Of a stretch of 56,317 nt of DNA, positions 1-56,317 are shown in pieces. Positions within the stretch are counted from its first letter, which is position 1. Each line of letters begins with the position of its first letter. Source of the stretch: Planctomycetaceae bacterium (GTDB lineage Bacteria; Planctomycetota; Planctomycetia; Planctomycetales; Planctomycetaceae); contig JAHBXV010000040.1 in NCBI GenBank assembly GCA_019636285.1, forward strand, positions 1-56,317, written 5' to 3'. The position numbers and the translations under genes were made by a program. The notes below the pieces were generated by a model, which made no database searches, was not told the DNA's origin, and worked only from the letters and a program-made list of their open reading frames with translations.

Positions 1-383
1 ACTGGCAAGCCTGCCCGGTCTTCGAGAAGTTTCAGCGGTTCTCCCGCCGTGACGCTCTTATGCTGTCGCCGATCGCCGACCAGCACGACGCGGGCGTTGA
101 CTGATTCCGCCACAGTGAAAACAGCGAGCATGTCCCGCGTGCCGAGTTGGCTGGCCTCATCGACGAGGATGACACCATCCTTCGCCGCCTGTTGCATTTC
201 GGTATCCTTGAGGAACCGGGCGACGGTATCGGCATTCTCAAACCCCGCGTCCTGTCGCAGCACTTCGCGGCTGGCTTTCACCGATTGGGCCAGGGCCACG
301 ACCGGTTTTCCAGCGTCGGCCACCCGAGGTTTTTCACCGATCAATACGACGTTGAGTGGGCGCGGGTGTTCGTGCGCGGTCAT
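1..383 (-). pseudogene. MobF-type relaxase/helicase fragment (TraI-like), 5'-truncated and cut by window edge
   Basis: The minus strand is open from the edge and reads a helicase of the MobF/TraI type, the enzyme that nicks and unwinds DNA for conjugation. Visible are the run DGVILVDEASQLGT (Walker B, DEA), RVVLVGDRRQHKSV (motif III) and KLLEDRAGLP, preceded by an ASREVLRQDAGF..ADTVARFL segment typical of the family. The relaxase domain and Walker A that should precede these are missing. Family-like sequence fades near 325-335, where plus-strand primase-like sequence begins. An ATG at 381-383 could start a short product, but about 15 residues after it do not resemble the family. I read it as a gene broken by rearrangement; the rest lies left of the window. 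A distant, still functional start is unlikely because the upstream strand is occupied by another gene. Confidence 0.75.
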
Positions 384-1715
384 TTCGAGACTCACCGCCT
401 GAAAAGCAAGGCGTTTCGCAACTGGCTGATCCGGCAACACCGTCTTGCAGGAGAGCAAATCAACCCGTCCCGAGTTCGGGAGTTGATTTCGCACATGGAA
501 GCATTCGCCGAGGACGTTCGGCTGGAACTCTCCAACCGCAGCGCGTGGGACGCCCGTGAGCAAACCCTCTGGATCGACCAGTGCAATGACCGCTGGAGCG
601 CCGTGCGGGTGACTGCGGAAGGCTGGGGCATCGAGGCGAACCCGCCGAGTCTGTTCCGCCGATTCGCCCATCAACAAGCTCTGCCTGACCCTCAGCCCGG
701 CGGCGACATGCAGGAACTGTGGAACTACCTGCCGCCGCTGGCGTCGGACGGTGACCGCCTGCTGCTGATGGCTTGGCTGGTCACGGCTCATATGCCGATT
801 CCCCGTCCCATCCTCACGTTGGTGGGACCGCACGGCTCGGCCAAGAGCACATTTTCCGCGTTCATGCGTCGTCTGCTCGATCCCTCCCGCGTGGAGCTGC
901 TGGGACGGGATGCCCGGACAGACCTACCGCTGGTCTTTGATAAACACGCCGTGCCGGTGTTCGACAACACCGATGGCATGACGCCGCAGGAAGCCGACCT
1001 GTTCTGCCAGGCAGTCACGGGCCGGGGGATTGCCCGACGCAAGCTCTATACCGATGCCGACGAGTTCATCCTGTCGTTCAAGCGAGCCATCATCCTCAAC
1101 GGCCTGCGGCTGCCGACTAACCGCCCGGACTTTCTTGACCGGGCGCTGATCCTCGATGTCGAACGCCTGCCGCCGGAACGTCGGCAAGTGCTCGAACAGG
1201 TCGAAAGTGCGTTCATGGAAGCCCGACCCCGGCTGCTGGGGGCGCTCCTGACCACGCTGTCGCGGGTGCTCTCTGTCATGCCGACGGTGAGCCGCGAAGG
1301 TCTCAGCCGCATGGCGGACTTTCACCTGATGGGGCGGGCGGTGGCGGAAGTCCTCGGCGGCACGTCGGCGCAATTCGACGAAGCTTTTGCCCAGGCCGAA
1401 GCCCGCCAGAAACGCGGAGCCTTCGACAACACGCTGGCCCTGACACTCCTCCTGTTCGCCCGGCAGGTGCGGCGCTGGCAGGGGGACGCCACGAACCTGC
1501 TTCAGCGGCTGCACGAGACCGCCAAGGCCAACCAGATCCGGCAATCGCCGGAGTTCTGGCCGGACACGCCGATGGCCCTCGGCCGCCAGCTCAAGCATCT
1601 CGGCGATTCGCTGGCCCGCAACGGGGTGCGGGTCAGCAAGGTCAGGCGGGTCACGGCCCGCCTGATCTCCCTGGAGTACGACCCCGCCGCCGACCGTCTC
1701 GGCGATGACGAGTGA
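147..1715 (+). CDS. Phage/plasmid primase-type AAA+ ATPase, N-terminally truncated or chimeric
   Basis: The conserved part begins near 330 with FFTDQYDVEWARV and continues to the stop. It resembles the C-terminal ATPase half of primase/helicase proteins of plasmids and integrative elements. A Walker A motif GPHGSAKS lies at residues 227-234 and an acidic VFDN at 271-274 (Walker B-like), then GRGIARRKLYTDADEF and RPDFLDRALIL. The usual N-terminal primase region is absent, and residues 1 to about 60 are antisense to the relaxase fragment, so the ATG at 147 may not be native. The first ATG inside the conserved part is at 495. The protein may act in element replication; whether it is still functional is unclear. 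It ends 56 bases before the ParB gene. Confidence 0.75.
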   Translation: MAGLIDEDDTILRRLLHFGILEEPGDGIGILKPRVLSQHFAAGFHRLGQGHDRFSSVGHPRFFTDQYDVEWARVFVRGHFETHRLKSKAFRNWLIRQHRLAGEQINPSRVRELISHMEAFAEDVRLELSNRSAWDAREQTLWIDQCNDRWSAVRVTAEGWGIEANPPSLFRRFAHQQALPDPQPGGDMQELWNYLPPLASDGDRLLLMAWLVTAHMPIPRPILTLVGPHGSAKSTFSAFMRRLLDPSRVELLGRDARTDLPLVFDKHAVPVFDNTDGMTPQEADLFCQAVTGRGIARRKLYTDADEFILSFKRAIILNGLRLPTNRPDFLDRALILDVERLPPERRQVLEQVESAFMEARPRLLGALLTTLSRVLSVMPTVSREGLSRMADFHLMGRAVAEVLGGTSAQFDEAFAQAEARQKRGAFDNTLALTLLLFARQVRRWQGDATNLLQRLHETAKANQIRQSPEFWPDTPMALGRQLKHLGDSLARNGVRVSKVRRVTARLISLEYDPAADRLGDDE

Positions 1716-1771
1716 GACGGATGTGACGGACTTTTCAGAAACCCACCACGCGAACACAAGGAGAGCAAGTC

Positions 1772-2572
1772 ATGGCAATTCAGACAAAGAAGCTGATCGA
1801 CTGGTTCAAGACCAACAAGCAAGTGCGAGAGCAAGTTGACGACGAGAAGGATCGGGAACTGTCCGAGTCCTTGAAGTCAGAGGGCCAATTGCAACCGGTC
1901 ATGGCCTTTGCCGATGGAACGCTGATTCTGGGCCATCGCAGGCTGCGGGCGGCTCGCAAAGCGGGGCTCACGGAACTTCTGGTCACCATCATCGACGAAT
2001 CGCTGACGGAGACACAGGTCAAGATTCTGCAAATCACGGAGAACATTCACCGCGCCGACCTCAGCGACTTCGAGAAGTTCCAGGCGTGTGAGGAACTGGT
2101 GCGGCTCAATCCCGACTGGACAAACAAGGAGTTGGCTGCCCACCTCCATCTCAGCGAACCGACCATCACGAAATACCGGTCGCCGAGCAAAGCGATTCCA
2201 ACGGTCTTGAAGGCGTTGGAAGCCGGGCAGGTCGGGATCACGTCGGTGTACGAGATTGCCAAGGCTCCTCCAGAACAGCAGGCAGAGTTACTGCAACTCG
2301 CGTTGACCGGCGCGTCACGCGATGGTCTTGCTGGACAAGTCCGCAAACACAAGACGTCCAACACGCCGCAAGTGCGGGTGAAACGCATCCTCTGCCCGTT
2401 GTCGTCGGGTGTCTCGATCACTGTCTCCGGAGCCGAACTCTCGCTCGATGACTTCATCGAGTCATTGGCCGAAGCCCAGAAGGAAGCCCGCAAGGCCCGC
2501 GAGCAGTCACTCGATGCCCGTACTTTCGCCTCAATCATGCGGGACAAGGCGAAACAGGGAGGTGCGCGATGA
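1772..2572 (+). CDS. ParB/RepB/Spo0J-family partition protein
   Basis: A 266-residue DNA-binding protein of the ParB family, which binds centromere-like sites and partitions or stabilises plasmids and integrated elements. The nuclease-like ParB domain is at residues 25-110 with ILGHRRLRAARKAG and TENIHRADLSDFEK; a helix-turn-helix follows (TNKELAAHLHLSEPTITKY, about 115-134). The C-terminus is rich in Glu, Lys and Ala and probably helical. No ParA ATPase gene is near it, so it may serve as a regulator or in transfer instead of classical partition. A good ribosome site (AAGGAG) precedes the ATG. Its stop overlaps the next start by ATGA, showing translational coupling. Confidence 0.88.
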   Translation: MAIQTKKLIDWFKTNKQVREQVDDEKDRELSESLKSEGQLQPVMAFADGTLILGHRRLRAARKAGLTELLVTIIDESLTETQVKILQITENIHRADLSDFEKFQACEELVRLNPDWTNKELAAHLHLSEPTITKYRSPSKAIPTVLKALEAGQVGITSVYEIAKAPPEQQAELLQLALTGASRDGLAGQVRKHKTSNTPQVRVKRILCPLSSGVSITVSGAELSLDDFIESLAEAQKEARKAREQSLDARTFASIMRDKAKQGGAR

Positions 2573-2811
2573 ATCGCAAACTCTCTCTCAGCCAACTGAT
2601 CGAGATCTTCACCGCCTTTGCCGGCATCACGCTGCTCGCCGTCATTGCAGAACGTGAAGAACCGGGTGGCGACCAGCATTTGATATCGCTGGGGATCGTC
2701 CTGGTCTTGTTGATGATCCATGCCGCCAGCGAATGCATCAGTGATTTTTTCACTCGCCCCAAACCTCTAGAAGAAATGGACACTCAAGACAAGAAAGGCA
2801 ATGACCAATGA
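2569..2811 (+). CDS. Small two-helix membrane protein
   Basis: 80 residues, unknown family. Two hydrophobic segments are visible (about 14-27 and 41-56) around a short polar loop, with a charged C-terminal tail. It overlaps both neighbours by ATGA, between the ParB gene and the coupling ATPase, so it is made with them. Its N-terminal half resembles the N-terminus of the following coupling protein: both read like LS-L..TI-TLIGL..LA..AER.DP with a loop before a second helix. A partial duplication of the membrane anchor is possible. A role in docking the coupling protein is inference only. Confidence 0.75.
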   Translation: MNRKLSLSQLIEIFTAFAGITLLAVIAEREEPGGDQHLISLGIVLVLLMIHAASECISDFFTRPKPLEEMDTQDKKGNDQ

Positions 2812-4439
2812 ACCCCGAATTCTCCCTTCGACGAACGATCCAGACCCTTATCGGCCTGATGCTCCTCTGCATGGCTGCCTTTCTGGCGGAACGCGGCGAT
2901 CCGAATGACGAGCTACGCATCCTGGTGGGTGGCCTTGGCGGCGTGGGACTCATGGCTCATGCGGCGCTTGGCAACATCCGGAAGCAACTGGCACCCCGTC
3001 CTAAGCCGTCCACATCGACGGACCTTCTCGACCGCGTACTGCTGCATTGGAACGAGGACAACGCCTTCACCGTCCGTGATTTATTAAGTGGAGGCGTCAG
3101 CGTCTGGGGCCGGACCGGCAGCGGTAAGACGACTTCTTCCGGCAAGGCGCTGGCCCAGGCGATTATCAATTGTCCTGGCAGTGGGGGCGTAATCTTGGCC
3201 GCCAAGCCTGGGGAAGACCGGGCGATGTGGCAGGAGGCATTCGCCAAAGCAGGACGTCAGGACGATCTGCTGATTTTTGCCCCGGATCAACCGCTTCGGT
3301 TCAACTTTCTTGCCTATGAGATGAACCAGGGTGGTGGTCACACTCGCAATATCACCAAGACGCTGATGACGATCGGCGAGAGCCTGCGTTCCAGCGATAC
3401 CAATGGCCGCGAAGACGCCGACTTTTGGAACCGCGAGCAGGAACGGCTCCTCTACAACGCCATCGAGATGGTCAAGCTGGCAATGGGGCCGTTCACGGCT
3501 CCTGACCTGCAACGGTTCATCTCCACAGCGGCCATGTCGCAGGAGGATTTCCACAAGCAAACCTGGCTCGATGGCTTTCACAACCAGGTATTGCGTGCTG
3601 CTCACGCTTCTCCCAAGACGCCGCTGGAGCAGCATGATTACGAACTGGCACACACCTACTGGACTTCCGAGTTTCCGTCCACCGCCGAAAAAACAAGATC
3701 GTCCATTCTCACCGGTGTGATGGGAATTCTCCATGTTTTTAATACCGGCTTAGTTAGAGAAATTTGCAGCACCACGTCCAACGTCACCCCCGACGATCTG
3801 TTTGTAGGCAAATGGATACTTGTCGACATGGCCCCATCGGAGTGGGGCGACATCGGTCTATTTATTTCAGCCGGATGGAAATATTTAGTCCAGCGCGCCG
3901 TTTTGAGGCGAGTTGCCCGGCCGGATTCCAACATCGTCACGGTCTGGGCGGACGAGGCGCACCAGTTCGTCAGCAGCTTTGATGCCCACTTCATCACGCA
4001 ATGCCGCAGCCATCGCGGCTGTCAGGTCTTTCTCTCGCAGTCGCTCAGTAATTTCTATGCGGCACTATCGGGCGAGAAGGGACGACATCAGGCGGACAGC
4101 CTGCTGGCCGGGTTCAGCCATAAGGTTCTGCACGCCTTGGGTGACGTAGAAACGGCCAACTGGGCCAGCGCCCTGATCGGCAAGTCGCTCCAGACCTTTA
4201 CCGGTGGTTCGACGACGCCCTCCGACAGTTCCTTCGACGAGTTGATGGGCCGCAGCCGCTATAGCGGCAACTACAGCTCCCATTACGAGTCCACACTTCA
4301 GGCCAAGAGCTTCATGCACAACTTGAGGACCGGGGGCGCGGCCAACGATTTCCTGTGCGACTGCTTCGTGATCCGTAGCGGCGAACCGTTCGCCGATGGC
4401 CAGAATTATCTGGCCACCAGCTTCAGCCAAAAGGGCTAA
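2808..4439 (+). CDS. VirD4/TraG/TraD-type coupling ATPase
   Basis: 543 residues. Two N-terminal transmembrane segments (about 13-27 and 37-53) are followed by a cytoplasmic ATPase domain with Walker A GRTGSGKTTS (101-110) and Walker B IVTVWADEAHQF (376-387); ILVDMAPSEWGD and FLSQSLSNFY fit the type IV coupling-protein/TraG family. These proteins bring the relaxase-DNA complex to a conjugative secretion channel. The final 60 residues are rich in Ser and Gly. It is translationally coupled to the small membrane protein before it. No VirB-type channel genes are seen in this window, so the rest of the transfer apparatus must lie to the left or be supplied by another element. Confidence 0.85.
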   Translation: MNPEFSLRRTIQTLIGLMLLCMAAFLAERGDPNDELRILVGGLGGVGLMAHAALGNIRKQLAPRPKPSTSTDLLDRVLLHWNEDNAFTVRDLLSGGVSVWGRTGSGKTTSSGKALAQAIINCPGSGGVILAAKPGEDRAMWQEAFAKAGRQDDLLIFAPDQPLRFNFLAYEMNQGGGHTRNITKTLMTIGESLRSSDTNGREDADFWNREQERLLYNAIEMVKLAMGPFTAPDLQRFISTAAMSQEDFHKQTWLDGFHNQVLRAAHASPKTPLEQHDYELAHTYWTSEFPSTAEKTRSSILTGVMGILHVFNTGLVREICSTTSNVTPDDLFVGKWILVDMAPSEWGDIGLFISAGWKYLVQRAVLRRVARPDSNIVTVWADEAHQFVSSFDAHFITQCRSHRGCQVFLSQSLSNFYAALSGEKGRHQADSLLAGFSHKVLHALGDVETANWASALIGKSLQTFTGGSTTPSDSSFDELMGRSRYSGNYSSHYESTLQAKSFMHNLRTGGAANDFLCDCFVIRSGEPFADGQNYLATSFSQKG

Positions 4440-4487
4440 GGCTGATTCCCCTGTGTTGTGTTTCTTCAACCTCGAAAGGAGGCTCCC

Positions 4488-5069
4488 ATGTTTCCGCACT
4501 CACCACCTCAAGCCCCGCCGCCGGGCGACCGGCTGACAATGGCGGCCAGCTTCAATACGGCCAATTTCCTGTCCCACGCCCATGCCTTGGCTCTTACGGT
4601 CTTCCTGCGAACCGATTTTGGCCGAGAGGGAATCGGGATTCACGGGTTAGTGACCTTCGTCCTGATTCTGGGCTATGGCAGCTTCGCCCAGTGCTACGCG
4701 ATGTTCCCGTTCTTTCTGCTCTGGATTCTGGCGGTGATCTGCCAGCGGGTCCGGCAGTTCGTGAACTGGCGACGCGGGGTCATCATTCACAGTTATTACA
4801 ACGGCTACCCCTGGCTCTCCAAACGTCTGTTCCCGCGTATGTCGGAACTGAACGCCAAGGGTGTCGATGCCTTCCTGTGCCTGGCCATCGGCGGGGTGAT
4901 CGCCCAGTTCGACAAGCCGTTCGGCTTGTTCATCATGGCCGGATTCGCCTCGATCCTGTTCACCGAGGCCGTGATCGTTGAGTCCACAAAGCGTCGTCTG
5001 CAAGCCATGCAGGACGCCGAGTTGGAACAGCGCTACCTGGCCGAGAAATACAAATCCGGCCGCTTCTAA
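4488..5069 (+). CDS. Multi-pass membrane protein of the transfer region
   Basis: 193 residues, no family recognised. The start at 4488 is chosen for the strong AAAGGAGG eight bases upstream; an upstream GTG at 4458 lacks one. A Pro-rich N-terminus is followed by hydrophobic segments near residues 50-65, 68-88 and 130-165, with basic loops between (RQFVNWRRG). The C-terminus is charged and helical (AMQDAELEQRYLAEKYKSGRF). The position directly after the coupling ATPase, and a layout of paired helices with a cytoplasmic tail, would suit a small inner-membrane conjugation component, but no homology supports this. Confidence 0.72.
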   Translation: MFPHSPPQAPPPGDRLTMAASFNTANFLSHAHALALTVFLRTDFGREGIGIHGLVTFVLILGYGSFAQCYAMFPFFLLWILAVICQRVRQFVNWRRGVIIHSYYNGYPWLSKRLFPRMSELNAKGVDAFLCLAIGGVIAQFDKPFGLFIMAGFASILFTEAVIVESTKRRLQAMQDAELEQRYLAEKYKSGRF

Positions 5070-5099
5070 CTTCTCCCCAACCTGAAAGGAGGTTTTGTC

Positions 5100-5549
5100 A
5101 TGTCTTCAGAACAGACACCCCTGTGGCAGCAGATGCTGGCCAAACGCCGGGAATGGCTGGAATCCCAGCCGTCCCTATCCGGTCAGCTTGCGGCAATGGG
5201 CCGCGAGATGGTCAAGGACGTGCGTTCCAGCGTGCATGAGTCGTTCTTCGGGCGACCCGAACATGCCGCCGAACCGGGAACGCCCGGCAATCCCACGCAG
5301 TACATGATCAATCAGGATCTCGGCACGGTGCATGGGAACTATGACCACTCGCAAGACCAGGCCCTGCCCGCTGATGCCGAGCTTCAACAGTACGTCACGC
5401 CCGACCCGGAGCAAGCGCAGCAGCAGAGCTTGAAATCACCGCGATTTTATGGCCCGGCGGATGAGCAAGCCATCAGTGACGAGTCCGAACTTCAGCGGTA
5501 CGTCTCCCGTGCCCAGGAATCCCAACAAGAAAGAGGGGTGGAACGATGA
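5100..5549 (+). CDS. Hypothetical protein of the transfer operon
   Basis: 149 residues, unrecognised. It begins after a strong AAAGGAGG site and ends with ATGA overlap to the next gene. The sequence is hydrophilic, rich in Gln, Glu, Ser and Pro, with no membrane helix or cysteine. An internal near repeat is visible: ALPADAELQQYVTPDPEQAQQQ and AISDESELQRYVSRAQESQQ, each holding an SELQxYV-like motif, which suggests two copies of a short helical peptide-binding unit. It is probably an adaptor or disordered linker; its function cannot be assigned. Confidence 0.72.
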   Translation: MSSEQTPLWQQMLAKRREWLESQPSLSGQLAAMGREMVKDVRSSVHESFFGRPEHAAEPGTPGNPTQYMINQDLGTVHGNYDHSQDQALPADAELQQYVTPDPEQAQQQSLKSPRFYGPADEQAISDESELQRYVSRAQESQQERGVER

Positions 5550-5923
5550 GCGATTTCGACTGGTTAATCATCCAGCTTCAACTTCTCGTGTGGGGCTTCC
5601 TCATCTTTGTGACGGTCATGGTGCTTGCGCCCGTGGCGTTGATTGCCAGAAAGGTGAATAAGGACCGCGAAAAGCGCCAAGAGGAAGCCAACCGCTTGTC
5701 CGCAGCGGAGCCACCGGCCATCACGCCGGGCATCGCTATGTCCGAGAAGGATGGCCGCGTCATCGCCATGGAAGCGATGGAACCACAACCCGTCATGCCC
5801 GGTACTCCGCCGCCTCAAAAGAGTGGAGGCGACATGGCCATGAAGGTGGCCAAGCATGTGGCAGGTAAGGCGGCAGGTGCAGTTGCCAAGCATTATCTCA
5901 GGCGTTGGCTACTCGGAAGGTAG
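5546..5923 (+). CDS. Small single-pass membrane protein
   Basis: 125 residues, unknown. One long hydrophobic stretch (about residues 7-33) anchors it, with a basic stop-transfer sequence after it (RKVNKDREKRQEE). A Pro/Met-rich linker leads to a C-terminal basic amphipathic helix (MAMKVAKHVAGKAAGAVAKHYLRRWLLGR region, residues 97-125). The Ala/Lys-rich tail could bind membrane or nucleic acid. It is coupled to the preceding gene by ATGA. Confidence 0.72.
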   Translation: MSDFDWLIIQLQLLVWGFLIFVTVMVLAPVALIARKVNKDREKRQEEANRLSAAEPPAITPGIAMSEKDGRVIAMEAMEPQPVMPGTPPPQKSGGDMAMKVAKHVAGKAAGAVAKHYLRRWLLGR

Positions 5924-5975
5924 TCAGCAGCTTTCCCAGGTTTTGATTTCTCTCACCCGAAAGGAATGGTTCATC

Positions 5976-6383
5976 ATGCACACTCAGGTCAAATTTTACT
6001 GTCAGAACTGCGGCTGTCCGATCATCGCGGATAGCGAAGCCGCCGGTTCGTCCTTCCAGTGTTTCCGCTGCCCGGAGATGGTCACGATTCCATCACCCAC
6101 GGCAACGGTACCCACGGCATTGGCCCGTATCGACGACAGCCCTCCGCTCATGGAACACCCGGTCCATGCCAACGGCGTGATCGTGACTTCCAGTCAGGAA
6201 GCACATTCATTGTCCAAGGGTACGACGCCCGTCGAACTCAGGCTGCCGGGGCAACTCGGCGGCCTGAAGGCCAACGTCGACCAGAAGACCAGCAACGCAA
6301 TGGCCACGACGTTTTTGGGCGGCTTGCTGGTCGTTGTCGGTGCCATGCTGGCCGTCATGTTTGGCGGCAAGCACAAGGCGTGA
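5976..6383 (+). CDS. Zinc-ribbon protein with C-terminal membrane helix
   Basis: 135 residues. The start at 5976 is preferred because GAAAGGA lies just upstream and the sequence before it is not protein-like. The N-terminus has a CxxC...CxxC zinc ribbon (CQNCGCPII and CFRCPE, residues about 9-35). A variable Pro/Thr-rich linker follows, and the C-terminus is one transmembrane segment (TFLGGLLVVVGAMLAVMFGG) ending in GKHKA. Such tail-anchored zinc ribbons are common in planctomycetes, usually without known function. It is the fifth in the run of co-directional genes after parB. Confidence 0.72.
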   Translation: MHTQVKFYCQNCGCPIIADSEAAGSSFQCFRCPEMVTIPSPTATVPTALARIDDSPPLMEHPVHANGVIVTSSQEAHSLSKGTTPVELRLPGQLGGLKANVDQKTSNAMATTFLGGLLVVVGAMLAVMFGGKHKA

Positions 6384-6450
6384 GTTTGGTTTCTCTGACT
6401 TCCAGGGGGAGCATCTGCTCCCCCGCATTTTCAACTAAGCGAGGTGATCG

Positions 6451-6729
6451 ATGAAAGATGAAGACTGGAAGCTGACCAACGAGGAGTTGTCGAAGCCCGA
6501 CCTGTTGAAACCGGTCGAGATCGCTTCTGGAACCGAACACTTGTTCCGGGATGAAGACCACCTGACGCACGCGGAGATGCAACAACTCCTTCGGGAATGG
6601 CGCGATGACGCTGCACAACGTCCGCTCTGGGAAAAGGGCGTCCGCTACGAGGACGAGTCCGACAGAAGGCTCGACGAACAGCTTGAGCAACGCCGGTCGC
6701 GCGAACGCGACCGGGGGCATGAACGGTAG
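6451..6729 (+). CDS. Small acidic/charged hypothetical protein
   Basis: 92 residues, unrecognised, strongly charged (rich in Glu, Asp, Arg), predicted soluble and largely helical, especially the C-terminal run RRLDEQLEQRRSRERDRGHER. GAGGTGATCG precedes the ATG. It sits in the same direction as the transfer-region genes with a gap of 67 bases. Confidence 0.65.
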   Translation: MKDEDWKLTNEELSKPDLLKPVEIASGTEHLFRDEDHLTHAEMQQLLREWRDDAAQRPLWEKGVRYEDESDRRLDEQLEQRRSRERDRGHER

Positions 6730-6800
6730 AGATCGACACCATCCCCAAACGCAGTGCGGGCGGGGCACACACCTGCCCGCACTGCGAGGAGATGACGGCC

Positions 6801-7067
6801 ATGACAATTGAAGACCGACTGACACGCATTGAAGCGATGCTGGCCGTGCTGGTTCAGGGACAGCAAGAGCGGGAGTGGTACACGGTCGAGGAATTTGCCC
6901 ACATCGTTGGCCGTAGCGAATTCACCTGTCGCCAATGGTGCCGCCTGGGCCGGATCGAGGCCAACAAGAAGGCCAGCGGGCGAGGGGCACATGCCGCCTG
7001 GGCGATTGCCCACACCGAACTCGAACGCTTCCGGCGAGAAGGGCTTCGACACCCCAGACAGAACTAA
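6801..7067 (+). CDS. Helix-turn-helix (excisionase/MerR-like) DNA-binding protein
   Basis: 88 residues from the ATG at 6801 (an in-frame ATG at 6792 gives three more). The N-terminal 20 residues form a short coiled coil (IEDRLTRIEAMLAVLVQGQQ). A winged-helix/HTH domain follows: WYTVEEFAHIVGRSEFTCRQWCRLGRI, then a basic wing KKASGRGAHAAW. This layout is typical of small excisionase- or regulator-type proteins on planctomycete integrative elements. It may direct excision with the serine recombinase at 9928, or control the operon. Confidence 0.8.
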   Translation: MTIEDRLTRIEAMLAVLVQGQQEREWYTVEEFAHIVGRSEFTCRQWCRLGRIEANKKASGRGAHAAWAIAHTELERFRREGLRHPRQN

Positions 7068-7137
7068 GCCAGCCGAACTTCCTTGTTCCATCATTGTTGA
7101 CTTGATTTCTCTCTCTTTCACGAAAGTTTTGGTTCCC

Positions 7138-7362
7138 ATGTCCCGCAGCAATCGACAATCCGATTGCCAGAAACCGGAGGAAGCCACACGGCTCGTCCTT
7201 CCGGCCGGGACACCGGACTGGATCACGCCGGAGCTGATCGAAGCGACCGTTTGCACCTGGCAGCCGTATTACAAGACGCCGCTGACGGTTGATGATGCCA
7301 TCGAAATCATCCGCAGTGCGGGGCTTTTGTTCGATGCACTGTCAACGGATCGGAAGGCTTAA
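7138..7362 (+). CDS. Small hypothetical protein of the mobile element
   Basis: 74 residues, unrecognised. The ATG at 7138 follows CGAAAG-rich sequence; upstream in-frame sequence overlaps the HTH gene in another frame and is not protein-like. The core reads ITPELIEATVCTWQPYYKTPLTVDDAIEIIRSAGLLFDAL, probably two or three helices. It ends four bases from the convergent arsenite transporter gene, so it closes the plus-strand operon. Confidence 0.65.
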   Translation: MSRSNRQSDCQKPEEATRLVLPAGTPDWITPELIEATVCTWQPYYKTPLTVDDAIEIIRSAGLLFDALSTDRKA

Positions 7363-7365
7363 ATG

Positions 7366-8463
7366 CTAGGCACCGTATTCCGGAAACCATGCCTTCGTTC
7401 GATTGCAAGCCGCGCAGACGGAAAGCATGACGGGCACTTCGACCAGTACGCCCACGACAGTCGCCAAGGCCGCCCCCGATTCGGGCCCGTACAGCGCGAT
7501 GGCCGTTGCCACCGCCAGTTCAAAGAAGTTGCTGGCTCCGATCAACGCTCCCGGCGCGGCGATGTTGTGCGGGACGCGCAGCAGCCACATCAGTCCGTAG
7601 GTGAGGGAGGAATTGAAATACACCTGCAACAGAATCGGAACGGCGATCAGGGCGACATGCAGCGGATGATCGAGAATGTTGTCGGCCTGAAAAGCGAAGA
7701 TCAGCACCAGCGTGCCGAGCAGCGCTGTCACCGCGAATGGTTGAAACCGTGGCATGAACGACATCTCGAACCAGGCGCGTCCCTTGCTGCGGATCAGAAC
7801 CGTTCGGAGTGCCGCGCCACCGGCAAGCGGGACAACGATGAACACCGCGACCGCCGTGAGCAACACATGAAAGGGAACCGCCAGTCCGGATACCCCAACC
7901 AGCAACCCGACGATGGGGGCGAACAGCACGAGCATGATGAGGTCGTTGACCGCTACTTGTATCAGGGTGTAAGCGGGATCGCCGTCCGTGAGGTAGCTCC
8001 AGACGAACACCATTGCCGTACAGGGGGCGGCGGCGAGGATGATCACCCCCGCCGTGTACTGCTTCGCCAGTTCCTCCCCGATGATCGACTGGAAGATGAC
8101 CTGAAAGAACAGCCATCCCAACGCGAACATGCTGAACGGCTTGACCAGCCAGTTCACGAACAGTGTGACGAGTAACCCTTTCGGCCGTCGGGTAACCCCG
8201 GCCAGCGAAGAGAAATCAATCTTCATCATCATCGGTACGATCATCAGCCAAATCAGCACCGCGATGGGGGCATTGATCTGGCTTCCAGCCCCGAACTCCA
8301 TTCCCCGAAGACTTTCGGTAAAGCCCGGCAATGCGCGACCAATCAGGACACCTGCGACCATGCACAAACCGACCCAGACGGTCAGGTAACGCTCGAACGA
8401 GTTCATCATCTTCGGCACTGCTTCGGCAGCAACGGGGGACGTGCCTGCTTCCGAGGCACTCAT
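7366..8463 (-). CDS. acr3: ACR3-family arsenite efflux transporter
   Basis: 365 residues, about ten transmembrane helices, inner membrane. Pumps arsenite out of the cell, driven by the proton gradient. AAAPCTAMVFVWS carries the conserved cysteine of ACR3 proteins; FNSSLTYGLMWLL and GASNFFELAVATAIAL are further family signatures. The start overlaps the arsC stop (ATGA), so the two are coupled. Start choice within the first 20 residues (M1, M19, M20) is uncertain. It is the last gene of the arsenic operon read from the promoter near 9800. Confidence 0.92.
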   Translation of the reverse strand: MSASEAGTSPVAAEAVPKMMNSFERYLTVWVGLCMVAGVLIGRALPGFTESLRGMEFGAGSQINAPIAVLIWLMIVPMMMKIDFSSLAGVTRRPKGLLVTLFVNWLVKPFSMFALGWLFFQVIFQSIIGEELAKQYTAGVIILAAAPCTAMVFVWSYLTDGDPAYTLIQVAVNDLIMLVLFAPIVGLLVGVSGLAVPFHVLLTAVAVFIVVPLAGGAALRTVLIRSKGRAWFEMSFMPRFQPFAVTALLGTLVLIFAFQADNILDHPLHVALIAVPILLQVYFNSSLTYGLMWLLRVPHNIAAPGALIGASNFFELAVATAIALYGPESGAALATVVGVLVEVPVMLSVCAACNRTKAWFPEYGA

Positions 8464-8876
8464 CCCTGGCTCCTTTCCACGTTCAGCGATGTCAGCAGTT
8501 CCTTCACCTTTCGCTCGATCAGATCGCGGACTTCGCGGTATTGCTCCGGCAGCATCTCCTTCGGATCAGGAATCTGCCATTCCTCCCGCCGTTTGGCTCG
8601 AACCAATGGGCATTCATCCCCGCAGCCCATCGTCACCGCAACTTCAACTTCCCGGCCGTTGAACTCGTCGAGCGACTTCGACGTATGAGTCGTCAGGTCG
8701 TACCCGATTTCCCGCATGAACTCGACGGCACGCGGATTGACCCGGCCCGATGGCCTCGATCCGGCGCTATGCGCCTCGATGCTCCCGTTGCTGTGGATGT
8801 GGGCGAACGCTTCGGCCATCTGGCTGCGGTTCGAGTTTTCGACGCAAACGAAAAGGACCAGTTGGTAGTTTCCCAT
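8460..8876 (-). CDS. arsC: Arsenate reductase, low-molecular-weight phosphatase type
   Basis: 138 residues from the ATG at 8876, which follows AGGAG; an upstream ATG at 8963 would run into the previous gene. It reduces arsenate to arsenite for export by Acr3. The phosphatase P-loop is CVENSNR (Cys11, Arg17) and the general-acid region is IPDPKE. Cys85 and Cys89 in MGCGDECP could serve in the redox relay; the spacing of these two is shorter than in the classical thioredoxin-linked enzyme of plasmid pI258, so the electron donor is not certain. Confidence 0.88.
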   Translation of the reverse strand: MGNYQLVLFVCVENSNRSQMAEAFAHIHSNGSIEAHSAGSRPSGRVNPRAVEFMREIGYDLTTHTSKSLDEFNGREVEVAVTMGCGDECPLVRAKRREEWQIPDPKEMLPEQYREVRDLIERKVKELLTSLNVERSQG

Positions 8877-8908
8877 ACGGCACTCCTGGCTCAATTCAAA
8901 GAACGGGG

Positions 8909-9364
8909 TCAACAGCAACCAGGGGTTGCGCAACAACCCGATTCGACTGGCGCAATACCGCACCGGTCTTCCGCCAGGCAGGCGGTGTGCTTGTTCCCCA
9001 GATGCAAGAGAAGACCGGACGGAATAATTTCAGTCGTAGCGAGCGGATACTGCGACAAGACCTCGGACTCGTACTCAATTTCCACGGGCAAGTCGGTGGT
9101 CTTGAGCAATGGGGCGGCGAGTCGCAGGATACGGGCTAGCTTCGAGGTGTCGAGCCGATGTTCCGTGTCACCGGCGACCCAAACTTGCAGCACACAAGCG
9201 GTGGCGGATCGAACCGTTCCGCCGCAGTCGATGAAGTCCTTGTGGACCCGCCCAACCTCCGTGACGTGGAAATGGGCCGGAGCGAATGACCCATCCGGCA
9301 ACATCAAATGGATCGCCGCCGAGGGATTGTCGGTCAGGACATTGAGGAATTCATTGAGTCTCAC
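8909..9364 (-). CDS. DUF6428-like protein of the ars operon
   Basis: 151 residues with a GTG start after AAGGAG. The body resembles a domain often found in arsenic operons and named DUF6428: LPDGSFAPAHFHVTEVGRVHKDFIDCGG, then LQVWVAGDTEHRLDTSKL. The conserved His pairs (HFHV, VHKDF) could bind a metal(loid). The tail ends in a Cys cluster (CGIAPVESGCCATPGCC), which may bind arsenite. It overlaps the arsR stop by 14 bases and precedes arsC by 32. The exact role is unknown. Confidence 0.8.
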   Translation of the reverse strand: MRLNEFLNVLTDNPSAAIHLMLPDGSFAPAHFHVTEVGRVHKDFIDCGGTVRSATACVLQVWVAGDTEHRLDTSKLARILRLAAPLLKTTDLPVEIEYESEVLSQYPLATTEIIPSGLLLHLGNKHTACLAEDRCGIAPVESGCCATPGCC

Positions 9365-9767
9365 AGTCTTCTCCTTCGATATTACAGCATCGAGCGGCGC
9401 GGTCGGTCAGCGGGGAGCGATCGCCCGCCGCTTCCGTCAGGCACCAGCCCTGTTCGATCAGCCCGGACACGCAGATATCCACAACGCGGTACAGGATGTT
9501 GTTCCCATCCCGTCGGGACGACAGGATGCCCAGACCGGAAAGCCGCTGAAGTTGATTCGACACGGCTTGCGGCTTCATCCCCACGGCAGCCGCGAGGTCG
9601 GTCACGCATAGCTCATCCTCGCGGATGAGGGCGTGCAGGAGCCGCAGGCGCGTGTCATTCGCCAGCACTTTGAACACGGCCGCAAGTCCACCCGCCTGGA
9701 TCGGCGTCATCAGCTTGCGCGTCTTCAAAGGCGATGTCGGCGACCGGCGGGATTTGGGTGGCGTCAT
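9351..9767 (-). CDS. arsR: ArsR/SmtB-family repressor
   Basis: 138 residues. The winged HTH is at about 30-95: LANDTRLRLLHALIREDELCVTDLAAAVGMKPQAVSNQLQRLSGLGIL. Cys54 lies in ELCVTDL, the place of the classical metal site in the recognition region, and a Cys cluster near the C-terminus (127, 128, 135) gives other thiol ligands for arsenite. The start at 9767 has GAAAGGA upstream. It represses the arsenic operon until the metalloid binds; the promoter lies just upstream. Confidence 0.9.
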   Translation of the reverse strand: MTPPKSRRSPTSPLKTRKLMTPIQAGGLAAVFKVLANDTRLRLLHALIREDELCVTDLAAAVGMKPQAVSNQLQRLSGLGILSSRRDGNNILYRVVDICVSGLIEQGWCLTEAAGDRSPLTDRAARCCNIEGEDCETQ

Positions 9768-9792
9768 AGCTGTCCTTTCGATACACTAAAAC

Positions 9793-9821
9793 ACAATATC
9801 GTGGAATAGTGGCGTAGTCAA
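9793..9821 (-). promoter_or_regulatory. Promoter of the ars operon
   Basis: On the minus strand TTGACT (9821-9816) and TATTGT (9798-9793) are separated by 17 bases, a good sigma-70-type pair, 26 bases before the arsR start. The -10 lies within a loosely symmetric A/T-rich stretch (GATA...TATC, about 9780-9800) that could be the ArsR operator; that part is weak. Confidence 0.6.
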
Positions 9822-9927
9822 TGTCACAGCGATAGCACTCGCCGCACATCCCTGAAACCAAAGGAACTCGGTAGAATGACTTCCAAGATCGGTTCTTCTT
9901 CCCGGCATCAGTTCGGAGAAATCAGCT

Positions 9928-11604
<1,677 letters not shown>

Positions 11605-11858
11605 GACCGACCGGGTGCTTCCGCCTTCACCGACTCCCTGAACAACAAGGTGTGTTTCGGGATGCTGGGTGCAAGCGTGGCAAAGTCTACCACGTCAACG
11701 GGTTTCCGCAAATCGGACAGCCATGAAAAAGCGCGTTCCGATATTTTGTCCGGTGGCGAACCGAACCGCCTGAATATCGGGGTTCGGGCGTCTCGAAGAC
11801 GGTGAATGTCGTGCCATCGAGTCGGCTGGCTGACTTGGAGCGACATTTCGAGGTTCCG

Positions 11859-13424
11859 CTACTGATCGGCGCGGATCGTCACCACGTCGTCGTATTGACG
11901 CCGTTCCCAGCCGACGACGCTCCCGTCGCCATTCATCAGCGGAAAGTTGTGAACCGGGGCGATGATTGCCTGCCAGATTCCCTCCCTGTTTGGCGCGATG
12001 TTGATCTCCAGGTGACCGTAGTGCTTGCCGCCGCTTACCAGGCGTCGTCCTTCCCAGACTTCGGCCGAGTTGTCGTGGGCCAGAAACTGGCGGGCCGGAT
12101 TGTCAAACCCGGCCGACGATCCGCGCAATCCATCGCCCGCGAGGCCCACATCGTAGAAATGAATGGCGTGGGCTCGCTCGGTCCCATCCGGCAGAACCTC
12201 GACCCCAACCGTTTTTGAACGCTCCAGCATTTCATCGTGCCCGGACAGCACGGCGTCGACGCCGTAGCGATGGAACAGCGGCTCGAGAACACGCATCGCA
12301 ATGCCCGATTGCCCGGAGAAGTTCTTGTGGCCAAACGGCACGCTATGCGGGCCCGACCCGTACATGGTGTGGTGGAACTGCACGAATTGGAATTTCGCGG
12401 TCTTTTGGGCATCGGCAAGCTGCTGTTCGATCCAGCGGTACTGAGCCGATCCGGGGTTAAAATCCGGGGCATTGGAGCCGCTCAAGTTGTGATTGGTGTC
12501 GGCCGCCGTTCCATGCGGCAGGCCGTCGCTGGAGTCGACCGAGATCAACGCGATCGGGCCGTAGTTGACGCGATAGTATCGTCCTCGATGCGCGGGCTCC
12601 TCGGCATCGTTCGAGGGGACTTCGAAATAGGTCAGGAACTTCGCGACGCCAAAATTCGCGGCTTCGGCGCTATAGCCGCCAAAGCCGCCGGGCCCACCGA
12701 AATTCTCGTGATTACCCGGCGCGGCAAAAATCGGAATGTGCCCGGCCAGCGTGTTGTACTCGCCCGCGTTGTGCCTCCAGAACTCGTCCCAGTCGCGCTG
12801 TTCGCCGCCGGACTCGACCAGGTCTCCGACAATGCAGATGAAGTTCGGCCGCCGCTGGTCAATGACCTTAAGATTCTCGCGGTAGCCGATTGTCTGGTCG
12901 ACCACGTAACGCGTTACCCCCTCGGGACGGTTCGACCCCGGTCCCACGGGCCATTCGACGGGCGGAGACGTCGAGGACTCCGGCTCGGTTTCACTGTCGG
13001 AGTAGACGATAAAGCGAATCGGCGTTTCGGCACTCGGGGCCGTCGTGAACGTATCGTTAAAGCGCGCTGTCCCCTGCTCAACGGTGTAGGAATACGTTGT
13101 CTCGGGTTTCAGGCCCTCGACGCGCACCCGGTGTTTGAAAAGAGGGGAGGGGTTTTCGCTCACTCCCGGTTCCGGTGCAAACGGATTCGGCCGCAGAGCT
13201 TCCGCGGAAATTACCTGGGACTCGAGCCGCCTTTCTTCGCCCTCACTCAAGACCTTCACGCAGCCCGTCTTCTCGTGGGGCGAAATCCACAAGATCGAGA
13301 TCGCTTCGGGCGTCGGGTTCTGCACGTAAGGGAAAACGCGGAAGAATTCCTCGCCAGCCCCCGCATTGGTGGCCGCCGAGACCAGAATCGCAACCGCGAG
13401 GACAAATGTTCGAGTCATATCCAT
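11859..13424 (-). CDS. Secreted purple-acid-phosphatase-like metallophosphoesterase
   Basis: 521 residues. A signal peptide (MDMTRTFVLAVAILVSAATNAGAG) is followed by a fibronectin III-like domain (about 25-130, ending YSYTVEQGTARFNDTF) and a calcineurin-like phosphoesterase domain. Metal motifs: YSDSE, CIVGDLVESGG (GDxxE), APGNHE, QFHHTMY and SGHDE. The last motif is usually GHxH; here the second His is Glu. ATG at 13424 is chosen for GGAG five bases upstream. It is periplasmic or secreted, with phosphomonoesters or diesters as likely substrates; the natural one is unknown. Confidence 0.82.
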   Translation of the reverse strand: MDMTRTFVLAVAILVSAATNAGAGEEFFRVFPYVQNPTPEAISILWISPHEKTGCVKVLSEGEERRLESQVISAEALRPNPFAPEPGVSENPSPLFKHRVRVEGLKPETTYSYTVEQGTARFNDTFTTAPSAETPIRFIVYSDSETEPESSTSPPVEWPVGPGSNRPEGVTRYVVDQTIGYRENLKVIDQRRPNFICIVGDLVESGGEQRDWDEFWRHNAGEYNTLAGHIPIFAAPGNHENFGGPGGFGGYSAEAANFGVAKFLTYFEVPSNDAEEPAHRGRYYRVNYGPIALISVDSSDGLPHGTAADTNHNLSGSNAPDFNPGSAQYRWIEQQLADAQKTAKFQFVQFHHTMYGSGPHSVPFGHKNFSGQSGIAMRVLEPLFHRYGVDAVLSGHDEMLERSKTVGVEVLPDGTERAHAIHFYDVGLAGDGLRGSSAGFDNPARQFLAHDNSAEVWEGRRLVSGGKHYGHLEINIAPNREGIWQAIIAPVHNFPLMNGDGSVVGWERRQYDDVVTIRADQ

Positions 13425-13587
13425 CACCGCTCCACGTCTTGGTTGACCGAAATAATCTGTCTGGCCAACCCATCTGTCGTCTTACGACACACGTCAGCCG
13501 CCAAGAAAAACGGCCCGGTCGTCTCCCTCCAGGAAAACGCCGGGCCGCACGAACGCATCCGGACCACGTCACGCAGTCACTTCCCGA

Positions 13588-14622
13588 CTAAAAGTCTCCG
13601 ATGGTGAAGCCATCATCGCGGGTGCAAAGACGGGCGAACGTCGTCGAGCTGTACGCCGGCCAGCCCAGAGTGACAGTTTCCTTGCGATAGTCGATGTTTT
13701 CGCTGATGAAACGGACAGCCCCATCGCACATCACGAAGTGAGCCCCGCCGACATGGTTGCTGCTGAAACCACGCCCCTGGTGACCGCGGTTCGAGGCGCT
13801 CCAGTTGATGCCGTCGTAGGCGATGGCAATCACGGCCAGTTGCCCGGACTTAACGTTCCAGCTCCCGCCGGGATCGCAGGTCTCAGCACTGAAGCCGATC
13901 ACGTTGCCCGCCCCGACGGTGAGATTGGCAAATCTCCAGGCCCGCTCGCCGACCAGAATTGTATTGCTCGAACCATCCGTGATGTCCTTGAAGTTGATCT
14001 TCGAATTCTGCGATCCAACACCGTGCGGCGGCCCATACTGAGAAGAAAGGGCAGGGGGCGTGGTGCTGTCGGAGGTATTCGCGCACATCACATAATTCGA
14101 CATCGCGATCGGAATACGGTCGGTGCCGTTCGACGTGATGTGCCGATTGTAGAGGTTCGTTCCAGCAACATCGGCAGGATAGGCGGCGTCATTGAAATTG
14201 TTGAGGGCCGGACCGGTATCGGACGGGCAGCGAAACGCCGGAAGCGGCGTCTGAAGTGCCGCCAGATTGGTCACGGCGTTCGTTTCCAGCGGCACGTTCC
14301 CGACCTGCAGGAGATTGTAGAGCGGGGCCTGATCCATGTATGGGAGGACGAAGGCGCCCCAGCCGTACAGTCCGCGTTCGCTGGACGTAATGTTCTGCGG
14401 AATGCGCGCGATGTAACCAGGCGGGAACGTGTTGTGCGTGTCGTGATAGTTGTGAATCGCAAGGCCGATCTGCTTGAGATGGTTCTTGCACTGCGTCCGG
14501 CGCGCTGCCTCACGTGCCTGCTGCACGGCCGGCAGCAGCAGAGCGATCAGGATGGCGATGATCGCGATCACCACCAGCAGCTCAATCAATGTGAACCCTC
14601 GACGTAACCGGTGTTTCGACAT
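13588..14622 (-). CDS. DUF1559 protein with type IV pilin-like N-terminus
   Basis: 344 residues from the ATG at 14622, with GGGAGGTT before it. The N-terminus [19 protein letters not shown] is a prepilin cleavage/methylation signal, followed by [34 protein letters not shown], the hallmark of the DUF1559 family, and the C-terminal [26 protein letters not shown] block. These pseudopilin-like proteins are present in many copies in planctomycetes and are thought to sit in the envelope; their role is not established. Its partner lipoprotein lies upstream. Confidence 0.93.
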
Positions 14623-14771
14623 GGAACCTCCCAAGTGATGAAAAACGAATCGATTCGATACAGAATCCCTGCGCGCCAAGACCGGCGCGTCGATGCTCAT
14701 CAACGATCAGAAACCAGTCTTTCCTCATAGCGATCAAGCGCGCTCGCCCCCCCCCCGGCTAACCAGGCGAC

Positions 14772-15218
14772 TCAATCGACGGGTTTAGCCTCTTCGTCGG
14801 TCTTGCCACTTTTGATGTCGTAATCAAAAGTATTGCTGCCGGATTTAACATCGAAGGTCAACTCAGAATTAGAACCGCACTCTGCTGGAATCGGCGGTCC
14901 CGAAGCTCCTAAAGGCCATTCAAAATGGACCTTGGCGGTGCCGGTTTTGGCACCGGATACGCCGTAGGTGTATTCCAGCGTGTAAGTACCATCGGGTTTC
15001 GTCGTCGCGGCGGCTGGCCGACCTTCGCTGGGCGTGAACATCACGATCAAGCCGCCGGCAGGAAGACCATCGATCGTAATTGTCCCGGAGACACTGCCCA
15101 GAGGCGGGCGATCTCCGGAGCTGCATCCCGCGAACACCAAAGTCGCCAAGGCGATAAACAGGAACGGAGAATTCTTCACGGCGTCTACAACTCCTCGCTT
15201 TTTCAACTGAAAAGCCAT
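14772..15218 (-). CDS. Lipoprotein with carboxypeptidase-regulatory-like fold
   Basis: 148 residues. The signal peptide ends in the lipobox LVFAGC, so the protein is probably lipid-anchored at Cys. The rest reads as a single beta-sandwich: GSVSGTITIDGLPAGGLIVMFTPSEGRPAAATTKPDGTY is the typical start of such transthyretin-like domains. This kind of gene is commonly next to a DUF1559 gene in planctomycetes; the two here are 149 bases apart and probably cotranscribed. Confidence 0.82.
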   Translation of the reverse strand: MAFQLKKRGVVDAVKNSPFLFIALATLVFAGCSSGDRPPLGSVSGTITIDGLPAGGLIVMFTPSEGRPAAATTKPDGTYTLEYTYGVSGAKTGTAKVHFEWPLGASGPPIPAECGSNSELTFDVKSGSNTFDYDIKSGKTDEEAKPVD

Positions 15219-15956
15219 TCAGACCGATCGACATCGCGACATGGGCCGAAAACCAACCGTTCGGCGGCACGCGCCGTGGCACTTGCCTTTACTGACTCGC
15301 GAGAATCAAGGGCACGTCCATGATGATTTCGACCGCGATCTCGTGAAGAGCCACTTCCATTGAGATGGGCGATTCTTACGAGATGGTAATAACTAAGCGG
15401 CAGCAGAGACCTATGATTCGGTCCCCCTGTCGCGGAGTGAAGATCTCAGAAGTGCGTCAAACAGAGTTCAGACGAATTCAGGCTCTTAAAGGCAAGCTAA
15501 TTTGGGAATACCAAAGAAGCGGATGGACCTATTAATTCCCAGCAACTCATCCATCGCCGAAAATGGCGTCAAGTGAACACGCGAATCGAATCGAAATCAT
15601 GGCTCATGAGAGAGAGCATCAATAGATACCCCTAGAAATACTCATGACAATTCGGAAGAGCAAGGATCAATGCCACGGATTATGAAGAATTCTTTTCCGA
15701 GTTTCGGGGAATCAATTGACAAACGGCCCAATGCCGCAGCCTGGGATTTTCATCAGCCAACAAGCAGACAGTAAGAGGTCGCGTCTGTTTGGCCGAAATG
15801 TCGCCTCACATCGACTTCATTCACACGCACGAGGGAGAACGTATCCACCCCAGCTCGAAGAAGATGTGACACTTCAAACCTCGCCAGTGGCAAAAGCCGA
15901 ATGCATCGTCAGCTCGCGGACGCGAATTCGGGCGACCGGCCATTCCCGAGCACGAA
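15219..15956. other. 738-base gap without a clear gene
   Basis: Locally A/T-richer than its surroundings (especially 15370-15720). No open frame here looks like protein, and no RNA gene or strong inverted repeat was recognised. It should contain the promoter of the lipoprotein/DUF1559 unit near its left end. Confidence 0.5.
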
Positions 15957-17291
15957 TTACGTGGGAAAGCGGCGAGTCAGCGAGGTCGGCGCTGACCGCA
16001 TCGCACTCGATGAAGCGTGGCCACCGGCCAATCGCGCCAGCATCGGGCGATCGGTGTCGGGGGGGAGGTGCTGCAAACTGGGACGAAACACGACCAGCAA
16101 GACCAGTGGCAGATACCACAGGACGTACACGCCGCCTTGGTGAGGATACCAGAACTGCGTGGCGACGATGACCGCGGCCGAGCGGGACAAGAGGTGTTCC
16201 AGGCTACGGGGAGCCGGCCAGATCGTCAGGATCGCGATCAGGACCACGAACGCGGCAAAGACGGGAATCCGGTAGGCCGGTTCGTACATCGACCAGAACC
16301 CGATTCCCACTTCGTAGGCTTCAAATTTCAGAGCCGACCAGTCGATCGACCCAATGATTTGACGGGTGAACGAAAGCGTGCTCGCTGAAGTCAGCACCAG
16401 GCTTGCCAGCAGGACGGCCCCCACGCCAAGCACAGCCAGGCTGAACCGAGCGGCCCCGCGACGCCAATAGAACGCCACCCAGATCGGAAGGAGAAAGCCG
16501 GCAAAGAACATCGAGCCACACGCCAGGCCGAGCAAACTTCCCGACAGGAGCGGCTGCCGGTAAGCCGCGATCGCCCAGACAATCAGTGCCGCGGGTAGCA
16601 AATGACTGACCTTCGTGACGTCGAAAGCCGTACAGGGAAGCAGCAGGTAGAGTGTCGCCATGGCCAGGCCGAGCCGGAGGTCGCCAAAGTGCCATCTCCC
16701 GACCAGCAGCAGTCCCAAGACCACGGAAATATGTGCCAGAAACGCCAGCCACCGCGCGGCATGCCGCTCGACCCCGCCGGCGAGCGGAACCACGGGAGTC
16801 GCCAGCAGTGTCTGCGCGGGTCCGACGCCGATCGTGGCGGTCTGAGTCTCGTCCGAAACCGACTTGGGGAAGTTGGGGTCTTGCCGCTTAAGGAGATGGT
16901 CGGCCCGGCGTACCGTCTGCACGGTGAGCGCTTCCGGTTCCTCGGTCATGATTTTCGTGAACTGAAACAGCAGCGCGGAACAGCACAGAAAGGCCAGGCC
17001 GGCGGGATTGAGATTCTGGGGAACGCGAGGTCGGCGAACAAATTGACCATCGAAGACCAGGCGGACCAGCAGCAACCCCGAGATGACGAACAGCCAGAGG
17101 TATCCCAGCGAAGGATGGACGCCCCCGCGAACCAGCAGCAGTCCCGGCGCCAGCAACAGCAGGAGCGCCAGATCCAGGTTTCGCAGCGAAAAGACGCGAT
17201 GGAATCGAAAGAAAACGGCCATAATCAGCAGCAACGACAGGTAGAACCATGTCGGAGCGTTGACTTCGTAGCCGGTAAGAAGTAGTTCCAT
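15957..17291 (-). CDS. Multi-pass integral membrane protein, unknown
   Basis: 444 residues from the ATG at 17291; an upstream in-frame start at 17486 adds 65 residues that are not hydrophobic or protein-like. About ten to twelve hydrophobic segments are visible, starting WFYLSLLLIMAVFFRFHRVFS. A polar loop (about 120-175, with TVQTVRRADHLLKRQDPNFP) separates the first helices from the rest. The layout recalls GT-C-type glycosyltransferases or polymerases, but I see no diagnostic catalytic motif, so the function stays open. Confidence 0.75.
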   Translation of the reverse strand: MELLLTGYEVNAPTWFYLSLLLIMAVFFRFHRVFSLRNLDLALLLLLAPGLLLVRGGVHPSLGYLWLFVISGLLLVRLVFDGQFVRRPRVPQNLNPAGLAFLCCSALLFQFTKIMTEEPEALTVQTVRRADHLLKRQDPNFPKSVSDETQTATIGVGPAQTLLATPVVPLAGGVERHAARWLAFLAHISVVLGLLLVGRWHFGDLRLGLAMATLYLLLPCTAFDVTKVSHLLPAALIVWAIAAYRQPLLSGSLLGLACGSMFFAGFLLPIWVAFYWRRGAARFSLAVLGVGAVLLASLVLTSASTLSFTRQIIGSIDWSALKFEAYEVGIGFWSMYEPAYRIPVFAAFVVLIAILTIWPAPRSLEHLLSRSAAVIVATQFWYPHQGGVYVLWYLPLVLLVVFRPSLQHLPPDTDRPMLARLAGGHASSSAMRSAPTSLTRRFPT

Positions 17292-17650
17292 AACGATCCC
17301 CTGATGTGGCCAATGGACATCAGGCGTGCGAATGGCGGTGTCGGAAAACTCCTCCGTGCCGCGCCGACAATCGACGGCAAGAACACGGGAATGGTCAATT
17401 TCAGAGGTCGCACCGCACCTTCGATCGGTTATCAGACTACCGTCGGGGTGTGGCAAATGCCACCAATTCAGCAATCGGCGAGCCAATTCGAGGCAGGGCC
17501 ACGTTCAATTGTCCGAATTTCCCGCAAACTTCTTCCAATTCGCCAGTTGCACGGAGAGCGGAAGGCTGGAGGCTGACAAACATTCGGGCTCGATGTCACT
17601 TTCCACGGCAGAACGTCGCGCGGTCATGACTCGAAGGCGAAAGAGCGTTC
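17292..17650. other. Divergent intergenic region
   Basis: Lies between the divergent genes at 17291 (minus) and 17651 (plus) and should hold both promoters. No strong promoter pair, repeat or RNA gene is evident. Confidence 0.4.
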
Positions 17651-18583
17651 ATGGAAAACCGTCCGTCTCCAACATTCGTTGCCTGGGATGCACCGGTTTC
17701 GCGCCTGGTTGCCGCGCTCGACCTCGCGGAGAGCTGCTGGATTGGCGGACGCCCCCTGCATGAGGCCGTTCCGTCGGAGCCCGCCGATTCGGCGACGGCC
17801 ATGCAGATCACCGTCTTCCCGCCGGCTGAACGGGACTTGTATCGGCGTGTCGCTGAGGCGCTGGGACCGGACCTGTTTTCGCGCCTGGTCAATCCCGGCT
17901 TTCTTGCTGGCGTCCATGTGTCTGGGAAAGCCACATCGGTCAGCGGCGTCGACTCGTGCTGGACGTGGTTATTGTCGCAGGCCGACCGTACGGTCTGGCG
18001 GGTCGCGGGTGGCGACAATTCCCCGGATGACGACTGGCGCGGGGCATTTCCAGACCTGGGTGAGGAACATCGGGGACAGGCAACCGAGTGGCTCGTTCCC
18101 CTCATCGAGGGCGCGACCGGAACAGCGGCATTCGCGTCACCCGATGGGCTGGCCCTGCGAGCGGGGCTCTTGATGTGGCATGGCCGACTGGACGACAGCC
18201 ATCGCGTCTCGCAGTCGATCGAAAACCTGGGACAACATCGTTCAGGCGACTATTGGCATGCCATCATGCATCGCCGAGAAGCCGACTTTGGCAACTCCAA
18301 GTACTGGTTTCGTCATGTCGGATCGCACCCGATTTTTGACGAACTGGTTCGACGAGTCCGCGAATTGATAAATGAGTTTCCGAATTCCCCGGCCATCCCA
18401 AGCCTGTCGCGTTGCGTGCAGGGCGCTCGCTGGAATGCGGCCGCCTTTGTCGACGCCTGCGAAGCGGCGACACGGGGCGGTGAACCGGAGGTCCGGGCGA
18501 TGCTGGAGCGGGTCCAGGGGATCGAAATGCTGTTGCTGCTGATCAGCACGGCTGCCGATGCGGGAATCGCGATCGGCCGCTGA
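17651..18583 (+). CDS. Hypothetical cytoplasmic protein
   Basis: 310 residues, no family recognised, no signal peptide or membrane helix. Two half-domains may be seen: an N-terminal part rich in Trp (SCWTWLLSQADRTVWRVAGGDNSPDDDW) and a helical C-terminal half containing SGDYWHAIMHRREADFGNSKYWFRHVGSHPIFDEL. This second motif looks conserved-type (HRREADFxNSKYWFRRVG), and I have the impression that it recurs in planctomycete and cyanobacterial hypothetical proteins; that is memory, not a search. It converges on the gene at 18594 with a 10-base gap. Confidence 0.75.
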   Translation: MENRPSPTFVAWDAPVSRLVAALDLAESCWIGGRPLHEAVPSEPADSATAMQITVFPPAERDLYRRVAEALGPDLFSRLVNPGFLAGVHVSGKATSVSGVDSCWTWLLSQADRTVWRVAGGDNSPDDDWRGAFPDLGEEHRGQATEWLVPLIEGATGTAAFASPDGLALRAGLLMWHGRLDDSHRVSQSIENLGQHRSGDYWHAIMHRREADFGNSKYWFRHVGSHPIFDELVRRVRELINEFPNSPAIPSLSRCVQGARWNAAAFVDACEAATRGGEPEVRAMLERVQGIEMLLLLISTAADAGIAIGR

Positions 18584-18593
18584 CGGAACCCCG

Positions 18594-20102
18594 TCAGGCC
18601 GTGGGAGCGGTGCCGGCCGCGTCGGCCACGACGTCGCTGGATCGAAACCGAACGTCGATCAAGGTTGTCACGCCATTGCCGCTCGCGGGATGGCGACCCT
18701 TGCGGAATTGAACCCGCCAAACCATATTCCCGCTCACCTCCGTGACTCCTTCGTCTCCCGGAATAAACAGTTCAGCCGACTCGCCCGGTGCCAGGGGTTT
18801 CCCCAAATCGAGCCCCGCGATTTTCCATTCGCTCTCAACCGGCATGTCGAACACGTGATGGAGTTCGCCGCCCGGCCGACGCTGGCTGACTTCGCAGAAG
18901 AAATTGTTCGTGGCGACGGTTGTCCCTTGATCGCGATAGATTCGCTTAAAGACCAATGTCCCGTCGAGCGGCGCGAACGTTTGCTTCACCGATACATTCT
19001 CAAACTTGAGCCAGAGTTTCAGGACCGGAGCGGAATCGGGCCGCCTTACGGCAGTGGGCTGACCATTGTAATGCACGAACTGCAAGGGCCCTCGAGTGAC
19101 CCGGAGCGGCGTGACGACCACATCCCCGAATCGCCGCGACTCGCGCAGGGAAAGCACGTGCCCCGGAGCGACGTCGGCATCGGGCGGCGCCACCCTCAGG
19201 CCAACCTCGCCATCCTTGTTCACGGGCGGCAGCAGATCGGGGAGGCTCTCCAGTTCGTGAACGCTGGGGCCTGCCAGAAACAGGATGTAAATCAGCGTCA
19301 GAGTGACGGCACAGGCATAGCTGCCGACGTAAATCAGCCACTTCTTGGGAACAACTTCGTCTGCCGTCCCAGGAGACGCCGGAGTCGACGTCGACGACGC
19401 GAGCGCCTCGTTCTCTTCCGAGAGGGCTGGCATGTCGGTTGTCGCGCCAACATCCGCGAATGCCTGAAACGGCTGGGTCGTTTCAAAATCGCTGAAACTT
19501 TCGGTCAACATCTCGTAGCCGGTCGTGGCAACGATTTCCTCGGACTCCGATGTCGTTGTCAGCGAGAATTCGTTGTTGGCTTCGGACGCCGGTTCCGTGG
19601 CCGCGAAGACGGTCGGCGTTTCGGCGTCGACGTACGACTCCTGCAAGTCGGACGGCACCAAAGGAAGGTTGGCGTGACTATGTGAAACCAGATCGGCCAA
19701 ATCCCCGTTCTTCTCGGGCGCGATCGGTTCGTGAATGCTCTCGCCCGATCGTGCCGATCTGGTCGCTGACGCGTCCGTTGTGTCGATGTCCACCGGTTCC
19801 GAGGGAATCCCCGACGACTCTACGCGACCGTCGTTCGACTCTGCCGCGTCCAAAGGCTCGTCGGTCCGTATGGTGTCCGGTAAAGCGACCACCGGTCGAT
19901 GATCGTTCGGGTTCACCATGACGGTTGATTCCTCGACGGGGGCGGGCCCGGCGGCGAATTCCTCGCCCGCGGCTCCCACGACCGCGAAGTCCTCGTCATG
20001 AAGCATCAGTTCCTGTCCGCAATGAGGACAGGCGACCACCTCATTTGGGCGTTCGATCACCAGTTCGCCGTGGCAATTGCCGCAACTGACTTCCAAGGCC
20101 AT
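18594..20102 (-). CDS. Zinc-ribbon membrane protein with large extracytoplasmic domain
   Basis: 502 residues. The N-terminus is a zinc ribbon (CGNCHGELVIERPNEVVACPHCGQELML). A long acidic, Ser/Thr/Glu-rich and probably disordered linker covers about 35-245. One membrane segment follows (WLIYVGSYACAVTLTLIYILFLAG, written here in part as YVGSYACAVTLTLIYILFL), then a beta-rich C-terminal domain (about 290-490) with RVTRGPLQFVHYNG and PVLKLWLKFENVS, resembling DUF4352-like or immunoglobulin-type folds. It may sense or bind something outside the membrane; no function can be named. Confidence 0.8.
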   Translation of the reverse strand: MALEVSCGNCHGELVIERPNEVVACPHCGQELMLHDEDFAVVGAAGEEFAAGPAPVEESTVMVNPNDHRPVVALPDTIRTDEPLDAAESNDGRVESSGIPSEPVDIDTTDASATRSARSGESIHEPIAPEKNGDLADLVSHSHANLPLVPSDLQESYVDAETPTVFAATEPASEANNEFSLTTTSESEEIVATTGYEMLTESFSDFETTQPFQAFADVGATTDMPALSEENEALASSTSTPASPGTADEVVPKKWLIYVGSYACAVTLTLIYILFLAGPSVHELESLPDLLPPVNKDGEVGLRVAPPDADVAPGHVLSLRESRRFGDVVVTPLRVTRGPLQFVHYNGQPTAVRRPDSAPVLKLWLKFENVSVKQTFAPLDGTLVFKRIYRDQGTTVATNNFFCEVSQRRPGGELHHVFDMPVESEWKIAGLDLGKPLAPGESAELFIPGDEGVTEVSGNMVWRVQFRKGRHPASGNGVTTLIDVRFRSSDVVADAAGTAPTA

Positions 20103-20148
20103 CCAAACACCCTTCCAGAAAACCCGATCACCGACGTCGGCTTAAAGT

Positions 20149-20898
20149 TTAGCTGACGTTTCGTGACTTGCAGCGTTCCAGCCAGTTCACAGTGACAGGC
20201 AAGCCTTCCAGACTCAAGAGTTGCTCGGCCTCAAACGGCAAGACGCCCAGAATCTCGACATCCCCGCGTCGCGAGATCTCGCCGCCGTTGGCTTCGGTCG
20301 ACAGGTCGGCATCGTCCGCGCTGGGGGAATTCAATACAACTCCGGCGACTGACAAGCCGCGAGTTCGAACCGCTTCGAGCGTCAGCAGCGTGTGGTTAAT
20401 GGTCCCCAAACCCCGCCCCGCGACCACCAGAACCGGCCAACCCAATTGGGTCGCAAAGTCGCCAAAATCGGTGTCATCGGTCAACGGGCACAAGAATCCT
20501 CCGGCTCCTTCGACCAGCAGGTAGTCGGCGCACCCCGCCCAGGCGGCCAGCCCCTTCCAAAGCCCCTCCCACGAGACGCTCCGATCTTCGCGCGCGGCCG
20601 CGAGGGGGGGGGCCAACGGAGCCAGAAATTGCTGCGGGCAGATTCGATCATCGGGGTGGGTGCCGCCCAGAGCTCGCGACAGTCGCGAAATATCCTCCCA
20701 GGCCAGGTCACCATCCGGGCGGGGTTCCGCCCCGGAACAGACTGGCTTATAGGCTCCGACGCGAATTCCTGCCGAAACGAGTTGTCGAATGATCTGGCAG
20801 GTCACGTAAGTCTTGCCGACGCCCGTGTTCGTTCCCGTCACGAACAAGCCGTGCAACTTTCGGTTCGCTGGGTCGCGGTTGGTCGTCATCGGTTCCAT
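20149..20898 (-). CDS. bioD: Dethiobiotin synthase
   Basis: 249 residues from the ATG at 20898 (a second ATG at 20889 is equally possible; the longer frame from 21033 has non-homologous sequence). It closes the ureido ring of dethiobiotin from diaminopelargonate, CO2 and ATP, the penultimate step of biotin synthesis, in the cytoplasm. The P-loop is GTNTGVGKT (22-30), then AYKPVCSG (catalytic Lys), LLVEGAGGFLCPL and VVLNSP. It stands alone here, without bioA, bioB or bioF, and no BirA-type operator is apparent upstream. Confidence 0.92.
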   Translation of the reverse strand: MEPMTTNRDPANRKLHGLFVTGTNTGVGKTYVTCQIIRQLVSAGIRVGAYKPVCSGAEPRPDGDLAWEDISRLSRALGGTHPDDRICPQQFLAPLAPPLAAAREDRSVSWEGLWKGLAAWAGCADYLLVEGAGGFLCPLTDDTDFGDFATQLGWPVLVVAGRGLGTINHTLLTLEAVRTRGLSVAGVVLNSPSADDADLSTEANGGEISRRGDVEILGVLPFEAEQLLSLEGLPVTVNWLERCKSRNVS

Positions 20899-21322
20899 CG
20901 GGCGGCCGTCAACACCTCGCGAATTCCGGTCTGGTTTAGGCCAGCCGGTTTGACCATTGGGGAAGTCGCCCCGTAAACTGAAATGGCTGAAGCAAGTTTG
21001 ACAGTTCCGTTCCGGCTTTTCACCACGTTTCATTCGTCATGGCGGCAATCGTTCGCGCGGGACGGCACTGGCAGGTCAAAATACTTCAGCAGACGGAAAA
21101 CCTCCCGTTCGGCGGAAAGAATTCCGTTGGAATTCCCGCGGAAACCGGGGCGTGAACCTGATTTTCGAGCGGGCCGCCGATGCCCATTCCATTTGATCCC
21201 GACTTCCCGGCGACCCAGCCCGCCTGCACGGCTCGAATCGCCGAACGAATGTCCGCCTGGTACTAACGACGTCTGACACTTCTGATTCGATCTCACGGGC
21301 CAGTCCCCTGCGGAGGCGACAC
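20899..21322. other. Intergenic region between divergent genes
   Basis: 424 bases between bioD (minus) and the hydrolase-like gene (plus). Open frames here are not protein-like. It should carry two promoters; I see no clear operator or hairpin. Confidence 0.4.
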
Positions 21323-22303
21323 ATGATCCGACCGACACGCTCCTTGCCGGTTCTGTCATCCTGTTTCACGGACGGCCTCCGACGTGCCTGCCGCGTCCCG
21401 ACGATCCTAGCGGTCCTGCTGACTACGTCGCTGACGCTCGCACCAGCGGTCCATGGGCAGGCAACGCCCAAGAAGGACGTCATTTCCGAACAATCGATTC
21501 CGACCAAGGATGGCCGCTTCAGTCTCAAGACAACGTATTATCAGTCGAGCGCCGGGCAAAGCGCCCCCGTCGTGGTGCTGCTCGCGGGTCGCTCGGGCAA
21601 CCGCATGATCTGGAAGCCGTTCGCCGAGTATCTCCAGAAGTCCGGCTATGCCGTTCTGGCGGTCGATCTGCGCGTGCAGGGCGAAACCGCCGCGACGGCC
21701 GCCCAAGCTGGCGGCAAAGTCGAAACAGGCGACCTGAAAGCCACCGACTACGCGGAAATGGTGGCCGAAGACATGGAAGCCGTGAAACGGTTCATTTTCG
21801 ATGAACATCAGCGTAAGCAGTTAAACATGGCCAAAATGGCCATCGTGGCGGCCGACCAGCTTTGCTCCGTCGCCGTTGCTTACACGGACGTCGACTGGTC
21901 GAAGACTCCCTACGACGACGCTCCGACCTTCGCGCAGCGAACGCCGCGCGGCCAGGACGTGAAGGCTCTGGTCCTTCTCTCGCCCGAACAGACGGCTCCG
22001 GGGCTTTCGGTCCTGCAATCCATCGCGAAACTGAAGGCGGCAAAGATTCCGGTTCTGATCGGCGTCAGCAAAAGCGATCCCCAGGACAAGGGATCGTCCC
22101 GCAAGATTCATCAGGTTCTCGCCCCCCGCAAGGAAGGCTTCGAGCATATTTATTTGGAACAATATCAGGGCAAGGGACGCGGGACCGACCTGATGGCGGC
22201 GCCGCTGCGAACGCCGGTTCATATCACCAATTTTCTGGACCAGCACCTCAAGAAGCTTGAAATCAACTGGCAGGACCGCCGCAGTCGTCTGGAACGAAAC
22301 TGA
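21323..22303 (+). CDS. Secreted alpha/beta-hydrolase-like protein, nucleophile doubtful
   Basis: 326 residues. The N-terminus carries a signal peptide (hydrophobic VPTILAVLLTTSLTLAPAVHGQA). The strand-turn pattern of an alpha/beta hydrolase is clear: APVVVLLAGRSGNRMIWKPFAEYLQKSGYAVLAVDLR, then a later VKALVLLSPEQ and IPVLIGVSKSDP. The nucleophile elbow, usually GxSxG, reads IVAADQLCSVAV here, so the catalytic serine seems to be missing. It may bind instead of hydrolyse, or act with Cys. GGAGG stands before the ATG. Confidence 0.75.
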   Translation: MIRPTRSLPVLSSCFTDGLRRACRVPTILAVLLTTSLTLAPAVHGQATPKKDVISEQSIPTKDGRFSLKTTYYQSSAGQSAPVVVLLAGRSGNRMIWKPFAEYLQKSGYAVLAVDLRVQGETAATAAQAGGKVETGDLKATDYAEMVAEDMEAVKRFIFDEHQRKQLNMAKMAIVAADQLCSVAVAYTDVDWSKTPYDDAPTFAQRTPRGQDVKALVLLSPEQTAPGLSVLQSIAKLKAAKIPVLIGVSKSDPQDKGSSRKIHQVLAPRKEGFEHIYLEQYQGKGRGTDLMAAPLRTPVHITNFLDQHLKKLEINWQDRRSRLERN

Positions 22304-22373
22304 CCATCGGTTCTCGGCCGCCGGATAGCATCTTGTGGTGAATGAAATCTCTTGACGGAGTGGCCATCGGCAA

Positions 22374-22919
22374 ATGCCCCTTGAAACCTCGCGTTCGATT
22401 CGTGTCGGAAAATCCGTCTGCGGAAAGGGCGTCTACGCCGCTCGCGATCTTCCGGGCGAACAGCCCGTCGGCCGTATCCTGGGTCGTGTGATCGATGATC
22501 CTGACTATACGTCATCGTATTGCATCGACCTGGGAGACAACCTGTCTCTCGAGCCTCGCAGTCCGTTTCGCTATCTGAATCACTCGTGTACGCCGAACTG
22601 CATGCTCTCGCTATACGACTGCGAGTACGAGGACGGGACGCCGGCTCCGTCCGAGCTTTACCTGGAAACGCTTCGGCCGGTCATGGCGGGAGAAGAACTG
22701 ACGATCGACTATGCGTGGAGCGCCGACGGTGCGATTCCCTGCCTGTGCGGCAGTTCGGCCTGCCGCGGGTGGATCGTGGATCCGGAACAGTTGCCATTGC
22801 TTTTGAAGCGCGAGGCGGCCAAGCAACGATCCAAGCGACAGAGCACCAAATCGGCGACTGGAAAATCGTCGAAGAAAAGCCCCGGAGAAAAGAAAACCGC
22901 ACGGGGGAAACGGTCCTGA
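22374..22919 (+). CDS. SET-domain lysine methyltransferase-like protein
   Basis: 181 residues. The SET fold is evident: KGVYAARDLPGEQ at the start, RYLNHSCTPNCM (the NHSCxPN motif, 67-77), GEELTIDY (106-113) and the post-SET zinc motif CLCGSSACRGWI (123-134). The family transfers methyl groups from S-adenosylmethionine to protein lysines. The C-terminal 35 residues are very rich in Lys and Ser (KQRSKRQSTKSATGKSSKKS) and look like a histone-type tail, which could target nucleic acid or be itself a substrate. Bacterial SET proteins of this kind occur in planctomycetes; targets are unknown. Confidence 0.88.
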   Translation: MPLETSRSIRVGKSVCGKGVYAARDLPGEQPVGRILGRVIDDPDYTSSYCIDLGDNLSLEPRSPFRYLNHSCTPNCMLSLYDCEYEDGTPAPSELYLETLRPVMAGEELTIDYAWSADGAIPCLCGSSACRGWIVDPEQLPLLLKREAAKQRSKRQSTKSATGKSSKKSPGEKKTARGKRS

Positions 22920-23154
22920 TTTCCCGCTCCGCGCGGATGTGACGAAGTTAACGAAAACTCCGCTGGAAAAGGGACTTGCCCACGGCGCCACGCCTGTGCC
23001 ACACTGCTTCGTTCGGGCAACGAAACACCCTCGATCGACCGGGCTCCGGTTGGCAAGTCGTCAGGTTCGTCGTCGTCCGATCGACCCGTGCATAAGAAAC
23101 CCCGCCCGTTTCGGGAGAGAAGCGGCGTGGGAAAGGTTCAAGGGAAGGGAAAAC

Positions 23155-23967
23155 GTGCGATCTGCCAGCCGCCTGTTGATGGTGATTGTCCTCGGAGCCA
23201 GCCTGGGATCCTCCGCCAGCGCGCAGGGAATCGTGTCGCAGTTGCCGCCTGACGGAACCTGGGTCCGCTTCGAGGGAACGTACGGCCAGACGGAAGTTCG
23301 CGCCGGCACGGCCACTGGCCAGCTCGAAATCCCGGCCTGGGTGGAGCACGTCACGGTCAAGTCGGTCGGCACCGAGATGGCCGAATTTCAGGGCGAGCAG
23401 ACAGCCTGCCGGTGGCTTGAGATCGTCGTCGAACGAGGTCGGACAAAGGAAGGGGTGATCGACCCCGGCCAGAGCGGCCGAGAAGTCTACAAGGTGCTAG
23501 TCCCCGAATCAGCCGTGACCCCGCAACTGGCGACCGACAACGGCGTACCGGTCGCTTTCCTCCCCATCGTCAAGGGAATGCGGCAACTGGGATCAACGCC
23601 CCCGCAACCCATGCAGTCGCTGGCCCTGCAAACCTACCCGGCGTGTGCCCTTGTCGGCTATTACCGGAACGTCATGACCAAACCCGAGACCGTCGATCCG
23701 CAGATCGGCCTGGGTGCCGTTCAGGCCACGGAAATGACGGGGACCATTTCGCTGGAACGAGCCGACAGCCGCACCAACCAGGAAACGGTCGTCTGGCGAT
23801 CGGCCGACGTCCCGTTTGGCACCGCCGCCTGGTCCGCCAAAATTACCCGCGAGATCAAGGACGCCCAGGCCCCGCGCGAGGACTTCAAGCCGGTCAGCGT
23901 GGTCACCGTTCAGCTTAAGGCCCAGGAAACCGGCAGCAACGCTCAGAGCGAGCTGCAGGTCCCGTAG
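23155..23967 (+). CDS. Secreted hypothetical protein
   Basis: 270 residues from a GTG at 23155 with AAGGGAAGGGA just upstream; longer in-frame readings are basic and not protein-like. A signal peptide (SRLLMVIVLGASLGSSASAQ) is followed by a beta-rich domain: PPDGTWVRFEGTYGQTEV opens it, and ACRWLEIVVERG, REVYKVLVPESAV and SVVTVQLK follow. The start resembles other planctomycete secreted proteins read as DGTWVRFEG; function unknown. No membrane anchor. Confidence 0.75.
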   Translation: MRSASRLLMVIVLGASLGSSASAQGIVSQLPPDGTWVRFEGTYGQTEVRAGTATGQLEIPAWVEHVTVKSVGTEMAEFQGEQTACRWLEIVVERGRTKEGVIDPGQSGREVYKVLVPESAVTPQLATDNGVPVAFLPIVKGMRQLGSTPPQPMQSLALQTYPACALVGYYRNVMTKPETVDPQIGLGAVQATEMTGTISLERADSRTNQETVVWRSADVPFGTAAWSAKITREIKDAQAPREDFKPVSVVTVQLKAQETGSNAQSELQVP

Positions 23968-24098
23968 GCGTGCGTTGAGTTTCCAGGAGCGAGGGGCTCC
24001 TCGCGCGCCGAGACGTTTGATGTCCTGCCCCCGAGCAGGGTAAAAGGCGAACAGTCACCTGTCGGCTCTCCAGGTCTGTTCGCTGAAGGGACATCGTC

Positions 24099-25520
24099 AT
24101 GACGCGCATCCCGCGCCTCCCGTTGCTGCTTCTTTCCCTGCTCATCATCGGCGAGGCCGATCGATTATTGGCCGCTGAGCCGCGCCCCAACATTGTCTGG
24201 ATCATGGCCGATGATCTCGGCTACGGCGAACTGGGGTGCTACGGGCAAAAAGTCATTGCGACGCCGGCCATCGACGCGATGGCGAAAGACGGCTTGCGGT
24301 TTACAAGGTTCTACGCGGGAGCGACCGTCTGCGCGCCGTCGCGATCGGTTCTCATGACGGGCCAGCATCACGGTCACACCCGCGTACGAGGGAATGCGGG
24401 TGATCAGAATCCCCAGGCGCAGGCGCTGCGCGACGGGGAGGTCACGGTGGCGAAGCTGCTCCAAGAGGCCGGTTATCGCACGGCGCTTGTGGGCAAATGG
24501 GGCCTGGGAGACGTGGGCGAGGCGGAGACCGGCCTGCCGCGCAAACAGGGTTTCGACGAGTTCTTCGGTTACCTCAACCAGAAGCACGCCCACAACCATT
24601 TCCCGGATTTTCTCTGGCGAAATGAAACTGGCGAATCGCTGCCGAATGTTGTCACCCGTGTCGGCAATACGGGAGCCGGTTACGCGACTGAGGCGAAGGT
24701 CTTTGCGGATGATCTCTTCGCCGAGGAGGCCCGCAAGTGGGTCAGCGAGAACCGCGAACGTCCGTTCTTCCTCTACTGGTCGATGGTCATCCCCCACGCC
24801 AACAACGAGCGCACACGTGCTCTAGGAAACGGCGCCCAAGTACCTGACTTCGCCCCTTACACGAATAAGGACTGGCCCGACCCGGACAAGGGGCACGCCG
24901 CGATGATTTCGCGGCTCGACGGGATGGTCGGTCAGTTCCTCGAGCACCTCAAGCAGGAGGGCCTCGCGGAGAAGACGCTTGTGATCTTCACGTCGGACAA
25001 TGGCCCCCACAAAGAAAGCGGCCACGACGCGACACGGTTTTCACCGTCCGGATCGGTCCGCGGCTACAAGCGCGATCTGACCGATGGCGGCATTCGCGTT
25101 CCGGGAATTGCCTGGTGGCCCGGCCACATCGCGGGTGGCGGCACCACGGACCACGTCGCCTACTTCGGCGACTTCCTCGCCACCGCCTGCGACCTCGCGA
25201 ACATCGACGTCCCCGCCGACCGCGACTCCATCAGCTTCGTCCCCACGCTCATCGGCAATCCCGACAAACAAGCCGAGCACGATCTGCTCTACTGGGAATT
25301 CCACGAACGAGGCTTCCAGCAGGCCGGCCTCTACCACGGCCGCTGGAAAGGCATCGTCGCCAACAACGGCCCCCTGGCGTTATACGATCTCGAAACCGAC
25401 CCTCGTGAAGAACACGACGTCGCCAGCAAATACCCCGACCTCGCGGCGCGGCTGAAGAACCGCATTGCGAAGGAACGGACAGAGTCGGAGGACTGGCCGG
25501 TGCGGGTGATGAAGAAGTAA
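24099..25520 (+). CDS. Sulfatase, formylglycine (Cys) type
   Basis: 473 residues with a signal peptide (LPLLLLSLLIIGEADRLLA). The sulfatase fold begins RPNIVWIMADDLGYGELGCYG (metal-binding Asp pair 38-39). The active-site motif VCAPSRSVLMTG (77-88) places Cys78 for conversion to formylglycine; HGHTRVRGN, GKWGLGD, TSDNGPHKESGHD and GSVRGYKRDLTDGG complete the site. It is of the arylsulfatase A-like type that removes sulfate from glycans or aryl sulfates in the periplasm. No sulfatase-modifying enzyme is nearby. AAGGGA precedes the ATG. Confidence 0.93.
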   Translation: MTRIPRLPLLLLSLLIIGEADRLLAAEPRPNIVWIMADDLGYGELGCYGQKVIATPAIDAMAKDGLRFTRFYAGATVCAPSRSVLMTGQHHGHTRVRGNAGDQNPQAQALRDGEVTVAKLLQEAGYRTALVGKWGLGDVGEAETGLPRKQGFDEFFGYLNQKHAHNHFPDFLWRNETGESLPNVVTRVGNTGAGYATEAKVFADDLFAEEARKWVSENRERPFFLYWSMVIPHANNERTRALGNGAQVPDFAPYTNKDWPDPDKGHAAMISRLDGMVGQFLEHLKQEGLAEKTLVIFTSDNGPHKESGHDATRFSPSGSVRGYKRDLTDGGIRVPGIAWWPGHIAGGGTTDHVAYFGDFLATACDLANIDVPADRDSISFVPTLIGNPDKQAEHDLLYWEFHERGFQQAGLYHGRWKGIVANNGPLALYDLETDPREEHDVASKYPDLAARLKNRIAKERTESEDWPVRVMKK

Positions 25521-25683
25521 GTGCTCAAGACACTTTTGAACGTGGCGGCGTAATTGCCAGGTTGCGATTGAATCGACCGGCTACTCAGGGTGTCAGCAGT
25601 ATGCCGCTTTTTACCCATGGCTGACTTTTGCGACTGCTCGGCGATAGAGAGCCTGAGCCTGGTCACCCGAGCTGACGAACCAT

Positions 25684-26163
25684 CTAGGGTACATAGACAT
25701 GCAGCATCCAGCACACAATGCCAAGAAGAGCAGCCTGTGCGATGTCCATACGGGAGGCGGCAGGGCGCCTCAAGCAGATAACGAAGGCCGCGACCGCGAT
25801 CGCCCCCCCAATGAGCGTGCCAGCATGTACAAGTGGGTAAACCATCGCAGACTTCACGAGTAGTGCATCGTTTTGAAATATTAAAAGCTGACTCCAAGTG
25901 ACAACCGTGCCGACCAATGGATAGGCACCAATGATGTTGTCGCACCACCAGATGCTCGCAAGTAGAGCAAAAAAGTACGCGAAGCAAATGAATTCAAGTC
26001 GCGTAACCAGGTGGAGCGACCCATCGTCCTTCTGCCGACAGTTCATCGCCTTGGAAACGGCGAGGCGCATCAGCGAGACCGCAATGCCTCCTGCCACCAA
26101 GATGTTTACCAGCGCCCACATTCCGATTCCTGAAACGGCATCTGGGAACCACCAGCCAGTCAC
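25684..26163 (-). CDS. Small integral membrane protein
   Basis: 159 residues with a GTG start; the ribosome site is weak. Four hydrophobic segments are visible (about 12-32, 55-72, 80-95, 105-150), with polar loops. No family recognised. The region is locally lower in GC than its neighbours, as is its upstream flank. I call it real on the helix pattern, but it could be spurious. Confidence 0.55.
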   Translation of the reverse strand: MTGWWFPDAVSGIGMWALVNILVAGGIAVSLMRLAVSKAMNCRQKDDGSLHLVTRLEFICFAYFFALLASIWWCDNIIGAYPLVGTVVTWSQLLIFQNDALLVKSAMVYPLVHAGTLIGGAIAVAAFVICLRRPAASRMDIAQAALLGIVCWMLHVYVP

Positions 26164-26207
26164 ACTTGCCGTCCAATTCTAATCTCCCACGGACGTCTGA
26201 AAAAGAA

Positions 26208-26233
26208 AACCCCTGACCTCACGATCAGGGGTT
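26208..26233 (-). terminator. Rho-independent terminator
   Basis: On the minus strand AACCCCTGA and TCAGGGGTT form a nine-pair stem with an eight-base loop, followed by TTCTTTTT-rich sequence. It ends the 2TM-domain gene. Confidence 0.7.
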
Positions 26234-26305
26234 CGCTGCTCTTCGTCACGGCGAAATCGAGCCGTTCCGCGCTCAATGGCCGGCGGCTCTTGGTTCATCA
26301 GCAGG

Positions 26306-26671
26306 CTAGATGGTCGGCGGGCGATCAGAACTTGATTCGCTCATGCGGTCCGCGATATTCTCGTGAGTGGCATTCCGGTTGGCTTGTCGCTCTTCGCGAC
26401 GTTCCTGCCGCATCTCCACCCGGTTCTCCCGCTTCTCCATCCGCTCGCGTTTCGCAGCGATGGATTTCTCGCGAAAGCCGGGGGCATAAGTGAGGAACGC
26501 ATGCAGAGCCACGCCGAGTCCCCAGCCGCCGGCCACCCACAACACCCACATTCTCTCCGGATTTCGCGTGTAATTGAGGTAGAAGAGCCCCCCGACCACA
26601 ATCACGTACACCGCAGCATGAATCGCAAATCCCATGTCCAGCCGGTCTTCCGCTTTTGCCTGAGTAGCCAC
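26306..26671 (-). CDS. 2TM-domain membrane protein with charged tail
   Basis: 121 residues from a GTG with AGGAGGAAAT directly upstream. Two transmembrane helices (about 14-33 and 42-60) form the 2TM domain: GFAIHAAVYVIVVGGLFYLNY and WVLWVAGGWGLGVALHAFL. The second half is very basic and acidic (RERMEKRENRVEMRQERREERQANR) and probably helical. 2TM proteins of this kind are known from histidine kinases and small stand-alone proteins; the role of the latter is unknown. Confidence 0.75.
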   Translation of the reverse strand: MATQAKAEDRLDMGFAIHAAVYVIVVGGLFYLNYTRNPERMWVLWVAGGWGLGVALHAFLTYAPGFREKSIAAKRERMEKRENRVEMRQERREERQANRNATHENIADRMSESSSDRPPTI

Positions 26672-26827
26672 GATTTCCTCCTGTCAGAGTGGTTCGCGTC
26701 TGTCGTTTGAGCGGCCATTGCCGCGGGATATCCCGCATTCTTGATGCCAGCCTCCCGGCAATGGGCCGTCCATTGGACCTAAGTTGCTCCCTGAACTTTG
26801 GCAACAGTCGTGCCAACGAACGAAAAA

Positions 26828-26846
26828 CCCCGCCATTTAGGCGGGG
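26828..26846 (-). terminator. Rho-independent terminator of the amidohydrolase gene
   Basis: On the minus strand CCCCGCC and GGCGGGG pair around a TAAAT loop, followed by TTTTTCG. It lies 56 bases beyond the stop of the nitrilase-family gene. Confidence 0.8.
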
Positions 26847-26901
26847 CATGCTGAAAGACAAATCTCGCGCCAGCTCGTGACATCTCTGATCCGATAATGC
26901 T

Positions 26902-27753
26902 TCAGGACACTCGATCCGCCCCCATCGCCTCCTCAAAATGCGACTTGAGCGCATGCCAGCACGTCCGGGCCTGCTTCATGCGGAAGTCGTAATTAGGGTT
27001 TTTGGTGTCCAGGTCGGCCATCAGGAAGTCTTCCGTGTGGCGGCGGGTGCGGGCGAGGATTTCGCCGCCGGGGTCGATCACGTAGCTGTCGCCATAGCCG
27101 ATCCCTTCGGTACGGGTGATTGCCGGGTCGATACCGTTGACGACGTTGTTGCCCCGTACGAAATAGACGCCGTTTTCGATCGCACGGGCGGTATGGTCGG
27201 CTCTGACTTTCATGAAGTGGGAGATCACCCCCGGTCCGGCGATGTAATTGAAGTGGGGGGCGAAAATGATGCGCGCCCCCTTGAGAGCCAGAATCCGCGT
27301 CGGCTCGTAATAGCCGCCGTCGGCGCAGATGACGACGCCAAACTTGACGCCGTCGCGTTCAAAGATGGGGAATACTCGCCCCTGCCGGTGAAACGGCTGA
27401 TAGGCCATGCATTTGCTGTAAGTACCCAGCAAGTGCCCGCGATGGACGACCATCGCCGTATTGAACAGATCCGGGCCGCGAACTTCGTTGAATCCGACGA
27501 TGGCCGTCGCTTCGAATCGGCTGGAAACATCCAGAACGCGCATCGCCTCGGGGGAATCGACCGCGAACGCCACCTGCCGCGTCCGTTCACCGGTGTCGGG
27601 ATAACCATTGAGGAAACATTCCGGGAACGAGACGACTTGTACGCGCTCGCGGTCGGCCCGTTCCAGCCCGGCTTCGAATTTGGCAAGGTTCTCCGCGAAC
27701 TTGCCCGCATGCGATTCGTACTGACAGTGTGCGATGCGCAGAAATTCTGGCAT
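26902..27753 (-). CDS. Carbon-nitrogen hydrolase (nitrilase superfamily)
   Basis: 283 residues. The catalytic triad is visible: Glu45 in VSFPECFLNG, Lys114 in YSKCMAYQPFHRQG and Cys143 in VVICADGGYYE. The family hydrolyses amides or nitriles in the cytoplasm. FRVRADHTARAIENG-type context and NNVVNG near 200 are family-like. The substrate cannot be read; it resembles the amidase branches (N-carbamoyl or omega-amidase type) more than true nitrilases. GGGAGAT precedes the ATG. Confidence 0.88.
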   Translation of the reverse strand: MPEFLRIAHCQYESHAGKFAENLAKFEAGLERADRERVQVVSFPECFLNGYPDTGERTRQVAFAVDSPEAMRVLDVSSRFEATAIVGFNEVRGPDLFNTAMVVHRGHLLGTYSKCMAYQPFHRQGRVFPIFERDGVKFGVVICADGGYYEPTRILALKGARIIFAPHFNYIAGPGVISHFMKVRADHTARAIENGVYFVRGNNVVNGIDPAITRTEGIGYGDSYVIDPGGEILARTRRHTEDFLMADLDTKNPNYDFRMKQARTCWHALKSHFEEAMGADRVS

Positions 27754-27786
27754 GGGTCATCTCCCTGTCAGTCGGCATAGTCGCGC

Positions 27787-27862
27787 CCTACACAACCGGT
27801 TGTGCCAGTCAGGAACCTGCGAGACTCCGGGCAATCGCCGCGCCCCACAGAGGTTGTGTAGG
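27787..27862. repeat. Intergenic inverted-repeat element, copy D (divergent)
   Basis: 76 bases with 11-base terminal inverted arms CCTACACAACC and GGTTGTGTAGG. The inner edges AACCGGTTG and CAGAGG match the elements at 28912, 46362 and 48827, although the arms differ. The left arm also contains the palindrome CACAACCGGTTGTG. Confidence 0.6.
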
Positions 27863-27875
27863 ACTTCAAAGACTG

Positions 27876-28859
27876 TCACTCAGGTCGCGGCACCACCCAG
27901 ATGTTCCGGAACCGGACCGGGTTGCCGTGGTCTTGCAGGTACAGGGGGCCGTGTTCGGGGCCATCCTTGACCGGCGCGGCCCGAGTTGCCTCCGGCACCG
28001 GAACATTCTCGTGAATCAAGACGCCGTTATGGCGAACGGTCAGGTGGGCATCGGCCACTTTCGTCCCCTGGGCATCGTATTTGGCGGCGGTGAAGTCGAT
28101 GTCGTACGTCTGCCAGGCCAAAGGGGGCAGGCACATGTTGACCGACGGCGCGCGAACGGTGTAGATGCCGCCGCATTCGTTGTTCAGACCATCGAGCCCG
28201 AACGAATCGAGAATCTGGACTTCGTACCGCCCTTGCAGGTAACAGCCGCTGTTGGCCCGTCCCTGACCGCGAGCGGCGGGCATGTAGGGAAGCAGGAACT
28301 CGAGATGAACGCGGCAACTTCCAAACTTCGGGCCACTCGTCGCACCGGCGATCAACAGGCCATCCTCGGTCATTTTCGCGCCGGGAAACTGGTCGGTCGA
28401 TTTGCCGTCGAAAAGCACCACGGCTCCTTCCGGCGGAGCAGCGCCAAGGGTGGGGCTCTTGCGGACCACACGCTCCAGCCGCCCGACCTGGTTGCCATCA
28501 ACCTGGACAATCAAGCGGTCGGCCGTCAGCAGCCCGACACTTCCGTTGTCCGAAGCAAAACGGACGGAGTCACCATCGCGACGTGCTTCGGCCGTGATGC
28601 GAGCCGTGCCGTCCCAGCCATCGCCGGGGAGTCCACCAATATGGCCGATGCCGCGAAACAGTCCGTCACCGAGTGCGATCACCTGCACGCCAACGATGAC
28701 ATCGCCTTCATCGTTTTTGACGGTCCCGACAAATTCTCCCTGCAGGGCGAAATCAGCATCGGCCTCGGCCGGAGAGGTCGCTCCGCCATCGGCCGCAGCA
28801 GCCAACCCGGCACCAGCGGCCAGCAAAAACATCCCGGCGAAAATCGAACGCATTGTCAC
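27876..28859 (-). CDS. Secreted DUF1080 (3-keto-disaccharide hydrolase) protein
   Basis: 327 residues; GTG start at 28859 or ATG at 28853, GGAG upstream. A signal peptide (MRSIFAGMFLLAAGAGLAAAA) is followed by a small N-terminal domain (35-135) and a DUF1080 beta-jelly-roll: GAVVLFDGKSTDQF, FLLPYMPAARGQGRANSGCYLQGRYEVQILDSFG and the end HGNPVRFRNIWV. DUF1080 enzymes act on 3-keto-glycosides. It is extracytoplasmic, probably for sugar scavenging. The gene is bracketed by two copies of the inverted-repeat element, one just past its stop and one 53 bases upstream of its start. Confidence 0.88.
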   Translation of the reverse strand: MTMRSIFAGMFLLAAGAGLAAAADGGATSPAEADADFALQGEFVGTVKNDEGDVIVGVQVIALGDGLFRGIGHIGGLPGDGWDGTARITAEARRDGDSVRFASDNGSVGLLTADRLIVQVDGNQVGRLERVVRKSPTLGAAPPEGAVVLFDGKSTDQFPGAKMTEDGLLIAGATSGPKFGSCRVHLEFLLPYMPAARGQGRANSGCYLQGRYEVQILDSFGLDGLNNECGGIYTVRAPSVNMCLPPLAWQTYDIDFTAAKYDAQGTKVADAHLTVRHNGVLIHENVPVPEATRAAPVKDGPEHGPLYLQDHGNPVRFRNIWVVPRPE

Positions 28860-29243
28860 GTGTCTGCTCCTGACTGCCGACTTTGAAATCCAAGGGAAGT
28901 GTGACGAGCCTCCGTCAAAACCCGGTTGGCGGCTCGCAAACCTCTACAACTTCAGGAACATTTCGGATGTCCAGAGGGTTTTGACGGTACTACAAAGGAT
29001 TGTCAGCGGTCGCGGGGCCCGGTTCAAGGGACGTATCAGCCAGAACGAAACGACGGATTGTCCGAAACGAAACAGAGTGGGAACCTGCCCCCCGCTGGTG
29101 GTAGACTGAATGGCCCCTCTCTTGACGGTTTTCGGCCGTTTGGGTCAAAAGTTCAGAGTTCACCAGCACGGGCGTTTCGACCTTCGAACGCAGACCATGA
29201 TTCGACGCGTTTGTGAATCGACATTGCGAAAGAGCGAGCCACC
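28860..29243. other. Divergent intergenic region holding repeat A
   Basis: 384 bases between the DUF1080 gene (minus) and the TPR gene (plus). Apart from the repeat at 28912-28987 it shows no gene. Both promoters should be here. Confidence 0.5.
28912..28987 (+). repeat. Intergenic inverted-repeat element, copy A
   Basis: 76 bases with perfect 12-base inverted arms CCGTCAAAACCC and GGGTTTTGACGG. The inner 72 bases match copy B (46364-46435, opposite orientation) with about five mismatches. No coding potential; no target-site duplication seen. Confidence 0.9.
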
Positions 29244-30647
29244 ATGTCGGGTGCGAATTACTCCGAGGAAGAACAGCGGAACCGCAAAATCGCGGGCCTC
29301 AGTTGGCAGCGGGGGACCGAAGCCATGTCCAAGCAGAACTGGGATTTCGCCGTCCAGATGTTTTCGCAGTGCGCCAGCCTGGTGCCCGACAACCTGACCT
29401 ACCGGCAGACCCTGCGTGGCTGCCAGGAGAAGAAGTACAATAACAACAAAACCGGCGCGAGCATGGCCTTTCTGAAAGTGAACGCCGCCCGCGGCAAGGT
29501 GAAGAAAGCCCAGAAAGCCCAGCAGTGGCGCGAGATGGACCGGGCCGCCGAGGAAGGGCTGGCACTCAACCCTTGGGACGTGCAGTTCAATTCCGACGTG
29601 GGGGATGCCTGCCGCGAACTGGGGTACGACGACGTTGCCGTCTTCGCCTACCAGAGCGCGGTCCAGGCTCAGCCCGACAATAAAGAGCAGCTCAAAAAAC
29701 TGGGCGAAATGCTCGAAATCAAGGGCGATTACCAGGGTGCCATCTCCTGCTTCGAGAAGATTTTCAGACTCGACCCGCTCAACGGCGAAGCCCGCTCGAA
29801 AGTCACGCAACTTCGGGCCGATTCGGTCATCGACCGCGGCGGCTACGAAAAGGCCGAATCGACGCGCGAGGTCACGCAGGGCTACGAACAGTCGGTCCGT
29901 GGCAACGCCGCCAATCCCCAGGAAGTAGCCACGCCAGGCGAATCGCCAGAAGCCGACCTGCAACGCATGATACGCAAGGAACCGCAGAACGAGGCCCATT
30001 ACCTGAAGTTGGGCGCGCTCTACTCCCGCGAAGGCCGCCTGGACGACGCCGCGAAGATTCTGCAGCAGGCGGTCGATATCAACGGCAACATCAGCATTCG
30101 CGAGCAACTGGAAGATGTTCAGATCGCGATCCTGAAACGCAATATCGACCAGGCGCGAACGGCAGCCGGGAAGGGCGACGAAGCCGCCAAGGCCAAACTG
30201 GCCAAGCTCGAAGTTGAAATGCGCGACCAGCAGATTGAAATCTTCGGCCGGCGGATCGAACGCTACCCGGCCGACATGAAGATGAAATTCGAGCAGGCGG
30301 AGCGGCTTTTCCGGGCGAAGAACTTCTCGCAAGCCACCAAAATGCTTCAGCAGGCCGCCCGCGACCCCCGCATCGAAGGCCCGGTACTGCTCATGCTTGG
30401 TAAATGCTTCCTCGCGGAAAAGCAGAATGTCTTGGCGCTGCGGCAATTGGAAAAAGCCGTCACGAAGTTCGATTCCGGGGAAAACTCGAAGGAATTCTGC
30501 GACTGCCACTATCTGATGGCTCGCCTGTACGAAGAGGCCGGCCAGAAAGAAAAAGCGGTCAATTCGTACACCGAAGTCATGGCGATCGACTACGACTATC
30601 GGGACGCCCGCGCCCGTCAGCAAAAGCTGCTGGAACAAGGCGGCTGA
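29244..30647 (+). CDS. Tetratricopeptide-repeat protein
   Basis: 467 residues, no signal peptide or membrane helix, so cytoplasmic. At least six TPR-like helix pairs are visible: AMSKQNWDFAVQMFSQCASLVP, DRAAEEGLALNPWDVQF, VAVFAYQSAVQAQPDNKE, QGAISCFEKIFRLDP, LDDAAKILQQAVDIN and KAVNSYTEVMAIDYDY. Such proteins scaffold protein complexes; the partner is unknown. A charged coiled coil lies about 300-340. The stop codon overlaps a long inverted repeat that may end transcription. Confidence 0.85.
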   Translation: MSGANYSEEEQRNRKIAGLSWQRGTEAMSKQNWDFAVQMFSQCASLVPDNLTYRQTLRGCQEKKYNNNKTGASMAFLKVNAARGKVKKAQKAQQWREMDRAAEEGLALNPWDVQFNSDVGDACRELGYDDVAVFAYQSAVQAQPDNKEQLKKLGEMLEIKGDYQGAISCFEKIFRLDPLNGEARSKVTQLRADSVIDRGGYEKAESTREVTQGYEQSVRGNAANPQEVATPGESPEADLQRMIRKEPQNEAHYLKLGALYSREGRLDDAAKILQQAVDINGNISIREQLEDVQIAILKRNIDQARTAAGKGDEAAKAKLAKLEVEMRDQQIEIFGRRIERYPADMKMKFEQAERLFRAKNFSQATKMLQQAARDPRIEGPVLLMLGKCFLAEKQNVLALRQLEKAVTKFDSGENSKEFCDCHYLMARLYEEAGQKEKAVNSYTEVMAIDYDYRDARARQQKLLEQGG

Positions 30648-30700
30648 GCCGGAAAACGTGAACCTAAGAACACTGCTTTTGTTTTCAGGGAATCCGGCTC
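30646..30700 (+). terminator. Imperfect inverted repeat after the TPR gene
   Basis: GAGCCGGA and TCCGGCTC form outer arms, with inner AAAAC and GTTTT pairing, over 55 bases starting at the TGA. There is no T run, so it may be a weak terminator or a mobile inverted repeat. Confidence 0.4.
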
Positions 30701-30830
30701 ATTCACTGGCGGACTTTTTGTCCCGCTGTTAAACTTCTCGTTTCGGAATCGGCGGATCGGCGGAGTTCGACTTTCCGCAGCCGAGTGATGGGTATGAAGT
30801 GACTTTGTTTTAAGTGAGTTGTGGCGAGCC

Positions 30831-31121
30831 ATGCCGAACACGGAAAGTGCCAAACGAGCGTTGCGGAAGATGCGTCGACGGAACGAGCGTAACCGCGCTC
30901 AGCGATCCGCCTTGCGAACCACCATCAAGAAGGTGCGAAAAGCGGCCGGCGCTTCCGACGCTCCGGCTTCTCAGGAAGCACTCGCCATCGCCATCAAGAA
31001 GATCGATCAGTCTGCCGCAAAGGGGCTGATTCACAAGAATAAGGCGGCGCGCGACAAGAGCCGTCTGACCCGGCTCGTCAATAAGGTGTCGAGCGCTCCC
31101 AGCCCGGCCGCCCAAGGCTGA
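30831..31121 (+). CDS. rpsT: 30S ribosomal protein S20
   Basis: 96 residues, very basic and helical, beginning [21 protein letters not shown] with the Arg/Lys-rich repeats of S20, and ending in [22 protein letters not shown]. It binds 16S rRNA in the small subunit. The ATG at 30831 is preferred; the in-frame ATG at 30819 adds only four residues. A strong terminator follows at 31161. Confidence 0.94.
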
Positions 31122-31160
31122 TTTGCGGCCCGCTCCGCCGGTTGATCCCGTTGAAATCGC

Positions 31161-31195
31161 GCACCATGCCGGCATCGCTCGGCATGGTGCTTTTT
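31161..31195 (+). terminator. Rho-independent terminator after rpsT
   Basis: GCACCATGCCG and CGGCATGGTGC form a stem with a short loop, followed directly by TTTTT. It lies between rpsT and hemL and should separate their transcription. Confidence 0.9.
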
Positions 31196-31278
31196 CATTC
31201 CCGGGTGATCTCCAACCGCGACTTGATCTCTCGCCTGGCGTCGAAATCCGGCATTCTCGCGAAACAGGTTGTCTTTCC

Positions 31279-32577
<1,299 letters not shown>

Positions 32578-32852
32578 CCGCCATTGCGGGACTCGCTTCA
32601 CCGTTACAATTCGCACGGTCCGTGATACCGGAGGATTCCTAAAGATCGCTTCCGACGTTGTGTCGCGCGCCTTCGTCGAGACCGCGACTTCGAGTCGGAG
32701 GAATCCCTGTTGGATTCCGTGGGAACTTAATCGGACTGCGTCGTCTTTTGGCATCGTCCGCGTTGTCATGACCTATGGTTTTCACGTGGTGCGGTCATTG
32801 AACCGCTCGGGACGGATTCCGTCCCGCATCGCCACCAGGAAAGCCATCGGCC

Positions 32853-34163
32853 ATGTCGTCCGCCTCAATGGTGCTTTTCGAGCTGCTGACCGCGACGCTT
32901 TTTTTGCGTCCCGCGGAGTTGTTCGAACCATTGGCGGGAATGCCGATCTATGAAGCGCTGATTGCGGGCTGCCTGCTGCTCTCCGGCCAGCGGCTGCAAA
33001 ATCAATTACAGCCTAAGGCTTTGCGACAGCAACCGGTCATTCTGTGCGCGCTGGCACTGGTTCCGGCGGCTGCGATCTCGCACCTGACGCATGCGTATCT
33101 GGGTGGGGCGGTCGAGTCGTCGATCGCGCTGCTGAAGACGCTTGTGTACCTCGGGCTGCTCATCACCATCGTCGACACGCCGGCGCGGCTGCACCGCTTT
33201 CTGCGAACCGTGGCCCTCTGCGCGACGACCATGGTGGGCCTCTGCCTGATCGACTTTCACGAGATTGTCGACTTCAAGTTCATTCAGCACCTGGCTGACT
33301 TCGACGGCCTGACGGACGAAGACGAAGTTCTCACCGTCCTGCGGATGCGCGGAACGGGGATTTTCGAGGATCCGAACGATCTCGCCATGGTGGCCGTCGC
33401 TGCCGGCGTCTTGTGCGCGGGGCTTTTCTTCCAGGGCCGCGGAGCGACACGCTTCGGCTGGCTCGGCGCGATTGCCATGCTGGGCGTGGCCATCCTGGAA
33501 ACCAAGTCGCGCGGCGGTCTGCTCGCGACCGGCGTTGCGGGCCTCGTGCTCGTGTCATTTCGCTGGGGTGTGAAGTGGGGCATTGGCCTCGCGGCCGCAG
33601 GTTTGATGTTGGTGACAGCCGTTTCGAGCCGTCAGACCGAGATCAGCCTCGACGAAGGAACCGGCCAGGAGCGGATTCAGCTCTGGCGTGACGGTTTTGA
33701 CGCGTTGAAATCGCCGGACATTCTCTTCGGGACGGGATACGGAACCTACTCCGATATCGCGCCTCTCGTGGCCCATAACTCGTTTATCCACGCCTATGTG
33801 GAACTCGGCCTGTTTGGCGGAACCCTGTTCTTCGGCTGCTTCTTCCTGCTCTTCGCCCAACTCATCCGCGTTGGGACGCCCCGCTGTCCGCTGAATTCCC
33901 GGCTGCTACTGACCTGGCGGCCGTTCATTACGGCGCTGCTAGCCGGATGGTGCGCGTCGATGCTCAGCCTGTCTCGCTGCTATGTCGTGCCGACGTTCCT
34001 GGTGATCGGCCTGGGCATCGCCTATTGCCGGATCAGTTCAAAGCTGCTCGCCCCGCCACGCCAGATTCTGACCTGGAATTCCGTGCAGATGGCGCGTCTG
34101 GCATTTGCCAGCGGAGCAACGTTCGCCGGTTTCTATCTATTTACTGCCGTGATGGCTCGTTAA
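32853..34163 (+). CDS. O-antigen ligase/polymerase-like membrane protein (Wzy_C type)
   Basis: 436 residues with about ten to twelve membrane segments. In the large periplasmic loop the pattern GTGIFEDPNDLAM and later QERIQLWRDGFDALKSPDILFGTGYGTY, followed by VAHNSFIHAYVELGLFGG, is the signature of the O-antigen ligase/polymerase family. It polymerises or ligates exopolysaccharide repeat units at the inner membrane. It opens the polysaccharide locus. Two bases separate it from the next gene. Confidence 0.85.
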   Translation: MSSASMVLFELLTATLFLRPAELFEPLAGMPIYEALIAGCLLLSGQRLQNQLQPKALRQQPVILCALALVPAAAISHLTHAYLGGAVESSIALLKTLVYLGLLITIVDTPARLHRFLRTVALCATTMVGLCLIDFHEIVDFKFIQHLADFDGLTDEDEVLTVLRMRGTGIFEDPNDLAMVAVAAGVLCAGLFFQGRGATRFGWLGAIAMLGVAILETKSRGGLLATGVAGLVLVSFRWGVKWGIGLAAAGLMLVTAVSSRQTEISLDEGTGQERIQLWRDGFDALKSPDILFGTGYGTYSDIAPLVAHNSFIHAYVELGLFGGTLFFGCFFLLFAQLIRVGTPRCPLNSRLLLTWRPFITALLAGWCASMLSLSRCYVVPTFLVIGLGIAYCRISSKLLAPPRQILTWNSVQMARLAFASGATFAGFYLFTAVMAR

Positions 34164-34165
34164 CC

Positions 34166-35341
34166 ATGACCGATCTGAACGCCATGAACCCGACTGCCGA
34201 TGCCCGGCCTCAAGGCGATTGCCGCCGCTTGCGCGTCGCGCATGTCAGCCTCACGCTTAAGACAGGCGGGCTTGAACGGATTCTGGCCGACTTCGCGCGT
34301 CTCCATGACCGCTCTGCTTATGAGATGGAATTCATCGCTCTCCGTCAAACGGGGCGTTTCGCGGATGAAATCCGGAACCAGGGCTGTCCCGTTCACGCCT
34401 TGAACTCGACCAACCGCTGGTCCGATGTTCGCCAGTTGCGAGCCCTGTTTACCGAGCGGAAGATCGATGTCGTCCATACGCACAATACCTATCCCCATCT
34501 GTATGCAACCGTCGCCGCCCGCCTCGCTGGCGTGCCGGTCGTCTTGCAGACTCGGCATGGCCAACGGGCAGGGCATGGACTCAAGTCACGATTGCTCTAC
34601 AGGGCAGCCACGCAACTCGCGGATCGCGTGGTAGCCGTCTCGGACGACGCTGCTGGTCTGTGTCTGAACGTGGATCGCCTTCCGGCGGCGAAAGTCCAGC
34701 GGATCTGGAATGGTATCGACGCCGAACAGTTCTCCTGGCAGCAGCCAGCTTCGATTCCGCATGCGATCTCCGTCGCGCGGCTCTCCGCGGAGAAAGACTT
34801 TCCCACATTGCTCCGGGCAGCCGCGATCGTCCGCGAGGCTGTCCCCGAGTTTCGATTGACCATCGTCGGTGATGGTGCCGAACGTGCGTCGCTGGAAGAC
34901 CTGACAAAATCGCTGGGACTTGCTGGCACCGTCTGCTTCGCCGGGGAACAGGCGAATGTTCCACGATTTCTCGCGGAATCGGCCTTCTTCGTCACATCGA
35001 CGCTGACCGAAGGCATCTCACTGACCCTGCTGGAAGCCATGGCCGTGGGTCGCGCCATCGTTGCGACCGCCGTCGGAGGCAATCCGGAAATTGTTGACGC
35101 GAGAAATACCGGACTACTGGTCCCGCCCGCGTCGCCGCATGAATTGGCCGATGCACTCCTGGCGATGTGCCGTCACCCCGAACGGTGGGAGAACTGGGGA
35201 CGAGCGGGCAGAGAGCGTGTGCTGACTCACTTCACGGCGAACCGAATGGTCACGGACTATGAGCGTCTCTATGACGACTTATTAAAGGAATCGGGGCGCC
35301 GGACAACCAAGGAATCCGCGCTGTCATCGGCGACTCTTTGA
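34166..35341 (+). CDS. Glycosyltransferase family 4
   Basis: 391 residues. The start at 34166 lies two bases after the previous stop. The N-terminal half begins LRVAHVSLTLKTGGLERILADFARLH, the GT4 acceptor-binding domain; the C-terminal half has SVARLSAEKDFPTLLRAA, VGDGAERASLEDL and the E-x7-E motif TEGISLTLLEAMAVGRAIVAT. A retaining, cytoplasmic sugar transferase of the GT-B fold; the sugar is not predictable. Tightly coupled to the polymerase-like gene before it. Confidence 0.92.
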   Translation: MTDLNAMNPTADARPQGDCRRLRVAHVSLTLKTGGLERILADFARLHDRSAYEMEFIALRQTGRFADEIRNQGCPVHALNSTNRWSDVRQLRALFTERKIDVVHTHNTYPHLYATVAARLAGVPVVLQTRHGQRAGHGLKSRLLYRAATQLADRVVAVSDDAAGLCLNVDRLPAAKVQRIWNGIDAEQFSWQQPASIPHAISVARLSAEKDFPTLLRAAAIVREAVPEFRLTIVGDGAERASLEDLTKSLGLAGTVCFAGEQANVPRFLAESAFFVTSTLTEGISLTLLEAMAVGRAIVATAVGGNPEIVDARNTGLLVPPASPHELADALLAMCRHPERWENWGRAGRERVLTHFTANRMVTDYERLYDDLLKESGRRTTKESALSSATL

Positions 35342-35378
35342 AATAGGACTTCGCAGGCGCCCTGTTGGAAAGAAACCC

Positions 35379-36758
35379 ATGTACGGACTGATTTATCGCA
35401 ATGTGCTGCTTCCGCTGTTCGACGGCGGTCTGAAGGGTCGTAAGACGCTGCGATACTGGGCCAGCGCTGAGGAAAGCCAGTGGTGGAGCCCCGAACGGCA
35501 TGAAGACTTTCAGGTCCGATCGGTGCGTGCTCTCCTCGCCCACGCGGTCGCGACGTGTCCCTTCTATTGTCGGGAATTCACGCGTCTGGGGCTGACCCCG
35601 GGGCAGGTGGAATCGCTCGGCGACCTTGCCGCGCTCCCGCTACTCAACCGGTCGACGGTGCGCGCCAACCGCCATCTGTTGCGCAGCACGCAGCCAATGC
35701 TCAATCTTTCCAAGTCGACCGGGGGCTCGACGGGCGAGCCGCTCCATTTCGACCTGAACGCCGACAGCAACGATCGTCGCGTGGCCATGACCTATCGCGG
35801 TTATGGCTGGGCTGGTGCCGCGCCAGGGACGAAGCAACTGCATATCTGGGGAACGGCATTGGGAAATGTTCCCTACTGGAAGCGCGTGAAGGCAAACCTG
35901 CATCGAGCCTTTGATCGGCAGATGGTCCTGAGCTGCTTTGACTTCACGCCGGAAAACATGGCGTCGCACGCAGTTCGCATGAACCGGTACCGGCCGGAGG
36001 TGATCGTCGCCTATACGAATCCGCTGTACGAGTTCGCCCGGTTTCTGGAAGAACGGGGGATCACGCTGCATCGGCCCCGGTCGCTCGTGGTTGGCGCGGA
36101 AAAACTGCACACGTTCCAGCGTGAGACCATCGAGCGGGTGTTTGGCGCACCGGTTTTCGAAACTTATGGATCGCGAGAATTCATGCTGATCGGCGCCGAG
36201 TGCGATCGACACAGCGGACTTCATCTGAGCCAGGAGAATCTGATCGTCGAAATTCTGGACGACGATGGACAACCCACGCCGGCTGGCGAGGTGGGAAATG
36301 TTGTGATCACAGACCTGTTCAATTACGGCATGCCGTTTATTCGCTACGTGAATGGGGACCGGGCCATTGCCGGATTTTCCTCATGCAGTTGCGGGCGCGG
36401 TCTGCCTCTCCTCAACGGAATTGCCGGTCGACAGTTGGACGTGCTCGACACTCCCGATGGCCGCAAGATCAGCGGCGAGTTCTTCGTTCACCTCATAAAA
36501 GATTATCCCTCGGTGCGCCGGTACCAGGTGTACCAGGAGGATGCCCGCCGCATTCTTCTTCGGCTGGTCGTCGACACGGGATTCACGCTGGCGGATCGCA
36601 GTCAGCTCGAAGCGGAAATCCGTCGCGGGATCGGACCGTCCGTCGAATTCGACATGCAGTTCGTCGCCGAAATTCCTTTGACGGCAACCGGTAAACATCG
36701 GGTGGTCGTGCGCCAGGCCCCCATTCCTGCCACCGTGAACACCGAGATCCCCGTTTAG
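35379..36758 (+). CDS. CapK/PaaK-like adenylate-forming protein
   Basis: 459 residues of the phenylacetate-CoA ligase/CapK type. The P-loop is LSKSTGGSTGEPLHF, followed by FETYGSREFMLIG and later FIRYVNGDRA. Members in capsule and exopolysaccharide loci activate a carboxylic acid for attachment to the polymer. No acyl-carrier protein is visible; the FemAB-like neighbour 14 bases downstream might use the activated acyl group. Cytoplasmic. Confidence 0.85.
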   Translation: MYGLIYRNVLLPLFDGGLKGRKTLRYWASAEESQWWSPERHEDFQVRSVRALLAHAVATCPFYCREFTRLGLTPGQVESLGDLAALPLLNRSTVRANRHLLRSTQPMLNLSKSTGGSTGEPLHFDLNADSNDRRVAMTYRGYGWAGAAPGTKQLHIWGTALGNVPYWKRVKANLHRAFDRQMVLSCFDFTPENMASHAVRMNRYRPEVIVAYTNPLYEFARFLEERGITLHRPRSLVVGAEKLHTFQRETIERVFGAPVFETYGSREFMLIGAECDRHSGLHLSQENLIVEILDDDGQPTPAGEVGNVVITDLFNYGMPFIRYVNGDRAIAGFSSCSCGRGLPLLNGIAGRQLDVLDTPDGRKISGEFFVHLIKDYPSVRRYQVYQEDARRILLRLVVDTGFTLADRSQLEAEIRRGIGPSVEFDMQFVAEIPLTATGKHRVVVRQAPIPATVNTEIPV

Positions 36759-36772
36759 GAATCCCCTGCAAC

Positions 36773-38068
36773 ATGTCGCTTCACGCTGTTGAATCACTTC
36801 CTCTCGATTCACGACAGACGCAGGACCGAGCGCCTTTGGGCGAATTGTCGGTCATGCGGCAAACGATCGACTCCGACGTCGCGGAGCATCGCGCCGCCGC
36901 GTACTGGGCGTGGTGCCAATTGTTTGACGGAGCCGCAAATGCTTCGGCCATCGATCACCCCGACTATGTGCTGGCCGAACTGAACCACCGCGCCACCCGG
37001 CGCTGCGATCCGGTCATCGTCGCGTTCGGGCAGTCCTCGAACTGGCAGGACGCGGCCGTGCTGGTTCCCAAGACGGTCAATCTGAAGGCTGCGGGGGCAA
37101 TTGGACCATCACGCAGCATCGACGGCTACCGGCTGATCGGCGGGCATTTGCTCTCCCGGTCATTGAAGAGTCCGGAGAATGAACTTGTCGACGCGATTTT
37201 GAACGACGTTCGGAAAGCCGGGGCCTCGTTCGTCATGCTGGAGGATCTCGACACCGAATCACCCGACTCCGCGATCGTGACACGCGCCCTGGAACGCGGC
37301 TGGCTGAAAGTCACGCCGCAGGGCTTGCAGCCCCGGCGACGGATCTCGTTCGCGGGGGGCGAAGCCGCGTACTGGGAGAAGTTCAGCAGCAAAACGCGAC
37401 AGACGTTTCGCCGAAAACTCAAGAAATGCGCACCCGAGGAGCTGATCCGGGTGACCGAAATCTCGCAGGTCGCCGACTTTCTGTCGGCCGCGCATGAGAT
37501 TTCCCGCCATACCTGGCAAACCCGTCAATTCGGCCTGCGGGTTCGGAACGATGACCGCGAACTGGAACTGCTGACGACGCTCGCGAGACTGGGGATGCTG
37601 CGCGCCTATCTGTGGAAGATGGAAGGCCGGCCCGTGGCCTTCTGCATCGGCGACCAGGCTAAGGGAATATTTAACTATCAGGAAGTCGGTTACCTGTCTG
37701 AATCTGGCCGATACTCTCCCGGCCAGATGATGCTGATCCGCATGCTGGAAGATTTGTTAGCGCACAATCCGCCACGGCTGTTCGATTTTGGCGGCGGCGA
37801 CGCGGACTACAAACAACTCTTCGCCAATCAGTCGAGCGTGAGCGGGACGGTCCTGTTGCTGCCCCCCACATGGACATCGCGCGCGGTGTCCGTCTGGCTG
37901 GCTGGATCGCGACAGATCCGTCAAGCGGCGCGAAAGGTCGTCGAGTCGTGCGGTTACGCGACCCGCGCCCGCCAATGGATTCGTCGGGGAACGACGACAT
38001 CGACAACAACGAGCGAAGACGGGCAATCACGGACGGAGGAGAATCCAGGCGGTTTGGGAGCGTGCTGA
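36773..38068 (+). CDS. FemAB/BioF2-like GNAT acyltransferase
   Basis: 431 residues. The C-terminal two-thirds is an Acetyltransf_6 (BioF2-like) domain: FSSKTRQTFRRKLKK, ARLGMLRAYLWKMEGRPVAFCIG, and YLSESGRYSPGQMMLIRMLEDLLA then LFDFGGGDADYKQLFAN. The N-terminal third appears to be a second, degenerate half. Proteins of this kind occur in exopolysaccharide loci and transfer acyl or aminoacyl groups. The neighbour before it makes activated acids, so the two may work in sequence; that is inference. The last 30 residues are rich in Thr and Ser. Confidence 0.82.
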   Translation: MSLHAVESLPLDSRQTQDRAPLGELSVMRQTIDSDVAEHRAAAYWAWCQLFDGAANASAIDHPDYVLAELNHRATRRCDPVIVAFGQSSNWQDAAVLVPKTVNLKAAGAIGPSRSIDGYRLIGGHLLSRSLKSPENELVDAILNDVRKAGASFVMLEDLDTESPDSAIVTRALERGWLKVTPQGLQPRRRISFAGGEAAYWEKFSSKTRQTFRRKLKKCAPEELIRVTEISQVADFLSAAHEISRHTWQTRQFGLRVRNDDRELELLTTLARLGMLRAYLWKMEGRPVAFCIGDQAKGIFNYQEVGYLSESGRYSPGQMMLIRMLEDLLAHNPPRLFDFGGGDADYKQLFANQSSVSGTVLLLPPTWTSRAVSVWLAGSRQIRQAARKVVESCGYATRARQWIRRGTTTSTTTSEDGQSRTEENPGGLGAC

Positions 38069-38107
38069 ATCGAAAACTCGTGATCGAAATTCGGGCCAGG
38101 TCTTACG

Positions 38108-39325
38108 ATGCGAATCCTCTTTTTCTCTTATGCCTTTCCCAGTCCCTGGACGCCACAGCAGGGGACGTTTAACCGAACGCTGCTGGAGCCACTCTCTCAG
38201 CGGCACGAGGTTCGCGTTGTCTGCCCCGTCCCGTTCGTGAATTACTGGAAAAACCGGTTTCGCGTCGACGCGACGAGGTCGATGTCAACCGTTCCGACGA
38301 CGTACGTGCCGTTCTACTATCCTCCGAAACTGCTCCACGCCCGTTACCACCAGTTTCTCCATTGGTCGACGCGTGAAGTCATGCAGGCCACGCTCCGCGA
38401 CTGGCACCCCGACGTTCTGGTTTCTTATTGGACCCATCCGGACGGAACGGCGGCTCTTGAATTCGCCCATGATTTTGACATCCCCCTGGCCATTATTACC
38501 GGTGGCAGCGATGTCCTGCTCCTGGGACGAAACGGGCATCGCGGCGAACTGATTCGGGACACCTTGAAACGGGCCGATGCCGTCATTCCGATTGGCCACC
38601 ATATTGCCGACGTCCTGACCGCGGATGGGGTCGACCCGACGAACATCCACCCGATTTATCGGGGAGTCGATCGCGAGTTGTTCTATCCGGATTGCCCGCG
38701 TCAGGCGCGGGTCGAATTGGGGATTGCACGCGATGTTCCCCTGGTCGTGGGCGTGGGCCGGCTGGTCCCCGTGAAGTCGTGGGCAACCCTCATCGAGGCC
38801 ATGGCACGACTAGCGGCCGGCGGGCTCAAGTACGAGTGCCGCATTCTTGGCGATGGACCACTGCGAGGCAGCCTGCAAAGTCAGATCGACACGGCGGGAC
38901 TCACGGAGTCGGTCAGGCTGATCCCCGCGCAGCGCCAGAACGAACTTGCCAAATGGTATCGGGCTGCGGACCTGACCGTCCTCACGAGTCTTTCGGAAGG
39001 GGTTCCGAACGTGTTGATGGAAGCGATGGCCTGCGGAACGCCCTTTGTCGCGACGCGCGTCGGAGCCATTCCGGCCATCGCGGACCGCTTCCACGACCGC
39101 CTGGTTCCGCCCAAAAACCCCTCGCTGCTCGCGGAAGCCATCGTGGACAGCGTGACTCAGCGTCATTTTGCTCCGCTCGACGTCCCGCGGCGCTGGATGC
39201 CGCCGACCAGCGAAGAGGCGACGCGCCGGCTGGAATCGATTCTGACATCGATTGCCCTGGATCCGCCGCCGGACCGGCTTGAGCGAACGGAAGATCGCTC
39301 CCTGGAATTCGCGGCGGCGCCGTGA
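38108..39325 (+). CDS. Glycosyltransferase family 4
   Basis: 405 residues, GT-B fold. The start MRILFFSYAFPSPWTPQQGTF shows the N-terminal domain; the C-terminal half has VGVGRLVPVKSWATLIEAMARL, RILGDGPLRGSLQ and SLSEGVPNVLMEAMACGTPFVAT. It should add one sugar to the lipid-linked repeat unit in the cytoplasm. The stop overlaps the next start by GTGA. No membrane segment. Confidence 0.92.
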   Translation: MRILFFSYAFPSPWTPQQGTFNRTLLEPLSQRHEVRVVCPVPFVNYWKNRFRVDATRSMSTVPTTYVPFYYPPKLLHARYHQFLHWSTREVMQATLRDWHPDVLVSYWTHPDGTAALEFAHDFDIPLAIITGGSDVLLLGRNGHRGELIRDTLKRADAVIPIGHHIADVLTADGVDPTNIHPIYRGVDRELFYPDCPRQARVELGIARDVPLVVGVGRLVPVKSWATLIEAMARLAAGGLKYECRILGDGPLRGSLQSQIDTAGLTESVRLIPAQRQNELAKWYRAADLTVLTSLSEGVPNVLMEAMACGTPFVATRVGAIPAIADRFHDRLVPPKNPSLLAEAIVDSVTQRHFAPLDVPRRWMPPTSEEATRRLESILTSIALDPPPDRLERTEDRSLEFAAAP

Positions 39326-40245
39326 CATCCGCCGACCTTCGAGATGCCTCGTCATCGAGAAACTTCCGTCGTCCGAGGGGGCTAATTCGAGCTAGGTTTC
39401 CAGGAAACCACGCCAGAACGAACTGGAGGCCGTTCGCTCAGGGCCTGGATCGAGAGCAACCGTTGGAACCGGAAGATTCGTCACGATTGGCAACGGCGGA
39501 CATTCCGGCAATCGCGCCTGGGTTCGTGAGCGGGAGTAGCGTCGTGTCGATTTCCCGGCAAATCATGAAGTATGGACTCACTCGAATCCTGCCGCGAAAT
39601 CGCTGGCTGACCCGTGGAACATCCGGATTGCCGGGCGCGCCGGTTTCATGGACGTTCGACGATGGCCCGCATCCGGAATGGACTCCAGAACTGCTCGATC
39701 TTCTCGATCGGGCCGGCGTCCTCGCGACATTCTTCCTGGTGGGCGAAGCCGCGAGTCGGCATCCCAACCTGGTCCGTCGCATTGCCGCGGCCGGCCATCT
39801 GATTGGCAACCACACGTATTCGCATCGGACACCTCGGGAAATGACGTCGGCTGAATTTGTCGACGAGTTCGACCGCACGCAAAGTCTCCTCGCGGATCTG
39901 ACGGGAGAGGTTCCTCGATTCTTCCGCCCCCCCAAGGGGGAAATGACGTTGTCGATGATGCGAACGGTCTGGGACCGTGGCGCGACCATTGCTCTGTGGT
40001 CGGTCGATCCCCGCGACTATCGCATGTCGTCCTCCGACGAAGCCGATCGCTGGGCCAACAGCTACCGCCGGAAGTCCGGTGACATTGTCCTCTTTCACGA
40101 CAACCGGCCGTGGGCCACGTCTCTGGCGCGCCGTTTGATCGAAGCGGACTCCGGCCTCGGAGACGCGAGCGTACGCCTCGATGAGTGGATGTCCGACTCG
40201 TTCACACGGGCTCGAACGGGACAAGCCGCCGCACAATTCGCGTGA
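39322..40245 (+). CDS. NodB-type polysaccharide deacetylase
   Basis: 307 residues from a GTG that overlaps the previous stop; the first 80 residues have no family likeness, and a shorter start (ATG at 39565) is possible. The NodB core shows SWTFDDGPHPEWT (Asp113-Asp114), GNHTYSH (His164, His168), RFFRPPKG and WSVDPRDY. It removes N-acetyl groups from amino sugars in the polymer, metal-dependent. No signal peptide is clear, so it may act in the cytoplasm or be exported by other means. The next ATG (40245) overlaps the stop by one base (TGATG). Confidence 0.88.
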   Translation: MTSADLRDASSSRNFRRPRGLIRARFPGNHARTNWRPFAQGLDREQPLEPEDSSRLATADIPAIAPGFVSGSSVVSISRQIMKYGLTRILPRNRWLTRGTSGLPGAPVSWTFDDGPHPEWTPELLDLLDRAGVLATFFLVGEAASRHPNLVRRIAAAGHLIGNHTYSHRTPREMTSAEFVDEFDRTQSLLADLTGEVPRFFRPPKGEMTLSMMRTVWDRGATIALWSVDPRDYRMSSSDEADRWANSYRRKSGDIVLFHDNRPWATSLARRLIEADSGLGDASVRLDEWMSDSFTRARTGQAAAQFA

Positions 40246-41699
40246 TGCCGTTCGATGACGATTTCGTGTCAATTCTCCATGCTCAAGACCGCGTGCAGCG
40301 AACCAAGATGAACCTGCCAGCCCCACGTTCCTCGCAACCAATCCGACGGCGCGTCCTGCTCGTTGCTTATAGCTTTCCACCCGTCGGCGGAGCGGGCGTG
40401 CAGCGACCGACGAAATGGACCAAGTACCTGCCCCAGTTTGGATGGGATGTGACGGTTTTGACGGTTGCCAACCCCTCGGTTCCGGTGCGCGATCCGCACC
40501 TGGAGGGTGAAGTTCCATCCGAGACCCGCATTCTACGGGCGCGGACGCTTGAACCTGGTTATGGACTCAAACAGGCTCTGAAATCGAATTCCTGCTCTGG
40601 CGCAAAAACGTCGCCGCGACGGACGCTGCGCGGGGCCGTCAAGCGGATGGCGAGCGCCTGCCTGCAACCTGATAGCCAAATTCTCTGGGTGCCCAACGCC
40701 CTTCAGCTTGCCTCGCGCGAACTGGCGGCGGTTCCCCATGATGCGATTCTCGTGACCGCGCCGCCGTATTCCAGTTGTCTTGTCGGCATGCGTCTGGCCA
40801 CGAAATTTCGCCTGCCGCTCATTCTCGATTTTCGCGACGAATGGGATTTAAGCAATCGGTATCTGGAGAATGCGTCGAGTGGAGCCATGGGAACGTGGAT
40901 TCAGCAAAGGATGCAGCGATCGGTTCTGCGATCGGCCGATGTCGTGCTCGCGACAACGCGTTCCAGCACGTCCCGCCTCGCCGAACGCGTCCGAGAAGCC
41001 GGTCACCATTGTGACTGCGAGTGTATTTATAACGGCTGGGACGACGACGATTTCGCCTCCGCAAGCCCAGTCACGCCGGTGGACGACAGCAGTGTCTTTC
41101 GACTGGTCTATACGGGAACACTGTGGAATCTGACAGACATTCGACCATTCGTCGAAGCCGCTCAGCGCGTCGCGGACCGTGCCCCCAACCTGCTTTCACG
41201 CTTGTCATTCACTTGCCTGGGGCGCAAGACCGAGGATCAAACAGCCCATTTAGATCGGTTGCTGCAACTTCTTCCACGAGGAGTCAGCCGGGATTATGTT
41301 CCCCATGGAGAAATTCCCGGTTGGCTGGCCAGCGCGGACGCGACTCTCATGCTCCTTAGCGATGTGCCTGGCAGCGAGCGCGTGGTTCCGGCCAAGCTGT
41401 TTGAGTATCTGGCCAGCGGTTCCGAAGTCTTGACACTCGCTCCGCCCGGAGAGGCTAGCGATCTGGCAGCCTGTGTTTGGCCGGACAGTACGTTCCAACC
41501 CGGCGATACCGAACGCATCGCCAACTGGCTGATCGAACGACTATCTTCGCCCGAGCGGCACCGGATTTCGCGCACGGATGATCGCATTCAACCGTTCAGC
41601 CGGAGATCGCAGTCGGCGCGGTTGGCAGCCGTGCTCGACCGCGCCTGCGGGATCCCGGAAGCCGTCGGCCCAGCGAATCGGGAGGCCGTCCCATGCTGA
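40245..41699 (+). CDS. Glycosyltransferase family 4-like
   Basis: 484 residues; the ATG at 40245 overlaps the previous stop (TGATG), while the ATG at 40308 is closer to the conserved start RRRVLLVAYSFPPVGGAGVQRP. The C-terminal half has FRLVYTGTLWNLTDIRPF, YVPHGEIPGWLASADATLML and VVPAKLFEYLASG, a common variant of GT4 seen with sulfo- or amino-sugar transferases. Cytoplasmic. It overlaps the following GT2 gene by seven bases. Confidence 0.87.
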   Translation: MPFDDDFVSILHAQDRVQRTKMNLPAPRSSQPIRRRVLLVAYSFPPVGGAGVQRPTKWTKYLPQFGWDVTVLTVANPSVPVRDPHLEGEVPSETRILRARTLEPGYGLKQALKSNSCSGAKTSPRRTLRGAVKRMASACLQPDSQILWVPNALQLASRELAAVPHDAILVTAPPYSSCLVGMRLATKFRLPLILDFRDEWDLSNRYLENASSGAMGTWIQQRMQRSVLRSADVVLATTRSSTSRLAERVREAGHHCDCECIYNGWDDDDFASASPVTPVDDSSVFRLVYTGTLWNLTDIRPFVEAAQRVADRAPNLLSRLSFTCLGRKTEDQTAHLDRLLQLLPRGVSRDYVPHGEIPGWLASADATLMLLSDVPGSERVVPAKLFEYLASGSEVLTLAPPGEASDLAACVWPDSTFQPGDTERIANWLIERLSSPERHRISRTDDRIQPFSRRSQSARLAAVLDRACGIPEAVGPANREAVPC

Positions 41700-42871
41700 T
41701 GACCGCGATTCTTGGCGCCTTGCTGGCGGTAAGTCTGATCCTGCTGGCGTACATCTATGTCGGCTATCCGCTGCTGTTGCGCCGGCTGGCGCGGGAGCAG
41801 GGCAGTCAGGCAAGTCCAGTGCCCATCGGCGAGCCGCCGCTGACGATGTCGATGGTCATCGTGGCCTGCAATGAACGGCTAACGCTGCCAGGGAAACTGG
41901 TCTCGGTTTTGAATTCGACCGTTGGCGAGAATCTGATTGAAATCCTGATTGGCTCCGATGGATCGACCGATGGCACTCCGGACGTGGTTCGTGAACTGGA
42001 TGATCCGCGCGTCCAAGTTATCGAGTTCGCCACGCGCCGGGGAAAACCGGCCGTGCTCAACGATCTCGTTCCGCTCTGTCGGGGGGAGCTTGTTGTCTTT
42101 GCCGATGCCCGGCAGTCGTTTCATCCGGAAACTCTCGAGAAACTGCGATCGCGCTTCGCGGATCCGCGAGTGGGAGTCGTTTCCGGGGATCTCGTGCTCA
42201 CGTCGTCCGGTTCCAGCAGTTCTTCAGCCGAAGGCGTGGGATTTTACTGGAAGTATGAGAAGTGGATCCGTCGGCAGGAAAGCCATTATCGCGGCGTTCC
42301 CGGAGCCACGGGAGCCTGCTATGCGGCGCGGCGTGAACTGCTGCGCCCCCTGCCGCCGAACACGTTGCTGGACGATGTCGTGATTCCCATGCAGGTCGTG
42401 GAGCAGGGGTATCGCTGCTGCTTTGAGTCGGGAGCCGAGATTTACGACCGAGCGTCCGAGACCCCGCGTCAGGAGGCAATCCGCAAGCGGAGAACGATCG
42501 CGGGCGCGGCACAACTCATCCGCAATCATCCCCAATGGCTGCTCCCCTGGCGAAATCCGCTGTGGTTCGAGTATGTCTCACATAAACTCTTACGTCTGGC
42601 CTCGCCCGTGTTGCTGGCCATCGCGCTGATTGCGAACGCGGCGCTCATCGATATACCAGCCCTGCGCGTGCTGTTCTCGATGCAGATTTGCGGTTACATC
42701 GCAGCAGGTGTCGGGTGGATGTACCAGCGGGCGGGCCGACGATCGACGTGTTTTGGCCCGTGCCTGATGTTTCTCACGATGAATCTGACCACCATGCTCG
42801 CGCTGTGGGACGCTTGGCGCGATCGCTATCAGGTCACTTGGGCACGATCGGATAGTTCGCGATTGACATAA
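41693..42871 (+). CDS. Membrane glycosyltransferase family 2
   Basis: 392 residues. An N-terminal membrane helix (about 5-28) is followed by the GT-A domain: MSMVIVACNERLTLPGKLVSVLN, LIGSDGSTDGTPDVVREL, VVFADARQSF (metal Asp) and TLLDDVVIPMQVVEQGYR, then RKRRTIAGAAQL. Three or so hydrophobic segments close the protein. Such GT2 enzymes are processive synthases or single-sugar transferases that extrude the chain; the QxxRW-type motif is not clear. It lies at the centre of the locus. Confidence 0.88.
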   Translation: MLMTAILGALLAVSLILLAYIYVGYPLLLRRLAREQGSQASPVPIGEPPLTMSMVIVACNERLTLPGKLVSVLNSTVGENLIEILIGSDGSTDGTPDVVRELDDPRVQVIEFATRRGKPAVLNDLVPLCRGELVVFADARQSFHPETLEKLRSRFADPRVGVVSGDLVLTSSGSSSSSAEGVGFYWKYEKWIRRQESHYRGVPGATGACYAARRELLRPLPPNTLLDDVVIPMQVVEQGYRCCFESGAEIYDRASETPRQEAIRKRRTIAGAAQLIRNHPQWLLPWRNPLWFEYVSHKLLRLASPVLLAIALIANAALIDIPALRVLFSMQICGYIAAGVGWMYQRAGRRSTCFGPCLMFLTMNLTTMLALWDAWRDRYQVTWARSDSSRLT

Positions 42872-42904
42872 GGCTCATCGCATCGCGCGTGAAGAGTTTT
42901 GTAC

Positions 42905-44050
42905 ATGAATCCCTTGTCAGCCATCCATCGCAAGTTCGCTCGAGTCCAGGAAACCGGCCTGCACCGCTGGGCCGCGCGGGGACTCTTCGCGAACCCGACA
43001 GTCCCGCCGCTGAACGTGGACCGCGATGAACTTCATGTCTTCCTGGCGGTCTGCGATCATTATGAACCGGACTGGGGGCGACCGGCGGCAAATGTCGCCA
43101 TCGAGCGGGCACGCCGCTGGACAGAACGATACCCCATTGCGCACGGCGACTTCGCGGACAGCCTGGGGCGTCCTCCACAACACACCTTCTTTTACCCGGC
43201 CGACGAGTACCGGGCCGAATGCGTGGACCTGGTCGCCGAGCTGTGTCGGCAGGGGTTCGGGGACGTCGACGTTCACCTGCACCACGATCACGACACGGAG
43301 GAATCGCTCCGCGAGAAGCTGCTCGATTATGTCGAACTGTTGTCGCGTCGACATGGCCTCTTACGGCGCGACCCGGAAACGGGGAAACTCATTTATGGTT
43401 TCATCCATGGCAATTGGGCGCTTTGCAACTCCCGACCAGACGGCCGCTGGTGCGGTGTTGATCGGGAACTGCGTGTTCTTGTCGAGACTGGATGCTATGC
43501 GGACTTCACCTATCCGTCAGCCCCCAGTTGCACTCAGCCCAGCCGCATCAATGCGATTTACCATGCCAGCGACGACGGTCAGCCGCGGCCGCACGAACGC
43601 GGGCCTCGCGCGGCGGCGGGTTTCACGCCCGATCGCGACTCGCTGCTGATGATTCAGGGTCCGTTGGCGTTTGACTGGGGCCGTCGCAAGTACGGCGTCG
43701 TGCCGCGGGTCGAGAACGGCGATCTCCTGGGCAATCATCCGCCGTCCCTCGCAAGATTGCGACTCTGGCTGAACGCGGGCATTACCGTCGCGGGCCGACC
43801 CGAATGGCGATTCGTCAAGCTGCATACGCACGGATGCAAGCCCGGCAACCTGGAAATGCTACTGGGCGAGCCGATGCAGAGGTTCCACCGTTCGCTGGCC
43901 GAACTGCACAAACAACATCCGAATATCCGGTACTATTACGTCACCGCGCGCGAAATGGCCGAGCTTGTCGCCCTGGCGGAGCGCTCGGCCACTGCGGCTC
44001 CATCCATCGAGTCGATTCTTGGACGTGGAGTTGCGAACCCATGTCTGTAA
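42905..44050 (+). CDS. Deacetylase-like protein of unknown family
   Basis: 381 residues from the ATG at 42905. Metal-site-like clusters are visible: LAVCDHYEPDWG (about 50-61), VDVHLHHDHDTEESL (121-135), GFIHGNWALCNSRPDGRWCG (165-184), YADFTYPSAPSCTQ and FVKLHTHGCK. They recall the (beta/alpha)7 barrel of polysaccharide deacetylases without the NodB motif itself. It overlaps the next gene by ten bases. It is probably another carbohydrate-active esterase or amidase; that is inference from motifs and place. Confidence 0.7.
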   Translation: MNPLSAIHRKFARVQETGLHRWAARGLFANPTVPPLNVDRDELHVFLAVCDHYEPDWGRPAANVAIERARRWTERYPIAHGDFADSLGRPPQHTFFYPADEYRAECVDLVAELCRQGFGDVDVHLHHDHDTEESLREKLLDYVELLSRRHGLLRRDPETGKLIYGFIHGNWALCNSRPDGRWCGVDRELRVLVETGCYADFTYPSAPSCTQPSRINAIYHASDDGQPRPHERGPRAAAGFTPDRDSLLMIQGPLAFDWGRRKYGVVPRVENGDLLGNHPPSLARLRLWLNAGITVAGRPEWRFVKLHTHGCKPGNLEMLLGEPMQRFHRSLAELHKQHPNIRYYYVTAREMAELVALAERSATAAPSIESILGRGVANPCL

Positions 44051-45147
44051 CATTTTCCGCTCATCGCGGCTCACGTCGGCGGCACCACGCGGCGCGTTTG
44101 CGATGGCCGACGATCACGCCGCGCGGCTGGTGTCGGCTGGCGGCCCTGCTGACTGCGATCCTTCTTTCGGTCGTCTGGGCGGTTTCGCACGGAATTGGCG
44201 AGTCGACCTGGTACGGCACCGCGGTCTGCTACGCTCCGCGCGTTGTCTGGCTGGCCCCCGTTGCCGCCCTCTTTATCGCCGGATGCCTCTGGGACCGCGC
44301 GACAGCAGCGATCGGCGTTTGCCTCGCGGGGATCGTGGCCGGTCCGATCATGGACTACCGATTCGCGATGACCACGAACGGCGATCATGCTCGCGATGCT
44401 CTCGGCCGGGTCGTGATTGCGAGCTGCAACGTCCAGGGTTATCGCCCCCGGTTTGCGACCGTGGTCGCGGAAGTGTCGCGCCATTCTCCCGACATCATCG
44501 TGTTTCAGGAGGCCATTCACCCTGTGTCCGAACTGATTTCCGAGACATGGCCAGGGTGGCACTCTCACCACGTCGAACACCTGCTGGTTGTTTCTCGCTG
44601 GCCAATTGAGTCGATTGCCGACATCGAATGTCCGCACTTTCAGCGCGTGCAGGGACAGCTTCTTCGGGTCGAACATCCCGATGGTCCGTTCGCGCTGCTC
44701 AATGTCCATTTGATGACGGCGCGGCGCGGGCTGACGGCTCTCAAGGAAGTTTCCGAGAATTTCTCGGGAGCATCGGCCATGGTCGAAACGCACGAGGCCA
44801 TGCGAAGCGAGTCGTCTCAACTGTTGCGGCTGGAAGTCGAAGAGGCGCGCGGGGAGCTTCCGTTAATTGTCGCGGGAGACTTTAACACGCCTTCTTCCGC
44901 GGGCCAGTATCAGTCGAGTTGGGGCGATTTGACGAACGCCTTCGATGCCACCGGGCGCGGCTATGGCTTCACCAGTCCGTGTTCATCAATGAGCTGGTGG
45001 CCGGAAAATACCCCCTGGCTGCGCATCGACCATGTGGCGGCGTCTCCCGAATGGCGGGTCATCGGTTGCGAGGTTGGGCGAGGGAACGGTTCCGACCATC
45101 GACCGATCTTTGCCGAACTGACACGGTCCAGCAGCGTCGGTCAATAG
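44041..45147 (+). CDS. Membrane-anchored endonuclease/exonuclease/phosphatase (EEP) protein
   Basis: 368 residues from the ATG at 44041, within the end of the previous gene. Two or three hydrophobic segments lie at about 32-50, 62-83 and 88-102, then an EEP domain: VVIASCNVQGY (Asn), DIIVFQEA (catalytic Glu), NVHLM, LPLIVAGDFNTP (GDFN), LRIDHVAAS and NGSDHRPIFAEL (GSDHRP). Relatives include phosphatases of lipids and nucleotides. In this locus an undecaprenyl-diphosphate or phospholipid phosphatase role is plausible but unproven. The active site would face the cytoplasm or periplasm depending on helix number. Confidence 0.8.
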   Translation: MSVTFSAHRGSRRRHHAARLRWPTITPRGWCRLAALLTAILLSVVWAVSHGIGESTWYGTAVCYAPRVVWLAPVAALFIAGCLWDRATAAIGVCLAGIVAGPIMDYRFAMTTNGDHARDALGRVVIASCNVQGYRPRFATVVAEVSRHSPDIIVFQEAIHPVSELISETWPGWHSHHVEHLLVVSRWPIESIADIECPHFQRVQGQLLRVEHPDGPFALLNVHLMTARRGLTALKEVSENFSGASAMVETHEAMRSESSQLLRLEVEEARGELPLIVAGDFNTPSSAGQYQSSWGDLTNAFDATGRGYGFTSPCSSMSWWPENTPWLRIDHVAASPEWRVIGCEVGRGNGSDHRPIFAELTRSSSVGQ

Positions 45148-45339
45148 CCGCGCATTCGGCGCGATCGTCAAGACCGGGAAAACCGCGCTGCTTCGCGCCA
45201 CTCCGACAGCCGTACTCTTGTCGCGGCGGCTCCCGCGCGTCTTCACGTTGCAATTCGAAAACGTGAGCTAGGTTTTCGGAGAACAGCGAAGCGGGCGCAT
45301 GGTGCGTCCGGACGGAAGCGTACGGATCTTGAGTTCGGG

Positions 45340-46347
45340 GTGAATCGCGTGACGACGTATCTGGTAACCGGCGGCGCGGGCTTTATCGGATCGCATCTGG
45401 TGGAGCGACTCGTTCAAGACGGCCACGGCGTGCGCGTGCTCGACAACCTCAGCACGGGACACCTGAGCAACCTGGCGCCGTTTCGCGATCGGATCGATTT
45501 CCTCGAAGGCGACCTGCGAGATCGCCAGATCGTCGAAACAGCCGTTGACGGCGTCGAGGTGATCTTCCACCAAGCCGCTCTGGCCAGCGTCCCTCGAAGT
45601 GTCGAGCGACCGCTCGACACACACGATGCCTGCGTGACGGGAACCGTCAACCTGCTGGATGCCGCCCGACGCTCGAACGTCCGGCGCGTGGTCTATGCCG
45701 GTTCCAGCAGCGCCTATGGCAATCAACAGCAAATGCCCAAACACGAGGGGCAACGCCCCCAGGTGCTTTCGCCGTATGCCGCCGCCAAGCTGGCCGGTGA
45801 ACTGTACTGTGAAGCATTCGCAAGCACATACGGCCTGGAGACCGTACGGCTGCGTTATTTCAACGTATTCGGACCGCGACAGGATCCGAACAGTCCATAT
45901 TCTGCGGTCATTCCGCGGTTTGTCATGTCCGTGCTGGCCGGTCAGTCCCCCGTGATTTATGGCGATGGGACACAGTCGCGCGACTTCACCTTCGTGGCGA
46001 ACGTCGTCCATGCGAACCTGCTGGCGGCGAGTGCCCCGAACGTCTCCGGGCAGGTTTTCAACGCGGCCTGCGGCGGATCGCTCGATCTGTTGTCGCTGCT
46101 CGATTCGATTTGTCGAATCCTGGAGCTGCCGTTCTCGCCCACGTTCGAAGCGGGTCGGGTGGGCGACGTCAAACACTCGTGGGCTGACATTTCGGCCGCG
46201 CAAACTTTACTTGGCTATGAGCCGGTCGTATCGCTCGAGGAAGGGCTCGAGCGGACGGTGCGCTGGTACCGGGATCACTACGGGTCGTTGAACAAACCGG
46301 CAGGAAAGGGCGCCGCTTCCTCTCTTACGACTGCAATGGCTCGGTAA
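45340..46347 (+). CDS. NAD-dependent sugar-nucleotide epimerase (SDR)
   Basis: 335 residues from a GTG. Extended SDR fold: TYLVTGGAGFIGSHLVERLV (NAD-binding GxxGxxG), VRVLDNLSTG, GSSSAYGNQQ and the catalytic SPYAAAKLAGE (YxxxK). FGPRQDPNSPYSAVIPRF and SRDFTFVANVVHANLLA are typical of UDP-N-acetylglucosamine or UDP-glucose 4-epimerases. It supplies a sugar donor for the locus. Cytoplasmic. It is followed by repeat B. Confidence 0.9.
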   Translation: MNRVTTYLVTGGAGFIGSHLVERLVQDGHGVRVLDNLSTGHLSNLAPFRDRIDFLEGDLRDRQIVETAVDGVEVIFHQAALASVPRSVERPLDTHDACVTGTVNLLDAARRSNVRRVVYAGSSSAYGNQQQMPKHEGQRPQVLSPYAAAKLAGELYCEAFASTYGLETVRLRYFNVFGPRQDPNSPYSAVIPRFVMSVLAGQSPVIYGDGTQSRDFTFVANVVHANLLAASAPNVSGQVFNAACGGSLDLLSLLDSICRILELPFSPTFEAGRVGDVKHSWADISAAQTLLGYEPVVSLEEGLERTVRWYRDHYGSLNKPAGKGAASSLTTAMAR

Positions 46348-46361
46348 CTTCCATTGTCGTA

Positions 46362-46437
46362 CCGTCAAAACCCTCTGGACGTCCGAAATGTCCCTGAATT
46401 TGTAGAGATTTCCGAGCCGCCAACCGGGTTTTGACAG
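46362..46437 (-). repeat. Intergenic inverted-repeat element, copy B
   Basis: Inverted relative to copy A. The perfect inner arms GTCAAAACCC and GGGTTTTGAC bound 72 bases (46364-46435), and it matches copy A with about five mismatches. It lies between the epimerase stop and the BY-kinase start. Confidence 0.9.
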
Positions 46438-46520
46438 AGGCTCATTGTCGCATCGGACCACGCCGCAACGACGTCTGCATTCTTTGAACGACCGTGCATC
46501 CAACAGTTTGAGTTCCAAGC

Positions 46521-48821
46521 ATGACCGCCACCACGACCGAACGCGACAGCCATTCGCTGGAGTCCGATGAGAGCGAAGTCGGCATCGACTTCGTCGGGAT
46601 CGCGCTGCGAAATAAATGGCTGCTGGCCAGTGGGATCGCGTGCGGGCTTGTCCTGGGCCAACTCGCTTACTGGCAGATGGGTCCATCGTATGAAGCGCGT
46701 GCCCAGATTCTCGTCTCGCGACGGCACGCCGTTCCGCTCAACGAACGCGACAGGGTTGTCGGAGACTTCGGCGATCGCAGCGAGCATCTGGCATTGATCC
46801 AAAGCCCGATGATCGCGGGCGAGGCCGTGAAGATTGGAAAACTCGATCGCCTGTCCTGCTTCGCGGGAGATCCGGATCCGGCCGAATCCATCGTCGAGGA
46901 TCTCAAGGTCAAACGAACGTCCGGGCAGGATCGTAGCTTCCTGAACGTCTTCGACCTCAGCTATCCAGCCGAAAAGCGTGACGATGCCAGCCAGGTCGTG
47001 GCGGCGATCATCGAGGCGTATTCGCAGTATCTCGACAAGTCGCGTCAGGAGAATACCGACACCGTCGTTGAATTGACCCGAAAGGCACACGACGAACTTC
47101 TGGGGCAACTTCGCGAAGCCGAACAGACCTACCTGGCCTTTCGGCAGTCGGCGCCGCTGCAATGGCGCGCCCCGGTCGGGGTAAACGTGGCCGACGGACA
47201 GAACACAACCAACGTCCACCAGGAACGCGTGATCGCGATCGAAGAACAGCGACGGCTGAACCTCGTCAGACTCGCGGAAATTCATGCGAAGATGAAGGCC
47301 CTCAAGTCGGCTCGCGAGGGGGGTGAGTCGGTCAATAATCTCGAGGCCCTGGTCCGGCGGCTGATGGCGTCGGAAGGGGACACCGCCGAGATGCGGCAAC
47401 GTGAAATCGAGTTCAATGTTTACGATGGCCGCATGATGCCGCTCTACTTGCAGGAACAGCAACTGACCCGGAAATACGGGGCCGATCATCCCGAAGTCAA
47501 GGCGATTCGGACGGCGATCGCGGAATCGATCCAGCGCTACCGTCAGCAGGGCATCCGGCTGACCGATCCGGTCCTGGCAGCCGATGGAACACCGTCGCGG
47601 GCCAGCGTCATCACGCTTTACGAAGATACGCTGCGTCAGCAGGAGCGGGAACTGCTCATCAAAAATGACGAACTCGATGCGGTTTTCGAACAGGAGTCGA
47701 AGACCGCCAAGGAGTACGCTCGGTATCAGGCACAGGACCAGGCGATGAACGCCGAAGTCGTGCGGATTCGCCAGCTTTGGGAACAGTTGACCGATCGCCT
47801 GAACAAGCTGGGGATCGAAAAGGACAGCAGCGGGTACTCGCTGCGGCAGATTGCACCGATCAAGACCGAACTGAGCTTGAAACGCTGGCTGAAATTCCTG
47901 GCGATGGGGATCGCGGCCTGTGGCGGATGCATCGGATTGTTCGTCGTACTGCGTGAATGGCGACAGAATCTCCTCCAGACGCCCGACGATGTCCGCCGGA
48001 CTCTTCGTCTGCCTGTGATCGGAACAGTCTGCCGCTTCGCGGAATCGTTGCAGAATGCCGCCGACCGAACCTTGCACGACGCCGTTCGTTATGTGAATGA
48101 ACCGCGATCGCGTGAAGCGGAGCAATACCGGGCCATTCGCACGGCCTTGCAAGTCGCGATGAACGAACAATCGATCCGGGTGCTGCAATTGACCAGCCCC
48201 GAACCGGGCGACGGAAAGACAACCGCCGTCGCGAATCTGTCAGCCGCCATGGCACAGACCGGCCGGAAAGTTCTGGTGATCGATGCCGACCTCCGTCGCC
48301 CGACATTGCACCACCTGCTACGTGTTCGCGGAGACGTGGGGCTGTCAGAAGTGCTCGCCGGAGAAGTCGAACTTGAGAATGCAGTGCAGTCGACGGTGAT
48401 CGACAATCTTTCGATTCTTGCCGCTGGAGAGTGCCCCACTAATCCGGCGGAACTGCTTTGCTCGCCCAGACTGGAACGCCTGCTTCACGACGCGCGTAAC
48501 CTTTATGACATCATCATCGTCGACGGTCCCCCCGTTCTCGCGGTGAGCGACCCGTGCATTCTGGCGCAGCATACCGATGGCATCCTGTTCGTGTTGCGAG
48601 CCGGACGGGCGACTCGGCGTCTGGCCTTGCAGGCTCGCGATATCCTGACCTCGCAGGGTCTCAAGCTGATTGGCACGGTCGTGAACGGTCTCGAGGATGA
48701 CTCAGGCTCCGACTATGGCTATTACCCCGAGTACCAGGCCACCGACCGGAATTCGGGGTCGCCCTCGGGCAATGCTCCTCGATCGCGAAACATGGACCGA
48801 TCACCCGCGGTCCCCGTTTAG
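46521..48821 (+). CDS. Wzz-BY-kinase fusion: chain-length determinant and tyrosine kinase
   Basis: 766 residues. The Wzz part begins with a membrane helix (about 31-50), a large extracytoplasmic helical region (about 55-450) and a second helix (about 455-478). The bacterial tyrosine-kinase domain follows: Walker A SPEPGDGKTTAVANLS (559-574), Walker A' VLVIDADLRRPTLH, Walker B IIIVDGPPVLAVSD. A tyrosine-rich stretch SDYGYYPEYQ near the C-terminus is the likely phosphorylation cluster. It controls chain length and export in the envelope. It belongs to the locus but has its own upstream gap with repeat B. Confidence 0.92.
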   Translation: MTATTTERDSHSLESDESEVGIDFVGIALRNKWLLASGIACGLVLGQLAYWQMGPSYEARAQILVSRRHAVPLNERDRVVGDFGDRSEHLALIQSPMIAGEAVKIGKLDRLSCFAGDPDPAESIVEDLKVKRTSGQDRSFLNVFDLSYPAEKRDDASQVVAAIIEAYSQYLDKSRQENTDTVVELTRKAHDELLGQLREAEQTYLAFRQSAPLQWRAPVGVNVADGQNTTNVHQERVIAIEEQRRLNLVRLAEIHAKMKALKSAREGGESVNNLEALVRRLMASEGDTAEMRQREIEFNVYDGRMMPLYLQEQQLTRKYGADHPEVKAIRTAIAESIQRYRQQGIRLTDPVLAADGTPSRASVITLYEDTLRQQERELLIKNDELDAVFEQESKTAKEYARYQAQDQAMNAEVVRIRQLWEQLTDRLNKLGIEKDSSGYSLRQIAPIKTELSLKRWLKFLAMGIAACGGCIGLFVVLREWRQNLLQTPDDVRRTLRLPVIGTVCRFAESLQNAADRTLHDAVRYVNEPRSREAEQYRAIRTALQVAMNEQSIRVLQLTSPEPGDGKTTAVANLSAAMAQTGRKVLVIDADLRRPTLHHLLRVRGDVGLSEVLAGEVELENAVQSTVIDNLSILAAGECPTNPAELLCSPRLERLLHDARNLYDIIIVDGPPVLAVSDPCILAQHTDGILFVLRAGRATRRLALQARDILTSQGLKLIGTVVNGLEDDSGSDYGYYPEYQATDRNSGSPSGNAPRSRNMDRSPAVPV

Positions 48822-48826
48822 AACAC

Positions 48827-48903
48827 GTTTCAAAACCCGGTTGGCGGCGGGAAAACGTCTCGAATACTGACGACAGTCCCGGGCGTCCAGAGGGTTTTGA
48901 AAC
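48827..48903 (+). repeat. Intergenic inverted-repeat element, copy C
   Basis: Arms GTTTCAAAACCC and GGGTTTTGAAAC, with conserved inner GGTTGGCGGC and GGGCGTCCAGAGG. The middle differs from copies A and B. It starts five bases after the stop of the BY-kinase gene. Confidence 0.85.
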
Positions 48904-48983
48904 CACCTGTAGTGGAACTGTTAATGCTCCTCCCGCGACGCTCGGTTATGGTTGCGCCGATCTCGCGGAAAAAACGACTGACC

Positions 48984-49976
48984 ATGGAATCGAATAACGG
49001 ACCGATGCCAACGATCAACTGGACCGAACTGCGGACGTCACTGATTGGCAACGCGGCGAGGACCGGAACGCTCCCTTCGATTCGGCTTCCGGCGATGCCT
49101 AGGGCCGTGACGGACTTTTGCCGCAAGGCGGAAGACCCGAAGAGCGAGCCCGCGGACCTGGCAAAGATCATCGAGGCCGATAGCGGGCTGACGGCCGAAC
49201 TGCTCAAAGCGGCCAATTCCTCGCAATCTGGCTCACGTAGCCGATACGCGACCGCCCGGCAGGCCATCAGTCGCATCGGCATTCGCAACAGCAAGCTCTT
49301 ACTGATGGCGGCCGCCGCGCATGGAATCATGCGGGCAAGCCAGTCCAAGCTGCTTAACATGTCCATCTTCTGCCATAAGAGCCTCGAACGGGCCGTGTTC
49401 GCGCGGCACGTGGCGAAACACTTAAAGTGCGATGGCGATCTGGCATTCGCCGGGGCTCTGCTCGTGGACATGGTCCTTCCGACATTGGCCAATGAGCGTC
49501 TTTCGGAATACACCGAGTTCTCCAACGCCGGGGAAGCCAAACAGTGGCGACTGACGGACTTTGAACGCCAGCATTTCGGCTGGGACCATGCGATCGCGGC
49601 CGCATACGTGATGCTCGGATGGGGTCTTCCCGATGAGCTTATCTGTTGCGTCCTGCTGCATCATGTCGGCCCCAGATTACTGGATGACCCCGAATTGGGC
49701 CGTTCAGAAGCGGCTGCCGTGCTGGCCTCGGCATGGATTCCCGACTTTCCGCTCCAGGAGCCGAATGGTTTCGACTGGTTACAGAGTCTCGAAAGCCGCT
49801 GGCCAGGCTGGGATCTGATGGCGACCGCCGAAGCCACGGATGCGTGCCTGAAGGAACTCGGAATGCCGGAACGGCAAGTCCATGGTTTATTGAAAATCTG
49901 TCAGAAGCGACTGATTCCGGCGGATGCCGTGGAGCAAAGCGGCGAACCGAGGCTATCGCCGCACGCAGTCGGATGA
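48984..49976 (+). CDS. HDOD-domain protein, first copy
   Basis: 330 residues from the ATG at 48984 (other in-frame starts at 48897 and 48948; the first lies in repeat C). The HDOD fold is visible: PAMPRAVTDFCRKAEDPKSEPADLAKIIEADSGLTAELLKAANSS, RQAISRIGIRNSKLLLMAAAAHGIM and ELICCVLLHHVGP. HDOD proteins lack the metal-binding HD pair and serve as signalling or regulatory adaptors. About 40% identical by eye to the following protein; the two form a tandem pair with overlapping ends. Confidence 0.82.
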   Translation: MESNNGPMPTINWTELRTSLIGNAARTGTLPSIRLPAMPRAVTDFCRKAEDPKSEPADLAKIIEADSGLTAELLKAANSSQSGSRSRYATARQAISRIGIRNSKLLLMAAAAHGIMRASQSKLLNMSIFCHKSLERAVFARHVAKHLKCDGDLAFAGALLVDMVLPTLANERLSEYTEFSNAGEAKQWRLTDFERQHFGWDHAIAAAYVMLGWGLPDELICCVLLHHVGPRLLDDPELGRSEAAAVLASAWIPDFPLQEPNGFDWLQSLESRWPGWDLMATAEATDACLKELGMPERQVHGLLKICQKRLIPADAVEQSGEPRLSPHAVG

Positions 49977-50035
49977 TTTCGCCGGGCGATCTTGCGATCG
50001 GCCGGATTCAGACACCTTTTGTGTTGGTTATTGCG

Positions 50036-51010
50036 ATGAGTGACGTGACTTGGAGCCAGCTCCGCGAACAGGCGATTGGCGCGTTCGACATGGGCAACAT
50101 GCCCCCCACGGTGAAACTCCCGGCGTTGCCGCTGGCAGTGACGCGCTTCATGGAACGGTCACGCGACCCCAAGGTTGATCTACTTGCCCTCGCGCGGGTC
50201 GTGGAAACCGACACGGGACTGACTGCCGAACTGCTGAAGCATATTAATTCGGCTTACTTTGGCCTGCGCCAGAAAGTTCGCACGGTTCAACAGGGATTGG
50301 CCCTGCTGGGAATGCGGCAGAGCAAGCTCTTTGTCGTGACGGTGGGGATGCAGGCGGCCGTCCGCGCGCGGCAATCGAAACTGCTCAGCCAGGCTTGTTT
50401 CTGGAATTCGAGTCTCCAGCGGGCGATTTTTGCCCGCGAGGTCGCGAGGCTTTTGAATACCGATCTGGATGTCGCCTTCGCGGGCGCGCTGCTGCAAGAC
50501 TTCCTGTTGCCGGTCCTGACGAACGACCTGTTCGACACGTACTCCGACTTCGCGACCCGCCGCGCCGAGATGCCGGAGAGCCTCATCGACCATGAAGATG
50601 CGTCGCTCGGCTGGAACCATGCCGTGGCTGGCGGATGCATTGCATATCGCTGGCAACTCCCCGACGACCTCGTCTGCTGCGTCCTCTATCACCACCTCGG
50701 TCTGCGCGCGCTCGCCGATCCGAACCTATGCCGTTCCCCGGTCGCGGCTGTCTGCCTGTCAGCCCTGTTACCGGACCAATTGCGGCAGAACTTTCATGGC
50801 CTGGAACAGCTCATTCGTCTGCAAACGAAATGGCCGGCGTTCCGGCTGCAAAGCTTGGTCGACCAGGTCGACAGCCTGCATGAGGAGCTTTCTCTTGGAG
50901 TGGAGAATCATTTCCCGCTGGCCCGGCGCTGCCGACAGGTTCTTAACCGCTCCATGCAAGGCGACGAAGACTGGGCCGATGTTCCCCAGGAGGCCGCGGT
51001 CGCCGGTTAG
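50036..51010 (+). CDS. HDOD-domain protein, second copy
   Basis: 324 residues from the ATG at 50036, where the start aligns with the first copy (MSDVTWSQLREQ against MPTINWTELRTS); an ATG at 49973 that overlaps the previous stop (ATGA) is a longer choice. HDOD features: LPALPLAVTRFMERSRDPKVDLLALARVVETDTGLTAELLKHINSAYF, TVQQGLALLGMRQSKLFVV, AFAGALLQDFLLPVLT and DDLVCCVLYHHLGLRAL. Function as for the first copy, with regulation unknown. It converges on the TPR/metallopeptidase gene, 21 bases apart. Confidence 0.82.
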   Translation: MSDVTWSQLREQAIGAFDMGNMPPTVKLPALPLAVTRFMERSRDPKVDLLALARVVETDTGLTAELLKHINSAYFGLRQKVRTVQQGLALLGMRQSKLFVVTVGMQAAVRARQSKLLSQACFWNSSLQRAIFAREVARLLNTDLDVAFAGALLQDFLLPVLTNDLFDTYSDFATRRAEMPESLIDHEDASLGWNHAVAGGCIAYRWQLPDDLVCCVLYHHLGLRALADPNLCRSPVAAVCLSALLPDQLRQNFHGLEQLIRLQTKWPAFRLQSLVDQVDSLHEELSLGVENHFPLARRCRQVLNRSMQGDEDWADVPQEAAVAG

Positions 51011-51031
51011 CGTCTCGACCACACGATACGG

Positions 51032-53941
51032 CTAATTCGCCGCTGGGGGTGGCAGCTTCGCCAGCAACTCCGTCGCTCTCGCATGCTCGGGGTCGCCCGA
51101 TAAGGCAATTTCCAATTGCCGCCGTGCCTGGACTGGATCTTTCAGCGCGATGAGCACATCGGCGTATTCGACCCGCCATTCTGGCTGGTCTCCCTTAAGG
51201 GCGATTGCGTCGTCATACCACGCACGCGCTCGGGCGAATTGTCCTTTTTTCACCGCCTGTCGCCCCACGATACGAAGCATGGGCGCCTGGCGCGCATCGA
51301 CGCGGAGCGCCTGTTTCGCCCACTCGGCGGCTTTGTCGACATCGTTCTCTTCGAAAAGCAGTTCCGCCAGACGGGCTCGGCACGAGGCGTCGTCGGGCTC
51401 TTTCGCCGCATAAGCCGCCAGCGATTCACGGGCCGCCGGCCAATCATTCCGGGCGAGCGCGACGATCGAACCGGCTCGCTCCCAGAATGCCTGGCCCGGA
51501 AAGTCACTTCGGCCCCGATCGAGGCACTCTTGCGCCCGTGTGTAGTCGCCGGTCGCCAAGTAGACACGGCACGACATAACCTGTCCTTCGTAGTCACTTC
51601 GATCTTCCTCGGTCAGCGTTTCGAGCAACCTGACCGCCTGCTGATGTTCTTCCTCGCCTAGCAGGCACTCCAGGAGCGCGAGGGTCGCGCGTCGATGCCC
51701 CGGAACTGCTTCGACGACCGTCATCGCCATGGACTTGGCTTTTCGATATTGCTTCTGTCGTGCCAATAGCCATGCGAAGTTTGCCGCCGCATCGGGCGAC
51801 TCCGGAGTCTTGCGAAAGGCTTCCGCGATTTCGCGGGGCGATGCAGCCGGTCCTTCGCTGACCGAAACCAGCGACGCGGCAACAATGCGAGCGTGGTCGA
51901 AAAAGCCCTCTTCCATCTCCTTCACGGTCTTGCCGAACAGTTTCTCGAAGGCGGCGGCAGTCTCTTGACCAGCCGCATAAGCGTCGAGAAGCCGGTTGAG
52001 CGCATCGTTGCCGAACTCGCTCACCAGATAATCCGCGAACAGGACCGACTGACAGTACGCAAAATTCCAGTCGCGGCGAGACTTCGGTCGGCGAAAATTC
52101 TGATCCATTTCTGTCAAGGTGTAGAAATCGTTCCGTGCGGCCCGTTCGATCAGCTCACGGTTCCACTCAGCAGGGCGCGCATAGCCCTCCGATCGGGTCG
52201 CCAGGGCTTCGGTAAACCAGTGAGGAATCTGGTAGTTCGTCTTCTGGAGCGTCAGGACATGCACGAATTCGTGCCGCAGGACACGACCCCAGTTGAGAGG
52301 CTCATCGAGCGAAGTGGGCGACGCCATCGCGATCAGCACACCATTGGACGCGCCAATGGTCTGGATCCACGGGAGCCCGATCATGCGCGTGCTGAACCAT
52401 TGGTGGCCCGTCACGCCGCGGCCATTGAAATAGAATTCCACGACCGTGCGGGCCTCGGGTTCGAAGGCGAACTGCGCGGTGAGTTCGCCGTGGATTTCTT
52501 CGAGATAGTCAGCGGCGACGCGGGCCAGTACGGCATCGGACTCGCGGTCCGCGCGAACGACGAAATGGGGGGTGTTCAGAATGGCATAGTCATCGAGCAG
52601 CTTGACGACCTTACGCAGATTGCTCACGCGAACATGATAGGGATCGGCCTGAAAGGCCTTGTCGAGCAATTGCCGGGCTTCATCCAGACGCCCCAACTGC
52701 GTGCATAGCAAGGCCAGTTCGGTTCGCGGTTCGGGAAGTCCGGGCATCGCGTCGATCGCGGTCCGATACAGGTCTTCCGCCATGCGATATTGCCTCAGGT
52801 CGCTCGCGCGACTGGCCAGCTCCGTGAGAAAGTAACCAGGTCGCGTGCTGATTTCGGCCGCATCAGCCAGGTAACCGGCAAACGGCGACGCCATGCGATC
52901 GATCTTGGCGGGGTCGAGCGGAAACGAACCGATGAATTCGCGAATCTTGTCCGGTTCGCCCAGGCTTCCGCGAGAAAGTTCCAACGCCGCACGTCGTGCC
53001 AGCCCGGCCTGGCGCTTTCCGGCGGCTTCCTCATAGCGGTCGAGCACGGCCGCGCAGGCATCGAGTTGCCCGCCCACTTGTTCAAGATCCGCCAGCAGCA
53101 ACAATGCCGCCGGGTCGACGGGCCTGATCTCCAGGGCTCGCTTCACTTCTTCACGAGCCGTATCGAAATCGAGATCCTGAAAAGCCATTCGCCCGAGTAG
53201 AACGCGCGCTTCGACCGAGCGAGGATTCTGGGCGAGCACCAATTGCAGGATCGGTTGCGCCTGTTTTCGGTTGTACTTCTCCATGAGCAGCCGCGCCGTC
53301 ACCAAGTGGGCGTCGAGACATGTGGGATCGTCGGCCAACGCGTCTTTGCAGAGCGTATTGACAATAAAGTCATAGATCTGGGCGATGCCGTTCCAGCGCG
53401 CATACTCGACGGCCCCCTCCGCGACCAGCAGCAAAGAATCGGCATCCGTGGGTTGCCGGGAGTTGTAATAACGGATGAACCAGCGAAATCCGTTGCTGGC
53501 TGCTTCGTTCTCTCCCCGTTCAGCCGCCACCTTGGCCGCGATCAGCCGCGCCAATAGTTGCGTATCGTCCATCTCGAGGGCCGCTGCCGCATGGGTGGCC
53601 GCCTCGGACAGATCACCCTGTCGCCAACAACACTCCGCCAACGTCGCCAATAGCAAGGCATGGTCGGGATGCGACTTCGCAGCTGCTTCGAGTTGTTGGC
53701 GCGCTTCCGCGAGGGAAGTGGTCGCATACGCCAGACGGTATCGGGCGATCGCCAGTTCCGGCCGCGACAGCACGTCGGCGGGAAGGCTGTCCAGAAACTC
53801 CCGCGCCTCTGCGTATCTTCCATTTCGCAAATGATCGCGAAGACGATCGGCCGGAGAATCGTCCGACCAGGCAAACTGAGCGCCAATGGCACACAGCGCC
53901 AGTACAGCGCCGACGGCGCGGGGAACAAACACGCGCGACAT
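51032..53941 (-). CDS. Large TPR protein with gluzincin metallopeptidase-like domain
   Basis: 969 residues from the ATG at 53941, with signal peptide VGAVLALCAIGAQFAWS. TPR-like helices fill about 30-450 and 690-960. Between them is a peptidase-MA-like domain with HEFVH (557-561) and the third zinc ligand Glu in WFTEALA (Glu578), both intact, preceded by GVLIAMASP. Such combined proteins are large periplasmic factors in planctomycetes. It may process or assemble envelope proteins; no substrate known. Convergent to the HDOD pair. Confidence 0.82.
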   Translation of the reverse strand: MSRVFVPRAVGAVLALCAIGAQFAWSDDSPADRLRDHLRNGRYAEAREFLDSLPADVLSRPELAIARYRLAYATTSLAEARQQLEAAAKSHPDHALLLATLAECCWRQGDLSEAATHAAAALEMDDTQLLARLIAAKVAAERGENEAASNGFRWFIRYYNSRQPTDADSLLLVAEGAVEYARWNGIAQIYDFIVNTLCKDALADDPTCLDAHLVTARLLMEKYNRKQAQPILQLVLAQNPRSVEARVLLGRMAFQDLDFDTAREEVKRALEIRPVDPAALLLLADLEQVGGQLDACAAVLDRYEEAAGKRQAGLARRAALELSRGSLGEPDKIREFIGSFPLDPAKIDRMASPFAGYLADAAEISTRPGYFLTELASRASDLRQYRMAEDLYRTAIDAMPGLPEPRTELALLCTQLGRLDEARQLLDKAFQADPYHVRVSNLRKVVKLLDDYAILNTPHFVVRADRESDAVLARVAADYLEEIHGELTAQFAFEPEARTVVEFYFNGRGVTGHQWFSTRMIGLPWIQTIGASNGVLIAMASPTSLDEPLNWGRVLRHEFVHVLTLQKTNYQIPHWFTEALATRSEGYARPAEWNRELIERAARNDFYTLTEMDQNFRRPKSRRDWNFAYCQSVLFADYLVSEFGNDALNRLLDAYAAGQETAAAFEKLFGKTVKEMEEGFFDHARIVAASLVSVSEGPAASPREIAEAFRKTPESPDAAANFAWLLARQKQYRKAKSMAMTVVEAVPGHRRATLALLECLLGEEEHQQAVRLLETLTEEDRSDYEGQVMSCRVYLATGDYTRAQECLDRGRSDFPGQAFWERAGSIVALARNDWPAARESLAAYAAKEPDDASCRARLAELLFEENDVDKAAEWAKQALRVDARQAPMLRIVGRQAVKKGQFARARAWYDDAIALKGDQPEWRVEYADVLIALKDPVQARRQLEIALSGDPEHARATELLAKLPPPAAN

Positions 53942-54226
53942 CCTTTTTTGAAGGGGAGGGCCCGAATCCCGAACAGTCGCCGCACTTCGGCACATTGACG
54001 GTAGGCGACACGGCACGTCGGCTCAATAAGCAAATACGTCCGCCGCCCGGTTTTTCACGGCTCATCGCGACCCTGACGGTTTCGGAGCCCCGGAGTGCGG
54101 TCTGGCTTGCGTCTGGAAGCGTCATTTGGGAGACTTCGCGAGTCGAGTACAGTCTTTTGAAACAGCCCACAGAAGAACAAAAGTACACACTATTTATCCG
54201 GAATGACCGGAAGGGATTCGGCGATC

Positions 54227-54469
54227 ATGGCGTTGAGTCGGAGCCTCTTGGAGCAACAGTTGCAGCGTGCGGAAGCCGCGCGAACCTCCTGCGAACAGTC
54301 GCTGTCGGAAAAAGGCGTTCCAGCGGAAGGACTTGCGAAGAGCCCAACCTGGCGAGCCCGCAAGGCAGAAGTGCAGCAACTGAAGCGACGCCTCGCGGCC
54401 GTGGCTGCCCAGGAAGCCATCGACGCTGAAGTCGCGAACCGGAGCAGCGGCGAAGAAGCGGCCGAATAA
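54227..54469 (+). CDS. Small coiled-coil protein
   Basis: 80 residues from the ATG at 54227 (in-frame ATG at 54203 adds eight). It is helical and charged: LLEQQLQRAEAARTSCEQSLSEKG and ARKAEVQQLKRRLAAVAAQEAID. One cysteine. AAGGGA lies 10-15 bases upstream. Unknown function; divergent from the large TPR gene. Confidence 0.7.
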   Translation: MALSRSLLEQQLQRAEAARTSCEQSLSEKGVPAEGLAKSPTWRARKAEVQQLKRRLAAVAAQEAIDAEVANRSSGEEAAE

Positions 54470-54640
54470 CGCCCAATCGGTCCTGACGAACGAGCGGACA
54501 ATTTCGTTGGCTGGTCAGGATCCGAGAGGAGTCTGTCCTCCAGACGCATTTATCGCGGTCCGACTGGAGTTTTCGCCACGGGAAATCCGATGGAGAGGAC
54601 GCAGTCGCCAAATCTGTCACAATCGACGAGACCGGCAGAA

Positions 54641-54668
54641 TTGACCTCTCGCGGCAGTCTGGTAGACT
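54641..54668 (+). promoter_or_regulatory. Promoter of tRNA-Pro
   Basis: TTGACC (54641-54646) and TAGACT (54663-54668), 16 bases apart, 37 bases before the tRNA. Confidence 0.5.
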
Positions 54669-54705
54669 TCCGCGTGGTTGCCTTCCCGAGAGCAGCCAGA
54701 AGACA

Positions 54706-54780
54706 CGGGATGTAGCTCAGCTTGGCTAGAGCGCTACGTTCGGGACGTAGAGGTCGCAGGTTCAAATCCTGTCATCCCGA
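54706..54780 (+). tRNA. tRNA-Pro(CGG)
   Basis: Acceptor arms CGGGATG and CATCCCG with discriminator A; anticodon stem CTACG/CGTAG with loop TTCGGGA, so anticodon CGG (codon CCG). T loop GGTTCAAATCC. CCA is not encoded. An integrase follows 163 bases downstream, so this is the likely attachment site of the second element. Confidence 0.95.
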
Positions 54781-54868
54781 CTATTTAACTTGTTGTCAAA
54801 CAGTGGTTTACGGCAAGTAGAATTCGGACACTCGGAAACGGATGTCTAGAATTTTGTCCAGAATGAGA

Positions 54869-54897
54869 ATGGGGGCCACCTGCTGGAACAGGTGACC
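54869..54897. other. Hairpin between tRNA-Pro and integrase
   Basis: GGGGGCCACCTG and CAGGTGACCCCC form a stem with one bulged position around a short loop. No T run follows on the plus strand. It may be a terminator for the tRNA or an integrase control site. Confidence 0.4.
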
Positions 54898-54943
54898 CCC
54901 GAGCATGACCTTCCCTGGTCCTACCGGATTATGGAGGTCAACA

Positions 54944-56032
54944 ATGGCTCGTTCTGCGAAACCGTGGTTCTGTAAACAGACCGGCTGGTGGAAGGTCTAC
55001 GTCAGCGGTAAAAAGGTGCCGCTGGCAAAAGGCCGATCCAATCTCAAGGTCGCGAAAGAGGCCCTGCTGGACATTCAGCGGCTGGCTCTTCGCAATCCCT
55101 CTCCAGACTCTGCCGATCAGACCGTTCTCTCGGTGATCGAGCGGTACATGGAGGTCAGGTTCGTCAACTTCTCTGAAAACGCGAAGAAACTCCGTACCGG
55201 ATACCTTCAATCATTCGCCGAGCGGCACGGCTGGAGGCGCGTCGAAGACTGCCGACCGGACCATCTGGAAGAGTGGCTGAATAAGCATCCGGAATGGGCC
55301 AGCGATTGGACGAAGCGGGATGCGGTCGCCGCCATCAAAGCAGTCTTCAACTGGGCAAAGCCCAAGCTCGTCAAAGAGAATCCGTTTGAGAGCTTCAAAC
55401 AGGGGAGGGGGCTTCACAGGAGGGATATGACTCCCGAGGAGTTCCGGGCGATCCTGCGGACCACGGGGAGCCGCTACAAGGCAAAACCGACACCGGGAGG
55501 CCGCTTCCGGCAGGTGCTGTTCTTCCTCTGGCGGACGGGTTGCCGACCAAAGGAGGCAGCGGACCTGAAATGGTCGGACGTGAATCTTGAACAAGGCACT
55601 ATCGTGCTGAAAAAGCATAAAACTGTCCGATCACAGAAACAGCCCGAGCCCAGGATCATCCGCCTCGATTCCGTCGTGATCCGACTGCTCGAATCCATCA
55701 TGCGACGGAATGAGGGAGTTCGAGTCTTCCTGACCCACCGGATGACCCCGTGGAACCGATACAACCTGGGACTCCGGATTCGTCGGGCTCGGACAGCAGC
55801 CGGGCTGTCCGACGATGTGAAACTCTACGGAACCCGCCACGCCTTTGGGACGCGGGGAATCGTCGCTGGCTGCGACATCAAGACCTTGTCGGTCTTGATG
55901 GGCCACACGGACACGAAGATGACCGAACACTACGCCCACATCGCCGACAAGCGCGATTTCCTGTCTGCGGCCGTGCAGCAGATCAACCAATCCCTTGCTG
56001 CTTCCACGCCTCGGCCAGGCGCTCGGCGTTAA
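54944..56032 (+). CDS. Tyrosine recombinase/integrase
   Basis: 362 residues from the ATG at 54944, with GGAGG upstream (an in-frame ATG at 54905 has none). An N-terminal arm-binding region and a SAM-like core-binding domain lead to the catalytic domain: RTGCRPKEAADLKWSDV (first Arg), KLYGTRHAFGTRG (the HxxR box with Tyr in the place of the usual first His), and LMGHTDTKMTEHYAH (His and catalytic Tyr). It integrates an element at the tRNA-Pro 3' end. The gene converges with the HTH gene, overlapping by about 50 bases. Confidence 0.9.
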   Translation: MARSAKPWFCKQTGWWKVYVSGKKVPLAKGRSNLKVAKEALLDIQRLALRNPSPDSADQTVLSVIERYMEVRFVNFSENAKKLRTGYLQSFAERHGWRRVEDCRPDHLEEWLNKHPEWASDWTKRDAVAAIKAVFNWAKPKLVKENPFESFKQGRGLHRRDMTPEEFRAILRTTGSRYKAKPTPGGRFRQVLFFLWRTGCRPKEAADLKWSDVNLEQGTIVLKKHKTVRSQKQPEPRIIRLDSVVIRLLESIMRRNEGVRVFLTHRMTPWNRYNLGLRIRRARTAAGLSDDVKLYGTRHAFGTRGIVAGCDIKTLSVLMGHTDTKMTEHYAHIADKRDFLSAAVQQINQSLAASTPRPGARR

Positions 56033-56243
56033 GGTACTTCACTTGGGTGGGACGCGTTCTGGCTGTTCGAGAAGTGACGGGACTCGCTTCCCGCTTTGTA
56101 CTTTCGACATAGGCTGACAACTGTTCTTCACTCACTCTCACCCCAGGACATCGATAGTGGGACAATAGGCCGGACTCGATCAGGGAGTACACCGTACTCA
56201 CTGAGCAATTAAGCCGGCTTGCCACTTGGCTGACTCGCAGCAT
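55983..56243 (-). CDS. HTH/excisionase-like DNA-binding protein
   Basis: 86 residues. The N-terminal half is an excisionase-type winged HTH: RVSQVASRLNCSVSTVYSLIESGLLSHYRCPGVRVSEEQLSAYV. A basic C-terminal half (SRTARTRPTQVKYLNAERL) overlaps the integrase stop region. AAGGAGG precedes the ATG. It probably directs excision or represses the integrase. Confidence 0.85.
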   Translation of the reverse strand: MLRVSQVASRLNCSVSTVYSLIESGLLSHYRCPGVRVSEEQLSAYVESTKREASPVTSRTARTRPTQVKYLNAERLAEAWKQQGIG

Positions 56244-56316
56244 GCGGCACCTCCTTCAGCTTTTCGTGGATGTGGTTGAGGCAGAGCACGCCCCGGAAGG
56301 TTTTGTCGGCGAACGT
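56209..56316 (-). CDS. Partial CDS cut by right window edge
   Basis: Only the last 35 codons are visible, reading TFADKTFRGVLCLNHIHEKLKEVP and ending with TAA inside the start of the HTH gene. The frame is the best of three; too short to name. It suggests an operon running in from the right. Confidence 0.4.
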   Translation of the reverse strand, partial: TFADKTFRGVLCLNHIHEKLKEVPHAASQPSGKPA

Positions 56317-56317
56317 C

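Follow-up and report, generated by a model that had tools for sequence, protein, structure and literature searches.

SET enzymes are well established in bacteria. The characterised examples in the table of one review belong to pathogens or to a pathogen's relative and were assayed mainly on host histones (PMC3980110). In the sections of that review cited here, prokaryotic SET enzymes that methylate DNA-binding proteins of their own cell are also listed: cpnSET methylates Hc1 and Go1-SET methylates MC1-alpha. According to the same account NUE methylates itself, with no methylation of Hc1 (PMC3980110). The passages cited here from another paper deal with outer-membrane methyltransferases, and the term "SET domain" is absent from its main text (PMC11784438). 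A paper on the CAGE complex is unrelated, its wording being "E set domains". From the literature on planctomycete SET domains and lysine methylation we recovered no activity or substrate for the protein described below, and the same literature together with that on rumen relatives yielded no paper on its subfamily.

The DNA analysed here is a 56,317 nt stretch from a Planctomycetaceae bacterium (GCA_019636285.1, contig JAHBXV010000040.1), the whole of which is referred to as the window. It contains a predicted SET-domain methyltransferase gene, and a charged C-terminal tail is the only unusual feature of the encoded enzyme.

A SET and post-SET protein

The gene occupies positions 22374..22919 of the forward strand (ATG to TGA, 181 aa) and is real and complete; its prediction as a methyltransferase draws on a Pfam match, a 43-sequence alignment and an AlphaFold model. 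A first-pass annotation, made from the letters alone, had called the product a bacterial SET-domain protein, and this was confirmed by Pfam SET (PF00856), which matches residues 17-113 (22422..22712, + strand) with a score of 44.9 bits (cut-off 22.4, E 1.7e-11). NCBIfam models gave no match to the ORF. The gene had also been described as a lone one, which is right for the window genome: a profile search of the host genome (6.37 Mb, estimated 99.77% complete) returned a single SET match.

The domain contains G-x-G (residues 17-19), FRYLNHSCTPNC (65-76) and EELTIDY (107-113), and is followed by a post-SET motif, CLCGSSACRGW (residues 123-133; 22740..22772, + strand), with the pattern C-x-C-x4-C at 123/125/130. 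The window protein was aligned with 42 further loci. This 43-row alignment is a selection: several of 51 close genomes are absent from it, three of its genomes belong to other families than the window's, genome G392 is represented by two loci, and one row is a weak member (L103). Residues 17, 22, 49, 69, 70, 72, 74, 75, 113, 123, 125, 130 and 131 are identical in all 43 rows. Among the SAM-binding and catalytic motifs, G17, N69, H70, C72, P74, N75 and Y113 are present in 43/43 rows, and G19 and D112 in 42/43; Ile111 and Trp115 are likewise found in 42/43 rows, and Trp133 in 41/43. The cysteines of post-SET type (C-x-C-x4-C plus the Cys of NHxC), namely C72, C123, C125 and C130, are kept in every row. 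Since G17, N69, H70, C72, Y113, C123, C125 and C130 are invariant in 43/43 relatives, the motif set is not due to chance, and the initial claims that all family motifs are present and that a post-SET knuckle follows them both hold, the latter as a cysteine pattern. C72 and the post-SET cysteines form a probable zinc site, an assignment based on known SET structures.

The AlphaFold model computed from the 43-row alignment (mean pLDDT 89.6, pTM 0.77) has a predicted SET fold and post-SET region of MLL type. The closest solved sequences were KMT2/MLL SET domains (phmmer E 5.3e-11 for MLL4 with the single sequence, E 3.3e-20 with the 43-row profile), and sequences and folds alike were nearest to lysine methyltransferases of the MLL/KMT2, SETD2, ASH1L and NSD groups. 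Foldseek ranked MLL3 first; a second-look structural alignment put MLL1 at the top, with Z 15.9 and an rmsd of 1.9 across 129 residues, and gave MLL3 a Z of 15.7 and an rmsd of 1.8. BurB aligned to the model with Z 14.0 and rmsd 4.5 over 138 residues (phmmer E 1.7e-5). Ile111 aligns to a Tyr of MLL4 (LTYDY), a position which we take to be the Phe/Tyr product-specificity switch. With Ile there in 42/43 rows, the site would not be of standard histone type. In 21 distant planctomycete SET proteins the aligned residue is mixed, and is Ile in three (L023, L027, L030).

Motifs and fold make it very likely that the protein is a SAM-dependent methyltransferase, and a protein lysine is the likely methyl acceptor. 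Protein-lysine methylation, which had been suggested at the outset, is the best-supported predicted activity, sequence and fold both being nearest to histone-lysine methyltransferases. The reviewed prokaryotic enzymes that act on DNA-binding proteins of their own cell are precedents for it (PMC3980110).

Distribution and gene neighbourhood

Sequence comparison places the window protein in a planctomycete SET subfamily. In an even draw of the phylum (392 genomes), matches at E <= 0.001 occur in 44 genomes and matches at E <= 5.8e-36 in 9; in the window's family (170 genomes) the numbers are 66 at E <= 0.001 and 51 at E <= 1.4e-45. Fifty of these 51 close genomes hold one match at E <= 1.4e-45, G392 having a second. 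The family of a Thermoguttaceae relative (L178) was searched at E <= 1e-8, and 56 of its 119 genomes match. A scan of named genomes found at least 550 relatives among 592 candidate stretches; 68 of the best 80 of these relatives are titled planctomycete (including Blastopirellula marina and Schlesneria), 10 are titled Granulosicoccaceae or Chromatiales and 2 only "bacterium". The ten rows with Granulosicoccaceae or Chromatiales titles (L125, L140, L142, L152, L161, L165, L167, L170, L174, L179) form one starred clade with L039, which is from the window's phylum, and point either to gene transfer into gammaproteobacteria or to bins assigned to the wrong taxon. Gemmata obscuriglobus is also a planctomycete. 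It is named as carrying a SET gene (PMC3980110), possibly one of this subfamily. That many planctomycetes have a member of the subfamily, usually in one copy, suggests that the methylated targets are molecules of the cell itself.

Matches were also found on 15 IMG/VR contigs. One of these, an 86 kb putatively viral contig, carries a SET homologue with 40% identity and a short basic C-terminal tail (L184:4860-5414). A phage or plasmid origin of the gene was considered and rejected: a phage collection gave no match to the SET protein, and a set of 72,556 plasmid records yielded 19 matches, all at <60% identity (10 of the 19 listed).

Around the SET gene, BioD (on the other strand) and a hydrolase-like ORF lie upstream, and an ORF without a family match and a sulfatase lie downstream. 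The hydrolase-like ORF (21323..22303, + strand) gives a weak alpha/beta-hydrolase match that falls slightly short of the Pfam cut-off. A gap of 70 bases separates its end from the SET start, and the two genes are possibly co-transcribed; no counterpart of this ORF was found beside the SET genes of relatives (42 loci). A promoter scan returned 0 promoter-like sites (0.4 expected) and a terminator scan 4 terminator-like sites against 2.6 expected. Counterparts of the sulfatase ORF occur near the SET gene in 2 of 42 loci (L038, L096), at differing positions, and in L116 in another comparison. None of the window ORFs that were compared has stayed beside the SET gene throughout the subfamily, and genome context was rejected as a guide to the substrate.

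Further arrangements were seen in individual groups. A 3-keto-disaccharide-hydrolase ORF (27876-28859, - strand) and a TPR ORF (29244-30647, + strand) form a divergent pair 5-8 kb downstream; L103, a distant member, has both ORFs in the same arrangement close to its SET gene, and L101 has the hydrolase. In one Pirellulales clade, where 10 SET clusters share a block, the ORF next downstream overlaps the SET gene as called. In L159:5859-15486, the locus scanned with Pfam, this overlapping ORF has an MMPL-type transporter match, a POT transporter lies on the upstream side and aconitase on the downstream side, and the layout is similar in L133 and L150; the block does not reach as far as the window. 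Within a single genus of the family to which the window belongs, the gene for ribosomal protein S4 begins some 0.7 kb past the start of the SET gene and in the same direction in 4/4 loci (L034, L035, L070, L071; Pfam on L035), an adjacency that needs no more than ordinary within-genus synteny to explain it.

As possible nucleoid substrates, the host genome contains two HU-type matches. The second (L200:1291-1794) is weaker than the first and lies in an open frame of 167 aa. Searches of the host genome with the Hc1 and HC2 profiles gave no match, nor did a search with the lysine repeat of a rumen relative at E <= 0.001, and a Chlamydia-type substrate was therefore rejected.

The basic C-terminal tail

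The last 37 residues (145-181; 22806..22916, + strand), picked out by composition and by the model, contain 10 K and 5 R. This K+R count of 15 is the highest among 452 ORFs that were sampled, on the criteria of length and codon composition, in 611 kb of the host genome, window included (runner-up 12), which bears out the earlier description of the tail as lysine-rich. The model is helical up to residue 162; its low confidence beyond that point suggests that the tail is probably flexible. The C-terminus had further been said to resemble a histone tail. In composition it does, whereas the likeness does not extend to sequence. Local alignments to histone tails were compared with those of 2000 composition-preserving shuffles, and shuffled tails scored equal or higher in 661/2000 cases for H3, 1787/2000 for H4, 1465/2000 for H2B and 724/2000 for H1. 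Histone-tail mimicry beyond composition was therefore rejected.

Tail length varies from 0 to 41 residues across the 43 aligned rows, and nothing in the tail sequence is conserved, so that no target site is kept. Tails of <=10 residues in 20/43 rows mean that the tail is dispensable for basic activity. It cannot be a substrate common to the whole subfamily, since it has <=15 residues in 25/43 rows.

Relationships were examined in a tree of 107 rows (123 minus rows whose cores are 97% identical), which is built on few columns and has many open forks. In the window's 21-row clade the net tail charge is +5 to +13 in every row, though sequence and length (8-39 residues) vary. Outside this clade a charge of at least +5 is found in 6/86 rows (L103, L116, L123, L178, L180, L183), and of the two sister rows of the clade one lacks a tail and the other has 3 residues, the net charge being zero in both. 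SH-aLRT support is moderate (85) for the 21-row fork and 95 for the 23-row fork that adds the two nearly tailless rows. The rows of the clade are related, and the retained charge therefore does not represent 21 independent events. The closest relatives thus share a positively charged tail in which the charge is kept and the sequence is not.

Tails more striking than that of the window protein occur separately, in a distant group of Thermoguttaceae type with lysine-repeat SET homologues at L178:7983-8834 and L180:579-1304 and in L241, L242 and L244, L241 and L242 being the same genes as L178 and L180. The net tail charge is +39 in L178 (131 residues) and +28 in L180 (89 residues). Their KKT/AKK repeats match chlamydial HC2 with E 1.3e-8 and 6e-9, which is below the Pfam cut-off, and the likeness may therefore be one of composition. 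L178 and the genomes closest to it make a set of four whose SET parts are 90-100% identical to that of L178. Three of them carry lysine repeats, and L243 ends instead in a tail of another kind, 30 residues long and of net +11. Among 30 loci read from L178's family, 5 reach +5 and 25 fall below. A rumen habitat for L178 is taken from its title (goat reticulum), and the RUG-named bins of its group are presumably from rumen as well. On the subfamily tree, strongly basic tails turn up in no fewer than two separate places, one being the clade of the window and the other L178/L180.

Predicted function and comparison with known systems

On balance, and with confidence only a little better than even, we read the window protein as a cytoplasmic SAM-dependent protein-lysine methyltransferase with SET and post-SET parts, perhaps tethered by its tail to DNA or RNA. 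The G-x-G and NHxCxPN motifs would bind SAM, the invariant Tyr113 would line the lysine channel, and the zinc cluster C72/C123/C125/C130 would close the active site over the substrate. The flexible basic tail would cling to DNA or RNA (or to an acidic partner) by electrostatic attraction and so bring the enzyme within reach of a basic protein associated with the nucleoid or the ribosome, a kind of substrate already suggested in the first-pass annotation; the tail itself may be methylated too. The link with nucleic acid is conjecture, in keeping with a charge that is retained while the sequence is not. The analysis itself establishes the gene, its motifs, the predicted fold, the conservation and the tail charge, whereas we infer methyl transfer, the lysine acceptor, zinc, cell location, tethering and substrate, in part from known SET structures.

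The main substrate might instead be the enzyme's own lysine-rich tail, with automethylation tuning charge or activity. The ten lysines in the last 37 residues and the probable flexibility beyond residue 162 are in line with this, as is the precedent of chlamydial NUE, described in the cited part of the review (PMC3980110). However, catalytic residues are kept in all 43 rows, including the 25 with tails of <=15 residues (<=10 in 20), and the tail sequence is unconserved, so that we regard automethylation as the main role as unlikely. A bolder form of the tether idea, in which an H1-like tail holds the SET domain on the nucleoid and is itself methylated, would make the protein a planctomycete chromatin-modifying enzyme, writer and marked protein in one; we consider this quite doubtful.

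A small-molecule activity like that of BurB, which converts methionine to S-methyl-methionine, is similarly doubtful. BurB is a small stand-alone SET protein of 172 aa (PMC12542666, cited in part) that matches the model with Z 14.0, and since it holds methionine by main-chain contacts (PMC12542666), sequence alone cannot decide against this reading. However, MLL3 is nearer in structure (Z 15.7, rmsd 1.8) and MLL4 in sequence (5.3e-11 against 1.7e-5), and a scan of six neighbouring ORFs, though it found one sulfatase, found no methionine or DMSP family. Far less probable is a secreted effector acting on histones of a eukaryotic host or prey in the style of Chlamydia or Legionella. The modelled fold is of histone-methyltransferase type and the basic tail could act as a nuclear localisation signal, but many planctomycete genomes carry a member of the subfamily, and a Pfam match that begins at residue 17 leaves little room for an N-terminal secretion signal. 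We give as little credence to a SET fold that has degenerated into a non-catalytic binder of SAM or protein: no activity for the subfamily was found in the literature on planctomycete SET domains and lysine methylation, which would suit such a fold, whereas the catalytic residues are invariant in 43/43 rows.

As it stands, the predicted tail-tethered lysine methyltransferase is a well-conserved but ordinary enzyme of an already known type. Its charge-conserved tail offers a testable idea, that of an enzyme which sits on DNA or RNA and modifies the proteins there. If true, this would bear on the regulation of the bacterial nucleoid by protein methylation, a subject described as "under discussion" in the passage cited from a 2022 review (PMC10117894).

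Among the described prokaryotic SET enzymes, cpnSET and Go1-SET both act on DNA-binding proteins of their own cell, and NUE is a type-three secreted effector; the window protein is likened to all three by description, from the parts of the review cited (PMC3980110), and its genome differs in having no Hc1 or HC2 match. L178 belongs to the same SET subfamily (33% identity over 165 residues, E 3e-36), and this Thermoguttaceae-type protein and L180 differ from the window protein in their tails of 131 and 89 residues with KKT/AKK repeats. BurB, a methionine S-methyltransferase of Burkholderia thailandensis, shares the small stand-alone SET architecture and the fold (Z 14.0), but acts on free methionine, as stated in the portion of the paper cited (PMC12542666), and matches the window protein less well than lysine methyltransferases do. 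The best matches in sequence and fold are the eukaryotic MLL1, MLL3 and MLL4, with which the window protein shares the SET and post-SET fold, NHSCxPN and CxCx4C. It is 26-32% identical to MLL/KMT2 proteins over the aligned part, and differs from them in having no further domains, in being bacterial and in the residue just ahead of the DY motif, which is Ile where they have Tyr.
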